A DNA stretch of 64,000 nucleotides from Opitutus sp. ER46 (lineage in GTDB: Bacteria; Verrucomicrobiota; Verrucomicrobiia; Opitutales; Opitutaceae). A program made the translations under genes and the position numbers. The notes beneath the pieces were generated by a model, which was not told the origin of the DNA, did not search any database, and worked only from the letters and a program-made list of their open reading frames with translations. The DNA is taken from assembly GCF_003054705.1 (NCBI RefSeq), contig NZ_QAYX01000018.1:248001-312000 (forward strand), given 5' to 3'. Within the stretch, counting starts at the first letter, position 1; each line of letters opens with the position of its first letter. Shown here piece by piece: positions 1 to 64,000 of the stretch.

Positions 1-505
1 CGATCGCCTGCGCCAACGGCGCGACCACCCGCCGCAGCATGCCCTGCGCGCCCAGCGCCGTCTCCGCCCGCGTGAGCCCCTGCTCGAGCGCATGGGCGTC
101 GAGCGCGCGCACCGCCGCCAGGCAGTCCTCGAGCAACTCCGCCGGGGTCGCGCCCGCCGTCGGCACAGCCACCGATCGCGCCGCGCCGCCGCCGCCCGCC
201 AACGCCGCGGTCGCACCTGACGCCGCGGCGACAGAAGCCCCTCCGGCCGCGCCCGCTGCGGTTGCCAGCTCGCGCAGCTTCTCGGTCGGCTGCTTCGCCA
301 CAAAACCGATGCTCTGGCCCGCCCGCGTCAGATCGCGCAACAGCACCAGCCGCTCGATCTGTTCATCGCTGTAGAGCCGGCGGTTCGTGGCCGTGCGGCC
401 CGGCTCGACCGCGCCATACCGCTTCTCCCAGATCCGGATCACATGGGCACTCAGGCCCGTGCGGCGAACCACCACTTGGATCGGATGCTGAAACTCGGCG
501 CTCAT
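1..505 (-). CDS. MerR-family regulator, probably CarH/LitR-like (3' end outside window)
   Basis: Minus-strand frame open from an ATG at 505 to the window edge, 168 codons, so only the N-terminal part is seen. Residues 1-75 are a MerR winged-helix DNA-binding domain, including the pieces IRIWEKRYG and TNRRLYSDEQ. An Ala/Gly-rich linker (about 80-112) leads into a helical segment beginning at about 118 (LLEDCLAAVRALDAHALEQG) that resembles the four-helix bundle preceding the B12-binding domain of CarH/LitR light sensors. The B12 domain itself would lie off the edge and is not seen. It diverges from a fasciclin gene, and 11-bp-spaced boxes lie next to its start, so autoregulation is likely. MerR identity is firm; B12/light sensing is inference. 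Confidence 0.8.
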   Translation of the reverse strand, partial: MSAEFQHPIQVVVRRTGLSAHVIRIWEKRYGAVEPGRTATNRRLYSDEQIERLVLLRDLTRAGQSIGFVAKQPTEKLRELATAAGAAGGASVAAASGATAALAGGGGAARSVAVPTAGATPAELLEDCLAAVRALDAHALEQGLTRAETALGAQGMLRRVVAPLAQAI

Positions 506-506
506 G

Positions 507-524
507 TTAGACACCGCTTAGACA
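507..524. promoter_or_regulatory. Two TTAGACA boxes spaced 11 bp, candidate operator
   Basis: TTAGACA occurs at 507-513 and again at 518-524, an exact 11-bp repeat directly abutting the regulator's start codon at 505. From memory, CarH operators are tandem 11-bp repeats of the form nTnnACAn, which both boxes satisfy. On the minus strand a weak promoter can be drawn (TTGCCA at 537-542, 16-bp spacer, TAAGCG at 515-520), with its -10 inside the boxes. That arrangement would suit autorepression. Confidence 0.5.
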
Positions 525-623
525 GTTCGATCCGATTGGCAACCAGAGTTTTTGGATAAGGGCCTCACATTGGGATTTGTCCACATCTAGATTGCTCTTT
601 AACAACCGGTAAGGGACATAACC

Positions 624-649
624 GACAAATCTTAGACAATCCCTTGACA
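624..649. promoter_or_regulatory. Three 11-bp-phased GACA boxes overlapping a TTGACA hexamer
   Basis: GACA occurs at 624-627, 635-638 and 646-649, exactly 11 bp apart. The second belongs to a TTAGACA and the third forms TTGACA (644-649), a consensus -35 hexamer. An operator of three 11-bp repeats overlapping the -35 is the published layout for CarH as I recall it. I could not find a convincing -10 at 16-18 bp, so the promoter is not resolved. The downstream gene encodes a fasciclin-domain protein. Confidence 0.5.
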
Positions 650-662
650 GCGCGCCCTATCT

Positions 663-677
663 TAGACACGGTGTCTA
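663..677. promoter_or_regulatory. 15-bp palindrome TAGACAC-G-GTGTCTA
   Basis: Perfect odd-centred palindrome between the phased boxes and the fasciclin start. Its left half repeats the TAGACA core of the boxes at 507, 518 and 632, so it may be an extra binding site for the same regulator or a dimer site near the start of transcription. Confidence 0.4.
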
Positions 678-743
678 CGTTGATAGCAAACAGGTCGGCC
701 CCACGGTCGGCCTCCATCTCCACTAACCTCCATCGTTCCCACC

Positions 744-1238
744 ATGAAATCCCTCCTCACCCTTGCCCTTGCTTCCGCCCTCGCGACGTCGGTCATCGCC
801 GGCAGCGCTTCCTACGCCTCGGCCACGTCGGCCAGGGACATCGTCGCCGTCGCCTCCAGCGCCGGCAGCTTCAACACGCTGGTCGCGGCCGTGAAGGCCG
901 CCGGGCTGGTTGAAACCCTCCAGGGCAAGGGCCCGTTCACCGTGTTCGCGCCGACCGACGAAGCCTTCGCGAAGCTGCCGGCAGGCACGGTCGAGTCGCT
1001 GCTCAAGCCCGAGAACAAGGATAAGCTCGTCGCGATCCTGACCTATCACGTCATCCCGGGCAAAGTCATGGCCGCCGACGTGAAGACCTCCCGCGCGAAG
1101 ACGGTCAACGGCCAGGAGCTGGCGCTCACGGTCGGTGCTGACGGCATCCGCGTGAACGACGCCCGCGTGATCGGCACCGACGTCGCCGCGAGCAACGGCG
1201 TGATCCACGTGATCGATACCGTCGTACTCCCGCAGTAA
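744..1238 (+). CDS. Secreted fasciclin (FAS1) domain protein
   Basis: 164 residues. Residues 1-27 form a Sec signal peptide (MKSLL...SYASA). Residues 30-163 are one FAS1 domain with the H1 motif [11 protein letters not shown] at 65-75 and the H2 motif near the end ([13 protein letters not shown]). FAS1 domains mediate adhesion or matrix interactions, and single-domain secreted forms are common in bacteria. The gene stands alone, divergent from a MerR regulator, behind candidate operator boxes, and is followed by a strong terminator, so it is probably a monocistronic target of that regulator. No clear Shine-Dalgarno sequence precedes the ATG, as for most genes here. From memory, fasciclin genes occur in LitR regulons of other bacteria, which would fit. 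Confidence 0.92.
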
Positions 1239-1265
1239 CCCGCACCCTCCCTGTCTCCCACCTCC

Positions 1266-1310
1266 ACCCCCGGCTCCGCGCGTCGCCCGCGCGGACCGGG
1301 GTTTTCCTTT
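1266..1310 (+). terminator. Rho-independent terminator after the fasciclin gene
   Basis: CCCCGG-C-TCCGCGCG pairs with CGCGCGGACCGGGG apart from one bulged C, around a short loop, followed by GTTTTCCTTT. It ends 72 bp after the stop codon. Confidence 0.8.
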
Positions 1311-1325
1311 ACTATATACAGATTC

Positions 1326-1642
1326 AAGGCAGGGGTTGGCCACAAAGAGGCACCAAAAGACACGATAAAATACACCCAGGCGTTTTCTACAGGAGGCAGC
1401 AGAGATCGCAGAGGTTCGAGCCGGGGTCGGATTGGGCTCCTGATAGAACCCTCTGCGGCCTCTGCGAGCTCCTGTTGATGATTGGAGCATTCGAACCACC
1501 AAACTCCAAGGCAGCCTCACAGGAGATAAGGGAGGGAACAGAGGAACGGCTCCTGTATTAACCCTCCGTTGCCTTTATTGCCTCCTGTAAGACGGATGGT
1601 GTATCATCTTTGTGCCTCTTCGTGCCTTTTCGTGGCTATACG
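1326..1642. repeat. Composite inverted-repeat element 1 (families A-C-B-A')
   Basis: Begins with family A (TTGGCCACAAAGAGGCACC at 1335), a quasi-decamer array, and ends with its inverted copy A' (GTGCCTCTTCGTGCC around 1611-1626). Inside lies family C, purine arm then CCTCTGCGGCCTCTGCGAGC around 1452-1471. After it comes family B, ACAGGAGATAAGGGAGGGAAC near 1520 facing TTGCCTCCTGTAAG near 1587, which would pair as a long stem. No credible gene lies in it. The A/A' arms behave like terminal inverted repeats of a unit of about 310 bp. Confidence 0.75.
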
Positions 1643-2346
1643 CATCCTGCCGAATCGGTGATATCTGAGGTTAAAAGCCGATATCTATATATTCACCACA
1701 GATGACTCGGATAAAGGCAGGATACGACGGAGTTGTAACAAGGCAGGATTGGCCACGAAGAGGCACGAAAAAGCACCAAAACAAGGCAGGTTTGAACAGG
1801 ATGACGCGGCGCCAAGGGCGCCGGGTTTGAGGTCATAAAGTTTCAGGTGCTAAGGTTCGGGTTCTCGTGATCGAACCCTCTGCGGCCTCTGCGAGCTCCT
1901 ATTGATGGCTTGAAGGATCGGGCCACCAAATTCCAAGCAGGTTTTACAGGATATAATGGAGGCAACAGAGGTTCGGCTCCTGTATTATACCTCCCTTGCC
2001 TCGGTTACCTCCTGTGAGGACGATTGCGTGTATCATCTTTGTGCCTCTTGGTGCCTTTTTGTGGCCACCACCACTCAGCCATATCCACGAAATCTGAGTA
2101 ATCTGAGGTTAAATACAGATGATCTATTTACCTCAGATGAATCGGATGAAGGCAGGATAGGACGGAATTCCGCCAAGGCAGGGTTGGCCACTAAGAGGCA
2201 CGAAGAAGCGCGAAAACAAGGCAGGTTTTACAGGCGGCTCCTGTACTAAACCTCCCTTGCCTCTGTTGCCTCCTGTAAGACGGATTGGGTGTATGATCTT
2301 TGCACCGCGTCCCCGTGCCGCCCAGATCAGGCTCCGCCCCGCTGCC
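1643..2346. repeat. Composite element 2 plus a partial third copy; no gene seen
   Basis: Family D (ATCTGAG/ACTCGGAT nonamer-like units) fills 1660-1735 and recurs at 2088-2160. Element 2 runs from family A at 1749 (TTGGCCACGAAGAGGCACG) through C (about 1830-1912) and B (about 1936-2020) to inverted A' at about 2034-2068. A third, shortened copy starts at 2180 with A and contains only B (CCTCTGTTGCCTCCTGTAAG at 2261-2280) before running into the CoiA-like gene. Short open frames here translate the repeats and are not genes. Confidence 0.7.
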
Positions 2347-3273
2347 TCAGTATCCGAGAAACTCGATGCCGCAGACGCTGCACACCAGCGCGTCGGCCCG
2401 GCGCTCGAAGTCGCGGATGCCCGCGCAGCGCCAGCAGAACCGCGGACCCGGTTCGCGCGTGAAGGCCTTCGCCGGGTGAGCACCTTCGTCTGATGCCGGA
2501 GGCTCCGCCACGCCGAGCACCACCGTTTGGGCGGCGTCAGGCCTGGGCCCGACACCAGCCGCGGGGTCGTCGTCGGAACCTTCGGCGTCATCGGGTCCGT
2601 CGTCCGCCAACACCGTCTTCGGCTCCGGAGGCGGCAGGGATGGCGTCGCCCCGAACGCCGGCACGGGCGGCCGCGCCGGCGCAGGTGTTTCGCGGCGCGC
2701 GTTAAACAGCCACCAGCGCGCGTAGTCGTCGGACACGAGCGCGTCCGCGAGCCGCCCCGCCGTGATGACGTCGTCGGGATCGGTCGGCACCGCCAATTGC
2801 ATGGCCGATACGCCGGCCTCGCGCACGGGCTCAAGCAGGTCGGCGGGCGTGCGCTCGCTTGGCCGGATGAACAGCCGCAGCCGGCGTTCGCGCGCGATGA
2901 CGAGCACCTCGGGCCGCTGCCCGCGCTCGATCACCGCGCTGGCCGAGTCGATCCGCACCGCCCGCGCCCGGCGCCTGCCGCCATGCGTTCCCCACCCGGG
3001 CACCAGGAGTTGCCGCACCTCGTTGAGGATCGCCGCCGCCGAGCGAACCAGGCCCGGCTCGCCGGTGTTGTGACACGCCTGTCCCGAGGCGTGGGCGAAG
3101 TGCGGCATGCGGACGAGGCCGCGGTTGCGGGCGACAAGTGGTGCGTGGCACTCCTCACAGACGCAGCCGCATGCGAGGCCGTTGGCGACGTCCTGCACAT
3201 GGACCATGTCGGTGCCACGCAGGCCGAACACCAGCCCGCCTCGGTGATACACGATCTGGTCGCGGTTGATCAT
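2347..3273 (-). CDS. CoiA-like protein with N-terminal Cys/His motif and C-terminal zinc ribbon
   Basis: 308 residues from the ATG at 3273 (MINRDQIVYH). The frame stays open further upstream, but only through repeat-family A sequence. Residues 20-75 carry CVCEECHAPLVARNRG then MPHFAHASGQACHN, the metal-binding N-terminal motif of competence protein CoiA-like proteins. A basic middle section follows, then a long Pro/Asp-rich linker, and the C-terminus has a four-Cys zinc ribbon (FCWRCAGI...LVCSVCGIEF). CoiA proteins are nuclease-related; I do not see a clear nuclease core here, so activity is uncertain. The gene is isolated between two repeat islands with no partner. Family assignment rests on the N-terminal motif. 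Confidence 0.7.
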   Translation of the reverse strand: MINRDQIVYHRGGLVFGLRGTDMVHVQDVANGLACGCVCEECHAPLVARNRGLVRMPHFAHASGQACHNTGEPGLVRSAAAILNEVRQLLVPGWGTHGGRRRARAVRIDSASAVIERGQRPEVLVIARERRLRLFIRPSERTPADLLEPVREAGVSAMQLAVPTDPDDVITAGRLADALVSDDYARWWLFNARRETPAPARPPVPAFGATPSLPPPEPKTVLADDGPDDAEGSDDDPAAGVGPRPDAAQTVVLGVAEPPASDEGAHPAKAFTREPGPRFCWRCAGIRDFERRADALVCSVCGIEFLGY

Positions 3274-3387
3274 GGATCCGTGCCGCCACGTGCGGCGGCG
3301 CCGCCCACCAGAGCGCGCCCCCGCGCGCTTGGCAACCCAGGCAACGCCGATGCTACCCGCGGGGCATGTCGGCGCAGGGTTGTGCCA

Positions 3388-4012
3388 AGGCATGGTTGGC
3401 CACGAAGAGGCACCAAAAGGCACGAGAACAAGACCGCGACCCAGTCAGGGTTGAACAGGAGGGCGCGGCGCCAAGGGCGCCGGGGTTGAGGTTATAAAGT
3501 TTCAGGGGCTAAGGTTCTCTGGATCGGATCCTCTGCGGGCTCCTGTTGATGGTTTGGGATCGGGAGCCGCGGATTTCCAAGGCCGTCTCACAGGAGATAA
3601 GGGAGGCAACAGAGGAGCTCCTGCATTGTACCTCCCTTGCCTTTGTTACCTCCTGTAAGGCCGATTGGGCGGAGTTCTTCCACGGCAGGTTGGCCACGAA
3701 GAGGCACTAAGAGGCACGAGAACAAGGCGGCGTTGAACAGGAGAGCGCGGCGCGGGCGCTGATGCGCCGGGTTTAGGGTGATAGAGTTTAGGGGGTAAAG
3801 TTCGCGGGATCGGATTCTCTGCGGGCTCGGCGAGCTCCTGTGAAATGTTTGAGATCGGGAGCCGCGAATTTCCAAGGCAGGTTTCACAGGAGATAAGGGC
3901 GGCAACAGAGGAGCGGCTCCTGCATTGTACCTCCCTTGCCTCTGTTGCCTCCTGTAAGATGGATCGGGGGTTTGGTTTTCGTGCATCTTCGTGCCTTATC
4001 GTGGCCACCATC
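3388..4012. repeat. Repeat island: two A-C-B units closed by an inverted A'
   Basis: Family A at about 3390-3430, family C at about 3494-3550, family B at about 3590-3660. A second A follows at about 3682-3722, C at 3775-3845, B at 3885-3960, and the inverted A' (CGTGCCTTATCGTGGCCACC) closes the block at 3991-4010. The unit content matches the elements at 1326-2346, so these are copies of one composite design. The rest of the 3274-4091 gap holds no recognisable gene. Confidence 0.7.
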
Positions 4013-4091
4013 AATGCCGGTTCGGATGTGTTCTGAGTGGCTGCAGCGCGGGCTCGCGTTGGGGGCGGAGACTGCTCTCCTCGGCGGTGGC

Positions 4092-5606
4092 ATGAATGAG
4101 ACGCGCCCAAGCTCCGGTCCCGACGCAGCGGCGGGCCCGCGCGCGGGGGAGCCGGGAGGCCCGGCGCTGCCGGCGGTCCGCATCGATGATCGCATGCGCG
4201 CGCTCGCCGAACCGGCGTTCGCACGCAGCGCGGGCGCGCCGCTCATCCCCGGCAACGACGTGCGCCTCCTGCGCGACGCCGGCGAAAACTACCCCGCCTG
4301 GCTCGCAGCCATCGCCGGCGCGCGGCACCACATCCATTTCGAGAACTACATCCTGGCCGACGACACCATCGGCAACCGGTTCGCGGACGCGCTGATCGAG
4401 CGCGCGCGGGCCGGCGTCAGCGTGCGCGTGATCTACGACTGGCTCGGCGTTTTCCGCAAAGCCTCGCGCGCGTTCTGGGCGCGACTGCGCGCGGGCGGCG
4501 TCGAGGTCCGCGGCTACAATCCGCCGCGGCTCGAATCCCCGCTCGGCTGGGTGTCGCGCGATCACCGCAAGCTCCTCGTGGTCGATGGCGAGATCGGCTT
4601 CATCTCCGGGCTGTGTGTGGCCGACATGTGGACCGGCAACCCGGCCAGGAACATCGCGCCGTGGCGCGACACCGGCGTCACGATCCGCGGCCCGGCACTC
4701 GCCGACATGGAGCGGGCCTTTGCGCGCAACTGGGCAACGCTCGGCGCGCCGTTGCCCGACGGGGTCGTCCCCGCGTCCGATACGCCCGTGCCCGCGGCGG
4801 CCGGCAACGTGAGCCTGCGCATCGTGGCGAGCGATCCGACCACCTCGGGCACGTTCCGGCTCGACCAGCTCGTGGTCGCGTTTGCCCGGAAGCGCGTGTG
4901 GCTCACCGATGCCTACTACCTTGGCGCGCCGACGTACGTGCAGGCGCTGGTGACCTCCGCGCGCGACGGCGTCGACGTGCGCATGCTGTTCACGCGCGGT
5001 TCGGACATCCCGGTGATGAAGATGATGTCGCGCACCGGTTACCGGGCGTTGCTCGAAGCGGGGATCCGGATCTTCGAGTGGAACGGTTCGCTGCTGCACG
5101 CGAAGACGGCGGTGATCGACGGCCACTGGTCGCGCGTGGGCTCAACCAACCTCAATTTCGCGAGCTGGATGGGCAACTGTGAGCTCGACGCGGTGATTGA
5201 GGACGCGGGATTCGGGCAACAGATGGAGGCGATGTACCTCGACGATCTCAGCCATGCCACGGAGATCGTGCTGGAACAGCGCCGCCGGAAGCTGCGGAAG
5301 AGCCAGTCGCCCGCGGCGCTGACCTCCCGCGACCGCAAGGGCAGCGCGACGCGTGCGGCGGCTGGCGCGGTGCGCATCGGCAATGTCCTGGGCGCGGCGT
5401 TGACGAACCGGCGCGTGATTGAGCCGATCGAGTGTCGGCTGCTGGCGTGGACGGCGGTGGGGCTGCTCGGGTTTGCGGTCTTGTGCGTGCTGTTCCCGCG
5501 GGTCTTCGCGTATCCGACGGCGGCGTTGCTGGTGTGGGTCGCCGGGGCGCTGCTTTATCGGGCGGCAAAATTGGTGCGGCGCCGGCGACCGAAGAACGGA
5601 GGTTGA
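4092..5606 (+). CDS. cls: Phospholipase D-family cardiolipin synthase-like protein
   Basis: 504 residues from the ATG at 4092; upstream in-frame ATGs at 4014 and 4026 sit next to repeat sequence and are less likely. It has two PLD catalytic motifs: HRKLLVVD near residue 158 and HAKTAVID near 336, the latter followed by VGSTNLNFASW. Such enzymes join two phosphatidylglycerols into cardiolipin at the membrane, or transfer phosphatidyl groups more generally. Canonical Cls proteins carry N-terminal membrane helices. Here the N-terminus is soluble and Gly/Pro-rich, and two hydrophobic helices lie at about 450-492, followed by an Arg-rich tail. The gene stands alone between repeat islands. Confidence 0.85.
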   Translation: MNETRPSSGPDAAAGPRAGEPGGPALPAVRIDDRMRALAEPAFARSAGAPLIPGNDVRLLRDAGENYPAWLAAIAGARHHIHFENYILADDTIGNRFADALIERARAGVSVRVIYDWLGVFRKASRAFWARLRAGGVEVRGYNPPRLESPLGWVSRDHRKLLVVDGEIGFISGLCVADMWTGNPARNIAPWRDTGVTIRGPALADMERAFARNWATLGAPLPDGVVPASDTPVPAAAGNVSLRIVASDPTTSGTFRLDQLVVAFARKRVWLTDAYYLGAPTYVQALVTSARDGVDVRMLFTRGSDIPVMKMMSRTGYRALLEAGIRIFEWNGSLLHAKTAVIDGHWSRVGSTNLNFASWMGNCELDAVIEDAGFGQQMEAMYLDDLSHATEIVLEQRRRKLRKSQSPAALTSRDRKGSATRAAAGAVRIGNVLGAALTNRRVIEPIECRLLAWTAVGLLGFAVLCVLFPRVFAYPTAALLVWVAGALLYRAAKLVRRRRPKNGG

Positions 5607-5610
5607 ACAA

Positions 5611-5756
5611 GCCAGGGTTGGCCACGAAGAGGCACGAAGAGGCGCGAAAACAAGGCAGGGCTTGAACAGGCGAAGACAGGTTTCAGGTTGGAAAGTCGCA
5701 GGTTGAAAGGTTCTCGATCTGACTCGGATCGGAACCTCTGCGGGCTCGGCGAGCTC
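5611..5756. repeat. Families A, M and C leading into the duplicated block
   Basis: Family A starts at 5617 (TTGGCCACGAAGAGGCACGA), four bases after a short spacer from the cardiolipin synthase stop. A CAGGTTG-type array lies at 5686-5712 (family M, also found inverted near 31267), and family C at 5715-5760. Confidence 0.65.
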
Positions 5757-6560
5757 CTGTTGAATGTTTGAGGTTTCAAGCCACCAAACTCCAAGGCAGG
5801 TTTTACAGGAGGTAACGGAGGGAACAGAGGACCGAGCGCGGGAAGGGCTCGGGTTGTTGCCCGAACCCTCTGTTGCCTCTGTTGCCTCCTGTAAGGCGGA
5901 TTGGATATTCTGATTTTTGAAACAGGAGAGAGCAGACTGTGTATTTAACCACAAATTGCTCTGATTAAATCCGGATATATGTAACCACGAAGGACACGAA
6001 TATAGGGAATATAGGAACTGTGTTGGCACGAAAACAAGGCAGTGGAACAGGAGGCAGCAGAGGGCGAAGAGGGGCGGCGCAGATCGCGCCGGGGTTAAGG
6101 TTATAAGGTTTCGGGTGCTAAGGTTCTCCGGATCGGATCCTCTACGGGCTCTGCGAGCTCCTGTTAAGTGTTTGAGGTTTCAAGCCACCAAACTCCAAGG
6201 CAGGTTTTACAGGAGGTAACGGAGGAAACAGAGGAGCGAGCGGGGGCAGGGCTCGGATTGTTGCCCGAAACCTCTGTTGCCTCTGTTGCCTCCTGTAAGG
6301 CGGATTGGATATTCTGATTTTTGAAACAGGAGGGAGCAGACTGTGTATTTAACCACGGATTGCTCTGATTAAATCCGGATATATGTAACCACGAAGGACG
6401 CGAATAGAGACGAATATATGGAATATAGGAACTGTGTTGGCACGAAAACAAGGCAGTGGAACAGGAGGCAGCAGAGGGCGCAGAGGGGCGGCGCAGGTCG
6501 CGCCGGGGTTAAGGTTCTCCGGATCGAATCCTCTGCGGGCTCGGCGAGCTCCTGTTGAAT
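5757..6560 (+). repeat. Tandem duplication of a roughly 405-bp repeat composite
   Basis: The block from about 5757 to 6162 recurs at about 6163-6560 in the same orientation with only scattered differences. For example, CAAGCCACCAAACTCCAAGG occurs at 5777 and at 6181, and TGTGTTGGCACGAAAACAAG occurs in both. The second copy has a 10-base insertion near 6405 and a shortened family C. Each copy contains B (an ACAGGAGGTAACGGAGG arm facing CCTCTGTTGCCTCTGTTGCC), a lower-GC stretch (ATTTAACCAC...AAATCCGGATATATG), a degenerate A and a C. Confidence 0.8.
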
Positions 6561-6700
6561 GTTTGAGATCGGGAGCCTCGGATTTCCAAGGCAGGTCTCA
6601 CAGGAGGTAACGGAGGGAACAGAGGACCGATCGGGGGCAGGACTCGGGTTGTTGCCCGAACCCTCTGTTGCCTCCTGTAAGGCGGAGCGGGCGTTTGGGT
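6561..6700. repeat. Further family B copy before the GH2 gene
   Basis: ACAGGAGGTAACGGAGGGAA at 6600-6619 faces CCTCTGTTGCCTCCTGTAAG at 6662-6681, a potential long stem with a short loop. It ends about 40 bp from the end of the minus-strand GH2 gene and may act as its 3' structure. Confidence 0.6.
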
Positions 6701-6721
6701 TTTGGGGCCTCGTCCTGGCGA

Positions 6722-9493
6722 TCACGGCTCTGGGTGAGTGGCCTTGATCACGATGGCGGCGGAGCGCAGCGGGGGCGCGGAGGCTTCGAGGAGAATTTCG
6801 CCGGGCTCGCCTGTCGTCTGCACCAGGACCTGGGCCAGGCCGTTGAACGTCGTGCGCCGCCACTCCGGGGCCGGGGCCTCCACCCGCAGCACCGCGGGAT
6901 GAAACTGCGCCAGGCCTTCGCGGTCGCGCCACTCGGCGTAACGCGTCGCGGTGATCCGCAGCACATTGCCCGTCGGCTTCAGGTCGTCGGCCGCCAGCGC
7001 CACTTCCGCGCGGGCTGCAGCCGGGTCGACGTCGACCTGCAGCGGCTTGCCGTTCAGGTGCACCGACTGCCGCGTCCCGAGCGCATTCAACAGCAGCGTC
7101 AGGTGCTCGCCGGCCGCGAGGACGGGCCGATCGAAGACAAAATCCTGCTCGATCACGCCCTCGCGCACCGCGGGATCCGGCGCCCGCCACGCGCCGAGCG
7201 GCACGGCGCGCGTCGGCGCGAAGACGACATCGGGCTCGTGACACGAGGGGTCACCATTGCCGACACCGATGATCCGGCCGGGGCCGCGTACCGCGAAGCG
7301 CACCGGCACGGCGGCGGTCGGCACCTCGCGGCCGGCGTGGTCATCGATTCGCACCGTGACGACCGCCACGTCGCGGCCGTCCGCCGCCAGCGTGGTGCGG
7401 TCCGGCTGCAAGCGCAGCGCGGCCGGCTCACCGGTCGTGACTCGCGTGGCGACGCGTACCTCACGGCCGTCGCGGTAGCCGCGGGCGACAAGTTCGCCGG
7501 GCTGGTAGCTCACGGTCCAGGAGAGATGGCCGTTGGGCTCCATGCGCTGGCGCCCGAGCGAGGCGCCGTTGAGCCAGAGCTCCACCTCTTCGCAGTTGCT
7601 GTGCACCGTGACCGTCAGCGGCTGGCCGATGCGATCCGGCCAGTTCCAGTGCGGGAACACGTGCAATACCGGCTCCTGGGTCCACCACGCCTGCAAGTAG
7701 AAGAAGCCGTCCTTCGGGAAACCGCACGTGTCCAGAATGCCGAATTGGGAGGCCACGGCAGGCCAGCCGAAGGGCGTCGGTTCGCCGCGGTAGTCGAAAC
7801 CGGTCCAGAAGAGCACGCCGGCCGCCCAGGGCCGCGCCGCGTAGAACTTCCAGCCGAGCTCCGCGTTGCCGCCGGAGGTGCCGTCGGCCTGCGGCGAAAG
7901 GTGCGCGCGGGCGCGGGCGTCGAAATAGATGCCGCGGGTCTGCTGCGTGGTGGTCTCCTCCGTGCCGAGGAGGACCTGCCAGGGATGCGTGGCGTGCTGC
8001 CGATCCGGGTCGGCCTGCTTGATGTAGTTGACGCCAACAGCCTGGATCACGCTGGAGATGCCGCCCCAGCCGCCGCTGACGGCGGCGTTGGCGAGCCGCG
8101 TGGGATCGAGGCGGTTCACGGTGCGCTGCATCGTGGCCGCGAGCCGCGCGCCGGTGATGTTGCCCTCGATCGCCCACTCTTCGTTGCCGACGGACCACAG
8201 GATGATGCTCGGGTGGTTGCGATCGCGGCGGATCATCCGCTCGAGCTGCGTGAGGTGGTATGGGCTCGAGCCCATCAGCCGCGTCTCGTCGATCACGAGC
8301 ATGCCCTGGCGATCGCACGCCTCGAGCAGCTCGGGCGTCGGCGGGTGGTGGGAGCAGCGATACGCGTTGCTGCCCATCTCCTTCAGCCGGCGGATGCGCC
8401 AGGCCTGCAGGGCGTCCGGCAGCGCGACGCCGACACCCGCATGGTCCTGGTGGTTGTTGGTGCCCTTGATCGTCACGCGCTGGCCGTTGAGGAAGAACCC
8501 GCGGTCGGGCTCGAAGCGCACGGTCCGGAAGCCGAAGGACGTCTCGTAACGATCGATCTCCCGGCCGTCGCGCCGCAGCACGGTGACGAGGCGGTACAAC
8601 GTGGGCTGCTCCAGGGACCAGAGCCGAGGCGCGGGCACGCGGAGCTGAGTCGTGTGCATCAAGGCGGGCCCGGGCGACACGGCGGTGGAGGTCGACGTTT
8701 CGGCGACGGCGCGCCCTTCCGGATCGAGGACGGTCTGCACCACGTCGACGCGCACCGGCTCGGCGCCGGCGTTGACGAGCTGGGTCTCAACGGTGGCGCG
8801 CGCCTCGGCGGCCGTGAGGTCCGTCCGCACCCAGGTGCCGTCGGCCGCGACGTACACCGGCGCGGTCTTCACGAGCCAGACGTGCCGGTAGATGCCGGCG
8901 CCCTCGTAGAACCAACCTTCCTCCATGGTGGCATCGACGCGCACGGCGATGACGTTGTCCGCGCCGTAGCGCAGGTAATCGGTGAGGTCGTAGCTCACGC
9001 CGAGGTAGCCGCTCGGCTCCTCGCCGACGAAGAAGCCGTTGATGAACACGCGCGCGGCCCGGTAGGCGCCGTCGAGCTGGAGATGGAAGCGCCGGCCGAG
9101 TTCGTCGGCGCCGATGCGGAAGGTTTTGCGGTACCAGCCCACGCTGCCCTCGGGGGCCTGGCGGCCGACGCCCTTGAAGCCGTGGCTGGCGGTGCCCCGT
9201 GGATCGAAGGGCGCCTCGACGGCAAAGTCGTGCGGCAGGTTGATCCGGCGCCAGGCGCGGTCGTCGAACACGGGGCTGGCCGGGCCGTCGCCGTAGCCGG
9301 TCTTGGCGAGGTAGGAGAAGTAGCCGGTCGCGTGGTTGAAGTCGCGCGCGGGATCGGTGGCGTGGCCGAGGGCGAACCGCCAGTCGGCATCGAAGAGGAT
9401 CCGCTCGCGCGAGGCCGCGGCGAGACGCGGCAGCGCGAGGGCGAACGCGGTGAGGGTCAGCAACAGCCGCAGCCAGGGGAGTGGAGTGCGCAT
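6722..9493 (-). CDS. Secreted glycoside hydrolase family 2 (beta-galactosidase type)
   Basis: 923 residues. A signal peptide covers about 1-27 (MRTPLPWLRLLLTL...AAAS). A sugar-binding jelly-roll domain (about 30-220) with the GH2 signature region LPHDFAVEAPFD is followed by an immunoglobulin-like domain and a TIM barrel. The acid/base glutamate is in VGNEE (about 437), and the likely nucleophile is in GTEET (about 509), at the usual spacing. Further Ig/DUF4982-like domains complete the C-terminus. It cleaves terminal beta-linked sugars in the periplasm or outside the cell. Monocistronic, with repeat islands on both sides. The exact substrate cannot be read from sequence. Confidence 0.9.
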   Translation of the reverse strand: MRTPLPWLRLLLTLTAFALALPRLAAASRERILFDADWRFALGHATDPARDFNHATGYFSYLAKTGYGDGPASPVFDDRAWRRINLPHDFAVEAPFDPRGTASHGFKGVGRQAPEGSVGWYRKTFRIGADELGRRFHLQLDGAYRAARVFINGFFVGEEPSGYLGVSYDLTDYLRYGADNVIAVRVDATMEEGWFYEGAGIYRHVWLVKTAPVYVAADGTWVRTDLTAAEARATVETQLVNAGAEPVRVDVVQTVLDPEGRAVAETSTSTAVSPGPALMHTTQLRVPAPRLWSLEQPTLYRLVTVLRRDGREIDRYETSFGFRTVRFEPDRGFFLNGQRVTIKGTNNHQDHAGVGVALPDALQAWRIRRLKEMGSNAYRCSHHPPTPELLEACDRQGMLVIDETRLMGSSPYHLTQLERMIRRDRNHPSIILWSVGNEEWAIEGNITGARLAATMQRTVNRLDPTRLANAAVSGGWGGISSVIQAVGVNYIKQADPDRQHATHPWQVLLGTEETTTQQTRGIYFDARARAHLSPQADGTSGGNAELGWKFYAARPWAAGVLFWTGFDYRGEPTPFGWPAVASQFGILDTCGFPKDGFFYLQAWWTQEPVLHVFPHWNWPDRIGQPLTVTVHSNCEEVELWLNGASLGRQRMEPNGHLSWTVSYQPGELVARGYRDGREVRVATRVTTGEPAALRLQPDRTTLAADGRDVAVVTVRIDDHAGREVPTAAVPVRFAVRGPGRIIGVGNGDPSCHEPDVVFAPTRAVPLGAWRAPDPAVREGVIEQDFVFDRPVLAAGEHLTLLLNALGTRQSVHLNGKPLQVDVDPAAARAEVALAADDLKPTGNVLRITATRYAEWRDREGLAQFHPAVLRVEAPAPEWRRTTFNGLAQVLVQTTGEPGEILLEASAPPLRSAAIVIKATHPEP

Positions 9494-9512
9494 GGGGGTC
9501 GGGGGGGGCAGC

Positions 9513-9790
9513 CGAAAATCTTTCTCTTACTCTTCCTCTTACTCTTTCTCCCCGCCGCGTCCGGGGAAAGGCGGATTTCGGTCGAACCACGGAGCCAGTT
9601 TTTGGCCGCAAAGAGGCGCAGAAGGCGCAAAAGAAGGCCGCGGATATTCAAGTCAGGTTGGCCACAAAGAGGCACGAAGAAGCACCAAAACAAGGCAGGT
9701 TTCACAGGAGATAAGGGAGGGAACAGAGAGTCGATGGCGGCAGGGCTCCGACTCAAATTGAACCCTCCGTTGCCCCCAGTGAGGCGGATC
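9513..9790. repeat. Mixed repeat block (families E, GCAAAGA-type, A and B)
   Basis: Hexamer family E (CTTTCTCTTACTCTTCCTC) lies at 9520-9550. A GCCGCAAAGAGGCGCAGAAG array (period 9-10) is at 9605-9640, and a truncated copy of it occurs at 29222. Family A is at about 9657-9690, and B at about 9700-9785. The 330-bp gap 9494-9823 holds nothing else. Confidence 0.65.
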
Positions 9791-9801
9791 GGGCCGTTCT
9801 T

Positions 9802-9826
9802 TAGTTTTCGCCGCCGGCGAAAACTA
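9802..9826 (-). terminator. Hairpin overlapping the DCC gene stop codon
   Basis: TAGTTTTCGCC, loop GCC, GGCGAAAACTA: a perfect 11-bp stem whose outer bases include the TAG stop of the minus-strand gene. The A/T-rich outer stem gives a bidirectional terminator-like structure. Similar TAGTTTTC starts follow the TonB receptor stops at 12450 and 50614. Confidence 0.5.
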
Positions 9827-10288
9827 GAGGTTGAGGAAACGGCTCCGCCAGCAGGCGGGGATCACGGGGCAGGCGGTGGTGGGACCGAGGAGTCGTTTGC
9901 GGCGGCGGGCGATGGCGCGGTAGGCCCAGTCACGGAGGGGACGCGGCACGAGCCAGAGGGCGGCGCCGAGGACACGGCCGAGCGCGCCGCACGTGCGCAG
10001 CGCCGCGACGACTGCGGCGGATTCTTGATGAAAGTCGGGCCGATCCAGTTGCGCCCAATCCGGGACAAACACCACCGTGTCGAACGTCGCGAGCGGGAGA
10101 CCGTGCTGCCGCAGGAAGCGCTGGGCCGGCTCCGACTGGAGCGCGGCGAACCAGAGCCGTTCGCGACGATCGAGTCGGAGCAGCAGCCGGACGACTCCGT
10201 GACACAGTGCGCAATGGCCGTCGTACAGCAGAACAGGGCCGGGCGCGCCGGGTGGTTCAGGCACGTGAGCGGGATCGGCGCGCAGCAT
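9824..10288 (-). CDS. DCC-family thiol-disulfide oxidoreductase-like protein (DUF393)
   Basis: 154 residues. The family motif is at 21-30 (LLYDGHCALCHG), with the DxxCxxC-type Cys pair of a thioredoxin-like fold. It continues with a typical helical segment (VVRLLLRLDRRERLWFAALQ) and ends with a basic helix. Members are small, mostly uncharacterised proteins presumed to act in thiol redox chemistry. Single gene with no operon partner. The family call is firm; the function is unknown. Confidence 0.88.
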   Translation of the reverse strand: MLRADPAHVPEPPGAPGPVLLYDGHCALCHGVVRLLLRLDRRERLWFAALQSEPAQRFLRQHGLPLATFDTVVFVPDWAQLDRPDFHQESAAVVAALRTCGALGRVLGAALWLVPRPLRDWAYRAIARRRKRLLGPTTACPVIPACWRSRFLNL

Positions 10289-10322
10289 TTGTTGGACGCT
10301 ACACGCGGGCGTTACGCGGCGC

Positions 10323-10423
10323 TAATGGAGAATGAAGAATGCAGAATTTAGAATGCCGAAGGCGTTACGGGTACTCCGGACGGGGTTCGGCATTCTGCAT
10401 TCTGAATTCTCAATTCTACATTA
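10323..10423. repeat. Heptamer inverted repeat (family J, AGAATGC units)
   Basis: Left arm 10323-10360 and right arm 10386-10423 are inverted copies of each other matching at 32 of 38 positions. Both arms are built from AGAATGC/AGAATTT-type heptamers. The spacer is 25 bp. Confidence 0.85.
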
Positions 10424-10468
10424 GGCCTTTCGCCGGACGCCGCCGCGGCGAGCGTCCGGCGAAAGGCC
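10424..10468. other. Perfect 16-bp hairpin abutting the heptamer repeat
   Basis: GGCCTTTCGCCGGACG at 10424-10439 pairs exactly with CGTCCGGCGAAAGGCC at 10453-10468 around a 13-nt GC-rich loop. There is no T-run, so it is more REP-like than a terminator. Confidence 0.8.
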
Positions 10469-10971
10469 GCACTGAGGAGCGCGCAGTGGGTGGCGGCGCA
10501 ACGCGCGGTGGAATTCGACGTGTGCGAGCAGGTGCCGGTCGCACCGTAGTAGAAACAATGCACCACGACGGGACCGGAGGCGGTTGGGGTCGTGACTTCG
10601 AAGGACACGACCAACGTCTGCGCCCGGGACCAGACGCCCGCGAGACGACTTCACGTCATCCGCCAGCCGATGTGCGTCATACCTGCCCGCCGGGCACCCG
10701 CCGGAGGTGGGTTATCCGTTATTGGTTATTGGTTATTGGTTATCCGTTGTTGGTTATTGGGGATTTCGCTGCCGCGGCGAGATCAGGACATGGCATCCCG
10801 CGGCTAGGACCAAGCCGTGGCGTGGCGGCCGACGTCGGCTCGACGGCAGCTCCGGCCCGAGGTACGATCCTCGCGCTTCGCAGCACAAAACCAGCACCCT
10901 AAACTCGGCGCCAGGGACGGATGTCGGTGCCCACCGACGGGAGCGTCGGGCGGATGGCCGGCACGAGGCGG
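10469..10971. repeat. Gene-free stretch with a heptamer array (family G)
   Basis: GGTTATT heptamers with some TCCGTTG variants occupy 10709-10760. The remaining sequence between the DCC and GH109 genes shows no convincing gene. A minus-strand frame around 10600-10450 reads somewhat like protein but lacks a good start and ends in the heptamer repeat, so at most it is a remnant. Confidence 0.6.
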
Positions 10972-12411
10972 CTAGACGCGGCGGACACCGGTGGTGCCGG
11001 CGCCCTTGAGCGTGAGCTCGACGGGGGCGTTGGTCTGCCACCAACCGTTGGTAAAATCCGGGACGTCGACCGAGTCGGAGCGGTGGGCGACCGACTGCTC
11101 GCTCAGCGGCGCGATCACGCTCCAGAGCGCGGCGTCGTACACGTCCTGGTCGAGCGGCAGCCCGTTGCGCAGGCAGTCGATGAGCCGCCAGTCCATGATG
11201 AAGTCCATGCCGCCGTGGCCGCCGACCTGGCGGGCGAGTTCGCCGATGTGGCGGACGATCTCGGGGGTGAACTCGGCCTCGAGCTGCTTCATGCCGGCCT
11301 CGTCGAGCCACTGGTGGCCTTGCGCGGCGCGGGCCGGGAGCGGCCATTTGCGGGCGATGCCCTTGGTGCCGCTGACCAGGTGGATGCGCGAGTACGGCCG
11401 CGGGCTGGTGACGTCGTGCTGGAGCATGATCGTGCGCCCGCGGTGGGTGCGGATCGTGGTCGTGTTCATGTTCCCGCGGTAGGTGCGGCCGCGGTACTCG
11501 GCGAAAAACGGGTCCTTGGCGGCGAGACCCTCGACGATGTCGGCCATCTGGAAATCGGCCGTGGACATCGACGTGAGGTAATCCATGCGGTCGCCCCGGT
11601 TGATGCCCATGACCTGGCAGATCGGGCCGAGCCCGTGCGTCGGGTAGAGGTTGCCGTTGCGGTGCTGGTTTTCCTTGAGCCGCCACATCTCGGCGTAGGC
11701 GTCGCGGCCGAAGTTCAGTTCGCGCAGGTCGTGGAGGTAGGCGCCCTCGCCGTGGAGAATTTCGCCGAACCAGCCGTGGCGGGCCAGGTTGAGCGTGAGC
11801 AGCTCGAAGAAGTCGTAGCAGCAGTTCTCGAGCATCATGCAATGGCGGCGGGTGCGCTCGGAGGTCTCGACCAGCTGCCAGCACTCCTCGAGCGTGCGGG
11901 CGGCGGGCACCTCGACGGCGGCGTGCTTGCCCTGCTCCATCGCGCCGACGGCCATGGGCGTGTGGAGGCTCCACGGCGTGCAGATGTAGACGAGATCGAT
12001 GGCGGGGTCGGCGCACAGCCGGCGCCAGGCGTCCTTGGAATCCGAGTACGCACGCGCCGGCGGAAGCCCGCGCCGGGCGAGCGTCTGCTGCACCTTGGCG
12101 ACGCGGTCGGGGTACTGGTCGCAGAGGGCGGCGATCTCGACCCCCTCGATGCGGGACATCCGGTCGACGGCGGCGGGCCCGCGCATGCCGAGGCCGATGA
12201 AGCCGATGCGGACGCGGTCGAGCCGGGGCGCGGCGTAGCCGCACATGTTGAAGCGGGCGCGGGCCGGAGCGGTGCCGGCCGCGGCAGGCGCCCCGGCGGC
12301 GGGGCGGCGCGCCCCGGGAGCGGCACACCCGGCGAGGCCGGTGGCGACCAAGCCGGCGCCGAGGAGGGATTGTCTCAGGAACTCGCGGCGGTTCGAAAAG
12401 TGGGGGCTCAC
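10972..12411 (-). CDS. Gfo/Idh/MocA-family oxidoreductase, GH109 (NAD-dependent glycosidase) type
   Basis: 479 residues. The N-terminus has NRREFLRQS followed by a hydrophobic stretch ending LAGCAAPG, a Tat-type signal with a possible lipobox. The Rossmann motif GFIGLGMRG is at about 69-77. Later pieces (HGLGPICQVMGINRGDRMD, GGHGGMDF, CLRNGLPLDQDVYDAALWS) match the GH109 alpha-N-acetylgalactosaminidase group, which cleaves through transient NAD-dependent oxidation. The gene follows the TonB receptor on the same strand (gap 38 bp) and may be part of its uptake system. It could also be a plain sugar oxidoreductase of the same superfamily; the Tat signal and C-terminal motifs favour GH109. Confidence 0.82.
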   Translation of the reverse strand: MSPHFSNRREFLRQSLLGAGLVATGLAGCAAPGARRPAAGAPAAAGTAPARARFNMCGYAAPRLDRVRIGFIGLGMRGPAAVDRMSRIEGVEIAALCDQYPDRVAKVQQTLARRGLPPARAYSDSKDAWRRLCADPAIDLVYICTPWSLHTPMAVGAMEQGKHAAVEVPAARTLEECWQLVETSERTRRHCMMLENCCYDFFELLTLNLARHGWFGEILHGEGAYLHDLRELNFGRDAYAEMWRLKENQHRNGNLYPTHGLGPICQVMGINRGDRMDYLTSMSTADFQMADIVEGLAAKDPFFAEYRGRTYRGNMNTTTIRTHRGRTIMLQHDVTSPRPYSRIHLVSGTKGIARKWPLPARAAQGHQWLDEAGMKQLEAEFTPEIVRHIGELARQVGGHGGMDFIMDWRLIDCLRNGLPLDQDVYDAALWSVIAPLSEQSVAHRSDSVDVPDFTNGWWQTNAPVELTLKGAGTTGVRRV

Positions 12412-12449
12412 GCGAAAACTCTATGGGCGGTTTTCGCGCGCAGGGAAAA

Positions 12450-15400
12450 CTAGAAGTTTCCGCTGATGCCCACCTTGACCACGGTGGAGTACACGAACGT
12501 GGCGCTCTTCCGCTCCGGCACGTAGAGGTACTGGTTCTGGCGGCCGACGTTGAAGACATCGATCACGTCGACGTACACGCGGAACTTCTTGCTGAAGGCG
12601 TAGGCCAGGTTGACGTCGATCGGCGTGGTCGCGAACTGGTACTCCCGCTGCGACGGGTCGTCGTTGTACACGATGAGCCGGTTGCCGGTGTGATTGGCCA
12701 TGACGCGGACCGTCCAGCGATTGCGAATGTACGAGACGCCGACATTGGCGGCGCGCGGGGTGAAGTTGGGCAGCTCGGACTGGGTGACGACGCTGCCGAC
12801 GTCGCCGTAGTCGCCCTTGGTTTCGAGCCAGGTGGCGTTGGCGAACAGGCCGAAGCCGGACCAGAAGCCGGGGAGGTTGGTGAACTGCTGCTGGTAGGAG
12901 GCCTCGAGGCCGCGGATGCGGGCGTAGCCGCCGTTGAAGTCGGTGGTAAGCATGTAGCCCACGTAGGCGTCGCCGTACTCGTTGCCGGGCTGCAGCTCGC
13001 CGCGGGATTTGCGGAAGATGAAATCGGTGAGCCGCTTTTCGAAGACGGCCACCGACACGAGCCCGGCGGGCTCGAAATAGTATTCGAGCGTGGCGTCGTA
13101 GTTCTTCGAATACTGCGGCTTCAGGCTCGGGTTGTTGGCGGTGACGGTCATCTCGTCGTGGTTCACGCTCATCGACGGCACGATGGAGCCGAAGTTGGGC
13201 CGGCCGATGCCGTTGGAATAGCTGAGCCGGGCGAGGAAGTTGGGCGTGATCCGGTAGCGGAAGTGGATGCTCGGGAAATAGTCCCGGTACTGGCCCCGGA
13301 GGGAGACGCGGTTGCCATATTCCGCGCGCGTACGCCGGTCGGTCTCCTCGGAGGTGACGGGGCCGGTCCAGGCGGCGCGGCGGGCCTTTTCTTCGGCGGT
13401 GATTTCCTGGCGGAAACCCTTGCCGGTGACACGCGTGTCCTCGACGCGGACGCCGGTGACGATCCCGAGCCGCCCGAAGCGGGCGTCGGCCATGACGTAG
13501 CCGGCGGAGACAAGTTCGCGCGCCTCGGTGTCGTTGCGAATGGAGTCGCGAACGCTGGCGCCGACGTCGCGTTTGAACAGCTGCGGCGACTGGCGCAGTT
13601 CGCCGAGGAGCTTGGCCATGTCCATGTAGAGCGACGGCAGGCCGGCGTTCTTCGGCTGGGACTTGTTGGGCACGTAGTCGTAGCCGGCGTCGTAGAAGCG
13701 CTCGAGGTTGTCGTCGTTGGCGGCGCCGACCGGGCCGACCACGCCGTTGGGGCCGACGTAGGCATTGAGGTTGCGGTCGTTGTCGCGCGTGCGGGTCTGC
13801 TGGCGGGCGCGCAGGCCGGTCTTGAGCGCGAGGGGGAAGCGGGTTGGCAGCGGCTTCCGGTAGTTGAGCTGGGCGCCGTAGATCTGGTCATTGCTGTCAA
13901 AGTCCTGCAGGTCGAAGCTGCCGAGCGTGGAGTTGCGCCAGTCGGTGATGGCGGGGCCGCCGATCTGGCGGAGGACGATGCCGTTGTTGGGCGCGGTCAT
14001 TTCCTGGTGCCAGGCGGTGCCGCTGACGGTGCGCTGGGGCGTCATGCGGTCGAGGTCGGTGCCGTGGGATTCGGAGTAGTTGAGGGAAGCGTCGAGCTTG
14101 CCGCCCCAGACGGTGCTCTCGAGGCCGGCGCCGAGGTTGAGGGTGCGGACGTCGCGATTGCGGAGCAGTTGGTAGAACGTGAACGTCTGGTTGCGCGACT
14201 CGACGACCTGGGGCGAGAGGATGGTGACGTTGGCGTTGCTAGGGGTGCTGAGGCGGATCCAGCGGCGGTTGAGCTGATCGTCGTAGGCGGAGAACGCGGT
14301 GCTGACGTAAACGCGGGTGGCGTCGCTCACCTTGTAGTCGAAGCGCACGCTGGCGCCGGCGCGGCGGTGGCGGAGCTGGTCGCGGCCGAAGGCGTTGGCA
14401 TTGAACCAGGCGGGGCGGCTGGTGTCGGTCGTGCGCTCCCAGACGATGGTGTTACAGTCGCGCGGCTTGAGGGACTCGTTGTAGCTGACGGTGGCGAGGA
14501 CGCCGAGGCGGCCGTCGAGGAGCAGGTCGGAATAGCCGGCGCTGCCGAGGGGGCGGAACGCCTTTTGCGAGACGTTGTAGTTGTTGGCGAAGCTGTAGTT
14601 GATGCGGCGGCCCTTGCGGTCGAGCGCGCTCTTGGTCTTCAGGTTGACCGCGCCGCCGATGGAGTCGGCGTCGATATCGGGGGTCATCGCCTTCGAGACC
14701 TCGATGGTCTCGATGAAGTCGGCGGAGATGCGGTCGATGTCGGCGCCGCGCTCGTAGGTGCGGGTGCTGCCGTTGGCACCGCGGGTGCCGTCGATGCTGA
14801 ACGAGTTGAGGTTGGGCGAGGTGCCGCGGATCTGGACGCGCATGATCTCGCCCTCGGAAATCTCGGTGCTGAAGCCGGGCACGCGCATGAGGAAGTTGGC
14901 GAGGTTGAGGTCGGCGACGTTTCCGAACGCGTCGGAGGAAATCACGTTCTTCACGTTGGGAGCGTTGCGCTGCTGGGTGACGGCGAGCGCGTTGCCCTCG
15001 CGTTCACTCTCCACCACGAAGGCGGAGAGCTTGTAGATGCCGGCGGTGAGCGCGGCGTCCTGCGTCACGCTGCCGCCGGCGCGAACGGTGACGGGGATGG
15101 TCTCGGGATCCAGGCCGGTGTAGCGGATCGTGACCTGGTAACTGCCGGCGGGGAGAGAGAGCGCGTAACGGCCGTCGCGCGCGGTGAGCGCGGTGGCGCC
15201 GCCGGGCGCGACGGAGATTTCGGCGCCCTCGAGGTAGGCACCGGTCGCGGCGTTGCTGATGGTGCCGGCGAGCGTGCCGAGCTGGGCGGGGTCCACGACG
15301 CCCGCCGGGTCGGCGGCGGCGGCGGAGTGGCCCGGCGCGAGCGCGAGGGCGAGCCAGGTGGAGAACAAGGCGAGCGGATGCTTACGTTTCATGGGCGGGG

Positions 15401-15812
15401 GCGGATCCTGCGGCGGTTCCTTGGCCCCACCCTCCGGCGCGGCCGCCCGGGCGGGCGGGACGCGGTTGATCATGAAGGCTCCCGTGTGTTCGTCCTCGAC
15501 CGCCACGAGGGCGGTCCGGGCGAGCATGACCGCGATGGCCTCGCGGGCGGTGAAGTCACCCCGCACGGGGTTGGTCTTCACGCCGCGGACTTTGGGCACC
15601 AGGTAGAACACCTGCTCGCCGGAAAGCTCGACGAACGTGCGCAAGGTCTGCGCCGCGTCGCCGCCGGCAAGGTCCCAGTGCCTCTTCTCCGGGGTGCCGG
15701 CCGCCCGCGCCCCGGGCAGGAGCAGCGCGAGCAGCAGCAGCAACGCCAGGCGCCGCCAGGGGTCAACCGAGCGGTGCACGCGGAGCAGAATCGAGGTTAG
15801 GCTCTGCAGCAT
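12450..15812 (-). CDS. TonB-dependent receptor with N-terminal STN domain
   Basis: 1120 residues. A first signal peptide covers about 1-38, and an STN (secretin/TonB short N-terminal) domain about 42-118, the type used in FecA-like surface signalling. A Pro-rich linker follows, then a second signal-like segment starts at Met141 (MKRKHPLALFSTWLALALAP). A carboxypeptidase-regulatory-like domain (about 180-265), a plug (about 285-400) and a beta-barrel ending ...VGISGNF complete it. FecR and an ECF sigma factor lie directly upstream on the same strand, so the three probably form a transmembrane signalling unit. The internal signal peptide is odd: either the STN part is a fused remnant or translation also starts at 15392. 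The ligand is unknown, but glycans are plausible given the neighbours. Confidence 0.92.
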   Translation of the reverse strand: MLQSLTSILLRVHRSVDPWRRLALLLLLALLLPGARAAGTPEKRHWDLAGGDAAQTLRTFVELSGEQVFYLVPKVRGVKTNPVRGDFTAREAIAVMLARTALVAVEDEHTGAFMINRVPPARAAAPEGGAKEPPQDPPPPMKRKHPLALFSTWLALALAPGHSAAAADPAGVVDPAQLGTLAGTISNAATGAYLEGAEISVAPGGATALTARDGRYALSLPAGSYQVTIRYTGLDPETIPVTVRAGGSVTQDAALTAGIYKLSAFVVESEREGNALAVTQQRNAPNVKNVISSDAFGNVADLNLANFLMRVPGFSTEISEGEIMRVQIRGTSPNLNSFSIDGTRGANGSTRTYERGADIDRISADFIETIEVSKAMTPDIDADSIGGAVNLKTKSALDRKGRRINYSFANNYNVSQKAFRPLGSAGYSDLLLDGRLGVLATVSYNESLKPRDCNTIVWERTTDTSRPAWFNANAFGRDQLRHRRAGASVRFDYKVSDATRVYVSTAFSAYDDQLNRRWIRLSTPSNANVTILSPQVVESRNQTFTFYQLLRNRDVRTLNLGAGLESTVWGGKLDASLNYSESHGTDLDRMTPQRTVSGTAWHQEMTAPNNGIVLRQIGGPAITDWRNSTLGSFDLQDFDSNDQIYGAQLNYRKPLPTRFPLALKTGLRARQQTRTRDNDRNLNAYVGPNGVVGPVGAANDDNLERFYDAGYDYVPNKSQPKNAGLPSLYMDMAKLLGELRQSPQLFKRDVGASVRDSIRNDTEARELVSAGYVMADARFGRLGIVTGVRVEDTRVTGKGFRQEITAEEKARRAAWTGPVTSEETDRRTRAEYGNRVSLRGQYRDYFPSIHFRYRITPNFLARLSYSNGIGRPNFGSIVPSMSVNHDEMTVTANNPSLKPQYSKNYDATLEYYFEPAGLVSVAVFEKRLTDFIFRKSRGELQPGNEYGDAYVGYMLTTDFNGGYARIRGLEASYQQQFTNLPGFWSGFGLFANATWLETKGDYGDVGSVVTQSELPNFTPRAANVGVSYIRNRWTVRVMANHTGNRLIVYNDDPSQREYQFATTPIDVNLAYAFSKKFRVYVDVIDVFNVGRQNQYLYVPERKSATFVYSTVVKVGISGNF

Positions 15813-15868
15813 TCATGACAGGGCTTGGTGAATCAGGGTTTCGAATACCGCCTGTCCCCCACTCTGAC

Positions 15869-15895
15869 GGACCGCGCGGCGCTTCGGGCTACGCC
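15869..15895 (+). repeat. 27-bp repeat, inverted partner at 17686-17712
   Basis: Contains GGCGCTTCGGGCTACGCC. The reverse complement, with 2 mismatches in 27, is at 17686-17712. The pair encloses the FecR-sigma operon. Confidence 0.75.
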
Positions 15896-15921
15896 GCCGG
15901 TCGGAATCTGCCCGTGCCGTT

Positions 15922-17019
15922 TCACGGCCGCCGCAGGAGGATGCGGCCCGGCGCGGAGCGATCGGCGACAATGTCGCCGTCGGACTCGAGCAGGCGCACG
16001 AAGGCCTCGACGTTCTCGGCGCGGAAGCTCCCGCCGACCGGCAGGGTCGCGAGCGCGGGATCGGCCACGACCAGCTGGAGCTGATTGCGCCGGTTGAACT
16101 GGGTGACGACCTCGGCGAGGGGCGTGTCGACGAACACGAGCCGCGGTCCCTGCCAGGCGAGTGCGGCGCGAACGCGTTCCGGGGCGAGCCGCTCGACGAC
16201 GGGCGCGGGCGGGGCGGCATGCGGCGCGGCCAACGCGTGCACCACGGCGCGCTCATTGGCCGTCAGCCGCGTGGGTGTGAGCACCGGATACCTGGGCGTG
16301 GACGCGCCGGGAGCGGGGGACGGGGAGGACGCCGGCGCCGGCGCGAGCAACGCGGGCGGGGCGACGTCGACCTTACCCTCGGTGACCAGCACCTCGATGT
16401 CCTCGCGGCCGAGCCGCACGTTGAAGGCGGTGCCGACGGCGCGGACGGCGATGTCGCCGGCCTGGACGAGGAACGGGCGCGCGGGATTGCGGGCGACGGT
16501 GAAATGCGCCTCGCCGCGCCGCAGCTCGACGTGGCGCGTGGCCGCGGTGAACTGGACGACAACCTCGCTGCTGCCGTTGAGCTCGACGACCGAGCCATCG
16601 GCGAGCGTGACGCGCTGATAGCCGTCGACCGTGGTGGCGTAGTGCTCGCCGGCGGCACTGGCGTCGGGACGACCGGTCCACCAGAACGCCAGGACCGTCA
16701 GGCTGGCGGCGAGGGCAAGAGGCACGACGTGGCGCAGCCGCAAGACCGGGGCGCGCCGGGCGGGAGCGGGCGGGCGGAGCAGATCGCGATCGGGATGGCG
16801 TTGGGCGGCGGGTCGAAAATCGCGCAATTGCTGGAGGGCTTGCCAGGCGCCCTCGAGGCGGGCGACCGCAGCGGCGTGGCGCGGGTCGGCGGCGCACCAG
16901 GCGGCAAAGGCCTGGGCTTCCTCGGGCGAGAAGCCGCCATCGCGCTGGGCAACCCAGGCGGCGGCGGTGGCCTCGATGGCCGCGGCTTCGGAGGAGGCGG
17001 CAGCGGAGCGGCGTTTCAT
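15922..17019 (-). CDS. FecR-family anti-sigma / sigma regulator
   Basis: 365 residues from the ATG at 17019, which overlaps the sigma gene's TGA as ATGA. An N-terminal cytoplasmic helical domain (about 10-65, with WVAQRDGGFSPEEAQAF) is followed by a membrane helix (about 100-117). The periplasmic FecR domain has GYQRVTLADGSVVELNGSS, then RGEAHFTVA and GTAFNVR. A C-terminal STN-like/DUF4974 domain occupies the last 75 residues. FecR relays the state of the outer-membrane receptor across the inner membrane to the ECF sigma factor. Overlap with the sigma gene and the receptor downstream make the pathway clear; the inducing ligand is not known. Confidence 0.93.
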   Translation of the reverse strand: MKRRSAAASSEAAAIEATAAAWVAQRDGGFSPEEAQAFAAWCAADPRHAAAVARLEGAWQALQQLRDFRPAAQRHPDRDLLRPPAPARRAPVLRLRHVVPLALAASLTVLAFWWTGRPDASAAGEHYATTVDGYQRVTLADGSVVELNGSSEVVVQFTAATRHVELRRGEAHFTVARNPARPFLVQAGDIAVRAVGTAFNVRLGREDIEVLVTEGKVDVAPPALLAPAPASSPSPAPGASTPRYPVLTPTRLTANERAVVHALAAPHAAPPAPVVERLAPERVRAALAWQGPRLVFVDTPLAEVVTQFNRRNQLQLVVADPALATLPVGGSFRAENVEAFVRLLESDGDIVADRSAPGRILLRRP

Positions 17020-17603
17020 GGTTGTTCCTCCCGTTGGGTGGGGCGGGCCACGGAGATGCCACGCGCCTCGAAGTAGCTGGCGCACCGGCGCATGCCCTTG
17101 GCGAGCTGGGCCTTCACGGTGTGTTCGGAGATCCTGAGTTCCGCGGCGATCTGTTTGTGGGAGTATCCGTAGAGCAGCCGCAGGGTGAGCACCTGGCGGC
17201 AGCGTTCCGGCAGGTCACGCACCGAGGCGGCAAGCAACTCCAGCTCCTGCTGGCGGCTGGCGGCCTCGGCGGCGTCCGGCTTATCTTCAGCGACGGGCAA
17301 CGCGGCGAGATCGGCTACGCCATCGATGGCGACGACTTGGCGGCGGCGAAAGAAGTCGAGCGCGGCGTTGCGCGCGGTGGTGAAGAGGAAAGCGCGGGCG
17401 TAGCGGACCTTGCCGGTGGCGCGCGCGCGGATCAGCCGCACGTAGGATTCCTGCACGAGGTCGTCCACGTCGGGGAACGACGGGAACATGCTGCGCAGGT
17501 AGGAGCGGAGGGAGGACTCGTGCGGCTGGACCTCGCGCGAGAACCACTGGGCGGTCTGCGCGGGGTCCAGGGTGTTGGCGGGTTGGGGTTCGGAAGCGCT
17601 CAC
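17016..17603 (-). CDS. ECF-type RNA polymerase sigma factor
   Basis: 195 residues from a GTG at 17603. The frame is open 42 codons further to an ATG at 17729, but that extension crosses the inverted repeat at 17686-17712 and looks non-coding. Region 2 includes DDLVQESYVRLIRA and FLFTTARNAALDFFRRRQ. Region 4 is LPERCRQVLTLRLLYGYSHK followed by a helix-turn-helix (IAAELRISEHTVKAQLAKGM). The region between them is short, as in ECF factors. It is translationally coupled to fecR through ATGA. By analogy with FecI it should drive the TonB receptor and perhaps the GH109 gene. Confidence 0.92.
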   Translation of the reverse strand: MSASEPQPANTLDPAQTAQWFSREVQPHESSLRSYLRSMFPSFPDVDDLVQESYVRLIRARATGKVRYARAFLFTTARNAALDFFRRRQVVAIDGVADLAALPVAEDKPDAAEAASRQQELELLAASVRDLPERCRQVLTLRLLYGYSHKQIAAELRISEHTVKAQLAKGMRRCASYFEARGISVARPTQREEQP

Positions 17604-17685
17604 GATCGGGACAGCGCGCGCATCGCACCAGCGCCAGCCGGTCGCAGTCGAGGCCGATTTGGCATTCGCCAGAAAATGTGACCCC

Positions 17686-17712
17686 GGCGTAGCCCGAAGC
17701 GCCGCCTGGTCC
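17686..17712 (-). repeat. Inverted copy of the 15869-15895 repeat
   Basis: 27 bp with GGCGTAGCCCGAAGCGCC, lying upstream of the sigma gene. See 15869-15895. Confidence 0.75.
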
Positions 17713-17780
17713 GTCTCTACGGCAACCATCCGCCGCGCACATTCCGGCGGAATACGCCGTCCCCCGCCTCGCGCGAGGCG

Positions 17781-18689
17781 TCAGGTGCGCAGAACCAGAC
17801 GTTTGACGCCCTCGATGGGAGCATCGTGCACGGGGGTGAGCGGGAGCGGCGTGAGCGGGGTGATGGCTTTGACGATCAACTCGTGGGTGAGGATCGAGCC
17901 GCAGAGGCCGGCGGGCAGGGTGTCGAGCGGGGTGAGCGGAAAGAGTCTGGCCGCGACCTTCGTGGCGAGCGCGACGAGTTCACTCGCCGAGGCGACGACG
18001 ATGTCGCGGGCGGTGGCGTCCCCCTCGGTGGCGAGGCGCATGACGGCGGGCGTGAGCGCGGCGACGACGCGGTTGGGCTCCGGGTGGTGGTAGAAGAACC
18101 GGGTGAACGCGTTGGCGTCGGCATCCGCGGGCAGCCCGGCGTGGGCGCGCACGGTTGGCCCCAGGCGCGACGGCGGCAGCCAGCCCTGGACCTCGAGGAG
18201 GGCGCGTTCCACGGCGCGGCGGCCGATGTCGTAGCCGCTGCCGGGATCGCCGAAGCGCCAGCCGAGTCCGCCGGCGTAGTGCAGGGCGCCGTTGGGACCG
18301 CGCGCGGCGACGAATGAACCGGTACCGGCGTGGAGCACGAGGCCGGGACGACCGTGCGTGGCAAGTTCGAGGACCGGCAGGGAGTCATCGCCCGTGGCGA
18401 TCGCGCCGAAATCGGTGAGGGTGTCGGCAAACTCCCGCCAGAACGTGCGGCTGCCGGCCATGCAGAGGAGCGTGTGGGTGACGACCCCATCGGGGTGGGT
18501 GCGGCGGGCGTCGCGCAAGAGCGCACACAACGCATCGGTGACGACGAGCCGGGCCTGTTCGGCGCCGACGACGCTCGGGTTGGAGCCCGGCGCGAGGTGA
18601 TGGGCAACCTGCACACCGGAGGCGTCGAGGAGGACGCACTCCGTTTTGCTGCCGCCACCGTCGACGCCGATGCGAAGGAGAGAAGTCAT
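17781..18689 (-). CDS. BadF/BadG/BcrA/BcrD-type ATPase, probable N-acetylglucosamine kinase
   Basis: 302 residues of the ASKHA fold. The phosphate-1 motif is at the N-terminus (RIGVDGGGSKTECVLLD), the adenosine/phosphate-2 region has VLHAGTGSFVAARGP, and GGLGWRFGDPGSGYDIGRRA is the typical signature of the GlcNAc kinase-like branch. Such proteins phosphorylate amino sugars in the cytoplasm. Placement 115 bp after purC, with only the heptamer array between, suggests possible cotranscription. It would fit downstream of the GH109 and sialate esterase activities, though the substrate is inferred. Confidence 0.85.
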   Translation of the reverse strand: MTSLLRIGVDGGGSKTECVLLDASGVQVAHHLAPGSNPSVVGAEQARLVVTDALCALLRDARRTHPDGVVTHTLLCMAGSRTFWREFADTLTDFGAIATGDDSLPVLELATHGRPGLVLHAGTGSFVAARGPNGALHYAGGLGWRFGDPGSGYDIGRRAVERALLEVQGWLPPSRLGPTVRAHAGLPADADANAFTRFFYHHPEPNRVVAALTPAVMRLATEGDATARDIVVASASELVALATKVAARLFPLTPLDTLPAGLCGSILTHELIVKAITPLTPLPLTPVHDAPIEGVKRLVLRT

Positions 18690-18804
18690 CGAAGGCTGAG
18701 GTCGGAGGCCAGAGGCCGGAAGCCAGAAGGCCAGATGTCAGAGGTCAGGGGCCGGAAGACGGAAGTCAGACGCCGGAGGGCGGAGGTTGGGAGCCTGAGA
18801 TCGG
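18690..18804. repeat. Heptamer array (family K7, GYCRGAR units) filling the gap between two genes
   Basis: About 14-16 imperfect heptamers such as GTCGGAG, GCCAGAG, GCCGGAA and GTCAGAC run from the start codon of the kinase gene to the purC stop. The same heptamers occur in frame inside the DUF3667 gene at 20884-21015. Confidence 0.85.
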
Positions 18805-19719
18805 CTAGAGGGAGAGGAGGTTTTTCAGGGCGGCGAGGTACTTCTCCTGGGTGCGGGAGATGACCTCGGCGGGGAGGCGCGGCGCAGGCGGCTGCTGGTT
18901 CCACTTGATGGCGAGCAGGTGGTCGCGGACGAACTGCTTGTCGTAGCTCGGCGGGGACTGGTTGGGCGCGTAGCTCTCGGCCGGCCAGTAGCGGGAGGAA
19001 TCGGGGGTGAGCACCTCGTCGATGAGCCAGAGGTTGCCGGCGGAGTCGGTGCCGAACTCGAACTTCGTGTCGGCGAGGATCATGCCGGCCTGCTTGGCGC
19101 GGTCGTGGCCGAATTGATACAGCGCGAGGCTGGTGGCCTTGACCTTCTCGTAGAGGTCGCGGCCGACGATCGCGATGCCCTGGGCGTCATTGATCGGCGC
19201 GTCGTGCTGGCCCTTGGGCGCCTTGGTCGTGGGGGTAAAGATAGGCTGCGGGAGGCGGTCGGCCTGGCGCAGGCCGGCGGGCAGCTTGATGCCGCAGACG
19301 TCGCCGGATTTCTGGTACGAGCTCCAGCCGCTGCCGACGAGGTAGCCGCGGACCACGCACTCGATCGGGACGGTCTTCAGCTTGCGGACCACCATCGAGC
19401 GGAGCTGCAGGTCGACATCCTTGATGCCGCGACGGGCGAACTCGGCCGGCTGGTTGGGCAGGAGGTGGTTCTGGATCAGGCCGCTGGTCTGGGCGAACCA
19501 CCAGTTGCTGATCTGCGTGAGGATCGCGCCCTTGCCGGGAATGCCGTCGGGCAGGATCACGTCGAAGGCGGAGAGCCGGTCGGTGGCGGTGAGCAGGAGC
19601 GCGTCGCCGAGGTCGAAAATCTCCCGGACTTTGCCGGAGGCGATACGGGGAAAGGGCAGACCGTCGATCGAAGTGACGGCGGTTTTGGGCAAGGCGGAGG
19701 CGATTTCGGCGAACGTCAT
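18805..19719 (-). CDS. purC: Phosphoribosylaminoimidazole-succinocarboxamide synthase
   Basis: 304 residues from the ATG at 19719 (MTFAEIASAL). It has the SAICAR synthetase signatures: GKVREIFDLGD, LLTATDRLSAFDV, the substrate-binding ECVVRGYLVGSGWSSY, and LADTKFEFG. It is the longer eukaryote-like form of about 300 residues, as in many Bacteroidota and Verrucomicrobiota. It catalyses ATP-dependent ligation of CAIR to aspartate in purine synthesis. Divergent from a YciI-like gene. Identity is secure. Confidence 0.96.
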   Translation of the reverse strand: MTFAEIASALPKTAVTSIDGLPFPRIASGKVREIFDLGDALLLTATDRLSAFDVILPDGIPGKGAILTQISNWWFAQTSGLIQNHLLPNQPAEFARRGIKDVDLQLRSMVVRKLKTVPIECVVRGYLVGSGWSSYQKSGDVCGIKLPAGLRQADRLPQPIFTPTTKAPKGQHDAPINDAQGIAIVGRDLYEKVKATSLALYQFGHDRAKQAGMILADTKFEFGTDSAGNLWLIDEVLTPDSSRYWPAESYAPNQSPPSYDKQFVRDHLLAIKWNQQPPAPRLPAEVISRTQEKYLAALKNLLSL

Positions 19720-19852
19720 GGTGGGTGGTGCGGTGGCGCCCTGTTTGACTACGAATCGTTCCCGCGGCGCGAACAAAAAGTGGCCGATGACGAAGGCGTA
19801 CGCCCGTTGCAAAAAGCCCCAACCCGCCTTCGCTCTGCAGCTACCCACAACC

Positions 19853-20191
19853 ATGAGTTCTTTCGTCGTGCTGTTTCGTCAGGGTCCCCACCCCCTGACC
19901 GAGGTCGATCGGCAACGCCGGCAGGCGGCAGTGTCCGCCTGGGCGAAGCCACTGAATGCCGCCGGCCACAAGCTGGAACCGCGGATCCTCGCGCCCGACG
20001 CGCGGTACGCGGGACCCACCCCGCCGGGCCAGCCGGCGGGCTGGCCGGTGACGGCGCTGCTGTTTCTCGAAGCGGCGAGCCTGGACGAGGCGGAACGCAT
20101 CGCAGCGTCGCATCCCGCCACGGCGTACAACGCCAGCGTGGAGGTGCGGCCCTGGACGCCGCCGCCGGTACCAGCGGCATCGTCCCGTTGA
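19853..20191 (+). CDS. YciI-like (YCII-related) small protein
   Basis: 112 residues from the ATG at 19853 (MSSFVVLFRQGPHPL). It has a ferredoxin-like fold pattern: an N-terminal strand FVVLFRQG, a helix RQRRQAAVSAWAKPLNAAGH, and a C-terminal part ending ASLDEAERIAASHPATAY, which matches the YCII-related motif of strand then helix before a His-Pro. Function of the family is generally unknown; some members are dehydratases or dimeric stress proteins. Divergent from purC. The family call is moderate. Confidence 0.7.
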   Translation: MSSFVVLFRQGPHPLTEVDRQRRQAAVSAWAKPLNAAGHKLEPRILAPDARYAGPTPPGQPAGWPVTALLFLEAASLDEAERIAASHPATAYNASVEVRPWTPPPVPAASSR

Positions 20192-20320
20192 TCCGACACC
20201 GGCGACACTGACTCTGCGCCGGCGCGACCGGGACGTGGCGCGGGCGGGCGGCCCGGTTGCTGCTCTGAATTTCCGCTTTTTTACCGCCCGCGACCGTGAT
20301 TCGCTGGCCGTCCCTTATCC

Positions 20321-21535
20321 ATGTCCGCCACACCCGACCTGCCTGATGGCCCTATCGTGCCCGAGCCGTCCTTCTCCGGAAGCGATGAACTGCTGGTCGG
20401 CGCCGCGCTGGCGGCGTCAGGTGGTTCCGATGGGCACGGGCACCACGGCCCGCAGCACACGCACTGTGAGAACTGCGGGACGAAGCTGGAGGGGCCGTAC
20501 TGTCATCGCTGCGGCCAGCCCGACTTCGAATTTCACCGCTCGTTTCGGCACGTCTTCATGGAGGCGCTGGAGACGTGGTTTCATTTCGAGGGAAAGTTCT
20601 TCCGCAACATCGTCACCCTCCTATTCCGGCCGGGGCAGTTGACGGCAGAGTTCAATCGCGGCAAGCGGGCGGCGCAGATGCCGCCGTTCCGGCTCTACCT
20701 GTTCGTCAGCGTGGTGTTCTTCTTCGTGATGTTCCTGGGCCGGCCCTCGCACGCGCCGGTGGTGCTCGATGCCAAGTCGCACGAAGATCCGACGAGCGTC
20801 AGCGGAACCGTGGGCACGGTGACGGACGCACTGGCAACGGCGGCGAGCACGACAAAATCGGTGCGGGAAAACGGGAGGAAAAGGGCTGAAACCGGAAGCC
20901 TGAAGCCGGAAGTCGGAAGCCAGCGGCCAGAGGACGGAGGCCTGAGGGCTGAAGTCGGAGGCCAGAAGCCGGAGGTCGGAGGCCTGAAGACTGAAGTCGG
21001 AAGCCTGAAGGCGAGGGACGCCAAGAAGGGTGAGAAGAAGGAGAAACACATCAACATCTCCGGCAGCGAGGACTCGGCGGCCCTGCGATGGCTGGAGGAA
21101 CTCGGGGAGAAGGCGGAGCGGCCGGGAGCGGCGGCGCAGATCACGGAGGCGTTCCTGCACAACATTCCGAAGCTGCTGCTGGTGTGTCTGCCGTTCTTCG
21201 CGCTGATCACGCGCGTGCTCTTCTGGCGCTCGGGCCAGGTGTATTTGCAGCACTTGGTGCTCGCGCTGCATTTTCACGCGTTCATTTATCTCTGGATCTT
21301 GTTCCGGAACGGTTGGGCGGAGATCGCGAAGCTGATGAGTCCCTCGCTCGGTTCACTGCTTTGGGCGTTGGGCACGCTGTGGCTGTGTATTTACCCGTTC
21401 ATGATGTTCCGACGGCTGTTCGGTAACTCGTGGTTCCGCACGATCATGAAAGGCTCGGTGCTGGCTTTTGCCCATGGAACCTTGCTGGTCATCGGGTTCA
21501 CGGTGTCGGTGCTGCTGGTGCTGGCGACGATGTGA
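20321..21535 (+). CDS. DUF3667 membrane protein with in-frame heptamer-derived linker
   Basis: 404 residues. A zinc ribbon at about 47-68 (HCENCGTKLEGPYCHRCGQP) leads to the DUF3667 core RHVFMEALETWFHFEGKF and PGQLTAEFNRGKRAAQMPPF, then a transmembrane helix (about 128-144). Residues about 188-232 are a low-complexity linker of repeating units such as SLKPEVG and GGLKTEVG, encoded by 7-nt DNA repeats, followed by a Lys-rich patch. Three or four further membrane helices follow to the C-terminus. The function of DUF3667 proteins is unknown. The insertion sits in the large soluble loop between the first and later helices, so membrane topology can be kept. Confidence 0.85.
   Translation: MSATPDLPDGPIVPEPSFSGSDELLVGAALAASGGSDGHGHHGPQHTHCENCGTKLEGPYCHRCGQPDFEFHRSFRHVFMEALETWFHFEGKFFRNIVTLLFRPGQLTAEFNRGKRAAQMPPFRLYLFVSVVFFFVMFLGRPSHAPVVLDAKSHEDPTSVSGTVGTVTDALATAASTTKSVRENGRKRAETGSLKPEVGSQRPEDGGLRAEVGGQKPEVGGLKTEVGSLKARDAKKGEKKEKHINISGSEDSAALRWLEELGEKAERPGAAAQITEAFLHNIPKLLLVCLPFFALITRVLFWRSGQVYLQHLVLALHFHAFIYLWILFRNGWAEIAKLMSPSLGSLLWALGTLWLCIYPFMMFRRLFGNSWFRTIMKGSVLAFAHGTLLVIGFTVSVLLVLATM
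20884..21015 (+). repeat. GYCRGAR heptamer array inside a coding sequence
   Basis: About 17 heptamers (GCCTGAA, GCCGGAA, GTCGGAG, GCCAGAG and similar) lie in tandem within the DUF3667 gene, keeping the frame open and encoding a 7-residue quasi-repeat. It is the same family as the intergenic array at 18690-18804, about 2.1 kb away. Confidence 0.9.
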
Positions 21536-21550
21536 GGGGGGGCGCTCTGA

Positions 21551-21662
21551 TATCTTTCTCCTACTCTTACTCTTTCTCTTACTCTTGTTTGTTATTCGTT
21601 AACTGAAAGTCGGTTAAACGGGTTTTGAGTAAGATAATGAGTAAGAGTAAGAGAAAGATGAT
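21551..21662. repeat. Hexamer inverted pair (family E, TCTTAC/TCTTTC)
   Basis: The left arm (21551-21586) reads TATCTTTCTCCTACTCTTAC and continues with the same units. The right arm (21626-21660) is GAGTAAGA/GAGTAAGAG/AAAGATG, the inverse. The arms could fold into a long hairpin with a loop of about 40 nt, located after the DUF3667 stop codon. Confidence 0.75.
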
Positions 21663-21742
21663 GAGGGGGGCACGCACCCTCGGGTCAGGGCCGGGGCTTG
21701 CAGGGGCACCAGGGGAGGAGGAGGGTGTCGCACTTCGGCTCC

Positions 21743-22594
21743 ATGAAACGACTTCTCCTGTTTGGCCTCCTGGTTTTCTCCTTCGCTCTGGTACGGGCGG
21801 AGGAGAGTGAAACGATGGTGGAGCGCTCGTTGCGGCAGATCGTGGAAAAGCAGAAGCAGCTCTTTGCCGAGGCGGAGAAACGCGGCGACGAGATGGACAT
21901 GGAAGCGTTTCGGACGCAGGCGCAGTCGATCACGCACGACTATGAACGGCTGATCGCGGGCGCCCCGAACTTTGCGGCGGGCTTCGCGTCGTACGGCTAC
22001 TTTCTTTCGAAGGTCGACATGCGGAAGGAGGCCATGGCGATGCTGCTGCGGGCCAACCAACTGGATTCGAATATCCCCCTGGTGAAGAACCAGATTGGCA
22101 ACATGCTCGCGGAGGATGGGAAGCCGATCGACGCCGCGAAGTACTTCCTCGCCGCGGTGAAACTCGCGCCGAACGAACCGCTTTATCACTACCAGCTCGC
22201 GACGCTGCTCGCGACCGCGCGGGACACATTCCTGAAGAGCGGCGAGTGGACCCGGGTCGCGCTGGACCAGGCGATGCAGGAAGGGTTCAAGCGGGCGGCC
22301 GAGCTGGCGCCGGACCGGGTCGAGTATGTTTACAGCTACGCGAAGTCCTTTTACGAAATGGAGCACCCGGATTGGGAGGCGGCGCTGAAGGTTTGGAGCG
22401 AGCTCGAGGAGACCGCGAAGACCGGGACCGCTCGCCAGATGATGCGCGTGCATGCGGCCAATGTGTTCATCCGGATGGGCAAGAAGGAGCACGCCAAGAC
22501 GCTGCTCAACACGATCGACGACCCGAAGCTCCAGGAGCAGAAGAACGAGTTGCTGGCGCAGATCGCGGCGGAAGCGCCCGCGGCGGCGAATTGA
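21743..22594 (+). CDS. Secreted TPR-repeat protein
   Basis: 283 residues from the ATG at 21743 (MKRLLLFGLLVFSFALVRAE), which is a signal peptide. After a charged coiled-coil-like segment (SLRQIVEKQKQLFAEAEKRG) it carries about four tetratricopeptide-like units, including AMAMLLRANQLDSNIPLVKN, AAKYFLAAVKLAPNEPLYHY and FKRAAELAPDRVEYVYSYAK. Presumably a periplasmic scaffold for protein interactions. No partner can be named from the neighbours. Confidence 0.78.
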   Translation: MKRLLLFGLLVFSFALVRAEESETMVERSLRQIVEKQKQLFAEAEKRGDEMDMEAFRTQAQSITHDYERLIAGAPNFAAGFASYGYFLSKVDMRKEAMAMLLRANQLDSNIPLVKNQIGNMLAEDGKPIDAAKYFLAAVKLAPNEPLYHYQLATLLATARDTFLKSGEWTRVALDQAMQEGFKRAAELAPDRVEYVYSYAKSFYEMEHPDWEAALKVWSELEETAKTGTARQMMRVHAANVFIRMGKKEHAKTLLNTIDDPKLQEQKNELLAQIAAEAPAAAN

Positions 22595-22659
22595 CGGATC
22601 ATCCGCCCGCGCAGGCCGACGTGACGGCGGCGCGACGCTCACCGCGCACGGGAGGGAAT

Positions 22660-25269
22660 TCAGCCCCGCGGCAGGCTTGAGCGTTTGAGCGGGGGGAGCG
22701 CCTGCAGGGCCTCGATGAGGTCTCCGGCGCTGAAGGGCTTGTTGACGAGCCGGTCGACCTGCAGTTCGCCGAGAGCTTGGCGCTCCTCGTCGGACACGCG
22801 GCCGCTCATAACCACAATGGCACCGGCGTAGTTGCTGCGGCGCACGCGGCGGATGAGGTCGATGCCATTGAGCCGCGGCATGTTGAGATCGAGCAACAGC
22901 ACCTGAAACTCGGGGCCGTTGCCGGTAAGTTGGTTCCAGGCCTCGCTGCCATCGATGCAGTGGATGACCAGGTGACCGGCGCGTTCGAGGACCGCCATGG
23001 CAGCCCGCGTCACCAGGGGATCATCCTCGGCGAGCAGGATGCGGAGCCCACGATTGAGGCCGATGGGGCGGTGGGCGGGGTGGCCCGGGGCGGGCTTGTC
23101 GGCCGGCTTGGGCCATTGCGGGAGGGTGACGAAGAAGCTCGTGCCCTCGCCGAGCTTCGACTCGAGGGAAATTTCGCCGCCGAGCTCGTTAACGAGGTGC
23201 CAGACCGTGGCGAGCCCGAGGCCGGTGCCCTGCCCGATCGCCTTGGTGGTGAAGAACGGCTCGAAGACCCGCTCGACGTGCTCCGGCGGGATGCCCAAGC
23301 CGTTGTCCTCGACCGTGATGCGCTGCCAGCCAAGCGGGTGGCGCAGGGAAGTCTCCTCGTTTTCCGGGAAAGGAGACGTCGATGCGCCGGGCGGCAGGAC
23401 CTCGCGGGCGTAGTCGGCCGGCCCGAGCTCGGTGATGGTGACGGTGAGGCGGGGCGACCAGCGGCTGTCGTGTGGCTGGGCGAGTTTCTCGAGCAGCGTG
23501 TCGCGCGCGTTGATGACCAGGTTGAAAACGATCTGGTTGAGATCGGTGGGATTGACGAAGAGCGGAGGCAAGTCGCGCGGGGCTCGAATGGCCCATTCGA
23601 CGCGGCGGTCGACGGTGGAGCGCAGCAGCGCGAAGCAGTTCTCGGCCGCTTCGGCGAGGCCGACCATCGCGCGACGCTCGTCGTTCTTGCGGCCGAAGGT
23701 GAGCAACCGCTTCGTCAGCTCGGCGGCGCGCCGGGCGGCATTGTCGATCACCGTGAAATCCGCCTGCAGCTCGGGCGAGAGGTGCGTCATGGCCCGGGCC
23801 TGGCTCGTGGTGACGATGATCGGGGTGAGCAGGTTGTTGAACTCGTGGGCGATGCCGCCGACGAGTTCGCCGAGGGCGCGGAGGCGGCGGGATTGGGCGA
23901 GTTCGTTGTCGATGAGCCGTCGCTGGGTGACGTCGTTGGAGAGCAGGCAAACCCGATGGGCGCCATCCTCGGAGTGACCGATGGGCAGCACGGTCATCTC
24001 GATGAGGCGCTGCCGTTCGGCGATGCGGGCTTCCCATTGGGAGGAAGTCCCGTTGGTGCGCACGCGATGCACGGCGTCGCCGAGCAGCAGCCTGACCTCC
24101 TGGGGCAGGGTCACGCGGCTGAGTTCGGTGGGCAGCGAGAGATCGGTCGGCAACCGGAACAGGCGGAGGGCCTCGGGGTTGGCGGAGATCAGCAGCAGGT
24201 CGCTCCCGCGGACCTCGATCACGAGAGTGGCAAGGGGGTGATTGTCGAAGAGGGCGGCGAGCAGCGAACTCTGCGCGCTGAGCTGGGCGGCCTGTTCCTT
24301 GACGTGCTTGGAGAGCGTGCGCTGGCGGAGGAGTCCCCACGACACGGCGGCACAGGCGAGGGCCAGCGTGATGGCGACGTAGCTCATCACCTGAAGCGCG
24401 GTGAAACGTCGGCCCTCGTAGCGGCCGAACCACCGGTCGTAGATGGCGTCGAACTGGCCGTTGCGGTGAACGATCGCGAGGCCCTCGTTGAGGCGGGAGA
24501 GCAGCATCGAGTCGCCGCGGCGCACGGTGAAGCAGTAACGGACGTCGTAGGCGTCGCCCGTGATCCGGTCATCGAGCACACGCAGGTTGTCGAGGCCGAG
24601 GTGATCGATCGTGGCGATGGCGGTGAGGCGGGACATCACGGCGGCATCGATCCCGCCAGCGGCGAGCAGCCGCAGGAACTGCTCGGTCGTTTCGGTAAAG
24701 ACGGGCGTCGCCTCGGGCATCTCCGTCTCGAGGAAGCGATGCCCCACGGTGCCGCGCTGGCCGACGGCGACGCGCCGGCCCTTGAGATCGCTCAGTTGCC
24801 GGATGCGCGAGTCGCCCTTGCGCACGACCGCGACGGTCTCGAACCGGGCGATCGGGACGGAAAATTCCGCCCATTCGCGGCGCTCGGGGGTTTCGCTCCA
24901 GAACTGCAGGACGTCGACGCGTCCGCTTTGGAGCGCAGGGCCCATGTCGGTGTTGGCGATCGGCACGCGCTCGAGATGGAGGCCGACGGCGCGCGCGACG
25001 GCATCGGTGACATCATTGGCAAAACCAACGAGCGCGCCATTGCGGTCGCGATACTGGTACGGGAAAAATACCTCGGACGTGGCGACGACGACCGGCCGGC
25101 TGAGGTCGCGAGGGAGAGCGCCCTCCGGGCCGTCCTCGGCCCACAGGCCGGCGGCGCAGGCGAGAACCAGGGCAAACAGGCCGAACCTGCGGGTAATCCC
25201 GAAGGTTAGGAGGAAGAATCGCGGCGGCGTGAGTCCGGCTTCCAAACCGGAGGGGTGGAGCGCAGCCAT
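22660..25269 (-). CDS. Hybrid sensor histidine kinase with periplasmic solute-binding sensor domain
   Basis: 869 residues from the ATG at 25269; the upstream ATG at 25359 would overlap the YkgJ gene. Order: signal/anchor (about 20-42), a bacterial extracellular solute-binding family 3 sensor (about 55-290), a membrane helix (about 297-317), PAS (about 345-455), HisKA with phospho-acceptor His in GGIAHEFNNLLTP, HATPase (VEDNGLGIPPEHVERVFEPF, GTGLGLATVW), and a receiver whose Asp lies in VLLLDLNMPRLNG. The domain suggests sensing of an amino-acid-like small molecule. No separate response regulator lies beside it; the attached receiver may pass phosphate onward. Confidence 0.93.
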   Translation of the reverse strand: MAALHPSGLEAGLTPPRFFLLTFGITRRFGLFALVLACAAGLWAEDGPEGALPRDLSRPVVVATSEVFFPYQYRDRNGALVGFANDVTDAVARAVGLHLERVPIANTDMGPALQSGRVDVLQFWSETPERREWAEFSVPIARFETVAVVRKGDSRIRQLSDLKGRRVAVGQRGTVGHRFLETEMPEATPVFTETTEQFLRLLAAGGIDAAVMSRLTAIATIDHLGLDNLRVLDDRITGDAYDVRYCFTVRRGDSMLLSRLNEGLAIVHRNGQFDAIYDRWFGRYEGRRFTALQVMSYVAITLALACAAVSWGLLRQRTLSKHVKEQAAQLSAQSSLLAALFDNHPLATLVIEVRGSDLLLISANPEALRLFRLPTDLSLPTELSRVTLPQEVRLLLGDAVHRVRTNGTSSQWEARIAERQRLIEMTVLPIGHSEDGAHRVCLLSNDVTQRRLIDNELAQSRRLRALGELVGGIAHEFNNLLTPIIVTTSQARAMTHLSPELQADFTVIDNAARRAAELTKRLLTFGRKNDERRAMVGLAEAAENCFALLRSTVDRRVEWAIRAPRDLPPLFVNPTDLNQIVFNLVINARDTLLEKLAQPHDSRWSPRLTVTITELGPADYAREVLPPGASTSPFPENEETSLRHPLGWQRITVEDNGLGIPPEHVERVFEPFFTTKAIGQGTGLGLATVWHLVNELGGEISLESKLGEGTSFFVTLPQWPKPADKPAPGHPAHRPIGLNRGLRILLAEDDPLVTRAAMAVLERAGHLVIHCIDGSEAWNQLTGNGPEFQVLLLDLNMPRLNGIDLIRRVRRSNYAGAIVVMSGRVSDEERQALGELQVDRLVNKPFSAGDLIEALQALPPLKRSSLPRG

Positions 25270-25355
25270 TGGTCGAAGCTTCAGCAATTTCGCCGCCAGC
25301 TCAAGGCGAGTGTGGGCTGGGAGGGAGAACACCCCAGAAGGATACAAATGACGAA

Positions 25356-25709
25356 TCAAGCATTGAGAATGGTGGATGAGGAATCACGAGGCACGGTGGC
25401 AAGGGACGGTTTGACGTGACGTTCGCCGGCGCACTGGGGCGAGGCGCGTTCGAGATCGCGGCAGACCTGGGGCCGATGCGCGTAGATCGTGCAGAAGTAG
25501 GTGCAACCGCCCTCCGACACGGCGCGGAGTTCGAGGGCGGCGCAGTGGTGGTCCGTCATTTTCATGTAGGCACGGTTGCCGATGAAGTGGGCCAGGTGCT
25601 CGGCATCGCGCCCCAAACGCGACCAGTCGGCGCCGGTGACGGGGACGTACCGGATGGCGGCGGAAAAGCAGCACGCGCCGCAGCGCAGACAGTCCTCCGG
25701 AAGCTCCAT
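25356..25709 (-). CDS. YkgJ-family cysteine cluster protein
   Basis: 117 residues. The CxxCxxCC cluster is at 8-14 (CLRCGACC), with further Cys in GGCTYFCTIYAHRPQVCRDL, matching the zinc- or iron-chelating CxxCxxxCC family (UPF0153/YkgJ). The role is unknown, with metal binding expected. Its start codon shares the CCATGG at 25706-25711 with a possible start of the divergent DUF4202 gene. Confidence 0.88.
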   Translation of the reverse strand: MELPEDCLRCGACCFSAAIRYVPVTGADWSRLGRDAEHLAHFIGNRAYMKMTDHHCAALELRAVSEGGCTYFCTIYAHRPQVCRDLERASPQCAGERHVKPSLATVPRDSSSTILNA

Positions 25710-25764
25710 GGCAGGTGAAAACCAGCCGCTTGCCGCCCCCGGGGCAATGGTTTCCAGTGGCGGG

Positions 25765-26349
25765 ATGTCTCCTTACGTCCGTGCCCGCAGGCTCATCGAC
25801 GAGGCGCATGCCGCCGACCCGAAACGGGCGGCGGATGGCCGCCCGGCGGAGCAGGTTTACGGGGAACGCATGGATGCTTGGGTCAGCCGGCTGGTGCCGG
25901 ATGCCTCGGCGCTGCTGCGGCTGGCGGCACGGGCCCAGCATCTCGAACGCTGGCGGGTGCCGCGGGAAAGCTTCCCGATGGACAAGGCGGGCTACCACGC
26001 GTGGCGGAAGAGCCTGTACGCCAAACAGGCGGAGCGGGCACGGCAACTGTTGCTCCAGGCAGGCGTGCCCGAAGACCAGGCCGCGGAGGCGGCGACGTGG
26101 GTATCGAAGGCCGAGCTCGCAACCAATCCCGGCACACAGGCGCTCGAAGATGCGGCGTGCCTGGTGTTTCTGGAGAACGAGATCGGGGCGTTTGCGGCGC
26201 AGCACGCGGATTACCCGCGGGAGAAGTTCGTCGAGATCTTGCGGCGAACCTGGCGCAAGATGACGCCGCGGGCCCAGCAGTTCGCGCTGGGCATGGAATT
26301 GCCACCGGAGATCGCCGCGCTGGTGAAGGACGCGGTTGCGGCGAAGTAG
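25765..26349 (+). CDS. DUF4202 family protein
   Basis: 194 residues from the ATG at 25765 (MSPYVRARRLIDEAHAADP), chosen because family members start just before this helix; in-frame ATGs at 25708 and 25747 are alternatives. Family features seen: RLAARAQHLERWRVPRESFP, YHAWRKSLYAKQAERA, EDAACLVFLENEIGAFAAQH and a C-terminal KMTPRAQQFAL. The His, Arg and Asp/Glu residues suggest an HD-like helical fold. Function is unknown. Divergent from ykgJ. Confidence 0.85.
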   Translation: MSPYVRARRLIDEAHAADPKRAADGRPAEQVYGERMDAWVSRLVPDASALLRLAARAQHLERWRVPRESFPMDKAGYHAWRKSLYAKQAERARQLLLQAGVPEDQAAEAATWVSKAELATNPGTQALEDAACLVFLENEIGAFAAQHADYPREKFVEILRRTWRKMTPRAQQFALGMELPPEIAALVKDAVAAK

Positions 26350-26390
26350 ACGGGGAGCACGGCGCGATGTGGGGGGGCACAGGGCGCCGT

Positions 26391-26478
26391 CTTCCTCTTT
26401 CTCTTTCTCTCAAACGCTGCGCATCGATCTATACACGAGACATTTAGAGAAAGAGAAAGAGGAAGAGTAAGAGAAAGA
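26391..26478. repeat. Family E hexamer hairpin with a perfect 20-bp stem
   Basis: CTTCCTCTTTCTCTTTCTCT at 26391-26410 pairs exactly with 26446-26465, leaving a 35-nt loop. The array then continues as AGTAAGAGAAAG. It lies 42 bp after the DUF4202 stop, a second copy of the design seen at 21551-21662. Confidence 0.9.
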
Positions 26479-26543
26479 CTGAATGACCCCGAACCCACTT
26501 TGGGAGTGGTCACCGGAGGCGGGGTGCGTTGTCCTTGGCGGCT

Positions 26544-27200
26544 ATGCCTCACGGCACCTTTCTGCTTCCAGTGTGGTTCGACCTGGGCGCGACGTTCGCC
26601 TTCGGGCTGACAGGCGCCTTGGCGGCGATGAAGCGCGGCTACGACATTGTCGGCACCTTTTTTCTGGCGCTCGCGTGCGGGCTTGGCGGTGGCCTGATCC
26701 GTGATGGCGTGTTCCTGCCGCGGACGGGCCCGACGCCGCTGTTGACCGATCCGCGGTACATGGAGGCGATCGTGCTGGCGACGATCGCGGGGGCGTTCTT
26801 CGGCTCCCACGTGAAACGGTTTCGCCGGACGATCGCGTTCATCGATGCGCTCGGACTCGGCGCGTATGCCGCCTTCGGCACGCAGAAGGCGCTGCAGTCC
26901 GGACTGGCCGCACCGGCCGCGGTCTTCGTCGGGGTGATCAATGCGGCGGGCGGCGGCCTGCTCCGTGACATCATCACGCGGCTCGAGCCGCTGGTCTTCA
27001 AACCCGGCCAATTCTACGTGCTGACGGCGGTGGCGGGGGCGGTGACGTTCGTGTTTCTCACGGTGCAGATGCATTTCACGGCCACCCTGGCGGCGATCAT
27101 CGCGACCGTGGTGACGGCGATCTTCCGGTTCCTGACGATCTTCTTCAACTGGCGGACGACCGCGATCTCCCGGCCCGAGGAGCAGGATCTCACGCCATAG
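26544..27200 (+). CDS. UPF0126 / trimeric intracellular cation channel (TRIC) family membrane protein
   Basis: 218 residues from the ATG at 26544. Seven hydrophobic segments, arranged as two inverted three-helix repeats, carry the family motifs: FAFGLTGALAAMKRGYD, GLGGGLIRDGVFL and, in the second half, DALGLGAYAAFGTQKAL and GVINAAGGGLLRDII. The glycine-rich GGGxxRD motif lines the pore in TRIC-type channels. The family moves monovalent cations, and some members have been linked to glycine transport. Single gene followed by two strong hairpins. Confidence 0.93.
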   Translation: MPHGTFLLPVWFDLGATFAFGLTGALAAMKRGYDIVGTFFLALACGLGGGLIRDGVFLPRTGPTPLLTDPRYMEAIVLATIAGAFFGSHVKRFRRTIAFIDALGLGAYAAFGTQKALQSGLAAPAAVFVGVINAAGGGLLRDIITRLEPLVFKPGQFYVLTAVAGAVTFVFLTVQMHFTATLAAIIATVVTAIFRFLTIFFNWRTTAISRPEEQDLTP

Positions 27201-27203
27201 CCG

Positions 27204-27262
27204 TAGCCGAATCGCGGACGACGTCCGCGATTCGGCTATCCAAAACGGCTACGCCGTTTTGG
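27204..27262. terminator. Two consecutive perfect hairpins after the UPF0126 gene
   Basis: Hairpin 1: TAGCCGAATCGCGGAC, loop GAC, exact complement (27204-27238). Hairpin 2: CCAAAACGGC, loop TAC, GCCGTTTTGG (27240-27262), which can act as a terminator because of its T-run and A-run arms. They start four bases after the stop codon. Confidence 0.7.
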
Positions 27263-27503
27263 GGGGAAGGTGGTTATCGGACACGACCCGGCGAAGGTCG
27301 CTTGGCGTATCTGAAGAGTGAGGACAGTCGGGCGCCGGAGGGATGGCGAATGCGGTCGGAGCCGACACCAAACGCCGAAGCGTCCCATTCGTGGGAATCG
27401 TGTTTCCCGGGGGACGCACAGCTCGCGCCTGCGCACGCGGCCTAAAATGCGTCGGAATATTACATCTTACTTTATATTAGCGTTTTATGAACACACAAGA
27501 AGG

Positions 27504-27520
27504 TTGGCACGGGCACTGCA
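27504..27520 (+). promoter_or_regulatory. Sigma-54 (RpoN) promoter, -24/-12 type
   Basis: TTGGCACGGGCACTGCA matches the consensus YTGGCACGNNNNTTGCW at every position except one (C for the first T of TTGC). The GG and GC doublets are at the required spacing. The predicted transcript starts near 27531 and leads into the small membrane protein gene at 27556 and then the NtrC-type regulator. Confidence 0.75.
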
Positions 27521-27555
27521 ATACGGAGGGCATCAACCACAAAGCCACCCACACA

Positions 27556-27801
27556 ATGAACACGATCCTCAAGACCCTTGCTCTCGTCCTCGCCGCCGCG
27601 GTTCCCGCCGCCTTCACCGCCGAAACGAACGGCCTCAACCTCCCCGCGGCGCTCGCCACCGGCAATCTTCTCCTCGCCTTCGGCGCGGTGCTCACGGTGC
27701 TGACGATGGTCACCGACTATCGGGTCGCGAAGCCACTGGCGACCCACGCCGCGGCCTCCGCGCCGGTCGGCCCGCGGTCGCCTTACCAGCTCGCAGCCTG
27801 A
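27556..27801 (+). CDS. Small two-helix membrane protein of unknown function
   Basis: 81 residues from MNTILKTLALVLAAAVPAAF. A hydrophobic signal or membrane helix (about 5-20) is followed by a short polar loop (TAETNGLNLPAALA) and a second membrane helix (about 35-55), then a hydrophilic tail. No family is recognised. It lies 25 bp downstream of the predicted start of a sigma-54-type promoter and 47 bp ahead of the NtrC-type regulator, so it is probably cotranscribed and may be a target or sensor accessory of that two-component system. Confidence 0.6.
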   Translation: MNTILKTLALVLAAAVPAAFTAETNGLNLPAALATGNLLLAFGAVLTVLTMVTDYRVAKPLATHAAASAPVGPRSPYQLAA

Positions 27802-27848
27802 GTCGGCCCGCTTGACACCTTCCGCCTCTCTCCCGTCATTCCCCCTCC

Positions 27849-29213
27849 ATGTCCGACGCTGCCCCACGCATCCTCGTCGCCGATGATCAGCCTGATGTGC
27901 TCGAAGCTCTCCGGCTCCTGTTGAAAGCGGAGGGCTACGCCACGGAGGTCGTGAAATCCCCGGCGGCAGTGATCAAGGCGGTCGAGGCGCGCGACTACGC
28001 GATGGTCCTTATGGACCTGAACTATGCGCGTGACACCACGAGCGGGCAGGAAGGACTCGAGTTGCTGCAGAAGCTGCAGGCCATCGATGCCGCATTGCCG
28101 GTCGTCGTGATGACGGCCTGGGCGACGGTCGACGTGGCGGTCGAGGCGATGCGCCGCGGCGCCCGCGATTTCATCACCAAGCCCTGGGACAACCCCCGGC
28201 TGCTGGCGATTGTCCGCAACCAGATCGAACTCGGCAGCGCAGTGCGGGCCTACCGCCGGCTCGAGCAGGAGAACCAGTTGTTGCGCGGCACCGGCAAGTC
28301 CGGCCCGACGCTGATCGCACAGTCCGCCGCGATGCGGCCGGTGCTCGACGTGATCGCGCGCGTGGGCCCGTCGGATGCGAACGTGCTGATCACCGGTGAA
28401 AACGGCACCGGCAAGGGACTCGTGGCGCAGGCGCTGCACGCCGTATCCGCGCGAGCCGGCAAACCTTTCATCTCGGTCAACATGGGCGGCCTGCCCGAAG
28501 GTGTGTTCGAGAGCGAACTCTTCGGCCACGTGCGGGGCGCGTTCACCGATGCCAAGGCGGATCGCGCCGGCCGCTTCGAGCTGGCGGATGGCGGCACGCT
28601 GTTTCTCGACGAGATCGGCAACATTCCGCTGAGCCAGCAGGCGAAGATCCTGCGCACGATCGAGACGGGAGAGTTCGAGCGCGTCGGCTCGTCGCGCACT
28701 TACCGCGCCAATGTCCGGCTCGTCTCGGCGACGAACGCCGACCTGCAGGCCGAAGTCGCGGCCGGGAAGTTCCGCCAGGACCTCCTTTTCCGGCTCAACA
28801 CGATCCAGCTCCACCTGCCGCCGCTGCGGGAGCGCCGCGAGGACATCGAGCTGCTCGCGCAGCATTTCCTGAAGGCGCACGTGGAGCGTTATCGGAAGCC
28901 GATCACCGGCTTCGACGAATCGGCGCTCGACGCGCTGCGCTCGTACAGCTGGCCGGGCAACGTTCGCGAACTCGACCACGCGGTCGAGCGCGGCGTGCTG
29001 ATGGCGTCCGGCAAGGTGGTCCGAGGGCCGGACCTGGGCCTGACGGCGGGCCAGGCGACGCCGCGGATCGAGGAGATGAGCATCGAGGAAGTGGAAGCGT
29101 TCCTGATCAAGAAGACGCTCGCCCGCTGCGACGGCAACGCCCGCAAAGCCGCCGAAGAACTGGGCCTCAGCCGCAGCGCGTTCTACCGCCGGTTGGAGAA
29201 GTACGGATTGTGA
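27849..29213 (+). CDS. NtrC-family sigma-54-dependent response regulator
   Basis: 454 residues. Receiver 1-125 with the phospho-Asp in VLMDLNYARDTTSGQEG, an insertion-bearing variant seen in regulators paired with NtrY-like kinases. The AAA+ domain (about 150-375) has Walker A GENGTGKG, a GAFTDA loop in place of GAFTGA, Walker B GGTLFLDEIGN, sensor I RLVSATNADL and the arginine finger region FRQDLLFRLN. The C-terminal Fis-type HTH is GNARKAAEELGLSRSAFYRR. It binds upstream of sigma-54 promoters and opens them on phosphorylation. A matching promoter precedes the operon at 27504. Its kinase lies 615 bp downstream beyond an inserted element. Confidence 0.94.
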   Translation: MSDAAPRILVADDQPDVLEALRLLLKAEGYATEVVKSPAAVIKAVEARDYAMVLMDLNYARDTTSGQEGLELLQKLQAIDAALPVVVMTAWATVDVAVEAMRRGARDFITKPWDNPRLLAIVRNQIELGSAVRAYRRLEQENQLLRGTGKSGPTLIAQSAAMRPVLDVIARVGPSDANVLITGENGTGKGLVAQALHAVSARAGKPFISVNMGGLPEGVFESELFGHVRGAFTDAKADRAGRFELADGGTLFLDEIGNIPLSQQAKILRTIETGEFERVGSSRTYRANVRLVSATNADLQAEVAAGKFRQDLLFRLNTIQLHLPPLRERREDIELLAQHFLKAHVERYRKPITGFDESALDALRSYSWPGNVRELDHAVERGVLMASGKVVRGPDLGLTAGQATPRIEEMSIEEVEAFLIKKTLARCDGNARKAAEELGLSRSAFYRRLEKYGL

Positions 29214-29252
29214 CTATTATAGCCGCAAAGAGGCGCAGACCCCAATGGCGGT

Positions 29253-29815
29253 AAGCTCTAGGCGATAGGCTTTAGGCTTCTGTAGCCGATACCTACTCGG
29301 CAACGTTGGTCGCCATGAAAGATTATCGTAAGCTAACTATTTGGAAACTGAGCCATACTTTGGCGCTGAACGTCTATTCCGCCACAAAGTCCTTTCCCAA
29401 GGACGAGTTGTTCGGACTAACCAGCCAGCTGCGACGAGCTGCGATGTCGATTCCAGCCAATTTAGCCGAAGGGTGTGGGCGCAACGGCGACGCTGAGTTG
29501 CGGCGTTTCGCATTTATCGCATTGGGCTCTGCTTCGGAACTGGACTACGAGATTCTCCTCGCGACCGACTTGGGCTACCTAGCGAAAGAAACCGGAGCAC
29601 GCTTAGCTGAGGACACCTTGCAGCTCCGCCGAATGATGGGTGCGTTCGTTTCGAAGTTGAGCCCCTGACCACGTCCCCATGCCCAGTCGAAGTCCCCAAG
29701 GCAGGCGACCCATCGCCTGCAACTAGCCTAGGTTCGGCTCAGCCCCCGAGCCGGCCGCGCTCACTCGCGTCTGGTCTTCTGAAGCCTAACGCTTACCGCT
29801 TACCGCCTAGAGCTT
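29253..29815. mobile_element. Putative mobile unit: heptamer inverted repeats flanking a four-helix-bundle gene
   Basis: Left arm 29253-29280 begins AAGCTCTAGGCG and ends TTTAGGCTTC. Right arm 29781-29815 begins GAAGCCTAAC and ends CGCCTAGAGCTT, so the outer 12 bp and inner 9 bp are exact inverted matches. Both arms consist of heptamers (CTCTAGG, CGATAGG, CTTTAGG, CGGTAAG, CGTTAGG); the right arm has one extra unit. The enclosed gene has visibly lower GC than its neighbours. The unit separates a response regulator from its kinase, which suggests insertion into an operon. No target-site duplication was identified. Confidence 0.6.
29315..29668 (+). CDS. Four-helix bundle protein (23S rRNA intervening-sequence protein family)
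   Basis: 117 residues from the ATG at 29315 (MKDYRKLTIWKLSHTLALNV). It shows the full family pattern: the N-terminal YRKLTIWK, ELFGLTSQLRRAAMSIPANL, AEGCGRNGDAELRRFAFIAL, and GSASELDYEILLATDLGYL. These small basic proteins form homopentamers and are related to the Avd accessory protein of diversity-generating retroelements; their free-standing role is unknown. The gene is lower in GC and uses A/T-ending codons (tta, aaa, gat) more than its neighbours, which implies transfer. It lies within a heptamer inverted repeat between a regulator gene and its kinase. Confidence 0.93.
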   Translation: MKDYRKLTIWKLSHTLALNVYSATKSFPKDELFGLTSQLRRAAMSIPANLAEGCGRNGDAELRRFAFIALGSASELDYEILLATDLGYLAKETGARLAEDTLQLRRMMGAFVSKLSP

Positions 29816-29827
29816 CTTCTTCCCCCC

Positions 29828-31177
29828 ATGCCGCCGCCGAAGAGACGACTTTCCCATGACCAGCAGGTGCTGGTGGACACGTTGCTGGGCGGACTGCCGG
29901 CGGTGCTCGTGGCGATGTGGTTCGTGTGGTTCGACCAGCACGCGCCGGATGCGAAGCACCAGTGGACGCTCACGCTCCTGGTCGTCGGCTGCTGGCTGGG
30001 GTTTGCAGTCGCGGTACGGATGCGGGTGGTGCGCCCGCTGCAGACGATGGCGAACCTCCTCTCGGCGCTGCGCGAGGGCGACTTTGCCGTCCGCGCGCGC
30101 GGCGCCAATCGGGACGAGCCGCTGGGCGACGTCATGACCGAGATCAACACGCTGAGCCGCACGTTGCAGGAGCAGCGGCTGAGCGCGCTCGAGGCGACCG
30201 CCTTGCTGCGCACGGTCATGGAGGAGATCGCGATCGCGGTGTTCGCGTTCGACGCCGAGGGCAAGCTCCGGCTGGCCAACCACGCCGCGCAACTTCTGGT
30301 GAACAAGCCGGCGGAACGGATCCTTGGCCGCGACGCCGCCGAACTCGGGCTCGCCGAATGCCTGACGGGCGAGCCGAACCGCGTGCTCACGCTCACCTTT
30401 CCAGGCGCAAGTGGCCGCTGGGGCATGCGCCGCAGCCAGTTTCGCGAAGGCGGTCGCCCGCACGAGCTGGTGGTCATCGCCGACCTAAGCCGGACGCTGC
30501 GCGAAGAGGAATTGCAGGCTTGGCAACGCATCGTGCGCGTGCTCGGCCACGAGCTGAACAACTCACTCGCGCCGATCAAGTCGCTCGCCGGCAGCCTCAG
30601 CACGCTGCTGAAGTCCCCCAAGCGCGCGCCGGACTGGGAGGACGACATGCGCAGCGGCCTCGACATCATCGCCAGTCGCGCGGAGATGCTCGCGCGCTTC
30701 ATGCAGGCCTACTCGCGTTTTGCCCGCCTGCCGAAGCCGACGCTGGCGCCGACGCCACTCGCGCCGCTGGTGCGCCGGGTGGTGGCGCTCGAGTCCCGGC
30801 TGCCCGTGGAGCTGCAGCCCGGCCCGGATATCACCCTCCCCTGCGATGCCGCGCAGATCGAACAACTCGTGATCAACCTGGTGAAAAATGCCGTCGAGGC
30901 GGCGCTCGAGCAGCGCGGCAATGGCCGGCCCGAGGCCAAGGTCTGCGTCACCTGGGAGGCGTCCGGCCCGGCGGTCGAACTGCTGGTCAAGGACGAGGGC
31001 CCCGGCATCGAGCAGGCGACGAATCTGTTCGTGCCCTTCTTCACCACGAAGCCCGAAGGCAGCGGCATCGGTCTGGTGCTGTGTCGTCAGATCGCCGAAA
31101 ACCACGGCGGCACGCTTACGCTGGCCAACCGCATTGATGCCCCCGGCTGCGTGGCCACTCTCCGGTTGCCAGCGTGA
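29828..31177 (+). CDS. NtrY-like sensor histidine kinase
   Basis: 449 residues. Two membrane helices (about 19-36 and 46-64), a HAMP-like linker (RPLQTMANLLSALREGDFAV), a PAS domain (about 120-220, IAVFAFDAEGKLRLANHAAQ), and HisKA with the phospho-acceptor in VLGHELNNSLAPIKSLAG near residue 241. The HATPase domain ends the protein (LVKNAVEAAL, VKDEGPGIEQ, GSGIGLVLCRQIAENHGG). It should phosphorylate the NtrC-type regulator encoded upstream. The two genes would be near neighbours but for the element at 29253-29815. Confidence 0.92.
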   Translation: MPPPKRRLSHDQQVLVDTLLGGLPAVLVAMWFVWFDQHAPDAKHQWTLTLLVVGCWLGFAVAVRMRVVRPLQTMANLLSALREGDFAVRARGANRDEPLGDVMTEINTLSRTLQEQRLSALEATALLRTVMEEIAIAVFAFDAEGKLRLANHAAQLLVNKPAERILGRDAAELGLAECLTGEPNRVLTLTFPGASGRWGMRRSQFREGGRPHELVVIADLSRTLREEELQAWQRIVRVLGHELNNSLAPIKSLAGSLSTLLKSPKRAPDWEDDMRSGLDIIASRAEMLARFMQAYSRFARLPKPTLAPTPLAPLVRRVVALESRLPVELQPGPDITLPCDAAQIEQLVINLVKNAVEAALEQRGNGRPEAKVCVTWEASGPAVELLVKDEGPGIEQATNLFVPFFTTKPEGSGIGLVLCRQIAENHGGTLTLANRIDAPGCVATLRLPA

Positions 31178-31231
31178 TCGAGCGCGGCGCGGCGCGCTGC
31201 GCTCGAAGTGAAAGTGAGGGTGAGAGTGCAA
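31175..31231 (+). repeat. Family F element directly after a stop codon
   Basis: Starts at the TGA of the kinase gene. GC-rich hairpin CGAGCGCGGCGCG...GCGCTCG, then a hexamer array GAAGTGAAAGTGAGGGTGAG. Copies with the same order follow the stops at 37325, 43131 and (minus strand) 43340. Confidence 0.8.
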
Positions 31232-31266
31232 GGGCACCGATCAGGCGTAGGGGCCGGTGGTGAACC

Positions 31267-31300
31267 GACCTGCAACCTGCGACATTTCCACCTGCAACTT
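31267..31300 (-). repeat. CCTGCAA-type array (family M, inverted copy of 5686-5712)
   Basis: Units CCTGCAA, CCTGCGA and CCTGCAA in ACCTGCAACCTGCGAC... mirror the CAGGTTG array at 5686-5712. The rest of 31232-31414 shows no gene. Confidence 0.5.
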
Positions 31301-31414
31301 TTCGGCCGGTCGCAGACCGGCGGAAAGACCCTCGGGCTGCCGGCCATGCACGGCAAGGGGTAGGAGTCACCGTGCGGTGACCGGCAGCCGGAGGGAAAAG
31401 CCGCAAGGCCCGCG

Positions 31415-31654
31415 TCAAGCAGGCTGCACGCGAATCGACATGAAGCCGGAAGACGAGCTGGCGCCGACGAGGCCGGCGCGCGGCGGCGTGATATCGCGAC
31501 AGGGTGCGCTCGCCGCCAGCTTGACCATCTTGATCGTGGCGAAGCAGGTGTCCCGGTCGGACGTCGGCACACCCTTGGCCACGATGTCTCCCAGGGAAGA
31601 TTTCAGATGCCAGGTCCAGGTGCCGTCGTCCGCTTGCCAATACTCAAAGCGCAT
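31415..31654 (-). CDS. DUF1508 (YegP-like) small protein
   Basis: 79 residues from the ATG at 31654 (MRFEYWQADDGTWTWHLKSS). It matches the DUF1508 fold: an aromatic strand (FEYWQADDGTWTWHL) followed by LGDIVAKG and a helix beginning with a Cys (CFATIKMVKLAA). The family is small and of unknown function. A tail of about 20 residues (APCRDITPPRAGLV...) is less conserved. Single gene. Confidence 0.75.
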   Translation of the reverse strand: MRFEYWQADDGTWTWHLKSSLGDIVAKGVPTSDRDTCFATIKMVKLAASAPCRDITPPRAGLVGASSSSGFMSIRVQPA

Positions 31655-31760
31655 GGGTGGGTGTGGGAGTTTCCTAGGCGGAGAGCATGGACCGCGCCCG
31701 GACGGCCCGGCAAGGCGCCGCCCGGCCGATGACACCCGATTCTCGCATCGGAAAACTTCC

Positions 31761-31795
31761 GGGGCTGCGGGGCGGCCTTCCGGGGCCGCAGCCCC
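31761..31795 (-). terminator. GC-rich hairpin downstream of cinA
   Basis: GGGGCTGCGG (31761-31770) pairs with CCGCAGCCCC (31786-31795). It sits 18 bp beyond the minus-strand cinA stop; there is only a weak T-run after it. Confidence 0.5.
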
Positions 31796-31813
31796 TCAGG
31801 AGGCGACGCTTCA

Positions 31814-33148
31814 CTAGCGCGCGCGGAGCGGCAGGGGCGGAATGATGGCGCCACGCTGGGCGCGCAGCAGCTCGCGGCGGAGCCAGTCGAGGGCGGCGTT
31901 GACGACGCGCGCCTTCATCGTGGGGCGGGGTCCGGGGTAGTTGAGTTTCTTGGACCAGACACCGGACGGGGAGAACAGGGCGAGGTACACGGTGCCGAGC
32001 GTGCCGCCCTCCTCGCCGGTGGTCGCGCTGGCGAACCCGGTGATGGCGAGCGCGTAGTCGGCACCAAGTGTTTCCGCCGCTCCCGTGGCCATGGCCACGG
32101 CGGCCTCGTCGCTCACCGCGCCATGCTGGAACAGGAGGCATTCCGGCACGTCGAGGAGCTGCATCTTGGCGTCGTTGGAGCAGCAGATGACGCCGGCGGC
32201 GAAAAACTTGCAGGCGCCGCAGGTCTCAGAAAACGCGTTGGCCAGGAGCCCGCCCGTGGCGGTTTCAACCACCGCGACCTTCTTCTCCTGCTGTCGCAGG
32301 AGCTCGGCGCACACCCGCGCCAGGGAATCGTGGCCGAAGCAGACGAAGTCGTCGCCCAGCAGCGTGGCGCACTCGCCGGCGATGGCCTCGAGTTCGGCGC
32401 GGGACAGCTCGCCATTGGCGGCACTCACCCGGCAATCGACGGCGCCGAGATGGGCGCAGTACGCGATGCTCAGGCGTGAACCGTAGCGGTCGAAGATCGG
32501 TTGGAGCTTGGTCTCCAGCGCGGACTCGCCGACGCCGGCCGTGCGCAACTGCACGAAAGCCTCGCTCTCCAGCAAACGGCCACGCGCGGCGAGCCGCGGG
32601 ACCACCTGCTCCAGGAACATCGGGTGAAGCTCGTTCGGCGGGCCGGGCAGCATGACCAGGATCCGGCCGTCTTGCTCGACCCAGAGCCCCGGCGCGGTGC
32701 CGTTGGGGTTGGGCAGGACCTCGCCCCGCTCAAACACGTAAGCCTGCTTCAGGTTGTTGGGCGTCATCTTCCGCCCGAGCCGGGCGAAGCGCGCCTCGAT
32801 TTCCTTTTCGACGGCGGGATCAAAAACGAGCTTCTGGCCCAGGACCTCCGCGATCGCGTCGCGCGTGCGGTCGTCGCAGGTCGGCCCCAGCCCGCCGGTC
32901 GTGATCACAACGTCGGCGCGGGCCCAACTGGCTCGAAACTCGGCGGCGATCGCGTCGGCCTCGTCCGTCACGGTGACGTTGCGGCGCAGCAGGGCGCCGC
33001 GGCGCCCGAGTTGCAGACCGATGAAGGTGAGATGCGTGTTGGGGGTCAGTCCGAGCAGCAGCTCGTCGCCCAGCGTCAGGAGTTCGTAGCGGACGTCGTG
33101 CACGGAATGAAGCGGAGCGGACCCACCCGCGTTGTTGGCTGAAACCAT
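31814..33148 (-). CDS. cinA: CinA family protein (competence/damage-inducible; pyridine nucleotide repair type)
   Basis: 444 residues from the ATG at 33148 (MVSANNAGGSAPL). The N-terminal MoaB/MogA-like domain has the GGLGPTCDDRTRDAIAEVLG motif and MLPGPPNELHPMF. The C-terminal CinA domain (about 300-444) resembles NMN deamidase PncC, with TATGGLLANAFSETCGACKF and the Lys in CCSNDAKMQLLDV. In most CinA proteins the first of these begins ESCTGG; here it reads ETATGG, so the usual Ser and Cys are replaced and deamidase activity is uncertain. Divergent from uvrC. Confidence 0.92.
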   Translation of the reverse strand: MVSANNAGGSAPLHSVHDVRYELLTLGDELLLGLTPNTHLTFIGLQLGRRGALLRRNVTVTDEADAIAAEFRASWARADVVITTGGLGPTCDDRTRDAIAEVLGQKLVFDPAVEKEIEARFARLGRKMTPNNLKQAYVFERGEVLPNPNGTAPGLWVEQDGRILVMLPGPPNELHPMFLEQVVPRLAARGRLLESEAFVQLRTAGVGESALETKLQPIFDRYGSRLSIAYCAHLGAVDCRVSAANGELSRAELEAIAGECATLLGDDFVCFGHDSLARVCAELLRQQEKKVAVVETATGGLLANAFSETCGACKFFAAGVICCSNDAKMQLLDVPECLLFQHGAVSDEAAVAMATGAAETLGADYALAITGFASATTGEEGGTLGTVYLALFSPSGVWSKKLNYPGPRPTMKARVVNAALDWLRRELLRAQRGAIIPPLPLRAR

Positions 33149-33300
33149 ACTTGCGAGGCCGGAAATTAGGCGGATTCTCCCAAAATGCCAGCGACGAACC
33201 GAAGCCTGCGGGAGGGTCCCGCCAGCCAATGCATTCCGCCGACCACGGCGGAGCGGGCGGGCCTGGACGCGGGGGTCGGGCGGGCGCGGCGCTTCCGGCG

Positions 33301-34881
33301 ATGAACGAGTCGGCGCCGATCACCCTGAAAGAGAAGGTCCGGCAGTTGCCGGACAAACCCGGGGTGTACCTGATGAAGGACCGGCTCGGGCGGATCATCT
33401 ACGTGGGCAAGGCGCGCAGCCTGAAGAAGCGGGTTTCCTCGTACTTCCAGCGCGGGCGGGCGGCGACCGTGGCGCAGCCAAAGATCCGCGCGCTGATCGA
33501 CCTGATCGCGGACGTGGAGACGATCGAGGTGAAGTCTGAGCCGGAGGCGCTGCTGTTGGAGGGCAAGCTGATCAAGCAGTGGCGGCCGCGGTACAACACC
33601 GACTTCGTGGACGACAAGCGCTTCCTCCTGGTGCGCGTCGACCTCGGGGAGGAGTTGCCGCGGTTCCGGTTGACGCGCCTGAAGAAGGAGGATCGCTCGC
33701 GGTATTTCGGGCCGTTCGCGCACAGCGGGCTGCTCCGGAAGACGCTCGCCCAGATGCGGCGGCAGTTCGGCATCCTGCTCGGCGACAGCACCCCGCAACA
33801 GCTCCCCGACGGCACCTGGCGGCTGTACGACGACGTGCGCGAGGAGCTCTACGGCACCGAGAACATCGTCACCGCGGACGCGTATCGGCGCCGGGTGGAC
33901 GACGCGTGCGCGTTCCTCGAGGGCAAGTCGCGCGAGTGGCTGGAGACGCTGCGGCAGGAGATGACCGAGGCGGCGCTGCGCCACGAATTCGAGAAGGCGG
34001 CGGAACTGCGCGACGTGGTGTTCGCGCTGGAGGAGACCTTGCGGAAGACCCGGCGTTTCGAGCGGATCGATCCGACGCGGCCCGAGGGAGACGAGGAGGC
34101 GCTGGAGATGCTCCGCGCGGCGCTGCAGCTGCCGGGGCCGCCGCGCACGATGGAGTGCTTCGACATCTCGCACATCTCGGGCACGTTTGTGGTGGCCTCG
34201 ATGGTGCACTTCGCGAACGGGCGGCCGGACAAGAACAACTACCGGCGTTTCCAGATCAAGAGCTTCATCGGCAACGACGACTTTCGGGCGATGGAAGAGG
34301 TGGTCGGCCGCCGCTACCGCCGCCTGCGCGACGAGCACCGTCCCCTCCCCGACCTGATCGTGATCGACGGCGGGCGCGGGCAGATCAGCGCGGCGCTGAA
34401 GGCGTTTTACGCGCTGGATCTCACGCCGCCGGCGCTCATCGGCCTGGCGAAGCAGCACGAGACGATCATTTTTCCCGACGAACGGTCGCCACTGAATCTG
34501 CCGCTCAGTCATCCCGGCCTGAATCTCCTGCAACGGCTGCGCGACGAGGCCCACCGCTTTGCCAACACGTACAACGCGAACCTCCGCTCGCGGAAGATCC
34601 GCGAGAGCGTGCTCGAGGACATGGAGGGCCTTGGGGCGAAACGCCGGGCCGCGGTCTTGGAACACTTCGGCAGCATCGACCGGTTGCGCACGGCGTCGGT
34701 GGACGAGATTGCGGAAGTCGAAGGATTTGGCCGCGTGTTGGCGGGAGAGCTCTACGCGTTTCTGCATCCGCCGGTGGGATTGCCGCCGGCCGATCCGGCG
34801 GACCCGGGCGCTGCGGACAAGCGCGAGACTGAGGCCGAGCCCGAGGGCGTGGACGAGGACTCGCCCGCATCGGGCGGCTGA
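33301..34881 (+). CDS. uvrC: Excinuclease ABC subunit C
   Basis: 526 residues from the ATG at 33301. An N-terminal GIY-YIG nuclease (about 12-92: DKPGVYLMKDRLGRIIYVGK) is followed by a UVR motif (HEFEKAAELRDVVFALEET, about 230-248), an RNase H-like nuclease (CFDISHISGTFVVASMVHF and DLIVIDGGRGQISAALK) and a C-terminal helix-hairpin-helix (LGAKRRAAVLEHFG). It makes both incisions of nucleotide excision repair with UvrAB. The segment where UvrC normally has four Fe-S cysteines (pattern RPC..Y...RC.APC) is here DSTPQQLPDGTWRLYDDV and what follows, without any Cys. It is somewhat shorter than the usual ~600 residues. Confidence 0.96.
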   Translation: MNESAPITLKEKVRQLPDKPGVYLMKDRLGRIIYVGKARSLKKRVSSYFQRGRAATVAQPKIRALIDLIADVETIEVKSEPEALLLEGKLIKQWRPRYNTDFVDDKRFLLVRVDLGEELPRFRLTRLKKEDRSRYFGPFAHSGLLRKTLAQMRRQFGILLGDSTPQQLPDGTWRLYDDVREELYGTENIVTADAYRRRVDDACAFLEGKSREWLETLRQEMTEAALRHEFEKAAELRDVVFALEETLRKTRRFERIDPTRPEGDEEALEMLRAALQLPGPPRTMECFDISHISGTFVVASMVHFANGRPDKNNYRRFQIKSFIGNDDFRAMEEVVGRRYRRLRDEHRPLPDLIVIDGGRGQISAALKAFYALDLTPPALIGLAKQHETIIFPDERSPLNLPLSHPGLNLLQRLRDEAHRFANTYNANLRSRKIRESVLEDMEGLGAKRRAAVLEHFGSIDRLRTASVDEIAEVEGFGRVLAGELYAFLHPPVGLPPADPADPGAADKRETEAEPEGVDEDSPASGG

Positions 34882-34951
34882 GGCCGCGGCGGAGACGTAC
34901 GAAACGCGTCGCGGGGTTGACGCTGCGCAAAGGTTTTTGCGCAATCGCGCC

Positions 34952-35641
34952 ATGCACGAAATGCCCAGGCCCGAGACGGGAGGGACCGGCAAATTCACGG
35001 TGAGGCCGTTCGAGATGCGAGACCTCGACCCCGTGGCCGACCTGCTCGTGGAGGTCTTCTGGGACAACCCGGTGTACCGCCAGATTTTCGGCCCGAAGGA
35101 CACGATGCGCGGACTGCGGTGGGTTTTCCGGCGAGAGGTGCTGCTGAACCTGCGCTACGGCGAGGTGAAGGTGATCTGCCTGCCGGGAGAGACCGGCCAG
35201 GTGATCGGAACGTTCAGCCTGACGCCACCGGACGCGGCCGCGCCGTCGGTCTTCGACTACGTCCGGCTGGGGATACTCGGCATGCCCTTCCGCTTTGGGC
35301 CGGCGGCGCTGGTCCGGATGCTGTCGTTGATGAAGCAGAACGAGCGGACAATCGCGACGGCGATGCAAGGCGTCCGCTGCTGGTACCTCGGCTTGGTGGC
35401 GGTGTCGCCGCGGCACCGGAACCAGAGAATTGCGTCCGGATCGCTGGCCCAGGCGTTTGCGGCGCTGGGTCCTTCAAGCGAGGTGGTGCTTTCGACGCAG
35501 TTGGAGTCGAACGTGAGGCTCTACACCCGGCTGGGCTTCCAGGTCGTAGCGGAGCCCCCGTTGGGCTGGAGGCACGACAAGGTCCGGAACTGGGTGATGT
35601 ACCGGAACGCCACGTCAGCCCCAGGCGTGGCGCCTGCCTGA
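34952..35641 (+). CDS. GNAT-family N-acetyltransferase
   Basis: 229 residues from the ATG at 34952 (MHEMPRPETGGTGKFTVRPF). GNAT features: an N-terminal strand and helix (FEMRDLDPVADLLVEVFW), and the acetyl-CoA binding region YLGLVAVSPRHRNQRIASGS, where the usual Q/RxxGxG/A loop is present in modified form. It ends with NVRLYTRLGFQVV. The substrate is unknown. A small hairpin (TGCGCAAA...TTTGCGCA, about 34924-34943) precedes it and separates it from uvrC. Confidence 0.85.
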   Translation: MHEMPRPETGGTGKFTVRPFEMRDLDPVADLLVEVFWDNPVYRQIFGPKDTMRGLRWVFRREVLLNLRYGEVKVICLPGETGQVIGTFSLTPPDAAAPSVFDYVRLGILGMPFRFGPAALVRMLSLMKQNERTIATAMQGVRCWYLGLVAVSPRHRNQRIASGSLAQAFAALGPSSEVVLSTQLESNVRLYTRLGFQVVAEPPLGWRHDKVRNWVMYRNATSAPGVAPA

Positions 35642-35756
35642 GTCCAGACCGCGCGGAGACCATCGCGGACCGGTGTCCCGGCAGCAGGCTCCGGAGCCGG
35701 CACGATGCCGCCACAAACCGGTTGCCGCCGAAAAGGCCGGTCCCAGAGTCCGCGGC

Positions 35757-37325
35757 ATGGGTCTGCAATTGCTGCGGTTGAAGGCGGTCAGGCTGGGCCA
35801 GGCGCTCGCGTGGGCGGCGCTGGCGGGCCTCGGCGCGGTCGCATTGCGGGCGGAGATCACGCTGGCGCCCCTGTTCGCCGACGGCGCGGTGCTGCAATGC
35901 GACAAGCCGGTGGCGGTGTGGGGCACGGCGGAGGCCGGAGAGAAGCTGGCCATCAGTTTCGCCGGGCAGAGCGGCTCGACGAAGGCGGATGCGGACGGAC
36001 GCTGGGTGATCCTGCTCGAGCCGATGCCGGTGCGGACGATCGGGGCCGACCTGACGGTGGCGGGCAAGAAGGACACGGTGGTGATCCACGACGTGGTGGT
36101 CGGCGAGGTGTGGCTGTGCTCAGGGCAGTCGAACATGGAATTCACGGTGCGCCAGGCGTTGAACGCCGAGCGCGAGATCGCGGCGGCGCAGTATCCGCTG
36201 CTGCGGCACATCCGGATCGTGCCGCAGACCTCGGCCACGCCGGAAACGAAGGTCACGACCTCGGGCTGGAAAGCGGCTCTGCCCGCGCACGTCGGCGACT
36301 TCACGGCGGTGGGCTATTTCTTCGCGCGGGACATCCACCTGCGGCTGGGGGTGCCGGTCGGGCTGGTGCACAGCTCCTGGGGCGGCACCCCGATCGAGGC
36401 GTGGATGAGCCCGATGGCATTGGCGGACCCGGCATTTGGCGCCGTGCAGACCCGATGGGCCGAAGCCACGGCGAAGCAGCCGGGAGCCCAGGCGGAGTAT
36501 GAGGCGAAGCTGGCCAGCTGGACGGCGGCCGAAGCGGCGGCGAAGGCCCAGGGTGAGAAGACATTCGCGGCCTGGCGGCAGAAGAATCCGAAGCCGTATC
36601 GGCCGCGTGGATTCGCCGGCGATCCCTGGGCGCCCGCGGGGCTGTTCAACGGCATGATTCATCCGCTGCTGCCGTACGGCATGCGCGGCGTGCTCTGGTA
36701 CCAAGGCGAGAGCAACGCGGACCACGCGGGCGAGTACGACAAGCTCTTTGCCGCGATGATCACCACCTGGCGCGCGCATTTTGGACAAGGCGACCTGCCC
36801 TTCTATTGGGTGAACCTGGCGGCGTGGCGGGCGAACGATCCAACGGACATGAGCTGGGCCTGGCTGCGCGAGGCGCAGACGAAGACCCTCGTGTTGCCGA
36901 ACACCGGGCAGGCGCTGGCGATCGACCTCGGCGATCCCGTGGACATTCATCCGCGCAACAAACAGGAAGTCGGCCGACGGCTGGCGCTGCTCGCGAAACA
37001 CCGCGTGTACGAGCTGACCGCCGACGACACCGGCCCGACCTTCGAAAGCGCCACGCGCGAAGGAGCGACACTGCGCGTGCGTTTCACCGACGTGAGCGGC
37101 GGGTTGATTTCGCACGACAAGCCGCCGCAGGCGCTGGAGATCGCAGGCGCAGACCGCGTGTTCAAGCCGGCGGCGGGCCGGATCGACCGCGACACGCTCG
37201 TGGTGTCGTCGGCCGAGGTGAAGGAGCCGGTCGCGGTGCGCTACGCGTGGCGGAATTGTCCCGACGCCAATCTTTTCAGCGGCACCGGGCTGCCGGTGGT
37301 GCCCTTCCGCAGCGACAACTGGTGA
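35757..37325 (+). CDS. Secreted sialate O-acetylesterase family (SGNH) protein
   Basis: 522 residues. Signal-like N-terminus (about 1-32, LAWAALAGLGAVALRAE). The catalytic Ser is in SGQSNMEF, followed by the family motif GTPIEAWMSP, WYQGESNADH (a conserved block of this family), and the Asp-His pair in DLGDPVDIHPRNKQEVGRRLA. These esterases remove O-acetyl groups from sialic acid or acetylated plant sugars. Periplasmic or extracellular. It stands alone between uvrC/GNAT and the heme-binding gene, and ends at a family F repeat. Confidence 0.93.
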   Translation: MGLQLLRLKAVRLGQALAWAALAGLGAVALRAEITLAPLFADGAVLQCDKPVAVWGTAEAGEKLAISFAGQSGSTKADADGRWVILLEPMPVRTIGADLTVAGKKDTVVIHDVVVGEVWLCSGQSNMEFTVRQALNAEREIAAAQYPLLRHIRIVPQTSATPETKVTTSGWKAALPAHVGDFTAVGYFFARDIHLRLGVPVGLVHSSWGGTPIEAWMSPMALADPAFGAVQTRWAEATAKQPGAQAEYEAKLASWTAAEAAAKAQGEKTFAAWRQKNPKPYRPRGFAGDPWAPAGLFNGMIHPLLPYGMRGVLWYQGESNADHAGEYDKLFAAMITTWRAHFGQGDLPFYWVNLAAWRANDPTDMSWAWLREAQTKTLVLPNTGQALAIDLGDPVDIHPRNKQEVGRRLALLAKHRVYELTADDTGPTFESATREGATLRVRFTDVSGGLISHDKPPQALEIAGADRVFKPAAGRIDRDTLVVSSAEVKEPVAVRYAWRNCPDANLFSGTGLPVVPFRSDNW

Positions 37326-37381
37326 CGGCGCGGCGGGGCCGCGCCGTCAGTGAGAGTGAGGGTGAGGGTGAAAGTGAGCAC
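37324..37381 (+). repeat. Family F element after the sialate esterase stop
   Basis: Perfect 11-bp hairpin GACGGCGCGGC-GGG-GCCGCGCCGTC starting within the TGA, followed by hexamers GTGAGAGTGAGGGTGAGGGT and GAAAGTGAGC. Confidence 0.85.
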
Positions 37382-37472
37382 GGAATGGGAGAGAGGCTGC
37401 CGTTCGTGAGTACACATGGCGCCGCGTCGTCGGGGTGGCAAACGGCGGAAGTTGGGCTAGCATCTGCGGATC

Positions 37473-37928
37473 ATGCTGAAGCGGATCCTGCTCGCGGTCG
37501 CGATTGTCTTGCTGGTGCTGCAGGTGTTTCGGCCGGCGAAAAACCAGTCAGGCGACGCGCCGGGGGCGGATGATTTCATCGTGCGGTTCAAGCCGCCGGC
37601 GGAGGTTGCGGCGGTGCTGCGCGCGGCGTGCTACGACTGCCATTCGGATGCCACGCGCTACCCCTGGTACGCGCAGGTGCAGCCCGTGGCGTGGTGGCTT
37701 GCCGACCACATCAGCGAAGGCAAGGAGGAGCTGAACCTGTCGCGGTTCGGCGCGCACGATCGGGCGACGCAACTCAAGCTGCTCGATCGCATGAGCCAGG
37801 AGATCTTCGACCGCGAAATGCCGCTGCGCTCGTACACGTGGATGCATCGCGACGCGCGCCTCACCGAAGCGCAGGTCCGCGCGGTGACGGAGTGGATCGA
37901 CTCGCTGCACGACCGGCTCGCGGAATAG
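37473..37928 (+). CDS. Heme-binding domain protein with CxxCH
   Basis: 151 residues. An N-terminal membrane anchor (MLKRILLAVAIVLLVLQVF) is followed by CYDCHSDATRYPWYAQVQPV, the CxxCH heme c attachment site with the SD-x-T-x-YPWYA signature of the 'haem-bd' family. The body continues PVAWWLADHISEGKEELNLS and ends with LTEAQVRAVTEWIDSLH. It is an inner-membrane-anchored periplasmic protein, presumably an electron carrier or sensor. Single gene; family role unknown. Confidence 0.9.
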   Translation: MLKRILLAVAIVLLVLQVFRPAKNQSGDAPGADDFIVRFKPPAEVAAVLRAACYDCHSDATRYPWYAQVQPVAWWLADHISEGKEELNLSRFGAHDRATQLKLLDRMSQEIFDREMPLRSYTWMHRDARLTEAQVRAVTEWIDSLHDRLAE

Positions 37929-37985
37929 CCGCGGGCCGGCGAACGCGGGCGAAAGCACGTCCGGGGGGGCGAGGGCGGCGTTGGC

Positions 37986-39197
37986 CTACCGCTCGACGGT
38001 CAGCTTGAAGCTCTTTCGCAGCGCGCGGTGGAGGGCCTTGATGTGACCGCGGTCGCGGGTCTCGACGGTGCAGAGCACGTTGACGGCGCTGACGTCGGCG
38101 CCGCTGAAGGCGCGGTCGTGGGCGATGTCCTTGATGCTGGCGCCGCAGGAGGCGATCACGCGGCTCAGTTCGGCGAGCCCGCCGGGCCGGTCGCTGATGC
38201 GCGCGGTGAAACGCGTGAGGCGGCCATCGTGGACGAGGCCCTTCTCGATGACGCGACTGAGAATAGAGGGATCGATGTTGCCGCCGCCGACGACCAGGGC
38301 GACGCGCTTGCCGGCGAGCTGGGGCAGCTTGCCGGCCATCATGGCGGCGAGCGGCGCGGCGCCGGCGCCCTCGACCACGGTCTTCTCGAGCTCGAGCATC
38401 CGCAGGATCGCGAGGGCGATCCAGTCCTCGCTTACGCTCACGACCTCATCGACGCGATCCCGGGCGAGGGCAAAGGCGTTGGTGCCCACGGTCAGCGTGG
38501 CGAGGCCGTCGGCGAGCGTGGCATGGCGGGCGGTGACGACGGGTTTCCCGGCGCGGAGCGCGGCGCTGAGGTTGGCGGTGTGGGTGCTTTCGACGCCAAT
38601 GAGTCGGATGCGCGGCTGGAGCGATTTCACGGCGACGCTGATGCCGGCGATGAGGCCGCCGCCGCCAACCGGACAGAGGATCGCGTCGAGATTGGGCACC
38701 TGTTTGAGGAGCTCGAGCCCGATGGTGCCCTGACCGGCAATGATGGCAGGGTCGTCGAAGCCGTGGACGTACTGGAGGCGTTCGGCGGCCGCGAGCGCGT
38801 TGGCCTGCGCGCGGGCCTCGGTGAAATCGCGGCCGTGGACGATGACGCGCGCGCCGAGCCGCTGGCAGGTGGTGATCTTGATGAGCGGCGCGTAGTCGGG
38901 CATGACGACGACGACCGGCACGCCGAGGAGTTTTCCATGGTAGGCGAGGCCGAGCGCATGATTGCCGGCACTGGCGGCGATGACGCCGCGGCGCTTCTGC
39001 TCCGCGGGCAACTGCAGCAGGGCGTTGCGAGCACCGCGCTCCTTGAAGGAGCCGGTGCGCTGGAAGTTATCCAACTTGCAGAAGACTTGCGCGCCGGTGA
39101 TTTCCGACAGCGGGATTGACTCCGCGCAGGGGGTCAGGGTGACGCCGCCAGCGATACGACGTTGCGCGGCACGAACATCCGGGAGAGTGACGGGCAT
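37986..39197 (-). CDS. ilvA: Threonine ammonia-lyase with C-terminal ACT domain
   Basis: 403 residues from the ATG at 39197 (MPVTLPDVRAAQRRIAGGVT). PLP-dependent fold type II: the Schiff-base Lys is in RTGSFKERGARNAL, and the phosphate loop is VGGGGLIAG. An ACT domain occupies about 325-403 (TRFTARISDRPGGLAELSRV). It deaminates threonine to 2-oxobutyrate, the first step of isoleucine synthesis; the single ACT domain matches the catabolic-like, about 400-residue form. The frame is open upstream, but this ATG fits the family start. Confidence 0.95.
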   Translation of the reverse strand: MPVTLPDVRAAQRRIAGGVTLTPCAESIPLSEITGAQVFCKLDNFQRTGSFKERGARNALLQLPAEQKRRGVIAASAGNHALGLAYHGKLLGVPVVVVMPDYAPLIKITTCQRLGARVIVHGRDFTEARAQANALAAAERLQYVHGFDDPAIIAGQGTIGLELLKQVPNLDAILCPVGGGGLIAGISVAVKSLQPRIRLIGVESTHTANLSAALRAGKPVVTARHATLADGLATLTVGTNAFALARDRVDEVVSVSEDWIALAILRMLELEKTVVEGAGAAPLAAMMAGKLPQLAGKRVALVVGGGNIDPSILSRVIEKGLVHDGRLTRFTARISDRPGGLAELSRVIASCGASIKDIAHDRAFSGADVSAVNVLCTVETRDRGHIKALHRALRKSFKLTVER

Positions 39198-39400
39198 GCC
39201 GCAGCGTGGCGCGACCGCGCGTTGACGCGAATGGAAAAACTCTCCGCGCAAGGCGCTGGCGGCGAATAGCGTTGCGGGTGAGTCGGTGCCGGATACACCG
39301 GGGGCGCTCATGGAACCGGCGAACGACAGTGGTTCACGCAGGTCCGGTGCAGCCATGAGCGGTCGAACGTAAACGTCTCTTTCGCATCCGTTCCTCTTAC

Positions 39401-39754
39401 ATGTATCAGGTCACTTTCTCCGAACAGGCCATGGGCGAGCTCAACCGCCTGGACAAATTGGCACAGCTCGACGTGGTCGATCCCATCAGCAGCCTCAAGC
39501 CGGCTGATCTGGCGCATCCGCGCGAGCCGCTCGGCTCGTTCCGGCGCGGCACGATGCAGTACTTCCGGCTGCGGAGCGGCGACTTTCGGTTCTACTTTCA
39601 GCTCCAAGGCGACACGCTGCACGTTCACTACATTCTGCACAAAAACTCCCTCGAGGACTTCCTGCTGCGCAACAAGCTGCCCGTCTCCGAGCAGCAGCTC
39701 ATCGAGCAGGATTCCAAGTTTTGGAAGTACCTCGAAAGCCTGACGAAAAAATGA
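39401..39754 (+). CDS. RelE/ParE-like fold protein coupled to pssA
   Basis: 117 residues. The N-terminus MYQVTFSEQAMGELNRLDKL and the strands YFRLRSGDFRFYFQLQGD and TLHVHYILHK have the alternating pattern of the RelE/ParE toxin fold (R-x-G-x-F/Y-R then a hydrophobic strand). The C-terminus is a long charged helix (LPVSEQQLIEQDSKFWKYLE). No antitoxin gene is adjacent. Its stop overlaps the pssA start (ATGA), which is unusual for a toxin and suggests a house-keeping or regulatory role. The fold call is moderate. Confidence 0.65.
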   Translation: MYQVTFSEQAMGELNRLDKLAQLDVVDPISSLKPADLAHPREPLGSFRRGTMQYFRLRSGDFRFYFQLQGDTLHVHYILHKNSLEDFLLRNKLPVSEQQLIEQDSKFWKYLESLTKK

Positions 39755-40689
39755 ACTTCCGCCGCCCTCACGATCCCGCGGCAGCGTCGAAACGCGACGA
39801 ATTGGCCGCCCGCGAAGACCCGTACAACGTGATGCAGGCCAGCCGCATTTATTTCCTGCCGAACCTGATGACGGCCGGAAACCTCTTTTGCGGCTTCATG
39901 GCCATCGTGAGCTGCATCCAGGCCCGTCTCGCCGAAACCGCGCTCAATTTCGAATACCGCGGCCACAGCAACGCCGAACACTATCGCACCGCGGTGTGGC
40001 TGATCTTCGGCGCCGCCGCGTTTGACGCGCTCGACGGCCGGCTCGCCCGCATGGGCGGGCGGGAATCGCTGTTTGGAGCGGAGTTCGACTCGCTGGCGGA
40101 CGTCGTGTCCTTCGGATTGGCACCGGCGTTCCTGATGTTCTACCTGATCCTTTCGCCGACGCAGGGACAGCCGCTCTTCCGCGACATCGGCTGGTTTATC
40201 GGGTTTGTCTATCTGCTGTGCGCGGCGATGCGGCTGGCGCGGTTCAACGTGATCACCAATCCGTTGCTCCGCCCCGGCAAGAAGGACTCCAACAAGGACT
40301 TCGTCGGGCTGCCGGTGCCGGCGGCCGCGGCGACGGTGGCGTCGCTCGTGCTCCTGCTCCTCGATCTCGCGCAGAAGGATCGCTCGCTGCAGAGCTGGGC
40401 CTACGCCCTGCCCTTCCTGATGTTGCTGGTGGCGGTGCTGATGGTGAGCACGGTGCGGTATCCAAGCGGCAAGAACGTCGATCTGCAGACGCGCACCCGG
40501 CCGCAGACCTTCATCATCATGTTGGTGGTGCTCGGGCTGCTGGTTCTTTTCAAGGAAGTGGCGGTATTCGCAGCCTGTCTGGGCTACATCTTCTTCGGCC
40601 TGATCCGGCATGTGCGGCGCAGTCGGGTGGCGGCAACGCCTACCAGCCCGGCGAACCCCGGTTCCGACACCCCGTCGAAAACCATGTGA
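39751..40689 (+). CDS. pssA: CDP-diacylglycerol-serine O-phosphatidyltransferase
   Basis: 312 residues. CDP-alcohol phosphotransferase motif DG-x2-AR-x8-G-x3-D-x3-D is complete: DALDGRLARMG then FGAEFDSLAD (about 90-115). About eight membrane helices. It converts CDP-diacylglycerol plus serine to phosphatidylserine in the inner membrane, the route to phosphatidylethanolamine. The start codon overlaps the preceding gene (ATGA). The C-terminal 20 residues are Ser/Thr/Pro-rich and polar. Confidence 0.95.
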   Translation: MNFRRPHDPAAASKRDELAAREDPYNVMQASRIYFLPNLMTAGNLFCGFMAIVSCIQARLAETALNFEYRGHSNAEHYRTAVWLIFGAAAFDALDGRLARMGGRESLFGAEFDSLADVVSFGLAPAFLMFYLILSPTQGQPLFRDIGWFIGFVYLLCAAMRLARFNVITNPLLRPGKKDSNKDFVGLPVPAAAATVASLVLLLLDLAQKDRSLQSWAYALPFLMLLVAVLMVSTVRYPSGKNVDLQTRTRPQTFIIMLVVLGLLVLFKEVAVFAACLGYIFFGLIRHVRRSRVAATPTSPANPGSDTPSKTM

Positions 40690-40757
40690 AGAACCTGCGC
40701 ATGGCTTCTCGGCAATTAGGAGGCGGGGAATAACCGCCCCTTTTCGCGACGCGTTAT

Positions 40758-40791
40758 CGGACGTTTTTCACCGCTTCGCACCGGACGTTTT
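40758..40791. promoter_or_regulatory. Direct repeats CGGACGTTTT upstream of dnaN
   Basis: CGGACGTTTT at 40758-40767 and again at 40782-40791, 24 bp apart, in the 228-bp gap between pssA and dnaN. They are not DnaA boxes. A weak promoter (TTGCTG at 40810, 17-bp spacer, TAAGAA at 40833) lies just downstream, so they could be a regulator site. Confidence 0.3.
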
Positions 40792-40917
40792 CCGAGGAGA
40801 AATCCCAAGTTGCTGCAGTTGTTCGCAGCCCATAAGAATACTGCTGTAATTCTCTATTGAACCCCTCTTCTTTTAGCCTTTGTTAAGTTCCTCAAAGAAC
40901 CCAGCGCGCAGCCCCGC

Positions 40918-42042
40918 ATGAAATTCAAAATCAACCGCGATCATTTTGCGAACGGCCTTGCCCAAGTGCTGAACGTGGTCGGCTCCAAAGCCACAATGCC
41001 GATCCTGAGCAACGTGCTGATCGAAGCGGAGAAGGACCAGATTTCGCTCACCACCACCAACCTCGACCTCGGGATCCGTTGCCGGATCAAGGCGGAGGTG
41101 AAGGAAACGGGCTCGGTGACGCTTCCCGTGAAGCGCCTGGCCGGCATCGTACGCGAGCTGCCCAATGTCGACGTCGGCTTCGACGCGGCGCCCAATCACC
41201 AGGTGAAGCTCGCCTCGGGTGGTTCGACGTTCCGCATCATGGGCATCGGCAAGGAAGAGTTTCCGGCGCTGCCCGAATTCGGGGAGGAAAAGGCTTACGC
41301 GCTCGAGCAGCAGGAGCTGTCGATGATGCTGAAGAGCGTCTCGTACGCCCAGTCGACCGACGAGACCCGCTACATCCTCAACGGCGTCTATTTCAATTTC
41401 CGCGACGACAAGCTTTCGCTTGTGGCCACTGACGGCCGTCGTCTCGCCCTCATTTCCAAGGAGATGGAAGTTCCGGCCGCGAGCGCGGGCGCCATCATTC
41501 TGCCGGCCAAGACTGTCGGCGAACTCACGCGGCTCCTCGAGCGCGGCGAGAAGGTGAAGATCAACTTTAGTGAGCGTCGCGCCGCCTTCCAGATCGCGAC
41601 CGACAAGGACACCAGCGGCCTGATCGACAACATCTACCTGTACTCGAAGGTCGTTGAGGGTAACTATCCTAATTACCAACAGGTTATTCCGAAAGAGACG
41701 CATCAGCGCATCAAACTGGAGCGCGAGCTGTTCCAGCAGTGCGTGCACCGCGCCGCCCTCGTCTGCTCCGAGAAGGCGAATTCGGTTAAGATCAAGCTGA
41801 CCAGCAACTTGCTCGAAATCACGGCCTCCAGTCCCGATTTCGGCGAAGCGCATGAGTCGATGGCGATCAGCTACAGTGGACCCGATCTCCAAGTTGCTTT
41901 CAATCCGGCATTTCTGATGGATCCGCTCAAGGCACTGGCGAAGGACGAGGTGTTCTTCGAGGTGAAGGACGAGGTGAGCCCCGGCGTGTTCAAGACGCTG
42001 GAGAACTTCGTCTGCGTGATCATGCCGGTGCGGTTGAGCTGA
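40918..42042 (+). CDS. dnaN: DNA polymerase III beta sliding clamp
   Basis: 374 residues, the usual length. Three clamp domains are recognisable: [20 protein letters not shown] (domain 1), [19 protein letters not shown] and [18 protein letters not shown] (domain 2), and [15 protein letters not shown] followed by the C-terminal CVIMPVRLS, which forms the protein-binding pocket end. It holds polymerase III on DNA. No dnaA or recF lies beside it in this window. Confidence 0.97.
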
Positions 42043-42252
42043 CCTGGCGCGCCAACGCGCCGCTGCTTGATCACGCCTGTTCTGCACTCCCCTCGCCTGA
42101 GGGTTTGCTGGTTTGTCGCCCGCCGGAGTCACGTCGAGGCGACGCGTCGATCCCGGGCGGTCGCCGAGAATTTTGCGGGGCGCGGCAGTGGTTTGCGCAA
42201 CAATGTGATAAACTTCCGGCGTCCGTCTTCAGCCGTTCACCCCCTGGCCTGA

Positions 42253-43131
42253 ATGCAGCCGACGTACCTGATTCTCGTCGCGATCCTGTTTTCGCTGGTG
42301 CTGATGCAGATCAACCAGCGCATGGCGTCGCCCGTGCTCGCGATCGTCGACCGGTGGCTGCGATGGTTCGTCTTCGCATTCGGCGCGGCGCAGCTTTGTC
42401 GGGACTTCGAACTGGTTGACCGGCCCTTCTGGGTGCTGGCGGTCATCTTCTTCATTCTCTGGTTCCTCGGCGAAACGCTCTACAACTGGCTGGCCATCTC
42501 GGCGCTGAGCGTGAGCCCGCTGCCGCTGTTTCCCCGCTACGTGGTGAACAGCAGCGGCGAGGAATGGCCCGTCCAGCCGCGACTGCTCAAGATCCGCGAC
42601 TGGCTGCGGGCGCACGGCTTCAAGCAGGCGCAGGCGCTCAAGGCGGAGATCGGCGGTGGCATCTACCTGCGGGTTTCGATTTACCAGAACGCGGACGCGA
42701 CCGTGCGGGTGCAGGTGACCTTCATCCCCCAGACCAGCGGGGCGATTTCGGTGTGCTACGCGATCTCGTCGGTGACCATCGATGGCTCCCGGTACCTGAC
42801 TGACAACCTCTACATCCCGTTTGCCGGGTTCTATCCGGAGAATTGGTTCGTGGAGCGGGCCCCGTGGCGGCGTTCACTGGCGGGGCTCATTGCCCGGCAC
42901 CGGGCGCGCATGAAGGCTGAGGGCGCGGAGCCCGTTCCCTTCATCAACGATCCCGTCGTCGAGCTGAACGACGCGCAGTACGAACTCGACCGGCTCAACA
43001 CCGAGCTGGGCTTCCTGCACCCGCAGGCGCAGCGCGAGGACTTTGGCAAGATCACCCACGAAGGTCGGTACCGCGTCTGGAAGGAGATCTGGACGCTCAA
43101 CTACCTCGGCCGCTCGGCGCGGTATCAGTAG
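42253..43131 (+). CDS. Membrane protein of unknown function
   Basis: 292 residues. Three hydrophobic helices in the first 90 residues (ILVAILFSLVLMQINQRMA, about 5-24; WFVFAFGAAQL; PFWVLAVIFFILWFLG), then a soluble domain of about 200 residues beginning PLPLFPRYVVNSSGEEWPVQ. That domain has mixed strands (YLRVSIYQNADATVRVQVTF, QTSGAISVCYAISSVTI) and a charged helical tail. No family is recognised. It lies alone between dnaN and the family F inverted repeat. Confidence 0.7.
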   Translation: MQPTYLILVAILFSLVLMQINQRMASPVLAIVDRWLRWFVFAFGAAQLCRDFELVDRPFWVLAVIFFILWFLGETLYNWLAISALSVSPLPLFPRYVVNSSGEEWPVQPRLLKIRDWLRAHGFKQAQALKAEIGGGIYLRVSIYQNADATVRVQVTFIPQTSGAISVCYAISSVTIDGSRYLTDNLYIPFAGFYPENWFVERAPWRRSLAGLIARHRARMKAEGAEPVPFINDPVVELNDAQYELDRLNTELGFLHPQAQREDFGKITHEGRYRVWKEIWTLNYLGRSARYQ

Positions 43132-43339
43132 CTCGGCGCGGCGGGGCGCGCCGAAGTGAAAGTGAGAGTGAAAGTGGCCGGAACGAGGAGATGTGAGGGA
43201 GCAGCAGCGCCGGGGATGATCGTGGCGAGCGGGGCCGCGTGCTGGACCGGCTAGTAGCGCATTCGATGCATCGTTTCCTTCTCTCTCCGTCCCACTCTCA
43301 CTTTCACCCTCACTCCGGCGCGGCGCCCCGCTGCGCTGG
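43132..43339. repeat. Inverted pair of family F elements between two convergent stops
   Basis: Left copy 43132-43175 follows the TAG at 43129-43131: hairpin CGGCGCG-GCGGGG-CGCGCCG, then GAAGTGAAAGTGAGAGTGAA. The right copy (43283-43339) is its mirror, following the minus-strand moaA stop. The 107 bp between them hold no gene. Confidence 0.85.
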
Positions 43340-44356
43340 TCATCCACCGATGTAGCTCATCTCGATCTTGGCGCGGGAGGCGCCGGCGGCGAGGAGCTCG
43401 GCGCGTTCGTCACTGTAGCGGTCGAGCCGGCCCTGCCAGATCCGTTGGAGAAAGGCTTCCAGCGCCGCACCGGCGACGCCCGCCCGCACCGCGCCGAGCA
43501 CGTCCCAACCAAGGGAGGCAAACAGGCAGGTGAAAAGCTGGCCGTCGGCGGAGAGCCGGGCGCGGTGGCAGTCGCGACAGAAAGGTTCGGTGACCGATCC
43601 GATCAGCCCGATCTCGCCCCCGCCGTCGCGGTACCGATAGCGCGTGGCCACTTCGCCGCGGTACGCCGGGCCGATGGGCTCGAGCGGCCACTGCGCCCCA
43701 ATCCGGGCGATGAGTTCGCGCGCGGGAACCACCCGTTCCTGCGTCCAGTGATTCGTATTCCCGACGTCCATGAACTCGATGAACCGCAGCGGGTGACCGT
43801 GTTCACGGAAGTACGCGCAAAGGTCGAGCAGGCCGGCGTCGTTTACGCCGCGCTGGACGACGCAGTTGATCTTCACGCGCAGGCCGAGTGCCGCGGCGGC
43901 GTCGATGCCGCGGAGAACGCGGCCGACTTTGAACCCGAGTCCGTTCATGCGACCGGCGATGGCATCGTCGATTGCGTCGACGGACACGTTGAGCCGGTCG
44001 AGGCCGGCGGCGCGGAGGGCGGGAGCAAGTTTTTCGAGGAGCCAGCCGTTAGTGGTGACGGCGACGTCGGCGATGCGGAGGTCCTGCTTGAGGATCCGGA
44101 TGAGCTCGGGCAGGTCGGGCCGGAGGAGCGGTTCGCCGCCGGTGAGGCGGACCTTCTCGACGCCGAGGCTGCGGAACGCCGCAACGATCGTGGCGAACTC
44201 GCCGGCCTTCATGAGTTGCGGCTCGTGGAGGAAGGGGTGGCCGGGCCCGAAGACATCGGCCGGCATGCAGTAGGGACAGCGAAAGTTGCAGCGGTCGGTG
44301 ACGGACACGCGCAGGTCGCGCAAGGGGCGGTTGAACTGGTCGGTGGGTTGTCCCAT
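43340..44356 (-). CDS. moaA: GTP 3',8-cyclase (molybdenum cofactor biosynthesis)
   Basis: 338 residues from the ATG at 44356. A radical-SAM motif at 23-30 (CNFRCPYC) binds the first 4Fe-4S cluster. The second cluster's cysteines are near the C-terminus (FCRDCHRARLSADGQLFTC). KVRLTGGEPLLRPDLPELI is the SAM-binding region, and the protein ends SYIGG, the C-terminal GG needed for activity. With MoaC it turns GTP into cyclic pyranopterin monophosphate. It is separated from moeA/moaC/moaD/moaE, which lie 8 kb away. Confidence 0.96.
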   Translation of the reverse strand: MGQPTDQFNRPLRDLRVSVTDRCNFRCPYCMPADVFGPGHPFLHEPQLMKAGEFATIVAAFRSLGVEKVRLTGGEPLLRPDLPELIRILKQDLRIADVAVTTNGWLLEKLAPALRAAGLDRLNVSVDAIDDAIAGRMNGLGFKVGRVLRGIDAAAALGLRVKINCVVQRGVNDAGLLDLCAYFREHGHPLRFIEFMDVGNTNHWTQERVVPARELIARIGAQWPLEPIGPAYRGEVATRYRYRDGGGEIGLIGSVTEPFCRDCHRARLSADGQLFTCLFASLGWDVLGAVRAGVAGAALEAFLQRIWQGRLDRYSDERAELLAAGASRAKIEMSYIGG

Positions 44357-44516
44357 GCGTGGCCGTCGGCGGGAGAAGTCCGCCACTCTGCGCGGGCCGC
44401 CGACTCGTGCAAGCACCCCCCCACGTTTGGCGTCCGCCCGGCGCGAGGGTGATTGGGGTAAAAATACGCCATTGCGCCTCCTTGCAGGGCCGGCCGCGCC
44501 CGGGTTCAACTGCGGC

Positions 44517-46538
44517 ATGCCCCGCCTGCCCTGGTTGCTCTTCTGTGTGGCGGTGCCGTGTCCCGCGGTCGGAGCCGCTGAGTTGCCGGCGAAGGCTCCG
44601 GCTGCGGCGGTGACGACGACGGAGTCCTTGGGCCTGTCCACAGCGGAGGCGGTCGAGCACGAAAATGAGGTCGAGCCGCCCAGCGGAGATGAGGTGTACG
44701 CAGCGGCGCAGCAGGCGCTTGCGCAGGCGAAAGGCGCGCGGGAGCGCCTCCGCGCGCTGCATACGGTGGCAAACCTGCAGCGCCGCCGCGGCGATTTCGC
44801 GGAAGGTCTCAGCTCAGCGCAGGAGGGTCTCGCGGAGGCGCGCCGCCTGGGCAACCTGCGGCTCGAGGTCGACTTCCTCTACCTGGTTGGCCGGATGCAC
44901 TGGAACCTGTCGGATTTTCCACGGGCGCTGCAGAGCCATCTCGAGGAGCTGCGCAAAGCCGAGGAACTCGGCGACCTCGCCCGGCTGGCGCGCACCCACG
45001 CCGGCCTCGGGCTCACGTATCACCGGTTTGGGCGCAGCGACGACGCGCGGCACCATTTCGAACTCGGGCTGCAACTGGCAGAGAAAGCGGGCGACGATCG
45101 GGTGCGTTCCAGCATCCTCTTCAGTCTGGGCAACTACTACCTCGGCGAGGCCAACCTCTCCCAGGCCGTCAATTTGCACGAGCAGGCGCTGGCGCTGCGC
45201 CGGAGCCACGGCAACCGCCGTGCAATCGCGGCATCGCTCACGAGCCTTGGCACGATTGCCGAGGAACAGGGCCTGTTGGAACGGGCACGGGAGTATTTCG
45301 CGCAGGCGCTGGAGAACTTCGAGGCGCTGAACTACCGGCGCTACATCGCCAACACGCAACGGCGCATGGCCGAGGTGTTGCGCAAGCTGGGCCGGACCGA
45401 CGAAGGACTGCGGCACCTGCGCGCAGCGCTCGAGGTGGCGGCGACGCTGAACAGCGCCGAGGTGTCGGCGGATCTTTACCGCGAGGCGGCGCTCACCCAC
45501 GAGGCCCGGGGTGAGTTCGCGCTCGCGCTTGGGTTTGAGCGGCGGCTGGCCGAAGCGCGCGAGCAGATGCGCAACGAGCTCGACCGCCGCACGGTGGCCG
45601 AGCTGCACGCCCGTTACCGGGCGGAGCAGCGTGAACTCGAGATCACGCTCCTGAAGCGGGACCAGGAGCTGCAGCAGGCCGAGCTCCGGCGCCGCCGTTT
45701 CCAGAATGTCGCGCTCGGCCTCGGCCTCATTGGCGGCGTGAGCCTGCTCGGCGCGGTGGTTTTCGTCCAGCTGCAGCGACTGCGGGCGGAGCGCCGCCTT
45801 CGCGCCGCCCACGAACACGCGCGCGCCCAGGCGGAATCGGCGGACCGCCTGAAGACGCGGCTGCTGCAGATGGCGGCGCACGACCTGAAGGTGCCGCTCA
45901 CTGCGCTGCACGCGGCGGCCGCGCACATCGGCGATGCCCCCGGCGCGGACGCCGAGGTGCGCCAGCTCGCGGCGGGCATCCAATCGGACACTGCCCGCAT
46001 GCGCGGGCTGGTGCGCGATTTCCTCGACGCGGCGGCGCAGGAGGAGGGCAACCTGCAGCTCCACGTGGCGGAACTCGACCTGCCTGCGCTCGTGCGGAGT
46101 GCGGTCGAGCGGCTGCGCCCGGTGGCGGCTGAGAAACGGCAGCAACTGCATTGTCCACCTGCGTCGGCGCTGCCCCTCGTGAGAGCCGACGCGGACCGGT
46201 TGCACCAGGTCTTCGACAACCTCATCGGGAACGCCCTGAAGTTCACGCCCATCGACGGCGAGATCTTCATCACCTTCGGCGTGGCCGGCGCCTGGGCGTT
46301 TGCCGAGGTGCGGGACACCGGGCCGGGGTTCGGCCCGGAGGACTTCGCACGGATCTTTTCCCCAGGTGAGCCGCTCGCCACGAAACCAACCGGCGAGGAA
46401 GACTCTACGGGCATGGGCCTGTTTATCGCCCGCGAGCTGCTCACGCTGCAGGGCGGGCGCCTGGAAGTGCAGTCGAAGCTCGGCGAGGGCGCGGTGTTCC
46501 GCGTGCTCCTACCGACGGTACCCGGCGGCCAGGCCTGA
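44517..46538 (+). CDS. TPR-containing sensor histidine kinase
   Basis: 673 residues from the ATG at 44517, with a signal-like N-terminus. Residues about 65-390 hold several tetratricopeptide repeats (for example RALQSHLEELRKAEELGDLA, QAVNLHEQALALRRSHGNRR). A coiled-coil (LELKRDQELQQAELRRRRF region) leads to a membrane helix (about 480-500), then HisKA with the phospho-acceptor in QMAAHDLKVPLTALHAAA, and a HATPase (IGNALKFTP, VRDTGPGFGPEDFARIF, GMGLFIARELL). It faces and converges on a NarL-type regulator 25 bp away, its probable partner. Confidence 0.9.
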   Translation: MPRLPWLLFCVAVPCPAVGAAELPAKAPAAAVTTTESLGLSTAEAVEHENEVEPPSGDEVYAAAQQALAQAKGARERLRALHTVANLQRRRGDFAEGLSSAQEGLAEARRLGNLRLEVDFLYLVGRMHWNLSDFPRALQSHLEELRKAEELGDLARLARTHAGLGLTYHRFGRSDDARHHFELGLQLAEKAGDDRVRSSILFSLGNYYLGEANLSQAVNLHEQALALRRSHGNRRAIAASLTSLGTIAEEQGLLERAREYFAQALENFEALNYRRYIANTQRRMAEVLRKLGRTDEGLRHLRAALEVAATLNSAEVSADLYREAALTHEARGEFALALGFERRLAEAREQMRNELDRRTVAELHARYRAEQRELEITLLKRDQELQQAELRRRRFQNVALGLGLIGGVSLLGAVVFVQLQRLRAERRLRAAHEHARAQAESADRLKTRLLQMAAHDLKVPLTALHAAAAHIGDAPGADAEVRQLAAGIQSDTARMRGLVRDFLDAAAQEEGNLQLHVAELDLPALVRSAVERLRPVAAEKRQQLHCPPASALPLVRADADRLHQVFDNLIGNALKFTPIDGEIFITFGVAGAWAFAEVRDTGPGFGPEDFARIFSPGEPLATKPTGEEDSTGMGLFIARELLTLQGGRLEVQSKLGEGAVFRVLLPTVPGGQA

Positions 46539-46562
46539 AACGGAGCGAGGGCGGGCGACGAC

Positions 46563-47222
46563 TTACCCGAGCCCGTTGCGCAGGCACCATCGCACCAGCG
46601 TGGGCACGTCATGCAATCCGAGCTTGGTCATGATCCGGCCGCGGTACTTTTCCACGGTGCGGGTGCTGAGACCGAGGGTATCGGCCACCTGCTTCGAGAG
46701 GAGGCCGCGGGCCACGAGACGCACGACGTCACGCTCCCGCTCGGTCAACGCGTCCGACCCCAGGCGCGGCAGCGCGGGCTCGCCGGCGAGCGACGGAACC
46801 GGCGGCGGCACGGTCGCGGAAAAGAACAGGCCGCCGTCGAGCACGCATTGCACGGCGCGTTCGATCTGCTCGAGCGGCGAGTTCTTGTCCACGAACCCCG
46901 CGACGCCGAGCGCCAGCAGCTCGGCGGGAAGTCCGGCCTCCGGGAAGGCGGTGAGAATCACCACGTGCGTGCGCAGCCCCTGGCACCGGAGCTGGCGCAC
47001 GATGTCGCGGCCGTCCGAGTTTCCCAGATACAGGTCCGCGATCAGCAGGTCGGGCGGCTGGGCCAGGCATGCGGCCAGCGCTGGACCGCCCGCGGCAAAG
47101 TCCGCGACTTCGGCGGCCGGATACAGCTCGCGGAGCTTCTCCTTCACCAACGCGCGGAACGTCGCCGTGTCGTCCACGAGGACGATGCGCGAGATGCGGG
47201 GCGTAACGACATTGGCGAGCAT
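46563..47222 (-). CDS. NarL/LuxR-family response regulator
   Basis: 219 residues from the ATG at 47222. Receiver domain with acidic pair VLVDDT and phospho-Asp in LLIADLYLGNSDGRD; Lys in FVDKNSPLEQI. The LuxR-type HTH is at the C-terminus (LTERERDVVRLVARGLLSKQ, VADTLGLSTRTVEKYRGRIM). Convergent with the TPR kinase, which makes a cognate pair likely. The linker is Pro-rich. Confidence 0.93.
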   Translation of the reverse strand: MLANVVTPRISRIVLVDDTATFRALVKEKLRELYPAAEVADFAAGGPALAACLAQPPDLLIADLYLGNSDGRDIVRQLRCQGLRTHVVILTAFPEAGLPAELLALGVAGFVDKNSPLEQIERAVQCVLDGGLFFSATVPPPVPSLAGEPALPRLGSDALTERERDVVRLVARGLLSKQVADTLGLSTRTVEKYRGRIMTKLGLHDVPTLVRWCLRNGLG

Positions 47223-47437
47223 GGGCAAAACGGGGCCGAAGCGACGTCGGCATTGAGCACGCCCGCCGCGGAGGTGTCACGCCGCGGCTGTGGGAGTAGA
47301 ACTACACCCGGGCGTGAACGCGGGCGGCGGACCCGGCGCGGGCGGGCGGGCGCCTTCAATAGTGTAGATCTACGCCATCCGGCTCGCTTGCTGGGGGATC
47401 GGGGTGAACCGAAGACTCGTTGCGAACCCCGCCGCTG

Positions 47438-50400
47438 ATGAATCATCCCCTGTCCCTGCTCTCGCGTCTTGCTTTCGGAGCCGCCCTGACCGCCTCCGCC
47501 GCTGCGCTCGTCGCGCAATCCGCGCCTCCGCTGCCCTCGGGTCGCGAGGAGGAGGTCGTGAGGCTGGATGCGTTCACTGTCACGGGCTCCAACGTCCGGC
47601 GCGTTGAAAGCGAAAAGGCGCTGCCGGTGACGGTGATGCGGTCCGAGGACATGGAGCTGCGCGACGCCTCGCAGCCGGCCGACCTGCTGGCCGCGCTGCC
47701 GCAGGTGACCGGGTTGCCCGGCAATGAAGCGGCGACGTTCGGTGCCACGGCGCGCGGCGACAACGCCAACATCTCGCTGCGCGGGCTGCCCTCCAGCAAC
47801 ACGCTCGTCCTGCTCGACGGGCGCCGGCTGGTGCCTCACCCGATCAGCCAGACGGAGGCCGGGGTGCCCACGCTGTCGACGAACGTGAACCAGCTGCCGA
47901 ATCGCGGCGTGGAGCGGGTCGAGGTGTTGCGTGACGGCGCGTCGTCCATCTACGGCACCGACGCGGTCACCGGCGTGGTCAACTACATCACCCGACGCGA
48001 CTACGTGGGCACCGAGCTCGTGACCCGCTACGGCCAGACTGAGATCGGCGACGGGCGCGAGTGGCGCGGCACGCTCACGCACGGCCGGGCGTTCGCCAGC
48101 GGCAAGGGGCACGTGCAGGTGGTGCTCGATGTCTATGACCGCCAGGCGATCTTCGCGCGCGACCGCGACTTCATGGCGGAGGCCGACATGAGCAGCCGCG
48201 CCCCGGCGCCGTGGAACGTATCCACCGAGACAACCTTCAACGCGCGCTCCGCCTCGAGCGCGTACGGCTTCTTCCAGACGGGCAGCGTGGCGGCCGACGG
48301 TACCTTTACCGGCAAGCGGCCCAGCGGGGTCTCGAGCACGCTGACCAGCAGCTCCGGCAACTTTTACCTGGTACCGACCACGACTGGCGTCGGTTTCCAG
48401 ACCTCGTCCCCCAGCCGCACCGGGATCACGAGCACGTACTACTGGAACAACAACACGTACCGGGTGCTGCAGCCGCGGACGACCCGCTACAACGGCTTCG
48501 TGAACGCCACCTACGACCTCACGCCGCAGGTGACGCTCTTCGCCGATCTCAACGCGTACCACGCGCGCTCCGTCACCTACCGCGAGCCGGACGCGCTGTC
48601 CTCGTCCAGTGACGGCACCTTCGTGGTGCCCGCGACCAATCCCTGGAACCCGTTTGGCACCCGGTACTGGCACGTGACGGGCGCGCCGAATGCCGACGGG
48701 ACGGCGCGGCTGACGGGCACGCCAAGCGCGGTGCTGATTCGCAACAAGCGGTTCACCGACCTCGACGACCGCATCGCCACGGTGACGAACGACGCGTTCC
48801 GCGGCGTCTTCGGCGCGCGGGGCCGGCTCCTCGACACCTGGACCTGGGAAACGGCGGCGCTGCACTCGATCGGGCGCACGCGGGACGATGAGGCGGGCGC
48901 CACGCGGAAGAGCCTCCTGCAGGCGGCGCTGAACCAGACGGACCCGACGCTGGCGTTCAATCCGTTCGGCCGGACGTTCGCGGTGCAGGGCGGTACGATC
49001 GCGGTCACAGGAGACTACGCCAACCCCGAGAGCGTGCAGCAGACCTTTCGCTCGGCGTTCGTGCGCGAGGGCGAAACCGGGCTCAGCAGCCTCGATGTCC
49101 GCGCCTCGGGCGAGGCCCTGCGGCTGTGGGGCGGCAACGCCCTCGGCATGGCGTTCGGCGCCGAGTACCGGTACGAACGCTACAGCGATTACCGCCCGCC
49201 CTATGCCGGGTTGAACCCGGCGGACTCGGGCCTCGATCCAACGGACAACGACTTCCTGAGCTTCTCGGCCAACGCCAACACGGACGGCAAGCGGCACGTG
49301 GCCGCGGTTTACGTCGAGACGGTGGTGCCGGTGGTGGGCCGCGACTTCCGCCTGCCGCTGGTCGAGGCGCTCGAGTTCAGCGTGTCGGCGCGCCACGAGC
49401 GGTACACGGATTTTGGCTCGACCACGAAACCCAAGCTGGGGGTGACGTGGCGGCCGCACCGCCGGCTGCTGGTGCGGGCGTCGTACAACGAGGGCTTTCA
49501 CGCGCCGAACCTGGCCCAGCTCTTCACCGGCACGTTGAACCGCATCGCGGTGAGCACGACCGACACCTATCGCAGCGCGGTGACCGGTCTCACGACCGAT
49601 GGCGCATCAAACCGGCGCACGGTCGCGTCGGGCAATCGCGAGCTCCAGCCGGAGGAATCGATCGGCAAGTCCGTCGGCGTGGTGTGGGAGGTGCCCCGGG
49701 TGAAGGGCCTGTCCCTTGGCGCCGACTATTGGGAGATCCGGCAGACCGATGTGATCGCCTCCTCGGGCACGGCGGCGGAGAACATCAGCGCGGACAGCGT
49801 GTCGCTGCGAGCGGCGACTGCCGCCGCGCTCGCCCAAGGCGCGGGCATCGGATCCATCGACCTCGGCTCGGGGTCGGCCGCCTATCTCGGCGACGCTTCG
49901 GTGGTGCGACTCGCGGTGACCGACGCGGACCGCGCGGCGTTTGCCGCCTACAACGCCACGCGATCGCCGGGGAACCAGCGCGCGGCGGTCGGGGCCATCG
50001 ACTACGTCCGGATCACCTATTTCAACCGGGCGCAGCAGTTCGTGAACGGCTTTGATGTTGATGCGACCTACCGGCTCGGGCGCACGCCGCTGGGCAGCTT
50101 CACCCTGGCGACGACGTGGACGTTCCTGAACGATTTTCACGCTTACAACGCGGCCGGCGCGGCCCGCACGGAGCTGCGGGAGACGAACAACTCGGCAGTC
50201 GGCGGCGCCTCGCCCAAGTGGCGCGGCACGGCCGCGCTCTCCTGGAAGCGCGGCGCCTGGGGTGCCGGCGTCTCGGCATACTATATCGGCCACTATATCG
50301 ACAGCGGGGCGGACACGACGGCCGCGACGTACGAGGCGCTCGGGCGTCCCTCGTACATCGTGCCGTTCCTGACGAACGGCGTGACCGAATACCGCTACCA

Positions 50401-50614
50401 GGTGGACGACTCGATCAGCACGAACGCGTTCGTGACCTACCGGATCACGGCGCGGCAGGCGTGGCTGCGCGACACGACGGTGCGTGTGGGCGTGATCAAC
50501 GCGTTCAACGCCATCCCGCCGCTTTCAAGCGACTCCCGGGGCTACGACCCGGCGTTGTACAACCAACTGGCGCGGGGCCGCACCTGGTCGGTCCAGCTCA
50601 CCCGAAAATTCTAG
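47438..50614 (+). CDS. TonB-dependent outer-membrane receptor
   Basis: 1058 residues from the ATG at 47438. Signal peptide (about 1-26), TonB-box region (EEEVVRLDAFTVTGSNVRRV), plug (about 50-170: ADLLAALPQVTGLPGNEAAT, ISLRGLPSSNTLVLLDGRRL, VERVEVLRDGASSIYGTDAV), and a 22-strand-type barrel ending WSVQLTRKF. There is no STN domain, so it is transport-only. The ligand is unknown; a hydrolase/membrane fusion gene follows 69 bp downstream, perhaps as part of the same uptake unit. Confidence 0.94.
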   Translation: MNHPLSLLSRLAFGAALTASAAALVAQSAPPLPSGREEEVVRLDAFTVTGSNVRRVESEKALPVTVMRSEDMELRDASQPADLLAALPQVTGLPGNEAATFGATARGDNANISLRGLPSSNTLVLLDGRRLVPHPISQTEAGVPTLSTNVNQLPNRGVERVEVLRDGASSIYGTDAVTGVVNYITRRDYVGTELVTRYGQTEIGDGREWRGTLTHGRAFASGKGHVQVVLDVYDRQAIFARDRDFMAEADMSSRAPAPWNVSTETTFNARSASSAYGFFQTGSVAADGTFTGKRPSGVSSTLTSSSGNFYLVPTTTGVGFQTSSPSRTGITSTYYWNNNTYRVLQPRTTRYNGFVNATYDLTPQVTLFADLNAYHARSVTYREPDALSSSSDGTFVVPATNPWNPFGTRYWHVTGAPNADGTARLTGTPSAVLIRNKRFTDLDDRIATVTNDAFRGVFGARGRLLDTWTWETAALHSIGRTRDDEAGATRKSLLQAALNQTDPTLAFNPFGRTFAVQGGTIAVTGDYANPESVQQTFRSAFVREGETGLSSLDVRASGEALRLWGGNALGMAFGAEYRYERYSDYRPPYAGLNPADSGLDPTDNDFLSFSANANTDGKRHVAAVYVETVVPVVGRDFRLPLVEALEFSVSARHERYTDFGSTTKPKLGVTWRPHRRLLVRASYNEGFHAPNLAQLFTGTLNRIAVSTTDTYRSAVTGLTTDGASNRRTVASGNRELQPEESIGKSVGVVWEVPRVKGLSLGADYWEIRQTDVIASSGTAAENISADSVSLRAATAAALAQGAGIGSIDLGSGSAAYLGDASVVRLAVTDADRAAFAAYNATRSPGNQRAAVGAIDYVRITYFNRAQQFVNGFDVDATYRLGRTPLGSFTLATTWTFLNDFHAYNAAGAARTELRETNNSAVGGASPKWRGTAALSWKRGAWGAGVSAYYIGHYIDSGADTTAATYEALGRPSYIVPFLTNGVTEYRYQVDDSISTNAFVTYRITARQAWLRDTTVRVGVINAFNAIPPLSSDSRGYDPALYNQLARGRTWSVQLTRKF

Positions 50615-50621
50615 TTTTCCC

Positions 50622-50646
50622 GGCGGGGGCGGCCGCTCGCCCCGCC
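50622..50646 (+). terminator. Hairpin after the TonB receptor
   Basis: GGCGGGG (50622-50628) pairs with CCCCGCC (50640-50646), followed by CTTTCCTG. It begins 8 bp after the stop. Confidence 0.5.
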
Positions 50647-50683
50647 CTTTCCTGTCGCCCTCACGCGCCAAACCTCGCTCCGC

Positions 50684-52567
50684 ATGCCTGCTGCCGAAGC
50701 CGCCTCCGCGTCTCCCCTTCCGCCCTCGCGCCCCGCCGATCAGCGCCGGCGCACGCGCCGGCAGCTTGCCACCTGCCTCGCCCTGATCGTGGGGTGCGCC
50801 TGGCTGGCCTCCTGGATCCAGAGCGATGGCGGACGCGTGCAGGTGATGGATCTCAAGTTGCCGACGCAGAACGGGCAATGGGTGAAGGCGGACCTGTTTC
50901 GCCCGCGGAGCGCGACCAAGGAGAACCCGGCGCCCGCGGTGATCGTGGTGCCGGGCTTCCAGCGCTCGAAGGAGGCGTTGTCGAATATCTCGATCGAGCT
51001 GGCCCGGCGCGGCGTGGTGGTGATCGCGATCGACCCGTACGCCCAGGGCGGCTCCAGTGCGTCGCGCAGCCCGCGCTCGGCCACCACGGAGGGCTACGGG
51101 CTGTATGCGGTCGTCGATTACGTGGCGGACACCAACAACCTGAACTACGTCGACAAGCAGCGCGTGGCCGCGACAGGCCACTCCGCGGGTGGCAACGCCG
51201 CCATCCTCGCCGCGAGCTACTTTGGGCGGTTGGCGGAGCAGACCGGCCGGCCGAGCAAGCTGCACGCGGTGTATGTTTCGGGTTATCTGCTCTCGTTCAC
51301 CGACGGAGTCCTAAGTCGCGTGCGCTCCAACGTCGGTGCGAGCTATGCGCGATATGACGAAGGTGCCTACCGCAACGCGCGCAAGGATGCGGATCTCTGG
51401 CAGGCGCCCGAGGCGCTGCGGCTGATCAACGGCGCTTCGGAACTGACGGGCCGGCCGGTGACGGAAGTGGAGCTTGGCCGGTATTACGGCGACGCGGCCC
51501 GGCGGGGGCTGCGCGTGCTGCACAACGAGCCCCTGATTCATCCGCTGCAACCGTACAGCATCGCCGCCACGGCCAACCAGCTCGCGTATTTCGAGCGGGT
51601 GCTCGATCTGCGCAGCGGCCGTGATCCGCATGACCAGGTCTGGTACTGGAAGGAACTGCTCACGTTCGTGTGCCTGATCGCGGCGTTCGTGGCGCTCGTG
51701 CCGGGCGGGCAGTGGCTGCTGGACGAGATCCCGTATTTTGGGCGGTTGGTGCAACCGGCGCCCGCGCCCGGCGAGGCCCGGCGGCACGGGGCGCGGTTCT
51801 GGGTGCTGCTGATCGTGGGCGCGGCGATCGCCTGCGGTTCCTACATTCCACTCACGGAGCTGTCGCAGCGGCTGTTCGTCGAGGCGTCGGGACGGGAGCA
51901 GACCTGGTTCTTCCCGCAGCGCATGAACAACGGCGTGATGCTGTGGGCGCTGCTGAACGGCCTCGTCGGGTTCGCGCTGTACCGCCTCGGCCGCGGGAGG
52001 CGGGGCGCGGCGCCGGATCCGATGCGACCGGCATTTGGGATGGGGTGGCGGACGCTCGGCCGGACGACGCTGCTTGGGGCCACGCTCTTCGCCGGCACCT
52101 TCCTGCTGCTGTTCCTCGTCTATTACCTCTTCCACGTTGACTACCGCTTCCTGTTTCTCGGGGCGCGGACCTTTGATCCGCCGGTGCTGGGGCTGCTCCT
52201 CATGTACGCGCCGGCGTTCTTCCCGTTTTTCCTGGCGAACTCGGTGCGGGTGAACGGGGCGATCTGCGGGCCGGGCGTGCCGGAATGGCGCGGCATGCTG
52301 GTTGGCGGCGTGGCGAACTCGCTCGGCCTGATTCTCATCGTGGTGGTGCAGTACCTCACCTTCGCGATCACCGGAACCGTCTACTGGACCGACGGCTGGC
52401 TCTACATCAACCTGCTGTTCGGCGTGGTGCCGATGATGTTCATCCTGCCGTACTTCAACCGGTATTTCTACCGGATGACGGGCGGAATCTACCTCGGTCC
52501 CCTGGTCACCTGCCCGGTGTTCATCATGATCCTGGTCTCGAACACCGTGTGCTACCTGCCCTTTTAG
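50684..52567 (+). CDS. Alpha/beta hydrolase domain fused to a multi-pass membrane domain
   Basis: 627 residues. A membrane anchor (about 28-46) is followed by an alpha/beta-hydrolase domain (about 60-330) with strand PAPAVIVVPGFQRSKEALSN and the nucleophile elbow VAATGHSAGGNAAILAASYF. After this come about seven hydrophobic segments between 325 and 627 (for example ELLTFVCLIAAFVALVPGG, LLGATLFAGTFLLLFLVYYLF, GLILIVVVQYLTFAITGTV). I do not recognise this fusion as a named family. The hydrolase part resembles dienelactone-hydrolase-type esterases. Its position after a TonB receptor suggests processing of an imported ester or peptide at the inner membrane. Confidence 0.8.
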   Translation: MPAAEAASASPLPPSRPADQRRRTRRQLATCLALIVGCAWLASWIQSDGGRVQVMDLKLPTQNGQWVKADLFRPRSATKENPAPAVIVVPGFQRSKEALSNISIELARRGVVVIAIDPYAQGGSSASRSPRSATTEGYGLYAVVDYVADTNNLNYVDKQRVAATGHSAGGNAAILAASYFGRLAEQTGRPSKLHAVYVSGYLLSFTDGVLSRVRSNVGASYARYDEGAYRNARKDADLWQAPEALRLINGASELTGRPVTEVELGRYYGDAARRGLRVLHNEPLIHPLQPYSIAATANQLAYFERVLDLRSGRDPHDQVWYWKELLTFVCLIAAFVALVPGGQWLLDEIPYFGRLVQPAPAPGEARRHGARFWVLLIVGAAIACGSYIPLTELSQRLFVEASGREQTWFFPQRMNNGVMLWALLNGLVGFALYRLGRGRRGAAPDPMRPAFGMGWRTLGRTTLLGATLFAGTFLLLFLVYYLFHVDYRFLFLGARTFDPPVLGLLLMYAPAFFPFFLANSVRVNGAICGPGVPEWRGMLVGGVANSLGLILIVVVQYLTFAITGTVYWTDGWLYINLLFGVVPMMFILPYFNRYFYRMTGGIYLGPLVTCPVFIMILVSNTVCYLPF

Positions 52568-52671
52568 AGCGCGGTTGAAACTCGGGGCGGGTTCGCGCAT
52601 GTAGGGCGGACCCTGGAGCCGGACGTCGCGTTGCGAGACGCCCGTGATCTGCGCCGGGGCTAACCTTCCCC

Positions 52672-53880
52672 ATGCTGACTCCCTCCGAAGCTGACAATGT
52701 GATCGCTGAGCGGGTGGTGGCGATGCACCGCCAGGACTGCCCGCTCGCCCAGGCGCATGGACGCGTGCTGCGGGTAGACCTCAAGGCCGACCGGGACCAG
52801 CCGCCGTACGACCGCGTAACGCTGGACGGCTACGCGCTGCGGAGCGCGGCGCTGGCGGCGGGCGAGCGCCGTTTCCAAGTGGGAGGAGTGCAGGCTGCGG
52901 GCATGCGACCCTTCAAGCTCGGCGCGGCGGCGACGGCGTGTCTCGAAGTGATGACGGGCGCGGCGCTGCCGGAAGGCGCGGATTGCGTGGTGCCGTACGA
53001 GGACGTGCAACGCGCGGGCGACACGGTGACGGTCACCGGCGCGGGACCGTATCCAGAAGGGCATGCCATTCACCGGCGGGGCAGCGATCATCGCGCCGAG
53101 GAGATCGTGGTGCGGGCGGGCACGCGGCTGACGGGCCGGGAGATCGCGGTGGCGGCGGCCTGCGGGCACGCGACGCTGACGGTGACGCAGCTGCCGAAGA
53201 TCGCGGTGGTGTCGACGGGCGACGAACTCGTGGAAGTCGACATGCCGGTGGCCGCGCACCAGGTGCGGCGCAGCAATGACTACGCGTTGCGCGCGGCGCT
53301 GATCGCGGCGGGTTACCCGGAAGTGTCGCGTTTTCACCTGCGCGATGTGCCGCACGAGATCGAGCACCTGCTGTGGCACATCCTGGCCGAGTACGATGCG
53401 GTCGTCCTGGTGGGCGGCGTGTCGAAGGGGAAGTTCGACTTTGTGCCGCAGGAACTCGCGCGGCAGGGCGTGACGCGGCACTTCCATGGCGTGGCGCAGC
53501 GGCCGGGCAAACCAATGTGGTTCGGCACGACGGTGCGGCACGCGCTCGTCTTCGCGCTGCCGGGCAACCCGGTGTCATGCTACACCTGCCTGCACCGGTA
53601 CGTGCTGCCGGCGCTGGCCCGGGCGAGCGGCTGGAACCAGCCGGCGCGACCACAGGCGGTCCTGAGCGAACGGGTGACGTTCACGGCGAATCTGACGTAT
53701 TTCCTGCCGGTGGTGACGAGTTCGGGGCCGCAGGCGGAGCTGCGGGCGAAACCGTGCCCTACGAACACCTCGGGCGATTTCAGCGGCCTGCTCGGCACGA
53801 CGGGCTTCGTGGAACTGCCGGCGGGGAGCACGACCTTTCCGGCCGGGACGGTCGCGCCCTTCTGGGCGTGGAGCTGCTGA
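52672..53880 (+). CDS. moeA: Molybdopterin molybdenumtransferase
   Basis: 402 residues. Family motifs in slightly divergent form: QPPYDRVTLDGYALRS (where most have FDNSAMDGYA), GAALPEGADCVVPYEDVQ, IAVVSTGDELVEVD, the VGGVSKGKFDFVPQEL motif and LPGNPVSCYTCLHRYV. Domain IV is the C-terminal 90 residues. It inserts molybdate into adenylylated molybdopterin. First gene of a moeA-moaC-moaD-moaE run. Confidence 0.93.
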   Translation: MLTPSEADNVIAERVVAMHRQDCPLAQAHGRVLRVDLKADRDQPPYDRVTLDGYALRSAALAAGERRFQVGGVQAAGMRPFKLGAAATACLEVMTGAALPEGADCVVPYEDVQRAGDTVTVTGAGPYPEGHAIHRRGSDHRAEEIVVRAGTRLTGREIAVAAACGHATLTVTQLPKIAVVSTGDELVEVDMPVAAHQVRRSNDYALRAALIAAGYPEVSRFHLRDVPHEIEHLLWHILAEYDAVVLVGGVSKGKFDFVPQELARQGVTRHFHGVAQRPGKPMWFGTTVRHALVFALPGNPVSCYTCLHRYVLPALARASGWNQPARPQAVLSERVTFTANLTYFLPVVTSSGPQAELRAKPCPTNTSGDFSGLLGTTGFVELPAGSTTFPAGTVAPFWAWSC

Positions 53881-53924
53881 GTTGCCACTTGTGACTTCGC
53901 CCGACCGCGCGATAGTCCGCCCCG

Positions 53925-54398
53925 ATGTTGTCGCATGTGAACGAGCGTAATCAGCCCGCGATGGTGAATGTGGGTGACAAGCCGGTGACGCGGCGGACGG
54001 CGCACGCGGTGGCGGTCGTGGCGCTCCCGGCGGCGGTGGCCGCGCTGCTGAAGGACGGCGAGCTGCACAGCCGCAAAGGCCCGGTGTTTCAGACGGCGAT
54101 CCTGGCGGGCGTGATGGGGGCGAAGCGGACGAGCGACCTGATTCCGCTATGCCACCCGCTGCCGCTGGACGATTGCCAGATCGAGATCGTGCCCGACGCG
54201 ACACGCGGGGAGCTGGCAATTCACTGCCGCGTGCAGACGCAGGCGAGGACGGGCGTGGAGATGGAAGCGCTGACGGGCGCGACGGTGGCGGCGCTGACGG
54301 TGTACGACATGACGAAGGCGCTGTCGCACAACATCGAGATCCGGCAGGTGCGGCTGCTCGAGAAGACGGGCGGCAAGAGCGATTTCAGCGCCGGCTGA
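53925..54398 (+). CDS. moaC: Cyclic pyranopterin monophosphate synthase
   Basis: 157 residues. Family motifs: AMVNVGDKPVTRRTAHA, LAGVMGAKRTSDLIPLCHPL, TGVEMEALTGATVAALTVYD and MTKALSH. It converts the MoaA product to cPMP. The spacing of 44 bp from moeA and 11 bp to moaD indicates one operon. Confidence 0.95.
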   Translation: MLSHVNERNQPAMVNVGDKPVTRRTAHAVAVVALPAAVAALLKDGELHSRKGPVFQTAILAGVMGAKRTSDLIPLCHPLPLDDCQIEIVPDATRGELAIHCRVQTQARTGVEMEALTGATVAALTVYDMTKALSHNIEIRQVRLLEKTGGKSDFSAG

Positions 54399-54409
54399 GG
54401 AGCGGGACC

Positions 54410-54652
54410 ATGGCGCGGGTGCACATCCAGTATTTCGCGCTGCTGCGCGAGCAGCGTGGGCTCCGGGAGGAAACGCTCGAGACGGCGGCGGCGACGGCGG
54501 GCGCGTTGTACGCGGAACTGGCGGCGCGGCATCGTTTCACGCTGCCGGCGGAGCGGATCCGGGCGGCGGTGAACGACGAGTTCGTGGCGAACGCGGTGGC
54601 GCTGCGCGACGGTGATCGCGTGGTGTTCATCCCGCCGGTGGCGGGTGGCTGA
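54410..54652 (+). CDS. moaD: Molybdopterin synthase sulfur-carrier subunit
   Basis: 80 residues from the ATG at 54410. Ubiquitin-like fold (VHIQYFALLREQRGLREETL, LPAERIRAAVNDEFV) ending in VVFIPPVAGG, the C-terminal Gly-Gly that is thiocarboxylated. It donates sulfur to cPMP with MoaE. Confidence 0.93.
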   Translation: MARVHIQYFALLREQRGLREETLETAAATAGALYAELAARHRFTLPAERIRAAVNDEFVANAVALRDGDRVVFIPPVAGG

Positions 54653-54734
54653 GCGCGTTGCCGACGAGGCTGCGCGTGGCGACCGCTGGGTGCGGCGGCT
54701 TGCTCCGGGGCGGGAGGTGGGCTCAATCGCCGGC

Positions 54735-55205
54735 ATGAACCGCCGCGCCTTCGAGTTCCGCATTTCGGCCACCCCGCTCGATCCGGCGGAGCTGAGGCGG
54801 ACGCTGCTCGATGACCAGGCGGGGGCGTGCGTCACGTTCGAAGGCTGGGTACGCAATCGCAACGAGGGCCAGCCGGTGCTTTCGCTCGAGTACGAGGCGT
54901 ACGCCACGCTCGCCGAAAAGGAGGGTGCTCGGATCCTGGCCGAAGCGCAGGAGAAGTACGCGCTCACCGGGGCTGCTGCGCTGCACCGGACCGGCCACCT
55001 GCAGTTGGGCGAGATCGCGGTCTGGGTGGGGGTGACGGCGCCGCATCGCGGAGCAGCCTTTGACGCCTGCCGGTACATCATCGATGAGGCAAAGGCCCGG
55101 CTGCCGGTCTGGAAAAAGGAGCATTATACTTCTGGATCAACGGTTTGGATCAATGGCGCCACCCGCGGCGCTCATGCGCAAGACACTGGCCCGACGGCTA
55201 TTTAA
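54735..55205 (+). CDS. moaE: Molybdopterin synthase catalytic subunit
   Basis: 156 residues from the ATG at 54735. Motifs: GACVTFEGWVRNRNEG, LEYEAYATLAEKE, HRTGHLQLGEIAVWVGVTAP, HRGAAFDACRYIIDEAKARL, and PVWKKEH with the active-site Lys pair. It binds MoaD's tail. The C-terminal extension after SGSTVWINGA is short and poorly conserved. Last gene of the Mo-cofactor operon. Confidence 0.94.
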   Translation: MNRRAFEFRISATPLDPAELRRTLLDDQAGACVTFEGWVRNRNEGQPVLSLEYEAYATLAEKEGARILAEAQEKYALTGAAALHRTGHLQLGEIAVWVGVTAPHRGAAFDACRYIIDEAKARLPVWKKEHYTSGSTVWINGATRGAHAQDTGPTAI

Positions 55206-55267
55206 AAAGGTGTGAGTTTGCCCTGTGCTCTGGACTCGGGGGTCTTGAGGCGCATGCTACCCGACCC

Positions 55268-55546
55268 ATGTTTTCCGCCCTCTTCCTCGCCGCCGCGACC
55301 CGCTCCTTGAGCGCGCCCATGAGCATCTGGCTCAAGCTGGGCATCGCGGTGGTGGCGCTGATCATCGTGGTGAGCATCCTTCGGAAGCTCGCGCAGATGA
55401 ACAAGGTGCTGCTCGCAGTGGTGGTTCTGTTGGTCTGCACCTTCGTCGGGTTCAACTGGATCTACGAACGGAACGAACCCGCTTGGGCGACGCCGGTGGT
55501 TTCAAAGCTGGCGAACTTCTTCCCCACGAAGAATTCCATGAAATAG
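55268..55546 (+). CDS. Small membrane protein of unknown function
   Basis: 92 residues from the ATG at 55268 (or 75 from 55319). Two hydrophobic helices, [20 protein letters not shown] and [20 protein letters not shown], separated by a short basic loop, then a polar tail with [17 protein letters not shown]. No family is recognised. It lies between the molybdopterin operon and gnd, 62 bp after moaE. Confidence 0.6.
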
Positions 55547-55674
55547 CAGGTCGGTTTTCGGGCGGGGTCGCCCAAGGGCGTTACACCCGGCGATTTTGGG
55601 AGGGAGCCGGGGCAAATTCGGATTGGTTTTCCGATGCATTCGGATACGTGTCCTTTCCTTTCCCCCTTCCTGCC

Positions 55675-57177
55675 ATGGCAAAACCTCAATCCGACATCGG
55701 ACTCATTGGCCTAGCGGTCATGGGTCAGAACCTCGCGCTCAACATCGCCGACCACGGCTTTCAGATTTCGGTCTACAACCGCACCACCGAGAAGACCGAC
55801 AAGTTCGTCGCCGAAAACCCCAATACCCCCGGCGGAGTCGTCGGCACGAAGACCCTCGAGGAGTTCGTGAAGTCGCTGGCGAAGCCGCGCAAGATCGTGA
55901 TCCTCGTCCAAGCCGGCAAGGGCACGGACGCGGTCATCGACAGCCTGGTGCCGCTGCTGGACCAGAACGACATTGTGGTTGATGGCGGCAATGCGCTGTG
56001 GACGGACACGATCCGCCGCGAGAAGGCGCTCCGCGAAAAGGGCCTGCGCTTCATCGGCTCCGGCGTGTCCGGTGGCGAGGAAGGCGCGCGTTTCGGTCCG
56101 GCGCTGATGCCGGGCGGCGATCCGGCGGCGTACAAGGAGCTCGCGCCGGTCTGGAATGCGATTGCGGCCAAGGTCGACGCGAAGACCGGCAAGCAGTTGA
56201 CGGGCGGCGCGCCGGGCAAGCCGATCCAGGGCGGGGTGCCGTGCGCGGCGTACATTGGCGAGAATGGCGCCGGGCACTACGTGAAGATGTGCCACAACGG
56301 AATTGAGTACGGCGACATGCAGATGATCTGTGAGGCGTATGCCCTCATGCAGGGTCTGCTCGGCCTGAAGGCCTCCGAGATGGGCGCCATCTTCTCCGAG
56401 TGGAACGAAGGCATGCTCGGCAGCTTCCTGATCGAGATCACCGCCGACATCCTGAAGCAGAAGGACCCGGCCTCGAAGAAGGCGTTCGTTGACGTCGTCC
56501 TCGACACGGCCGGCCAGAAGGGCACGGGCAAGTGGACGTCGGTGAGCGCGCTCGACATGGGTGTGCCGGCCCCGACGATCGCGGAATCCGTGTTCGCGCG
56601 CTGCCTGAGCGCGATCAAGGACGAGCGCGTCGCGGCGTCGAAGATCCTCAAGGGCCCGGGCAAGAAGTACAAAGGCTCGAAGAAGGCGCTGGTCGCGGCG
56701 ATCCACGACGCGCTGTACTGCTCGAAGATCTGCTCGTACGCGCAGGGCTTCCAGCTCATGCGCGAGGCGCAGAAGGAGTACAACTGGAAGCTGAACTTCG
56801 GCGAGATCGCGCAGATCTGGCGCGGTGGCTGCATCATCCGCGCGGTGTTCCTGCAAAAGATCACCGAGGCGTACACCCGCAAACCGGACCTCGCGAACCT
56901 GCTGCTCGACCCGTACTTCAACAAGACGGTGAAGAAGGCGCAGGAGAACTGGCGCAAGGTGGTCGCGCTCGCGGTCGAGTGTGGCGTGCCGGTGCCGACG
57001 TTCAGCTCGGCGCTGGCGTACTACGACGGCTATCGCGCCGCCCGCCTCCCGGCCAACCTGCTCCAGGCGCAGCGCGACTATTTCGGCGCGCACACCTACG
57101 AGCGCGTGGACAAGCCCCGCGGCAAGTTCTTCCACGTCGACTGGCCCGAAGCCAACCGCCCGCAGCTCGAGATGTGA
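55675..57177 (+). CDS. gnd: 6-phosphogluconate dehydrogenase (decarboxylating)
   Basis: 500 residues from the ATG at 55675. N-terminal NADP Rossmann domain ([20 protein letters not shown]), substrate site [20 protein letters not shown], catalytic Lys in [20 protein letters not shown], the [10 protein letters not shown] motif, and the C-terminal segment [17 protein letters not shown] with the tail His-x-Asp-Trp. It oxidises 6-phosphogluconate to ribulose-5-phosphate in the pentose phosphate pathway. Dimeric cytoplasmic enzyme of usual length, with a good terminator after it. Confidence 0.97.
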
Positions 57178-57224
57178 GCTCGGTTGGTTTTGGCACGGCG
57201 CGGCCCTGAGCCCGCCGCAAGACA

Positions 57225-57253
57225 CGCGCAGCCCCCAACGGCTGCGCGTTTTT
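57225..57253 (+). terminator. Rho-independent terminator after gnd
   Basis: CGCGCAGCC (57225-57233) pairs exactly with GGCTGCGCG (57240-57248), then TTTTTG. Confidence 0.93.
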
Positions 57254-57297
57254 GTTTCCACGATGTGCGACGGGCGTGCCTTCTGCCGGACCCGGCT

Positions 57298-57337
57298 GAT
57301 CCGACGGATCGGACTGATCAGTCTGATCCGTCGGATC
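57298..57337. repeat. 40-bp near-perfect palindrome of family H nonamers
   Basis: GATCCGACGGATC at 57298-57310 is the inverse of GATCCGTCGGATC at 57325-57337, around ACTGATCAGT; one pair of mismatching bases in 40. It lies 17 bp beyond the 3' end of the four-helix-bundle suffix gene and is built of the same units as the array at 58134. Confidence 0.9.
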
Positions 57338-57354
57338 TGAGGAATGGTCACACC

Positions 57355-58104
57355 TCACGCGGGGACGGTGCCCTTGCACTCGGGGTAGCGCGTGCAGCCC
57401 CAGAACTGGCCGCCCGGCGCCTTGCCGCTCTTTGCGGTCCGGAGCGCCGTGAGGCTGCCACACGTCGGGCAACGAGGTGCCGTCTCGGCATTGGGCGCGC
57501 GTGCGCGCTGCTTGAGCCGCTCGGTCGCGAGGTGCTCGGAGTAGCCGCCATCGGCAATGAAAGCGGCTTCCAGCGCGGCAACTTGCCGATCGAGCAGGAA
57601 GTTCGCCTGGTGAATCAGGCAGATGATCGCGTTGGCGCGCACGACTGGATCGGCGGCATCGAGCCATCGGGCGTAAAGCGCGTAGCGTTGGCTGTCGCTC
57701 AGGTCGGCGAGCGCGACGGCGCCCTGACCGTTCGATGGCTCAGACGCGCTACGCCCCACGGCGCGTACCGCAGTGGCCTCGAGACTGTCGGATGCCCATT
57801 GCGGGACACGCCGGTGGCGAAGGTAGTCTTCGTAATCGAGCAGCAGCTCCTCGAGGCTGGCGCGCGCGACGTTGATCAGGCGCAACTCCGTCTGCGAGGA
57901 GGTCGCGGAGGCGCGGCTGCCCTCGGCGATGTTTTGCCGGCCCGAACGCGCGGCCTGCACCATTTGATCGACGGTGCGGGAGCGCCCATCGAGGTACTTT
58001 TCGCAGAACCAGACGGTGGCATCGTAAATCAGCGTGGCCGTCTGGAAGCTCGCCGTGGTGCGATAACCTCCGCTTGCGCGCAGCTTGTGGTGGGGACCTT
58101 GCAT
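57355..58104 (-). CDS. Four helix bundle suffix-domain protein with zinc ribbon
   Basis: 249 residues. Residues 15-95 match the four-helix-bundle family: FQTATLIYDATVWFCEKYLD, TVDQMVQAARSGRQNIAEGS, TELRLINVARASLEELLLDY. A distinct helical 'suffix' domain follows (about 135-205, LSDSQRYALYARWLDAADPV). A topoisomerase-type zinc ribbon (CPTCGSLTALRTAKSGKAPG...GCTRYPECKG) ends the protein. The zinc ribbon suggests nucleic-acid binding. The gene is enclosed by nonamer repeats, an array 29 bp beyond its start and a palindrome 17 bp beyond its stop. Function is unknown. Confidence 0.9.
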   Translation of the reverse strand: MQGPHHKLRASGGYRTTASFQTATLIYDATVWFCEKYLDGRSRTVDQMVQAARSGRQNIAEGSRASATSSQTELRLINVARASLEELLLDYEDYLRHRRVPQWASDSLEATAVRAVGRSASEPSNGQGAVALADLSDSQRYALYARWLDAADPVVRANAIICLIHQANFLLDRQVAALEAAFIADGGYSEHLATERLKQRARAPNAETAPRCPTCGSLTALRTAKSGKAPGGQFWGCTRYPECKGTVPA

Positions 58105-58133
58105 GGGTGGCAGGTTGTGGGGTGAGGCCTACG

Positions 58134-58205
58134 TGATCCGACTGATCCGACTGATCCGACTGATCCGACTGATCCGACTGATCCGACTGATCCGACTGAT
58201 TGGCC
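58134..58205. repeat. Nonamer array TGATCCGAC x7 (family H)
   Basis: Seven perfect copies from 58134 to 58196, then one degenerate unit (TGATTGGCC). On the minus strand the unit reads GTCGGATCA, upstream of the four-helix-bundle suffix gene. Not a CRISPR: no spacers. Confidence 0.95.
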
Positions 58206-58407
58206 GGATCTGCCAAAATTTCCCGAGAAGTAAAAACAATTTACCTCCGGGTGCCGGTCTGTCCGATGTCGCGGGGGCAGGTTGGGGTTGATGAGGCGGC
58301 GGGGGTGGGCTGCGGTGGCGGCGGGTGAAACGCACCTTTCGGTGCCGGGACTCGTCTCCCCACGCATTCCGCGGCCAACCCGCCCCAGCTCCGCTCGAAC
58401 TTTCGCC

Positions 58408-61371
58408 ATGATCCGCTCCCTCCTCGCTCGTTCTGCTTTCGGCCTCTGGCTCGCCGGCGCCCCGCTCGCGGCGCACGCCGTCGAACGCACGGCTTACGAT
58501 TTCAACCCCGACTGGCGGCTGCACGTCGGGGACCCGGAACGCGCGGCGGCCGCCGACTTCGACGATGCCCACTGGCGGCAGGTCACGCTGCCGCGGGCGT
58601 GGAACGAGGACGACGCGTTCCGGAAGGACATCGCGGAGCTGCCGACCGGCGTCGCGTGGTATCGCAAGACGTTCGTCCTGCCCGCGGACGCGGCCGACGC
58701 GAAGGTGTTCCTCGAGTTCGAGGGCGTGCGGCAGGGCGGAGAGTTCTACGTCAACGGTCAATGGATCGGCCGCCACGAGAACGGCGCGATGGCCGTGGGT
58801 TTCGACGTTTCGCGCTTCGTGCGCCCGGCGCCGGCGACGAACGTCGTGGCGGTGCGGACGGACAACGCGTGGGACTATCGCGAGCAGGCGACGAAGCAGC
58901 GCTTCCAGTGGTCGGACCGGAACTTCAACGCGAACTATGGCGGCATCCCGAAGAACGTGCGGCTGCACGTGGCGGACCGGCTGTACCAAACGCTGCCGCT
59001 CTACTCGCACCTGGGGACGACCGGGGTGTACGTGTACGCCGGTGACATCGACGTCACCGGACGTGCGGCGACGGTCACGGCCGAGTCGCAGGTGCGGAAC
59101 GAGCGGGCGACGGCGCAGAGCGTGCGGTATGGCGTGACGGTGGCGGAGACCGACGGCCGCGTGGTGCGGACCTTCGCGGCGGCGCCGGTGACGATTGCGC
59201 CGGGCGAGACGGTGACGCTGAAGGCGGCCGAACGCGTGGGCGGGCTGAACTTCTGGAGCTGGGGCTATGGCTATCTCTACGACGTGACGACGACCCTCGA
59301 AGTGGACGGCCACGTCGTGGACCGCGTCGTGACGCGCACCGGTTTTCGCAAGACCGCGTTTGGCCACGGCATGGTGACGCTGAACGACCGCGTGCTGCAG
59401 ATGCACGGGTACGCGCAGCGCACCTCGAACGAGTGGCCGGCGGTGGGGCTCTCGGTGCCGCCGTGGCTGAGCGACTTCAGCAACCGGCTGATGGTCGAGA
59501 GCGGCGGCAATCTCGTGCGCTGGATGCACATCACCCCGTGGAAGCAGGACGTTGAGTCCTGCGACCGCGTGGGCCTGATCCAGGCGATGCCGGCCGGCGA
59601 TGCGGAGAAGGACGCGAGCGGCCGCTCCTGGGAGCTGCGCGTGGAGCTGATGCGCGATGCGATCATCTACAACCGGAACAACCCGAGCGTCCTGTTCTAC
59701 GAGTGCGGCAACAATGAGATCAGCGAGGCGCACATGGCGCAGATGGAGGCGCTGCGGGACACGTTCGACCCGCATGGCGGCCGGGCGATCGGCGCGCGCA
59801 ACATGCTCGGCAGCCAGGTCGCGGAGTACGGCGGCGAGATGCTCTACATCAATAAGAGCGCGCGGCAGCCGTTCTGGGCGATGGAGTACTCGCGGGACGA
59901 AGGCCTGCGGAAGTACTGGGATGAATTCTCGCCGCCGTATCACAAGGACGGCGACGGGCCGCAGCATCGCGGGCAGGACGCCGGCGCGTACAACCGGAAC
60001 CAGGATTCGCACGCGATCGAGAACGTCACCCGCTGGTACGACTACTGGCGCGAGCGGCCGGGCACCGGGGCGCGCGTGAGCTCGGGCGGCGTGAACATCG
60101 TCTTTTCCGACACCAACACGCACCACCGCGGCGCGGAGAACTACCGTCGCAGCGGCGAGGTCGACGCGATGCGGCTGCCGAAGGACGGATTCTACGCGCA
60201 CCGCGTGATGTGGGACGCGTGGGTCGACGTGGAGCGGCCGGCGGCGCACATCCTCGGGCACTGGAATTACGCACCCGGGGTGCGGAAAAACGTGTATGTG
60301 GTGTCGAGCGCCGAGGCGGTGGAGCTGTTCCTGAACGGGCAGTCGCTCGGCCGGGGTCAGCCGCGGGACCGGTTCCTGTTCACCTTCGAAAACGTGGCGT
60401 GGGCGCCGGGGAGACTCGTGGCGGTCGGGCTCGATGCCGCGGGCCGGCGCGTGTGCGCGGCCGAAGTGCAGACCGCCGGCGAACCGGCGGCGCTGCGGTT
60501 GCAGGCGATCACGAGTCCGCTCGGCCTGCGCGCCGACGGCGCGGACATGGCGCTGGTGGACGTCGAGGTCGTCGACGCGGAGGGGCGGCGCTGCCCGACG
60601 GCGTTGAACCTGGTGAGCTTTGAGCTGGAAGGCCCGGTGGAGTGGCGCGGCGGCATCGCGCAAGGACCGGACAACTACATTCTCGCGCGCACCCTGCCGG
60701 TGGAGTGCGGGGTGAACCGCGTGCTCGTGCGCTCGACCCCGCACGCCGGCCGGATCGTGGTCCGGGCCTCCGCGGCGGGCCTGAAGCCGGCGGGGGTTGA
60801 GTTCGCATCGCATGCGGTGGCGGTCAGTGGCGGGCTGGCGCGGACGCTGCCGGCAGCCGGGCTCCCGGGATACCTCGGCCGCGGGCCGACCCCGGCGGGG
60901 GCGTCTTTCGTGCCGTCCCGCATGCCGGTGGCGGTGCAGCGGGTGACGGCGGGGGCCAACGCCGACAAGGCGGCAGCGAGCTGCGACGACAACGAGAATA
61001 CGGCGTGGGCCAACGGCGACGACCTGGCGACGGCGTGGATCGAGTACGAGTTCGCGCGCGACGTCCGGCTGACGGAGACAACATTGAAGCTCACCGGCTG
61101 GCGCCAGCGCAGCTACGCGATCCGGATCACGGTGGACGGCACCGAGGTCTTCCGCGGGGACACGCCGAAGACGCTTGGTTACGTGACGCTGCCCCTCAAG
61201 CCCGCGCCTGGCCGACGGCTCAAGCTCGAACTGCTGGCGGCCGGCACGAACAAGGAGGCGTTCGCCCTGAGTGAGATGGCCCGCAAGGAGAACGCCTCGA
61301 CGGGGGCCGACCGGCTGGGCGCGAACACGCTCAGCATCATCGAGGCTGAGTTCTACGAGGCGGCGCGGTGA
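58408..61371 (+). CDS. Secreted glycoside hydrolase family 2 protein
   Basis: 987 residues from the ATG at 58408. Signal peptide (about 1-24), sugar-binding domain (about 30-195), Ig-like domain, TIM barrel with acid/base Glu in YECGNNEISEAHMA and the likely nucleophile in WAMEYSRDEGLR, then DUF4982-like Ig domains (VVSSAEAVELFLNGQSLGRG). The C-terminal 110 residues (NTAWANGDDLATAWIEYEF) resemble an F5/8-type discoidin carbohydrate-binding fold. The substrate is a beta-linked glycan. Monocistronic, between the four-helix-bundle unit and the chemoreceptor. Confidence 0.9.
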   Translation: MIRSLLARSAFGLWLAGAPLAAHAVERTAYDFNPDWRLHVGDPERAAAADFDDAHWRQVTLPRAWNEDDAFRKDIAELPTGVAWYRKTFVLPADAADAKVFLEFEGVRQGGEFYVNGQWIGRHENGAMAVGFDVSRFVRPAPATNVVAVRTDNAWDYREQATKQRFQWSDRNFNANYGGIPKNVRLHVADRLYQTLPLYSHLGTTGVYVYAGDIDVTGRAATVTAESQVRNERATAQSVRYGVTVAETDGRVVRTFAAAPVTIAPGETVTLKAAERVGGLNFWSWGYGYLYDVTTTLEVDGHVVDRVVTRTGFRKTAFGHGMVTLNDRVLQMHGYAQRTSNEWPAVGLSVPPWLSDFSNRLMVESGGNLVRWMHITPWKQDVESCDRVGLIQAMPAGDAEKDASGRSWELRVELMRDAIIYNRNNPSVLFYECGNNEISEAHMAQMEALRDTFDPHGGRAIGARNMLGSQVAEYGGEMLYINKSARQPFWAMEYSRDEGLRKYWDEFSPPYHKDGDGPQHRGQDAGAYNRNQDSHAIENVTRWYDYWRERPGTGARVSSGGVNIVFSDTNTHHRGAENYRRSGEVDAMRLPKDGFYAHRVMWDAWVDVERPAAHILGHWNYAPGVRKNVYVVSSAEAVELFLNGQSLGRGQPRDRFLFTFENVAWAPGRLVAVGLDAAGRRVCAAEVQTAGEPAALRLQAITSPLGLRADGADMALVDVEVVDAEGRRCPTALNLVSFELEGPVEWRGGIAQGPDNYILARTLPVECGVNRVLVRSTPHAGRIVVRASAAGLKPAGVEFASHAVAVSGGLARTLPAAGLPGYLGRGPTPAGASFVPSRMPVAVQRVTAGANADKAAASCDDNENTAWANGDDLATAWIEYEFARDVRLTETTLKLTGWRQRSYAIRITVDGTEVFRGDTPKTLGYVTLPLKPAPGRRLKLELLAAGTNKEAFALSEMARKENASTGADRLGANTLSIIEAEFYEAAR

Positions 61372-61377
61372 CGCGGA

Positions 61378-62961
61378 TCAGCGGAAGCTCAGGGAGTCGG
61401 CGGCCGAAGCGTCGTTTCGGCTGGCGACGACCGTGAGCGGGCCGCTGCGGGCGCAATGGCGCCGTACCGGATGCGGGCTGACGTGCGGCGGATGATGGGG
61501 CACGGCGCCGGAGTGCCTCGGGGCGCCGCTGGGGGCGGCCTGGGCGGCAGTCCGGCCGACGAGCGCGAGCAGGTCGTTCGCGTTCTGGCGCATCACCTCG
61601 GCCTGAGCATTGAGCTCCTCCGCGGCGGCGGCGGTCTCCTCGGCATTGCTGGCGCTGGTCTGGGTGACCTTGTCCATCTGGCCGACGGCGCTGTTCACCT
61701 GCGCGATGCCCTGGTGCTGCTCGGCGGAGGCGGCGGCGATCTCGTTGACCAGCGTGTCCATCAGCCGGGTCTTTTCGAGGATGCCGGACAGGGATCCCTC
61801 GACCTTGGTGGTGATCTCGACGCCGTGTTCACTCCGGGAAAGCGCGACCTCGATCTTGGCAGCGGTTTCCCGCGCGGAGGCGGCGGAGCGCTGGGCGAGC
61901 TGGCGCACCTCGTCGGCGACCACGGAAAAACCCATCCCGGCTTCTCCCGCGCGCGCGGCCTCGATCGCGGCGTTCAGCGCGAGGATGTTGGTCTGGAACG
62001 CGATCTCGTCGATCGAGCGGATGATTTTGGCGATGTCCTGGGAGGAAGTCCGGATCTCGGCGACTGCCAGGCGCATCTCGGCCATGTCGGTGGCGCCCTG
62101 GTTGGCGGCCGCCGTTGCCTCGCCGGAGAGGTTTTTGGCCTTCTGGGCGCCGTCGGCGTTGCTGCGCGCCATGCCGGCCACCTCCTCGAGTGACGCCCCG
62201 GTTTCCTCGAGCGACGCCGCCTGCTCGCTCGCGCCCTCGGCGAGGGACTGGCTCGAGGCGGAGACCTGGCCCGAGGCGGCCGCCACCTGGCTGGCACTTT
62301 CTGCGATCGAGTCGGCGATGCGGGTAAGGTCGCGGCGGGTCTTGGCCGTGATCAGCCAGGCGATGGCGATGCCAGCGACGAGGGCGATCACGGCGGTGAG
62401 ATCGACGATCCGGACGGTGCGGACCACCCGCTCCTGGATCATGGGTCCCAGCGCATTCTGCTCCGCAATGATCGCGAGCTTGCACTCTTCCGCGGCGGCG
62501 CCGATCTGCGTGCCAATTTTCCGCATGCGGTCGGCGATCGCCGTCACGGTGGCGGGATCAGCGCCGCCCTGGATGGCGGCGACGAGTTCGGAGAAACGTT
62601 GCGCATGTTCGGTGACGCCGCGCTCGACGTTGGCGATGATCGCCACGCGTTCGGGCGCAGAGATCTGCTGTTTCGCGTCGCCGAGCAGCGCGTTCACGGT
62701 CGCGTGCCGCGATTCATATTCCCGGATCTTTTCGGGGGTGTGCAGCTCCTGGAAATCCTTCACTGCGACGCGCATCTCGAGCACGTTGGCCTGCACGCGG
62801 CCGAGGAGCATCGAATCCCGGGCCAATTCACGATAGGCGATGAAACCGTCCTTGCCGGTGTTGAGCCCGTGGCGGGCCACGAGCGCGAGGACACTGGCGA
62901 CAAGGAGGAGGAGCGCGAACCCGGTGATGACCTGGCGCGCGATGGTGGTGGGCTTCTTCAT
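61378..62961 (-). CDS. Methyl-accepting chemotaxis protein
   Basis: 527 residues from the ATG at 62961 ([20 protein letters not shown]). First membrane helix (about 10-30), a helical sensor (about 35-190), a second helix (about 195-215, [18 protein letters not shown]), and a long cytoplasmic coiled-coil with the kinase-binding hairpin [20 protein letters not shown] followed by [20 protein letters not shown]. No clear HAMP domain. The C-terminal 60 residues are His/Pro-rich. It controls the CheA kinase; che genes are not in this window. Confidence 0.93.
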
Positions 62962-63332
62962 GGGTGGGAGGGAGAGGACGGTGGTGGCGAACGTGGACCC
63001 TTCGGCCGCGGCCGACTTTCCTTCAATCACCGGAGGCCGCTTGCGTGTTTGTACCCAGAAACAGGTTACGTAACGCTGCCGCGCGGCGCGCCGCAATGCA
63101 CCCCGCTGACAACGGGGGTGGGCAGATATCCTCAGCCGGGCCGCGCCCCATCGTGCAGACTGCACGCTCCGGCCGTGGGTTCTGGCCGCTCAACCTGCGG
63201 GCGGACCGGCGGTCGGCATCGGGTTTGACGGGGGCGGGATGACGGAATTGGTTGGCTCCCATTTCACTCCGCCCGCGGCCCCGGCCGCGGCGGGCCCTGC
63301 AACGGGCGGTTTTCGCCCTGATCCCGTACACC
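62962..63332. other. Intergenic stretch with no feature recognised
   Basis: 371 bp between the chemoreceptor start (minus) and the M16 peptidase start (plus). It must hold both promoters. The only structure noted is a GTTACGTAAC palindrome near 63065, and no array or gene is seen. Confidence 0.5.

Positions 63333-64000
<668 letters not shown>

Follow-up and report, generated by a model that had tools for sequence, protein, structure and literature searches.

A four-helix-bundle gene framed by inverted short-unit arrays in Opitutus sp. ER46: probable copy of a small mobile element without a transposase

The locus analysed here raises the question of whether a gene for a four-helix-bundle protein and the short-period repeats that frame it belong together, and if so, what kind of genetic unit they form. 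A sequence-only reading of the window (the whole stretch of 64,000 nucleotides from Opitutus sp. ER46) had placed the gene between an array of TGATCCGAC units before its start and a palindrome of the same unit after its stop, an arrangement that the coordinates and TRF confirm (Table 1). It is suggested here that the locus is probably one copy of a small mobile element that has no transposase and consists of a single four-helix-bundle gene with inverted short-unit arrays as its ends. The layout shared by many relatives, some of which have clearly jumped, indicates an overlooked kind of mobile DNA. A cognate pairing of protein and repeat makes the function of the S23p proteins, to which excerpts of PMC4990558 assign no known function, and the spread of heptamer arrays directly testable.

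The focal element and its window

The focal protein belongs to the suffix family and to the four-helix (S23p) family, as judged by its scores against TIGR04258 (63.1 bits, cut-off 40) and TIGR02436 (28 bits, cut-off 24); it reaches 32 bits against Zn_ribbon_Top1, at the cut-off of 32, and 27.3 bits against Pfam PF05635, under the cut-off of 33.8. Pfam scans of the protein revealed no Y1 transposase domain and no catalytic domain, and the Avd profile NF033474 was absent from its matches up to E 1. Used as a query against PDB, it retrieved only matches of E 0.29 or more; PDB matches to the short-form profile A2 are 2GSC and 2RLD, the former being the solved structure of X. campestris XCC0516, a member of the four-helix family. 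One scan of the IMG/VR viral contigs gave no relative of the focal protein, and Rfam gave only matches far under the gathering scores for the focal region.

The 5' arm comprises 67 bp, with seven perfect TGATCCGAC units and TGAT, and reads ATCAGTCGG on the gene strand (TRF score 134, 100% match, period 9). The near-palindrome within the 3' arm (57298-57337) is 40 bp long, is built of the same unit, begins 17 bp past the stop codon and is self-complementary at 38 of its 40 positions. The neighbours of the element are an ORF ending at 57177, a 6-phosphogluconate dehydrogenase by reading, and an ORF from about 58408; the gene does not lie inside a 23S rRNA gene, the location of an IVS. Among the congeners seen, the gene order after gnd (placed by tblastn) varies and no empty site for the focal element was found.

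Table 1. Four-helix-bundle elements and gene-less arrays in the 64-kb window
Feature	Position	Strand	Basis
Focal four-helix-bundle gene, suffix domain and Top1-type zinc ribbon, 249 aa	57355..58104	-	profile matches
5' arm of focal element, 7.4 perfect TGATCCGAC units, 29 bp before ATG	58134..58200	.	TRF and direct reading
3' arm of focal element, period-9 stretch containing near-palindrome	57289..57337	.	array scan, direct reading
Second four-helix gene, short form, 117 aa	29315..29668	+	TIGR02436 115.9 bits, PF05635 118.5 bits
5' arm of second element, TAAGCTC/TAGGCGA/TAGGCTT heptamers	29252..29279	.	flank reading, array scan
3' arm of second element, inverted heptamers GCCTAACGCTTACCGCTTACCGCCTA	29784..29809	.	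flank reading
Gene-less inverted pair, AGAATGC arrays, unit of element L004	10324..10417	.	array scan
Gene-less inverted pair, TCTTAC/GAGTAA arrays, unit of element L007	21558..21658	.	array scan
Gene-less inverted pair, AGAGTA/AGAGAA arrays, unit of element L007	26390..26478	.	array scan
Solo GGAAGCC heptamer array, unit of element L003	18698..18786	.	array scan
Solo GGAAGCC heptamer array, unit of element L003	20888..21010	.	array scan
Solo TCTTAC array, unit of element L007	9519..9550	.	array scan
Solo GTGAGA array, unit of element L006	37349..37377	.	array scan

The second four-helix gene of the window had been contrasted with the focal one at the sequence-only stage, at position 29253, but its two flanks also carry one kind of unit. 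In addition, a GGTTATT heptamer array at window positions 10711-10760 matches none of the genome's own four-helix genes.

Elements and dispersed cognate arrays of the Opitutus genome

A profile search of the genome (5.71 Mb, 25 contigs) identified eight TIGR02436 genes, each flanked by mutually inverted short-period arrays with a unit of its own, and all eight loci pass the formal flank test described below; the earlier count of two of two bracketed four-helix genes is thereby extended to 8/8 of the TIGR02436 genes found. The period-7 units are TAGGCTT, TAAGGNN, GGAAGCC and AGAATGN, and the others are AAAGGGCT (period 8), GTGAGA and TCTTAC (period 6) and the focal unit (period 9); the arms of one element (L002) are weak and were detected by eye and by alignment score only. 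According to the reading of flanking frames, two of the elements precede and follow atpG, amid the ATP synthase genes. A second, sub-threshold TIGR04258 match (E 1.6e-6) is also present in the genome, at G000:C18:205643-205747.

The view that the repeat is private to the focal gene had to be given up, since its unit is dispersed: GATCCGACNGATC has 44 partly overlapping matches in the 5.71-Mb genome as against none for the reversed pattern, a weak control because the reversed pattern contains CTAG, which is rare in many bacteria. None of the matches outside the focal element lies closer than 27 kb to the other TIGR02436 genes. A wider scan of 604 kb (the window and 27 stretches of the genome) found 71 arrays reaching lag 13, and 49 of these carry a unit of the genome's own eight elements, an array being considered cognate when at least a quarter of its 7-mers are common to the arms of those elements. 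Six of the eight units are represented among the 49, which include the two focal arms and one GC-rich match that looks accidental. Random sets of eight foreign elements, drawn from 87 elements of other genomes and unmatched in base composition, gave a mean of 1.98 matching arrays and a maximum of 9 (500 draws). At lag 8.5, the 67 family arrays include 13 inverted pairs within 400 bp, and 15 of the 67 lie inside ORFs. By this measure of shared 7-mers, most of the scattered arrays sampled in the genome are shown to carry the units of its own four-helix genes, and a cognate repeat that is dispersed as well as placed beside the gene, as in RAYT/REP systems, is thus present. Octamer arrays of ATCCCTCA at L185:6981-7050, L202:70-121 and L199:8081-8126 match none of the eight elements.

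Layout, units and insertion sites in relatives

The four-helix family is common, being present in 143 of 194 sampled genomes of the phylum. Loci for the flank test were selected by protein alone, and a locus passed when its 250-bp upstream flank and the reverse complement of its downstream flank gave a local alignment score of at least 17 or, alternatively, when each side reached a lag score of 8.5; the start codon position of the focal gene and the location of one locus (L075) were fixed manually. The test was passed by 26 of the 30 phylum loci (the 30 best, one per genome; four fail) and by 64 of 78 named bacterial loci (the best 80 of 587, with two left out for short contigs; 14 fail), as compared to 34 of 316 control genes (6/59 in the same loci and 28/257 elsewhere; Fisher 1e-34 for the named loci). 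The controls were mechanical ORFs of at least 100 aa, the 257 being taken from 20 stretches of 20 kb. Inverted heptamers were also seen at all eight cyanobacterial loci fetched from the 34 plasmid records carrying the gene. As far as flanking sequence alone can tell, the layout is shown to recur in most of the relatives sampled across bacteria. The association in other genomes that the sequence-only reading had proposed as a check therefore holds for the phylum and the named loci, and less so for the suffix-domain loci of the focal subtype, of which only 12 of 30 (sampled from 73 places) pass and 15 show neither signal, in a set that is weak because its start codons are approximate and its arrays are in some cases short or continue into the reading frame. 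In some suffix-type genes (L054, L059 and L065) the repeat seems to lie inside the ORF, where it would encode linkers of the DRSDP/DQSDP type ahead of the zinc ribbon.

Arrays on both sides at lag 9 were found in 70 of 126 elements (suffix set left out, focal element included). The period is the same on both sides in 69 of these 70 elements, the upstream arm is G-rich in 65 and the downstream arm C-rich in 59, and the inverted orientation outscores the direct one in 62. The sharing of 5-mers between the upstream arm and the inverted downstream arm amounts to 0.63 within an element and 0.05 between elements. Heptamer-armed four-helix elements were also observed between cas6 and cas4 of type I-D CRISPR in plasmids of Pseudanabaena galeata (L260) and Anabaena sp. 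90 (L262).

The period could be called in 104 of 148 loci, with 79 of period 7, 12 of period 8, 11 of period 9 and two of period 6, the unit of the element being 9 nt at the focal locus and 7 nt in most of the relatives seen. Period 9 was found for the focal gene and for every one of the 10 suffix loci whose period could be called. On a tree of 100 of the 104 loci, in which columns are few and many forks are open, period 9 forms one clade, the suffix clade (1 change vs 8-11 in shuffles), and period 8 occurs in scattered places (12 rows need 10 changes, and 34 of 500 shuffles are as low). Over 70 elements, protein similarity and unit similarity are correlated (Mantel rho 0.128, reached in 0 of 1000 permutations), mean unit similarity being 0.03-0.06 under a protein similarity of 0.6 and 0.21-0.89 above it (35 pairs). 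Period and unit follow the protein in part.

Doubled units were searched for in 12 genomes reached through named loci. Doubled GGGAGTC has 113 overlapping matches in the Phormidium genome whose gene bears it and none in the 11 others, while doubled TAGGGCAG has 30 matches in the Mesorhizobium genome bearing it, 29 in the genome with a sister protein and none in the 10 others. The arms of the gene of this sister genome (L150) read AAGGGAGT, although the genome has TAGGGCAG arrays. A reversed control pattern, CTGAGGGCTGAGGG, has 143 matches in one genome (G351, with locus L102 of Thiohalocapsa halophila) and represents another abundant heptamer family. Co-occurrence of arrays and genes was examined in 150 genomes of the taxonomic family, 51 of which have TIGR04258, with p values that ignore kinship: ATAGGNCNTATAGGNC, an ATAGG-type pattern, is present in 20 genomes, 15 of them with TIGR04258 (p 7e-5), and has at least three matches in seven, five of them with TIGR04258 (p 0.045), and GATCCGACNGATC has at least five matches in 13, nine of them with the gene (p 0.007). 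Six genomes (G004, G094, G123, G103, G029 and G055) have many arrays and no TIGR04258 gene detected by profile search.

Direct signs of insertion come from Nostocales plasmids, where five occupied and empty junctions in four plasmid regions mark these relatives as mobile elements. Site 1 is occupied by array, gene and array in Trichormus variabilis ATCC 29413 plasmid C and in Scytonema NIES-4073, and is empty in N. linckia NIES-25 and in Aulosira laxa plasmid 3 (97% identity); GTAAT flanks the insert on both sides and is present as a single copy in the empty site, as in a clean target duplication of 5 bp. The same site in a Nostoc C052 plasmid retains the left array and a gene remnant. At site 3a the upstream gene has its stop codon interrupted by the insert, which also restores it; the insert is flanked by TTCTA with one base lost on the right. 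Site 3b, the adjoining gene junction in this gene cluster, is occupied by a different four-helix element. Both occupied and empty versions exist of sites 2 and 4, with gene-less arrays at the place of site 2 in another plasmid, and the junctions of 2, 4 and 3b define no duplication. Over the five junctions, target duplication is therefore clean at one, altered by a 1-nt loss at one and ambiguous at three. Aligned in this way, the junctions show that array-gene-array units insert as discrete blocks, between genes or at gene ends, on cyanobacterial plasmids.

Variation was also seen at the ATP synthase genes of congeners, for which 17 of 28 loci were examined and atpG was located in 14 besides the own genome. 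The atpA-atpG spacer holds the gene in the own genome; in 4 of the 14 congeners (L221/L230 and L222/L234) it contains inverted heptamers without a gene, built on two different units, and in the other 10 it has no inverted array; the atpG-atpD spacer is 26-50 bp long and without an insert in 13 of 13 readable congeners.

Nostocaceae also contain, in many copies, an element of about 169-190 bp (L276, L277 and L279-L292) that lacks the gene and ends in arrays matching those of the element at site 1. It gives matches at E 0.001 in 48 of 60 genomes, many of them partial or of the array ends alone, and a copy covering at least 150 of 169 nt in at least 14 genomes; L276 and L277 gave only matches far under the gathering scores of Rfam. 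Among 15 copies chosen for length, compensatory changes were found in its two inner hairpins: nine pairs have changes on both sides, seven of them in the inner hairpins and two in the outermost helix (the outermost 4 pairs). The array-array stem pairs in 92% of cells, with no pair changed on both sides in the 15 copies. Covariation for the whole structure is 0.183, as compared to 0.104 when shuffled (0/500) and at most 0.053 when slid, and the covariation term of RNAalifold is just -0.2.

Competing readings and known systems

The best reading is that these are IVS-like mobile elements whose protein would recognise its own periodic repeat; both the binding and the insertion chemistry are inferred. 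The transcript of the element would fold with its arms paired, and a ring-forming protein would grip the G-rich arm with one unit per subunit. The resulting nucleoprotein may then be what an enzyme acting in trans copies or inserts, and gene-less copies could be mobilised via their matching arrays. Excerpts of PMC4990558 describe a relative from X. campestris whose four-helix bundles assemble into a homopentamer. If each subunit of such a ring bound one unit, this would explain both the uniform period within an element and the different period in the suffix clade.

A more general proposal, which is put forward tentatively and could quite possibly hold, is that bacteria-wide mobile DNA exists without transposase, integrase or a reverse transcriptase of its own, in which a ring-forming four-helix protein would read single-stranded RNA or DNA of periodic sequence, each subunit taking one unit, with the period set by how the protein is built (9 nt where the suffix domain is present, usually 7 where it is absent). 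Enzymes of the host, or others acting in trans, would copy and insert the arm hairpin, and the heptamers long known as orphan repeats in cyanobacteria, Beggiatoaceae and Xanthomonas would be gene-less offspring. If true, this would be a new type of mobile element without a recognised recombination enzyme, and the IVS and Avd lines would be joined under one principle of a protein on periodic nucleic acid.

It is possible, though somewhat doubtful, that the arrays are instead a device for RNA processing or autoregulation as in the 23S rRNA IVS, in which the arms pair, RNase III excises the insert from the host mRNA, the protein binds its own transcript and the spread of the repeat is a by-product of other machinery. 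In the Coxiella IVS, as presented in parts of PMC4990558, the terminal stem of 28 bp is cleaved by RNase III in vitro, and variable GACAGAT heptamers precede the start of an S23p ORF. The focal transcript is likewise predicted to pair arm to arm, since both the MFE and the centroid structures join the 5' array to the 3' palindrome (z -4.1, reached by 0 of 20 shuffles), and in this predicted fold the complementary ends form a stem round the ORF as in an IVS. Moreover, 93 of 108 elements have an upstream neighbour in the same direction, as against 140 of 219 controls (p 1.4e-5); for the downstream neighbour the counts are 72 of 100 and 136 of 218 (p 0.06). Under the mobile-element reading, which the predicted fold favours too, this fits a dependence of the elements on read-through transcription. 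Without a step of mobility, however, such a device leaves the cognate gene-less arrays, the insertion polymorphism and the correlation of protein and unit unexplained.

We consider it rather unlikely that some other mobile system (a RAYT, an IS or a reverse transcriptase elsewhere) spreads the arrays with the four-helix gene as a passenger or accessory. The genome does contain two RVT_1 genes, and the focal protein has no catalytic domain in Pfam; but both RVT_1 genes lie on other contigs (C22 and C24) than the window (C18), the units track protein similarity, and loci chosen by protein alone carry matching inverted arrays. That the arrays are ordinary slipped-strand microsatellites beside these genes by chance is hardly credible: slippage does act on them, given the perfect tandem copies of the focal array and the differences in array copy number between Coxiella strains (excerpts of PMC4990558), but chance or plain slippage was rejected on the control genes of the flank test and is already contradicted by the matching of the units of the two flanks in inverted orientation (8/8 and 64/78 vs 34/316 controls), by the same unit at dispersed sites and by the insertion of whole blocks on cyanobacterial plasmids.

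Reading the locus as a mobile element with a cognate repeat invites comparison with four kinds of known systems, the first of them being the dispersed heptamers. Such heptamers of cyanobacteria are said to have been first reported in strain PCC 7601. The repeats of cyanobacteria and the GGGAATC-type repeats of Xanthomonas and Nostoc (parts of PMC4692102, in which Calothrix PCC7601 is named), and the TAACTGA repeats of Beggiatoaceae (parts of PMC4679880) resemble the arrays found here in being dispersed intergenic heptamer arrays, with inverted pairs in Xanthomonas. The same portions of both papers give neither a partner protein for them nor a way in which they spread, and PMC4679880 calls for the identification of a repeat-binding protein; the terms 'S23' and 'helix bundle' are absent from the main texts of both. 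In the open-licence literature, outside which most subscription papers and preprints lie, no link between the family and arrays was found except for the Coxiella IVS heptamers (PMC4990558).

PF05635 is described as resembling Avd, which is required for retrohoming in DGRs (excerpts of PMC10053308). The focal locus differs in that no reverse transcriptase is adjacent and the Avd profile is unmatched, and assignment to the DGRs was rejected as there is no adjacent RT.

The RAYT/REPIN systems, according to parts of PMC3116915, share with the present elements a single-gene family, cognate short inverted repeats found genome-wide, a gene beside repeats and hairpin doublets. They differ in the Y1 transposase domain and the protein family, and their REPs of 20-40 bp (excerpts of PMC3733652) stand against the short-period tandem units seen here. 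The suggestion of a RAYT/REP-like partnership of protein and cognate repeat thus gains from the association elsewhere, the dispersed cognate arrays, the protein-repeat correlation and the insertion polymorphism, but the focal system is not itself a RAYT, since Pfam shows no Y1 transposase, and RAYT membership was rejected on this basis.

With the 23S rRNA IVS, finally, the elements have in common the protein family (S23p/PF05635), complementary ends forming a stem round the ORF and, in Coxiella, heptamers (parts of PMC4990558). The elements described here lie outside rRNA, beside protein genes, with eight in the genome of the window, and come with cognate arrays that lack a gene and are dispersed in the genome, their units having periods of 6-9, whereas the cited portions of PMC4990558 describe no genome-wide partner repeats for the Coxiella IVS. 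On present comparisons, the element class is closest to the IVS in its architecture and to RAYT/REPIN in its behaviour.
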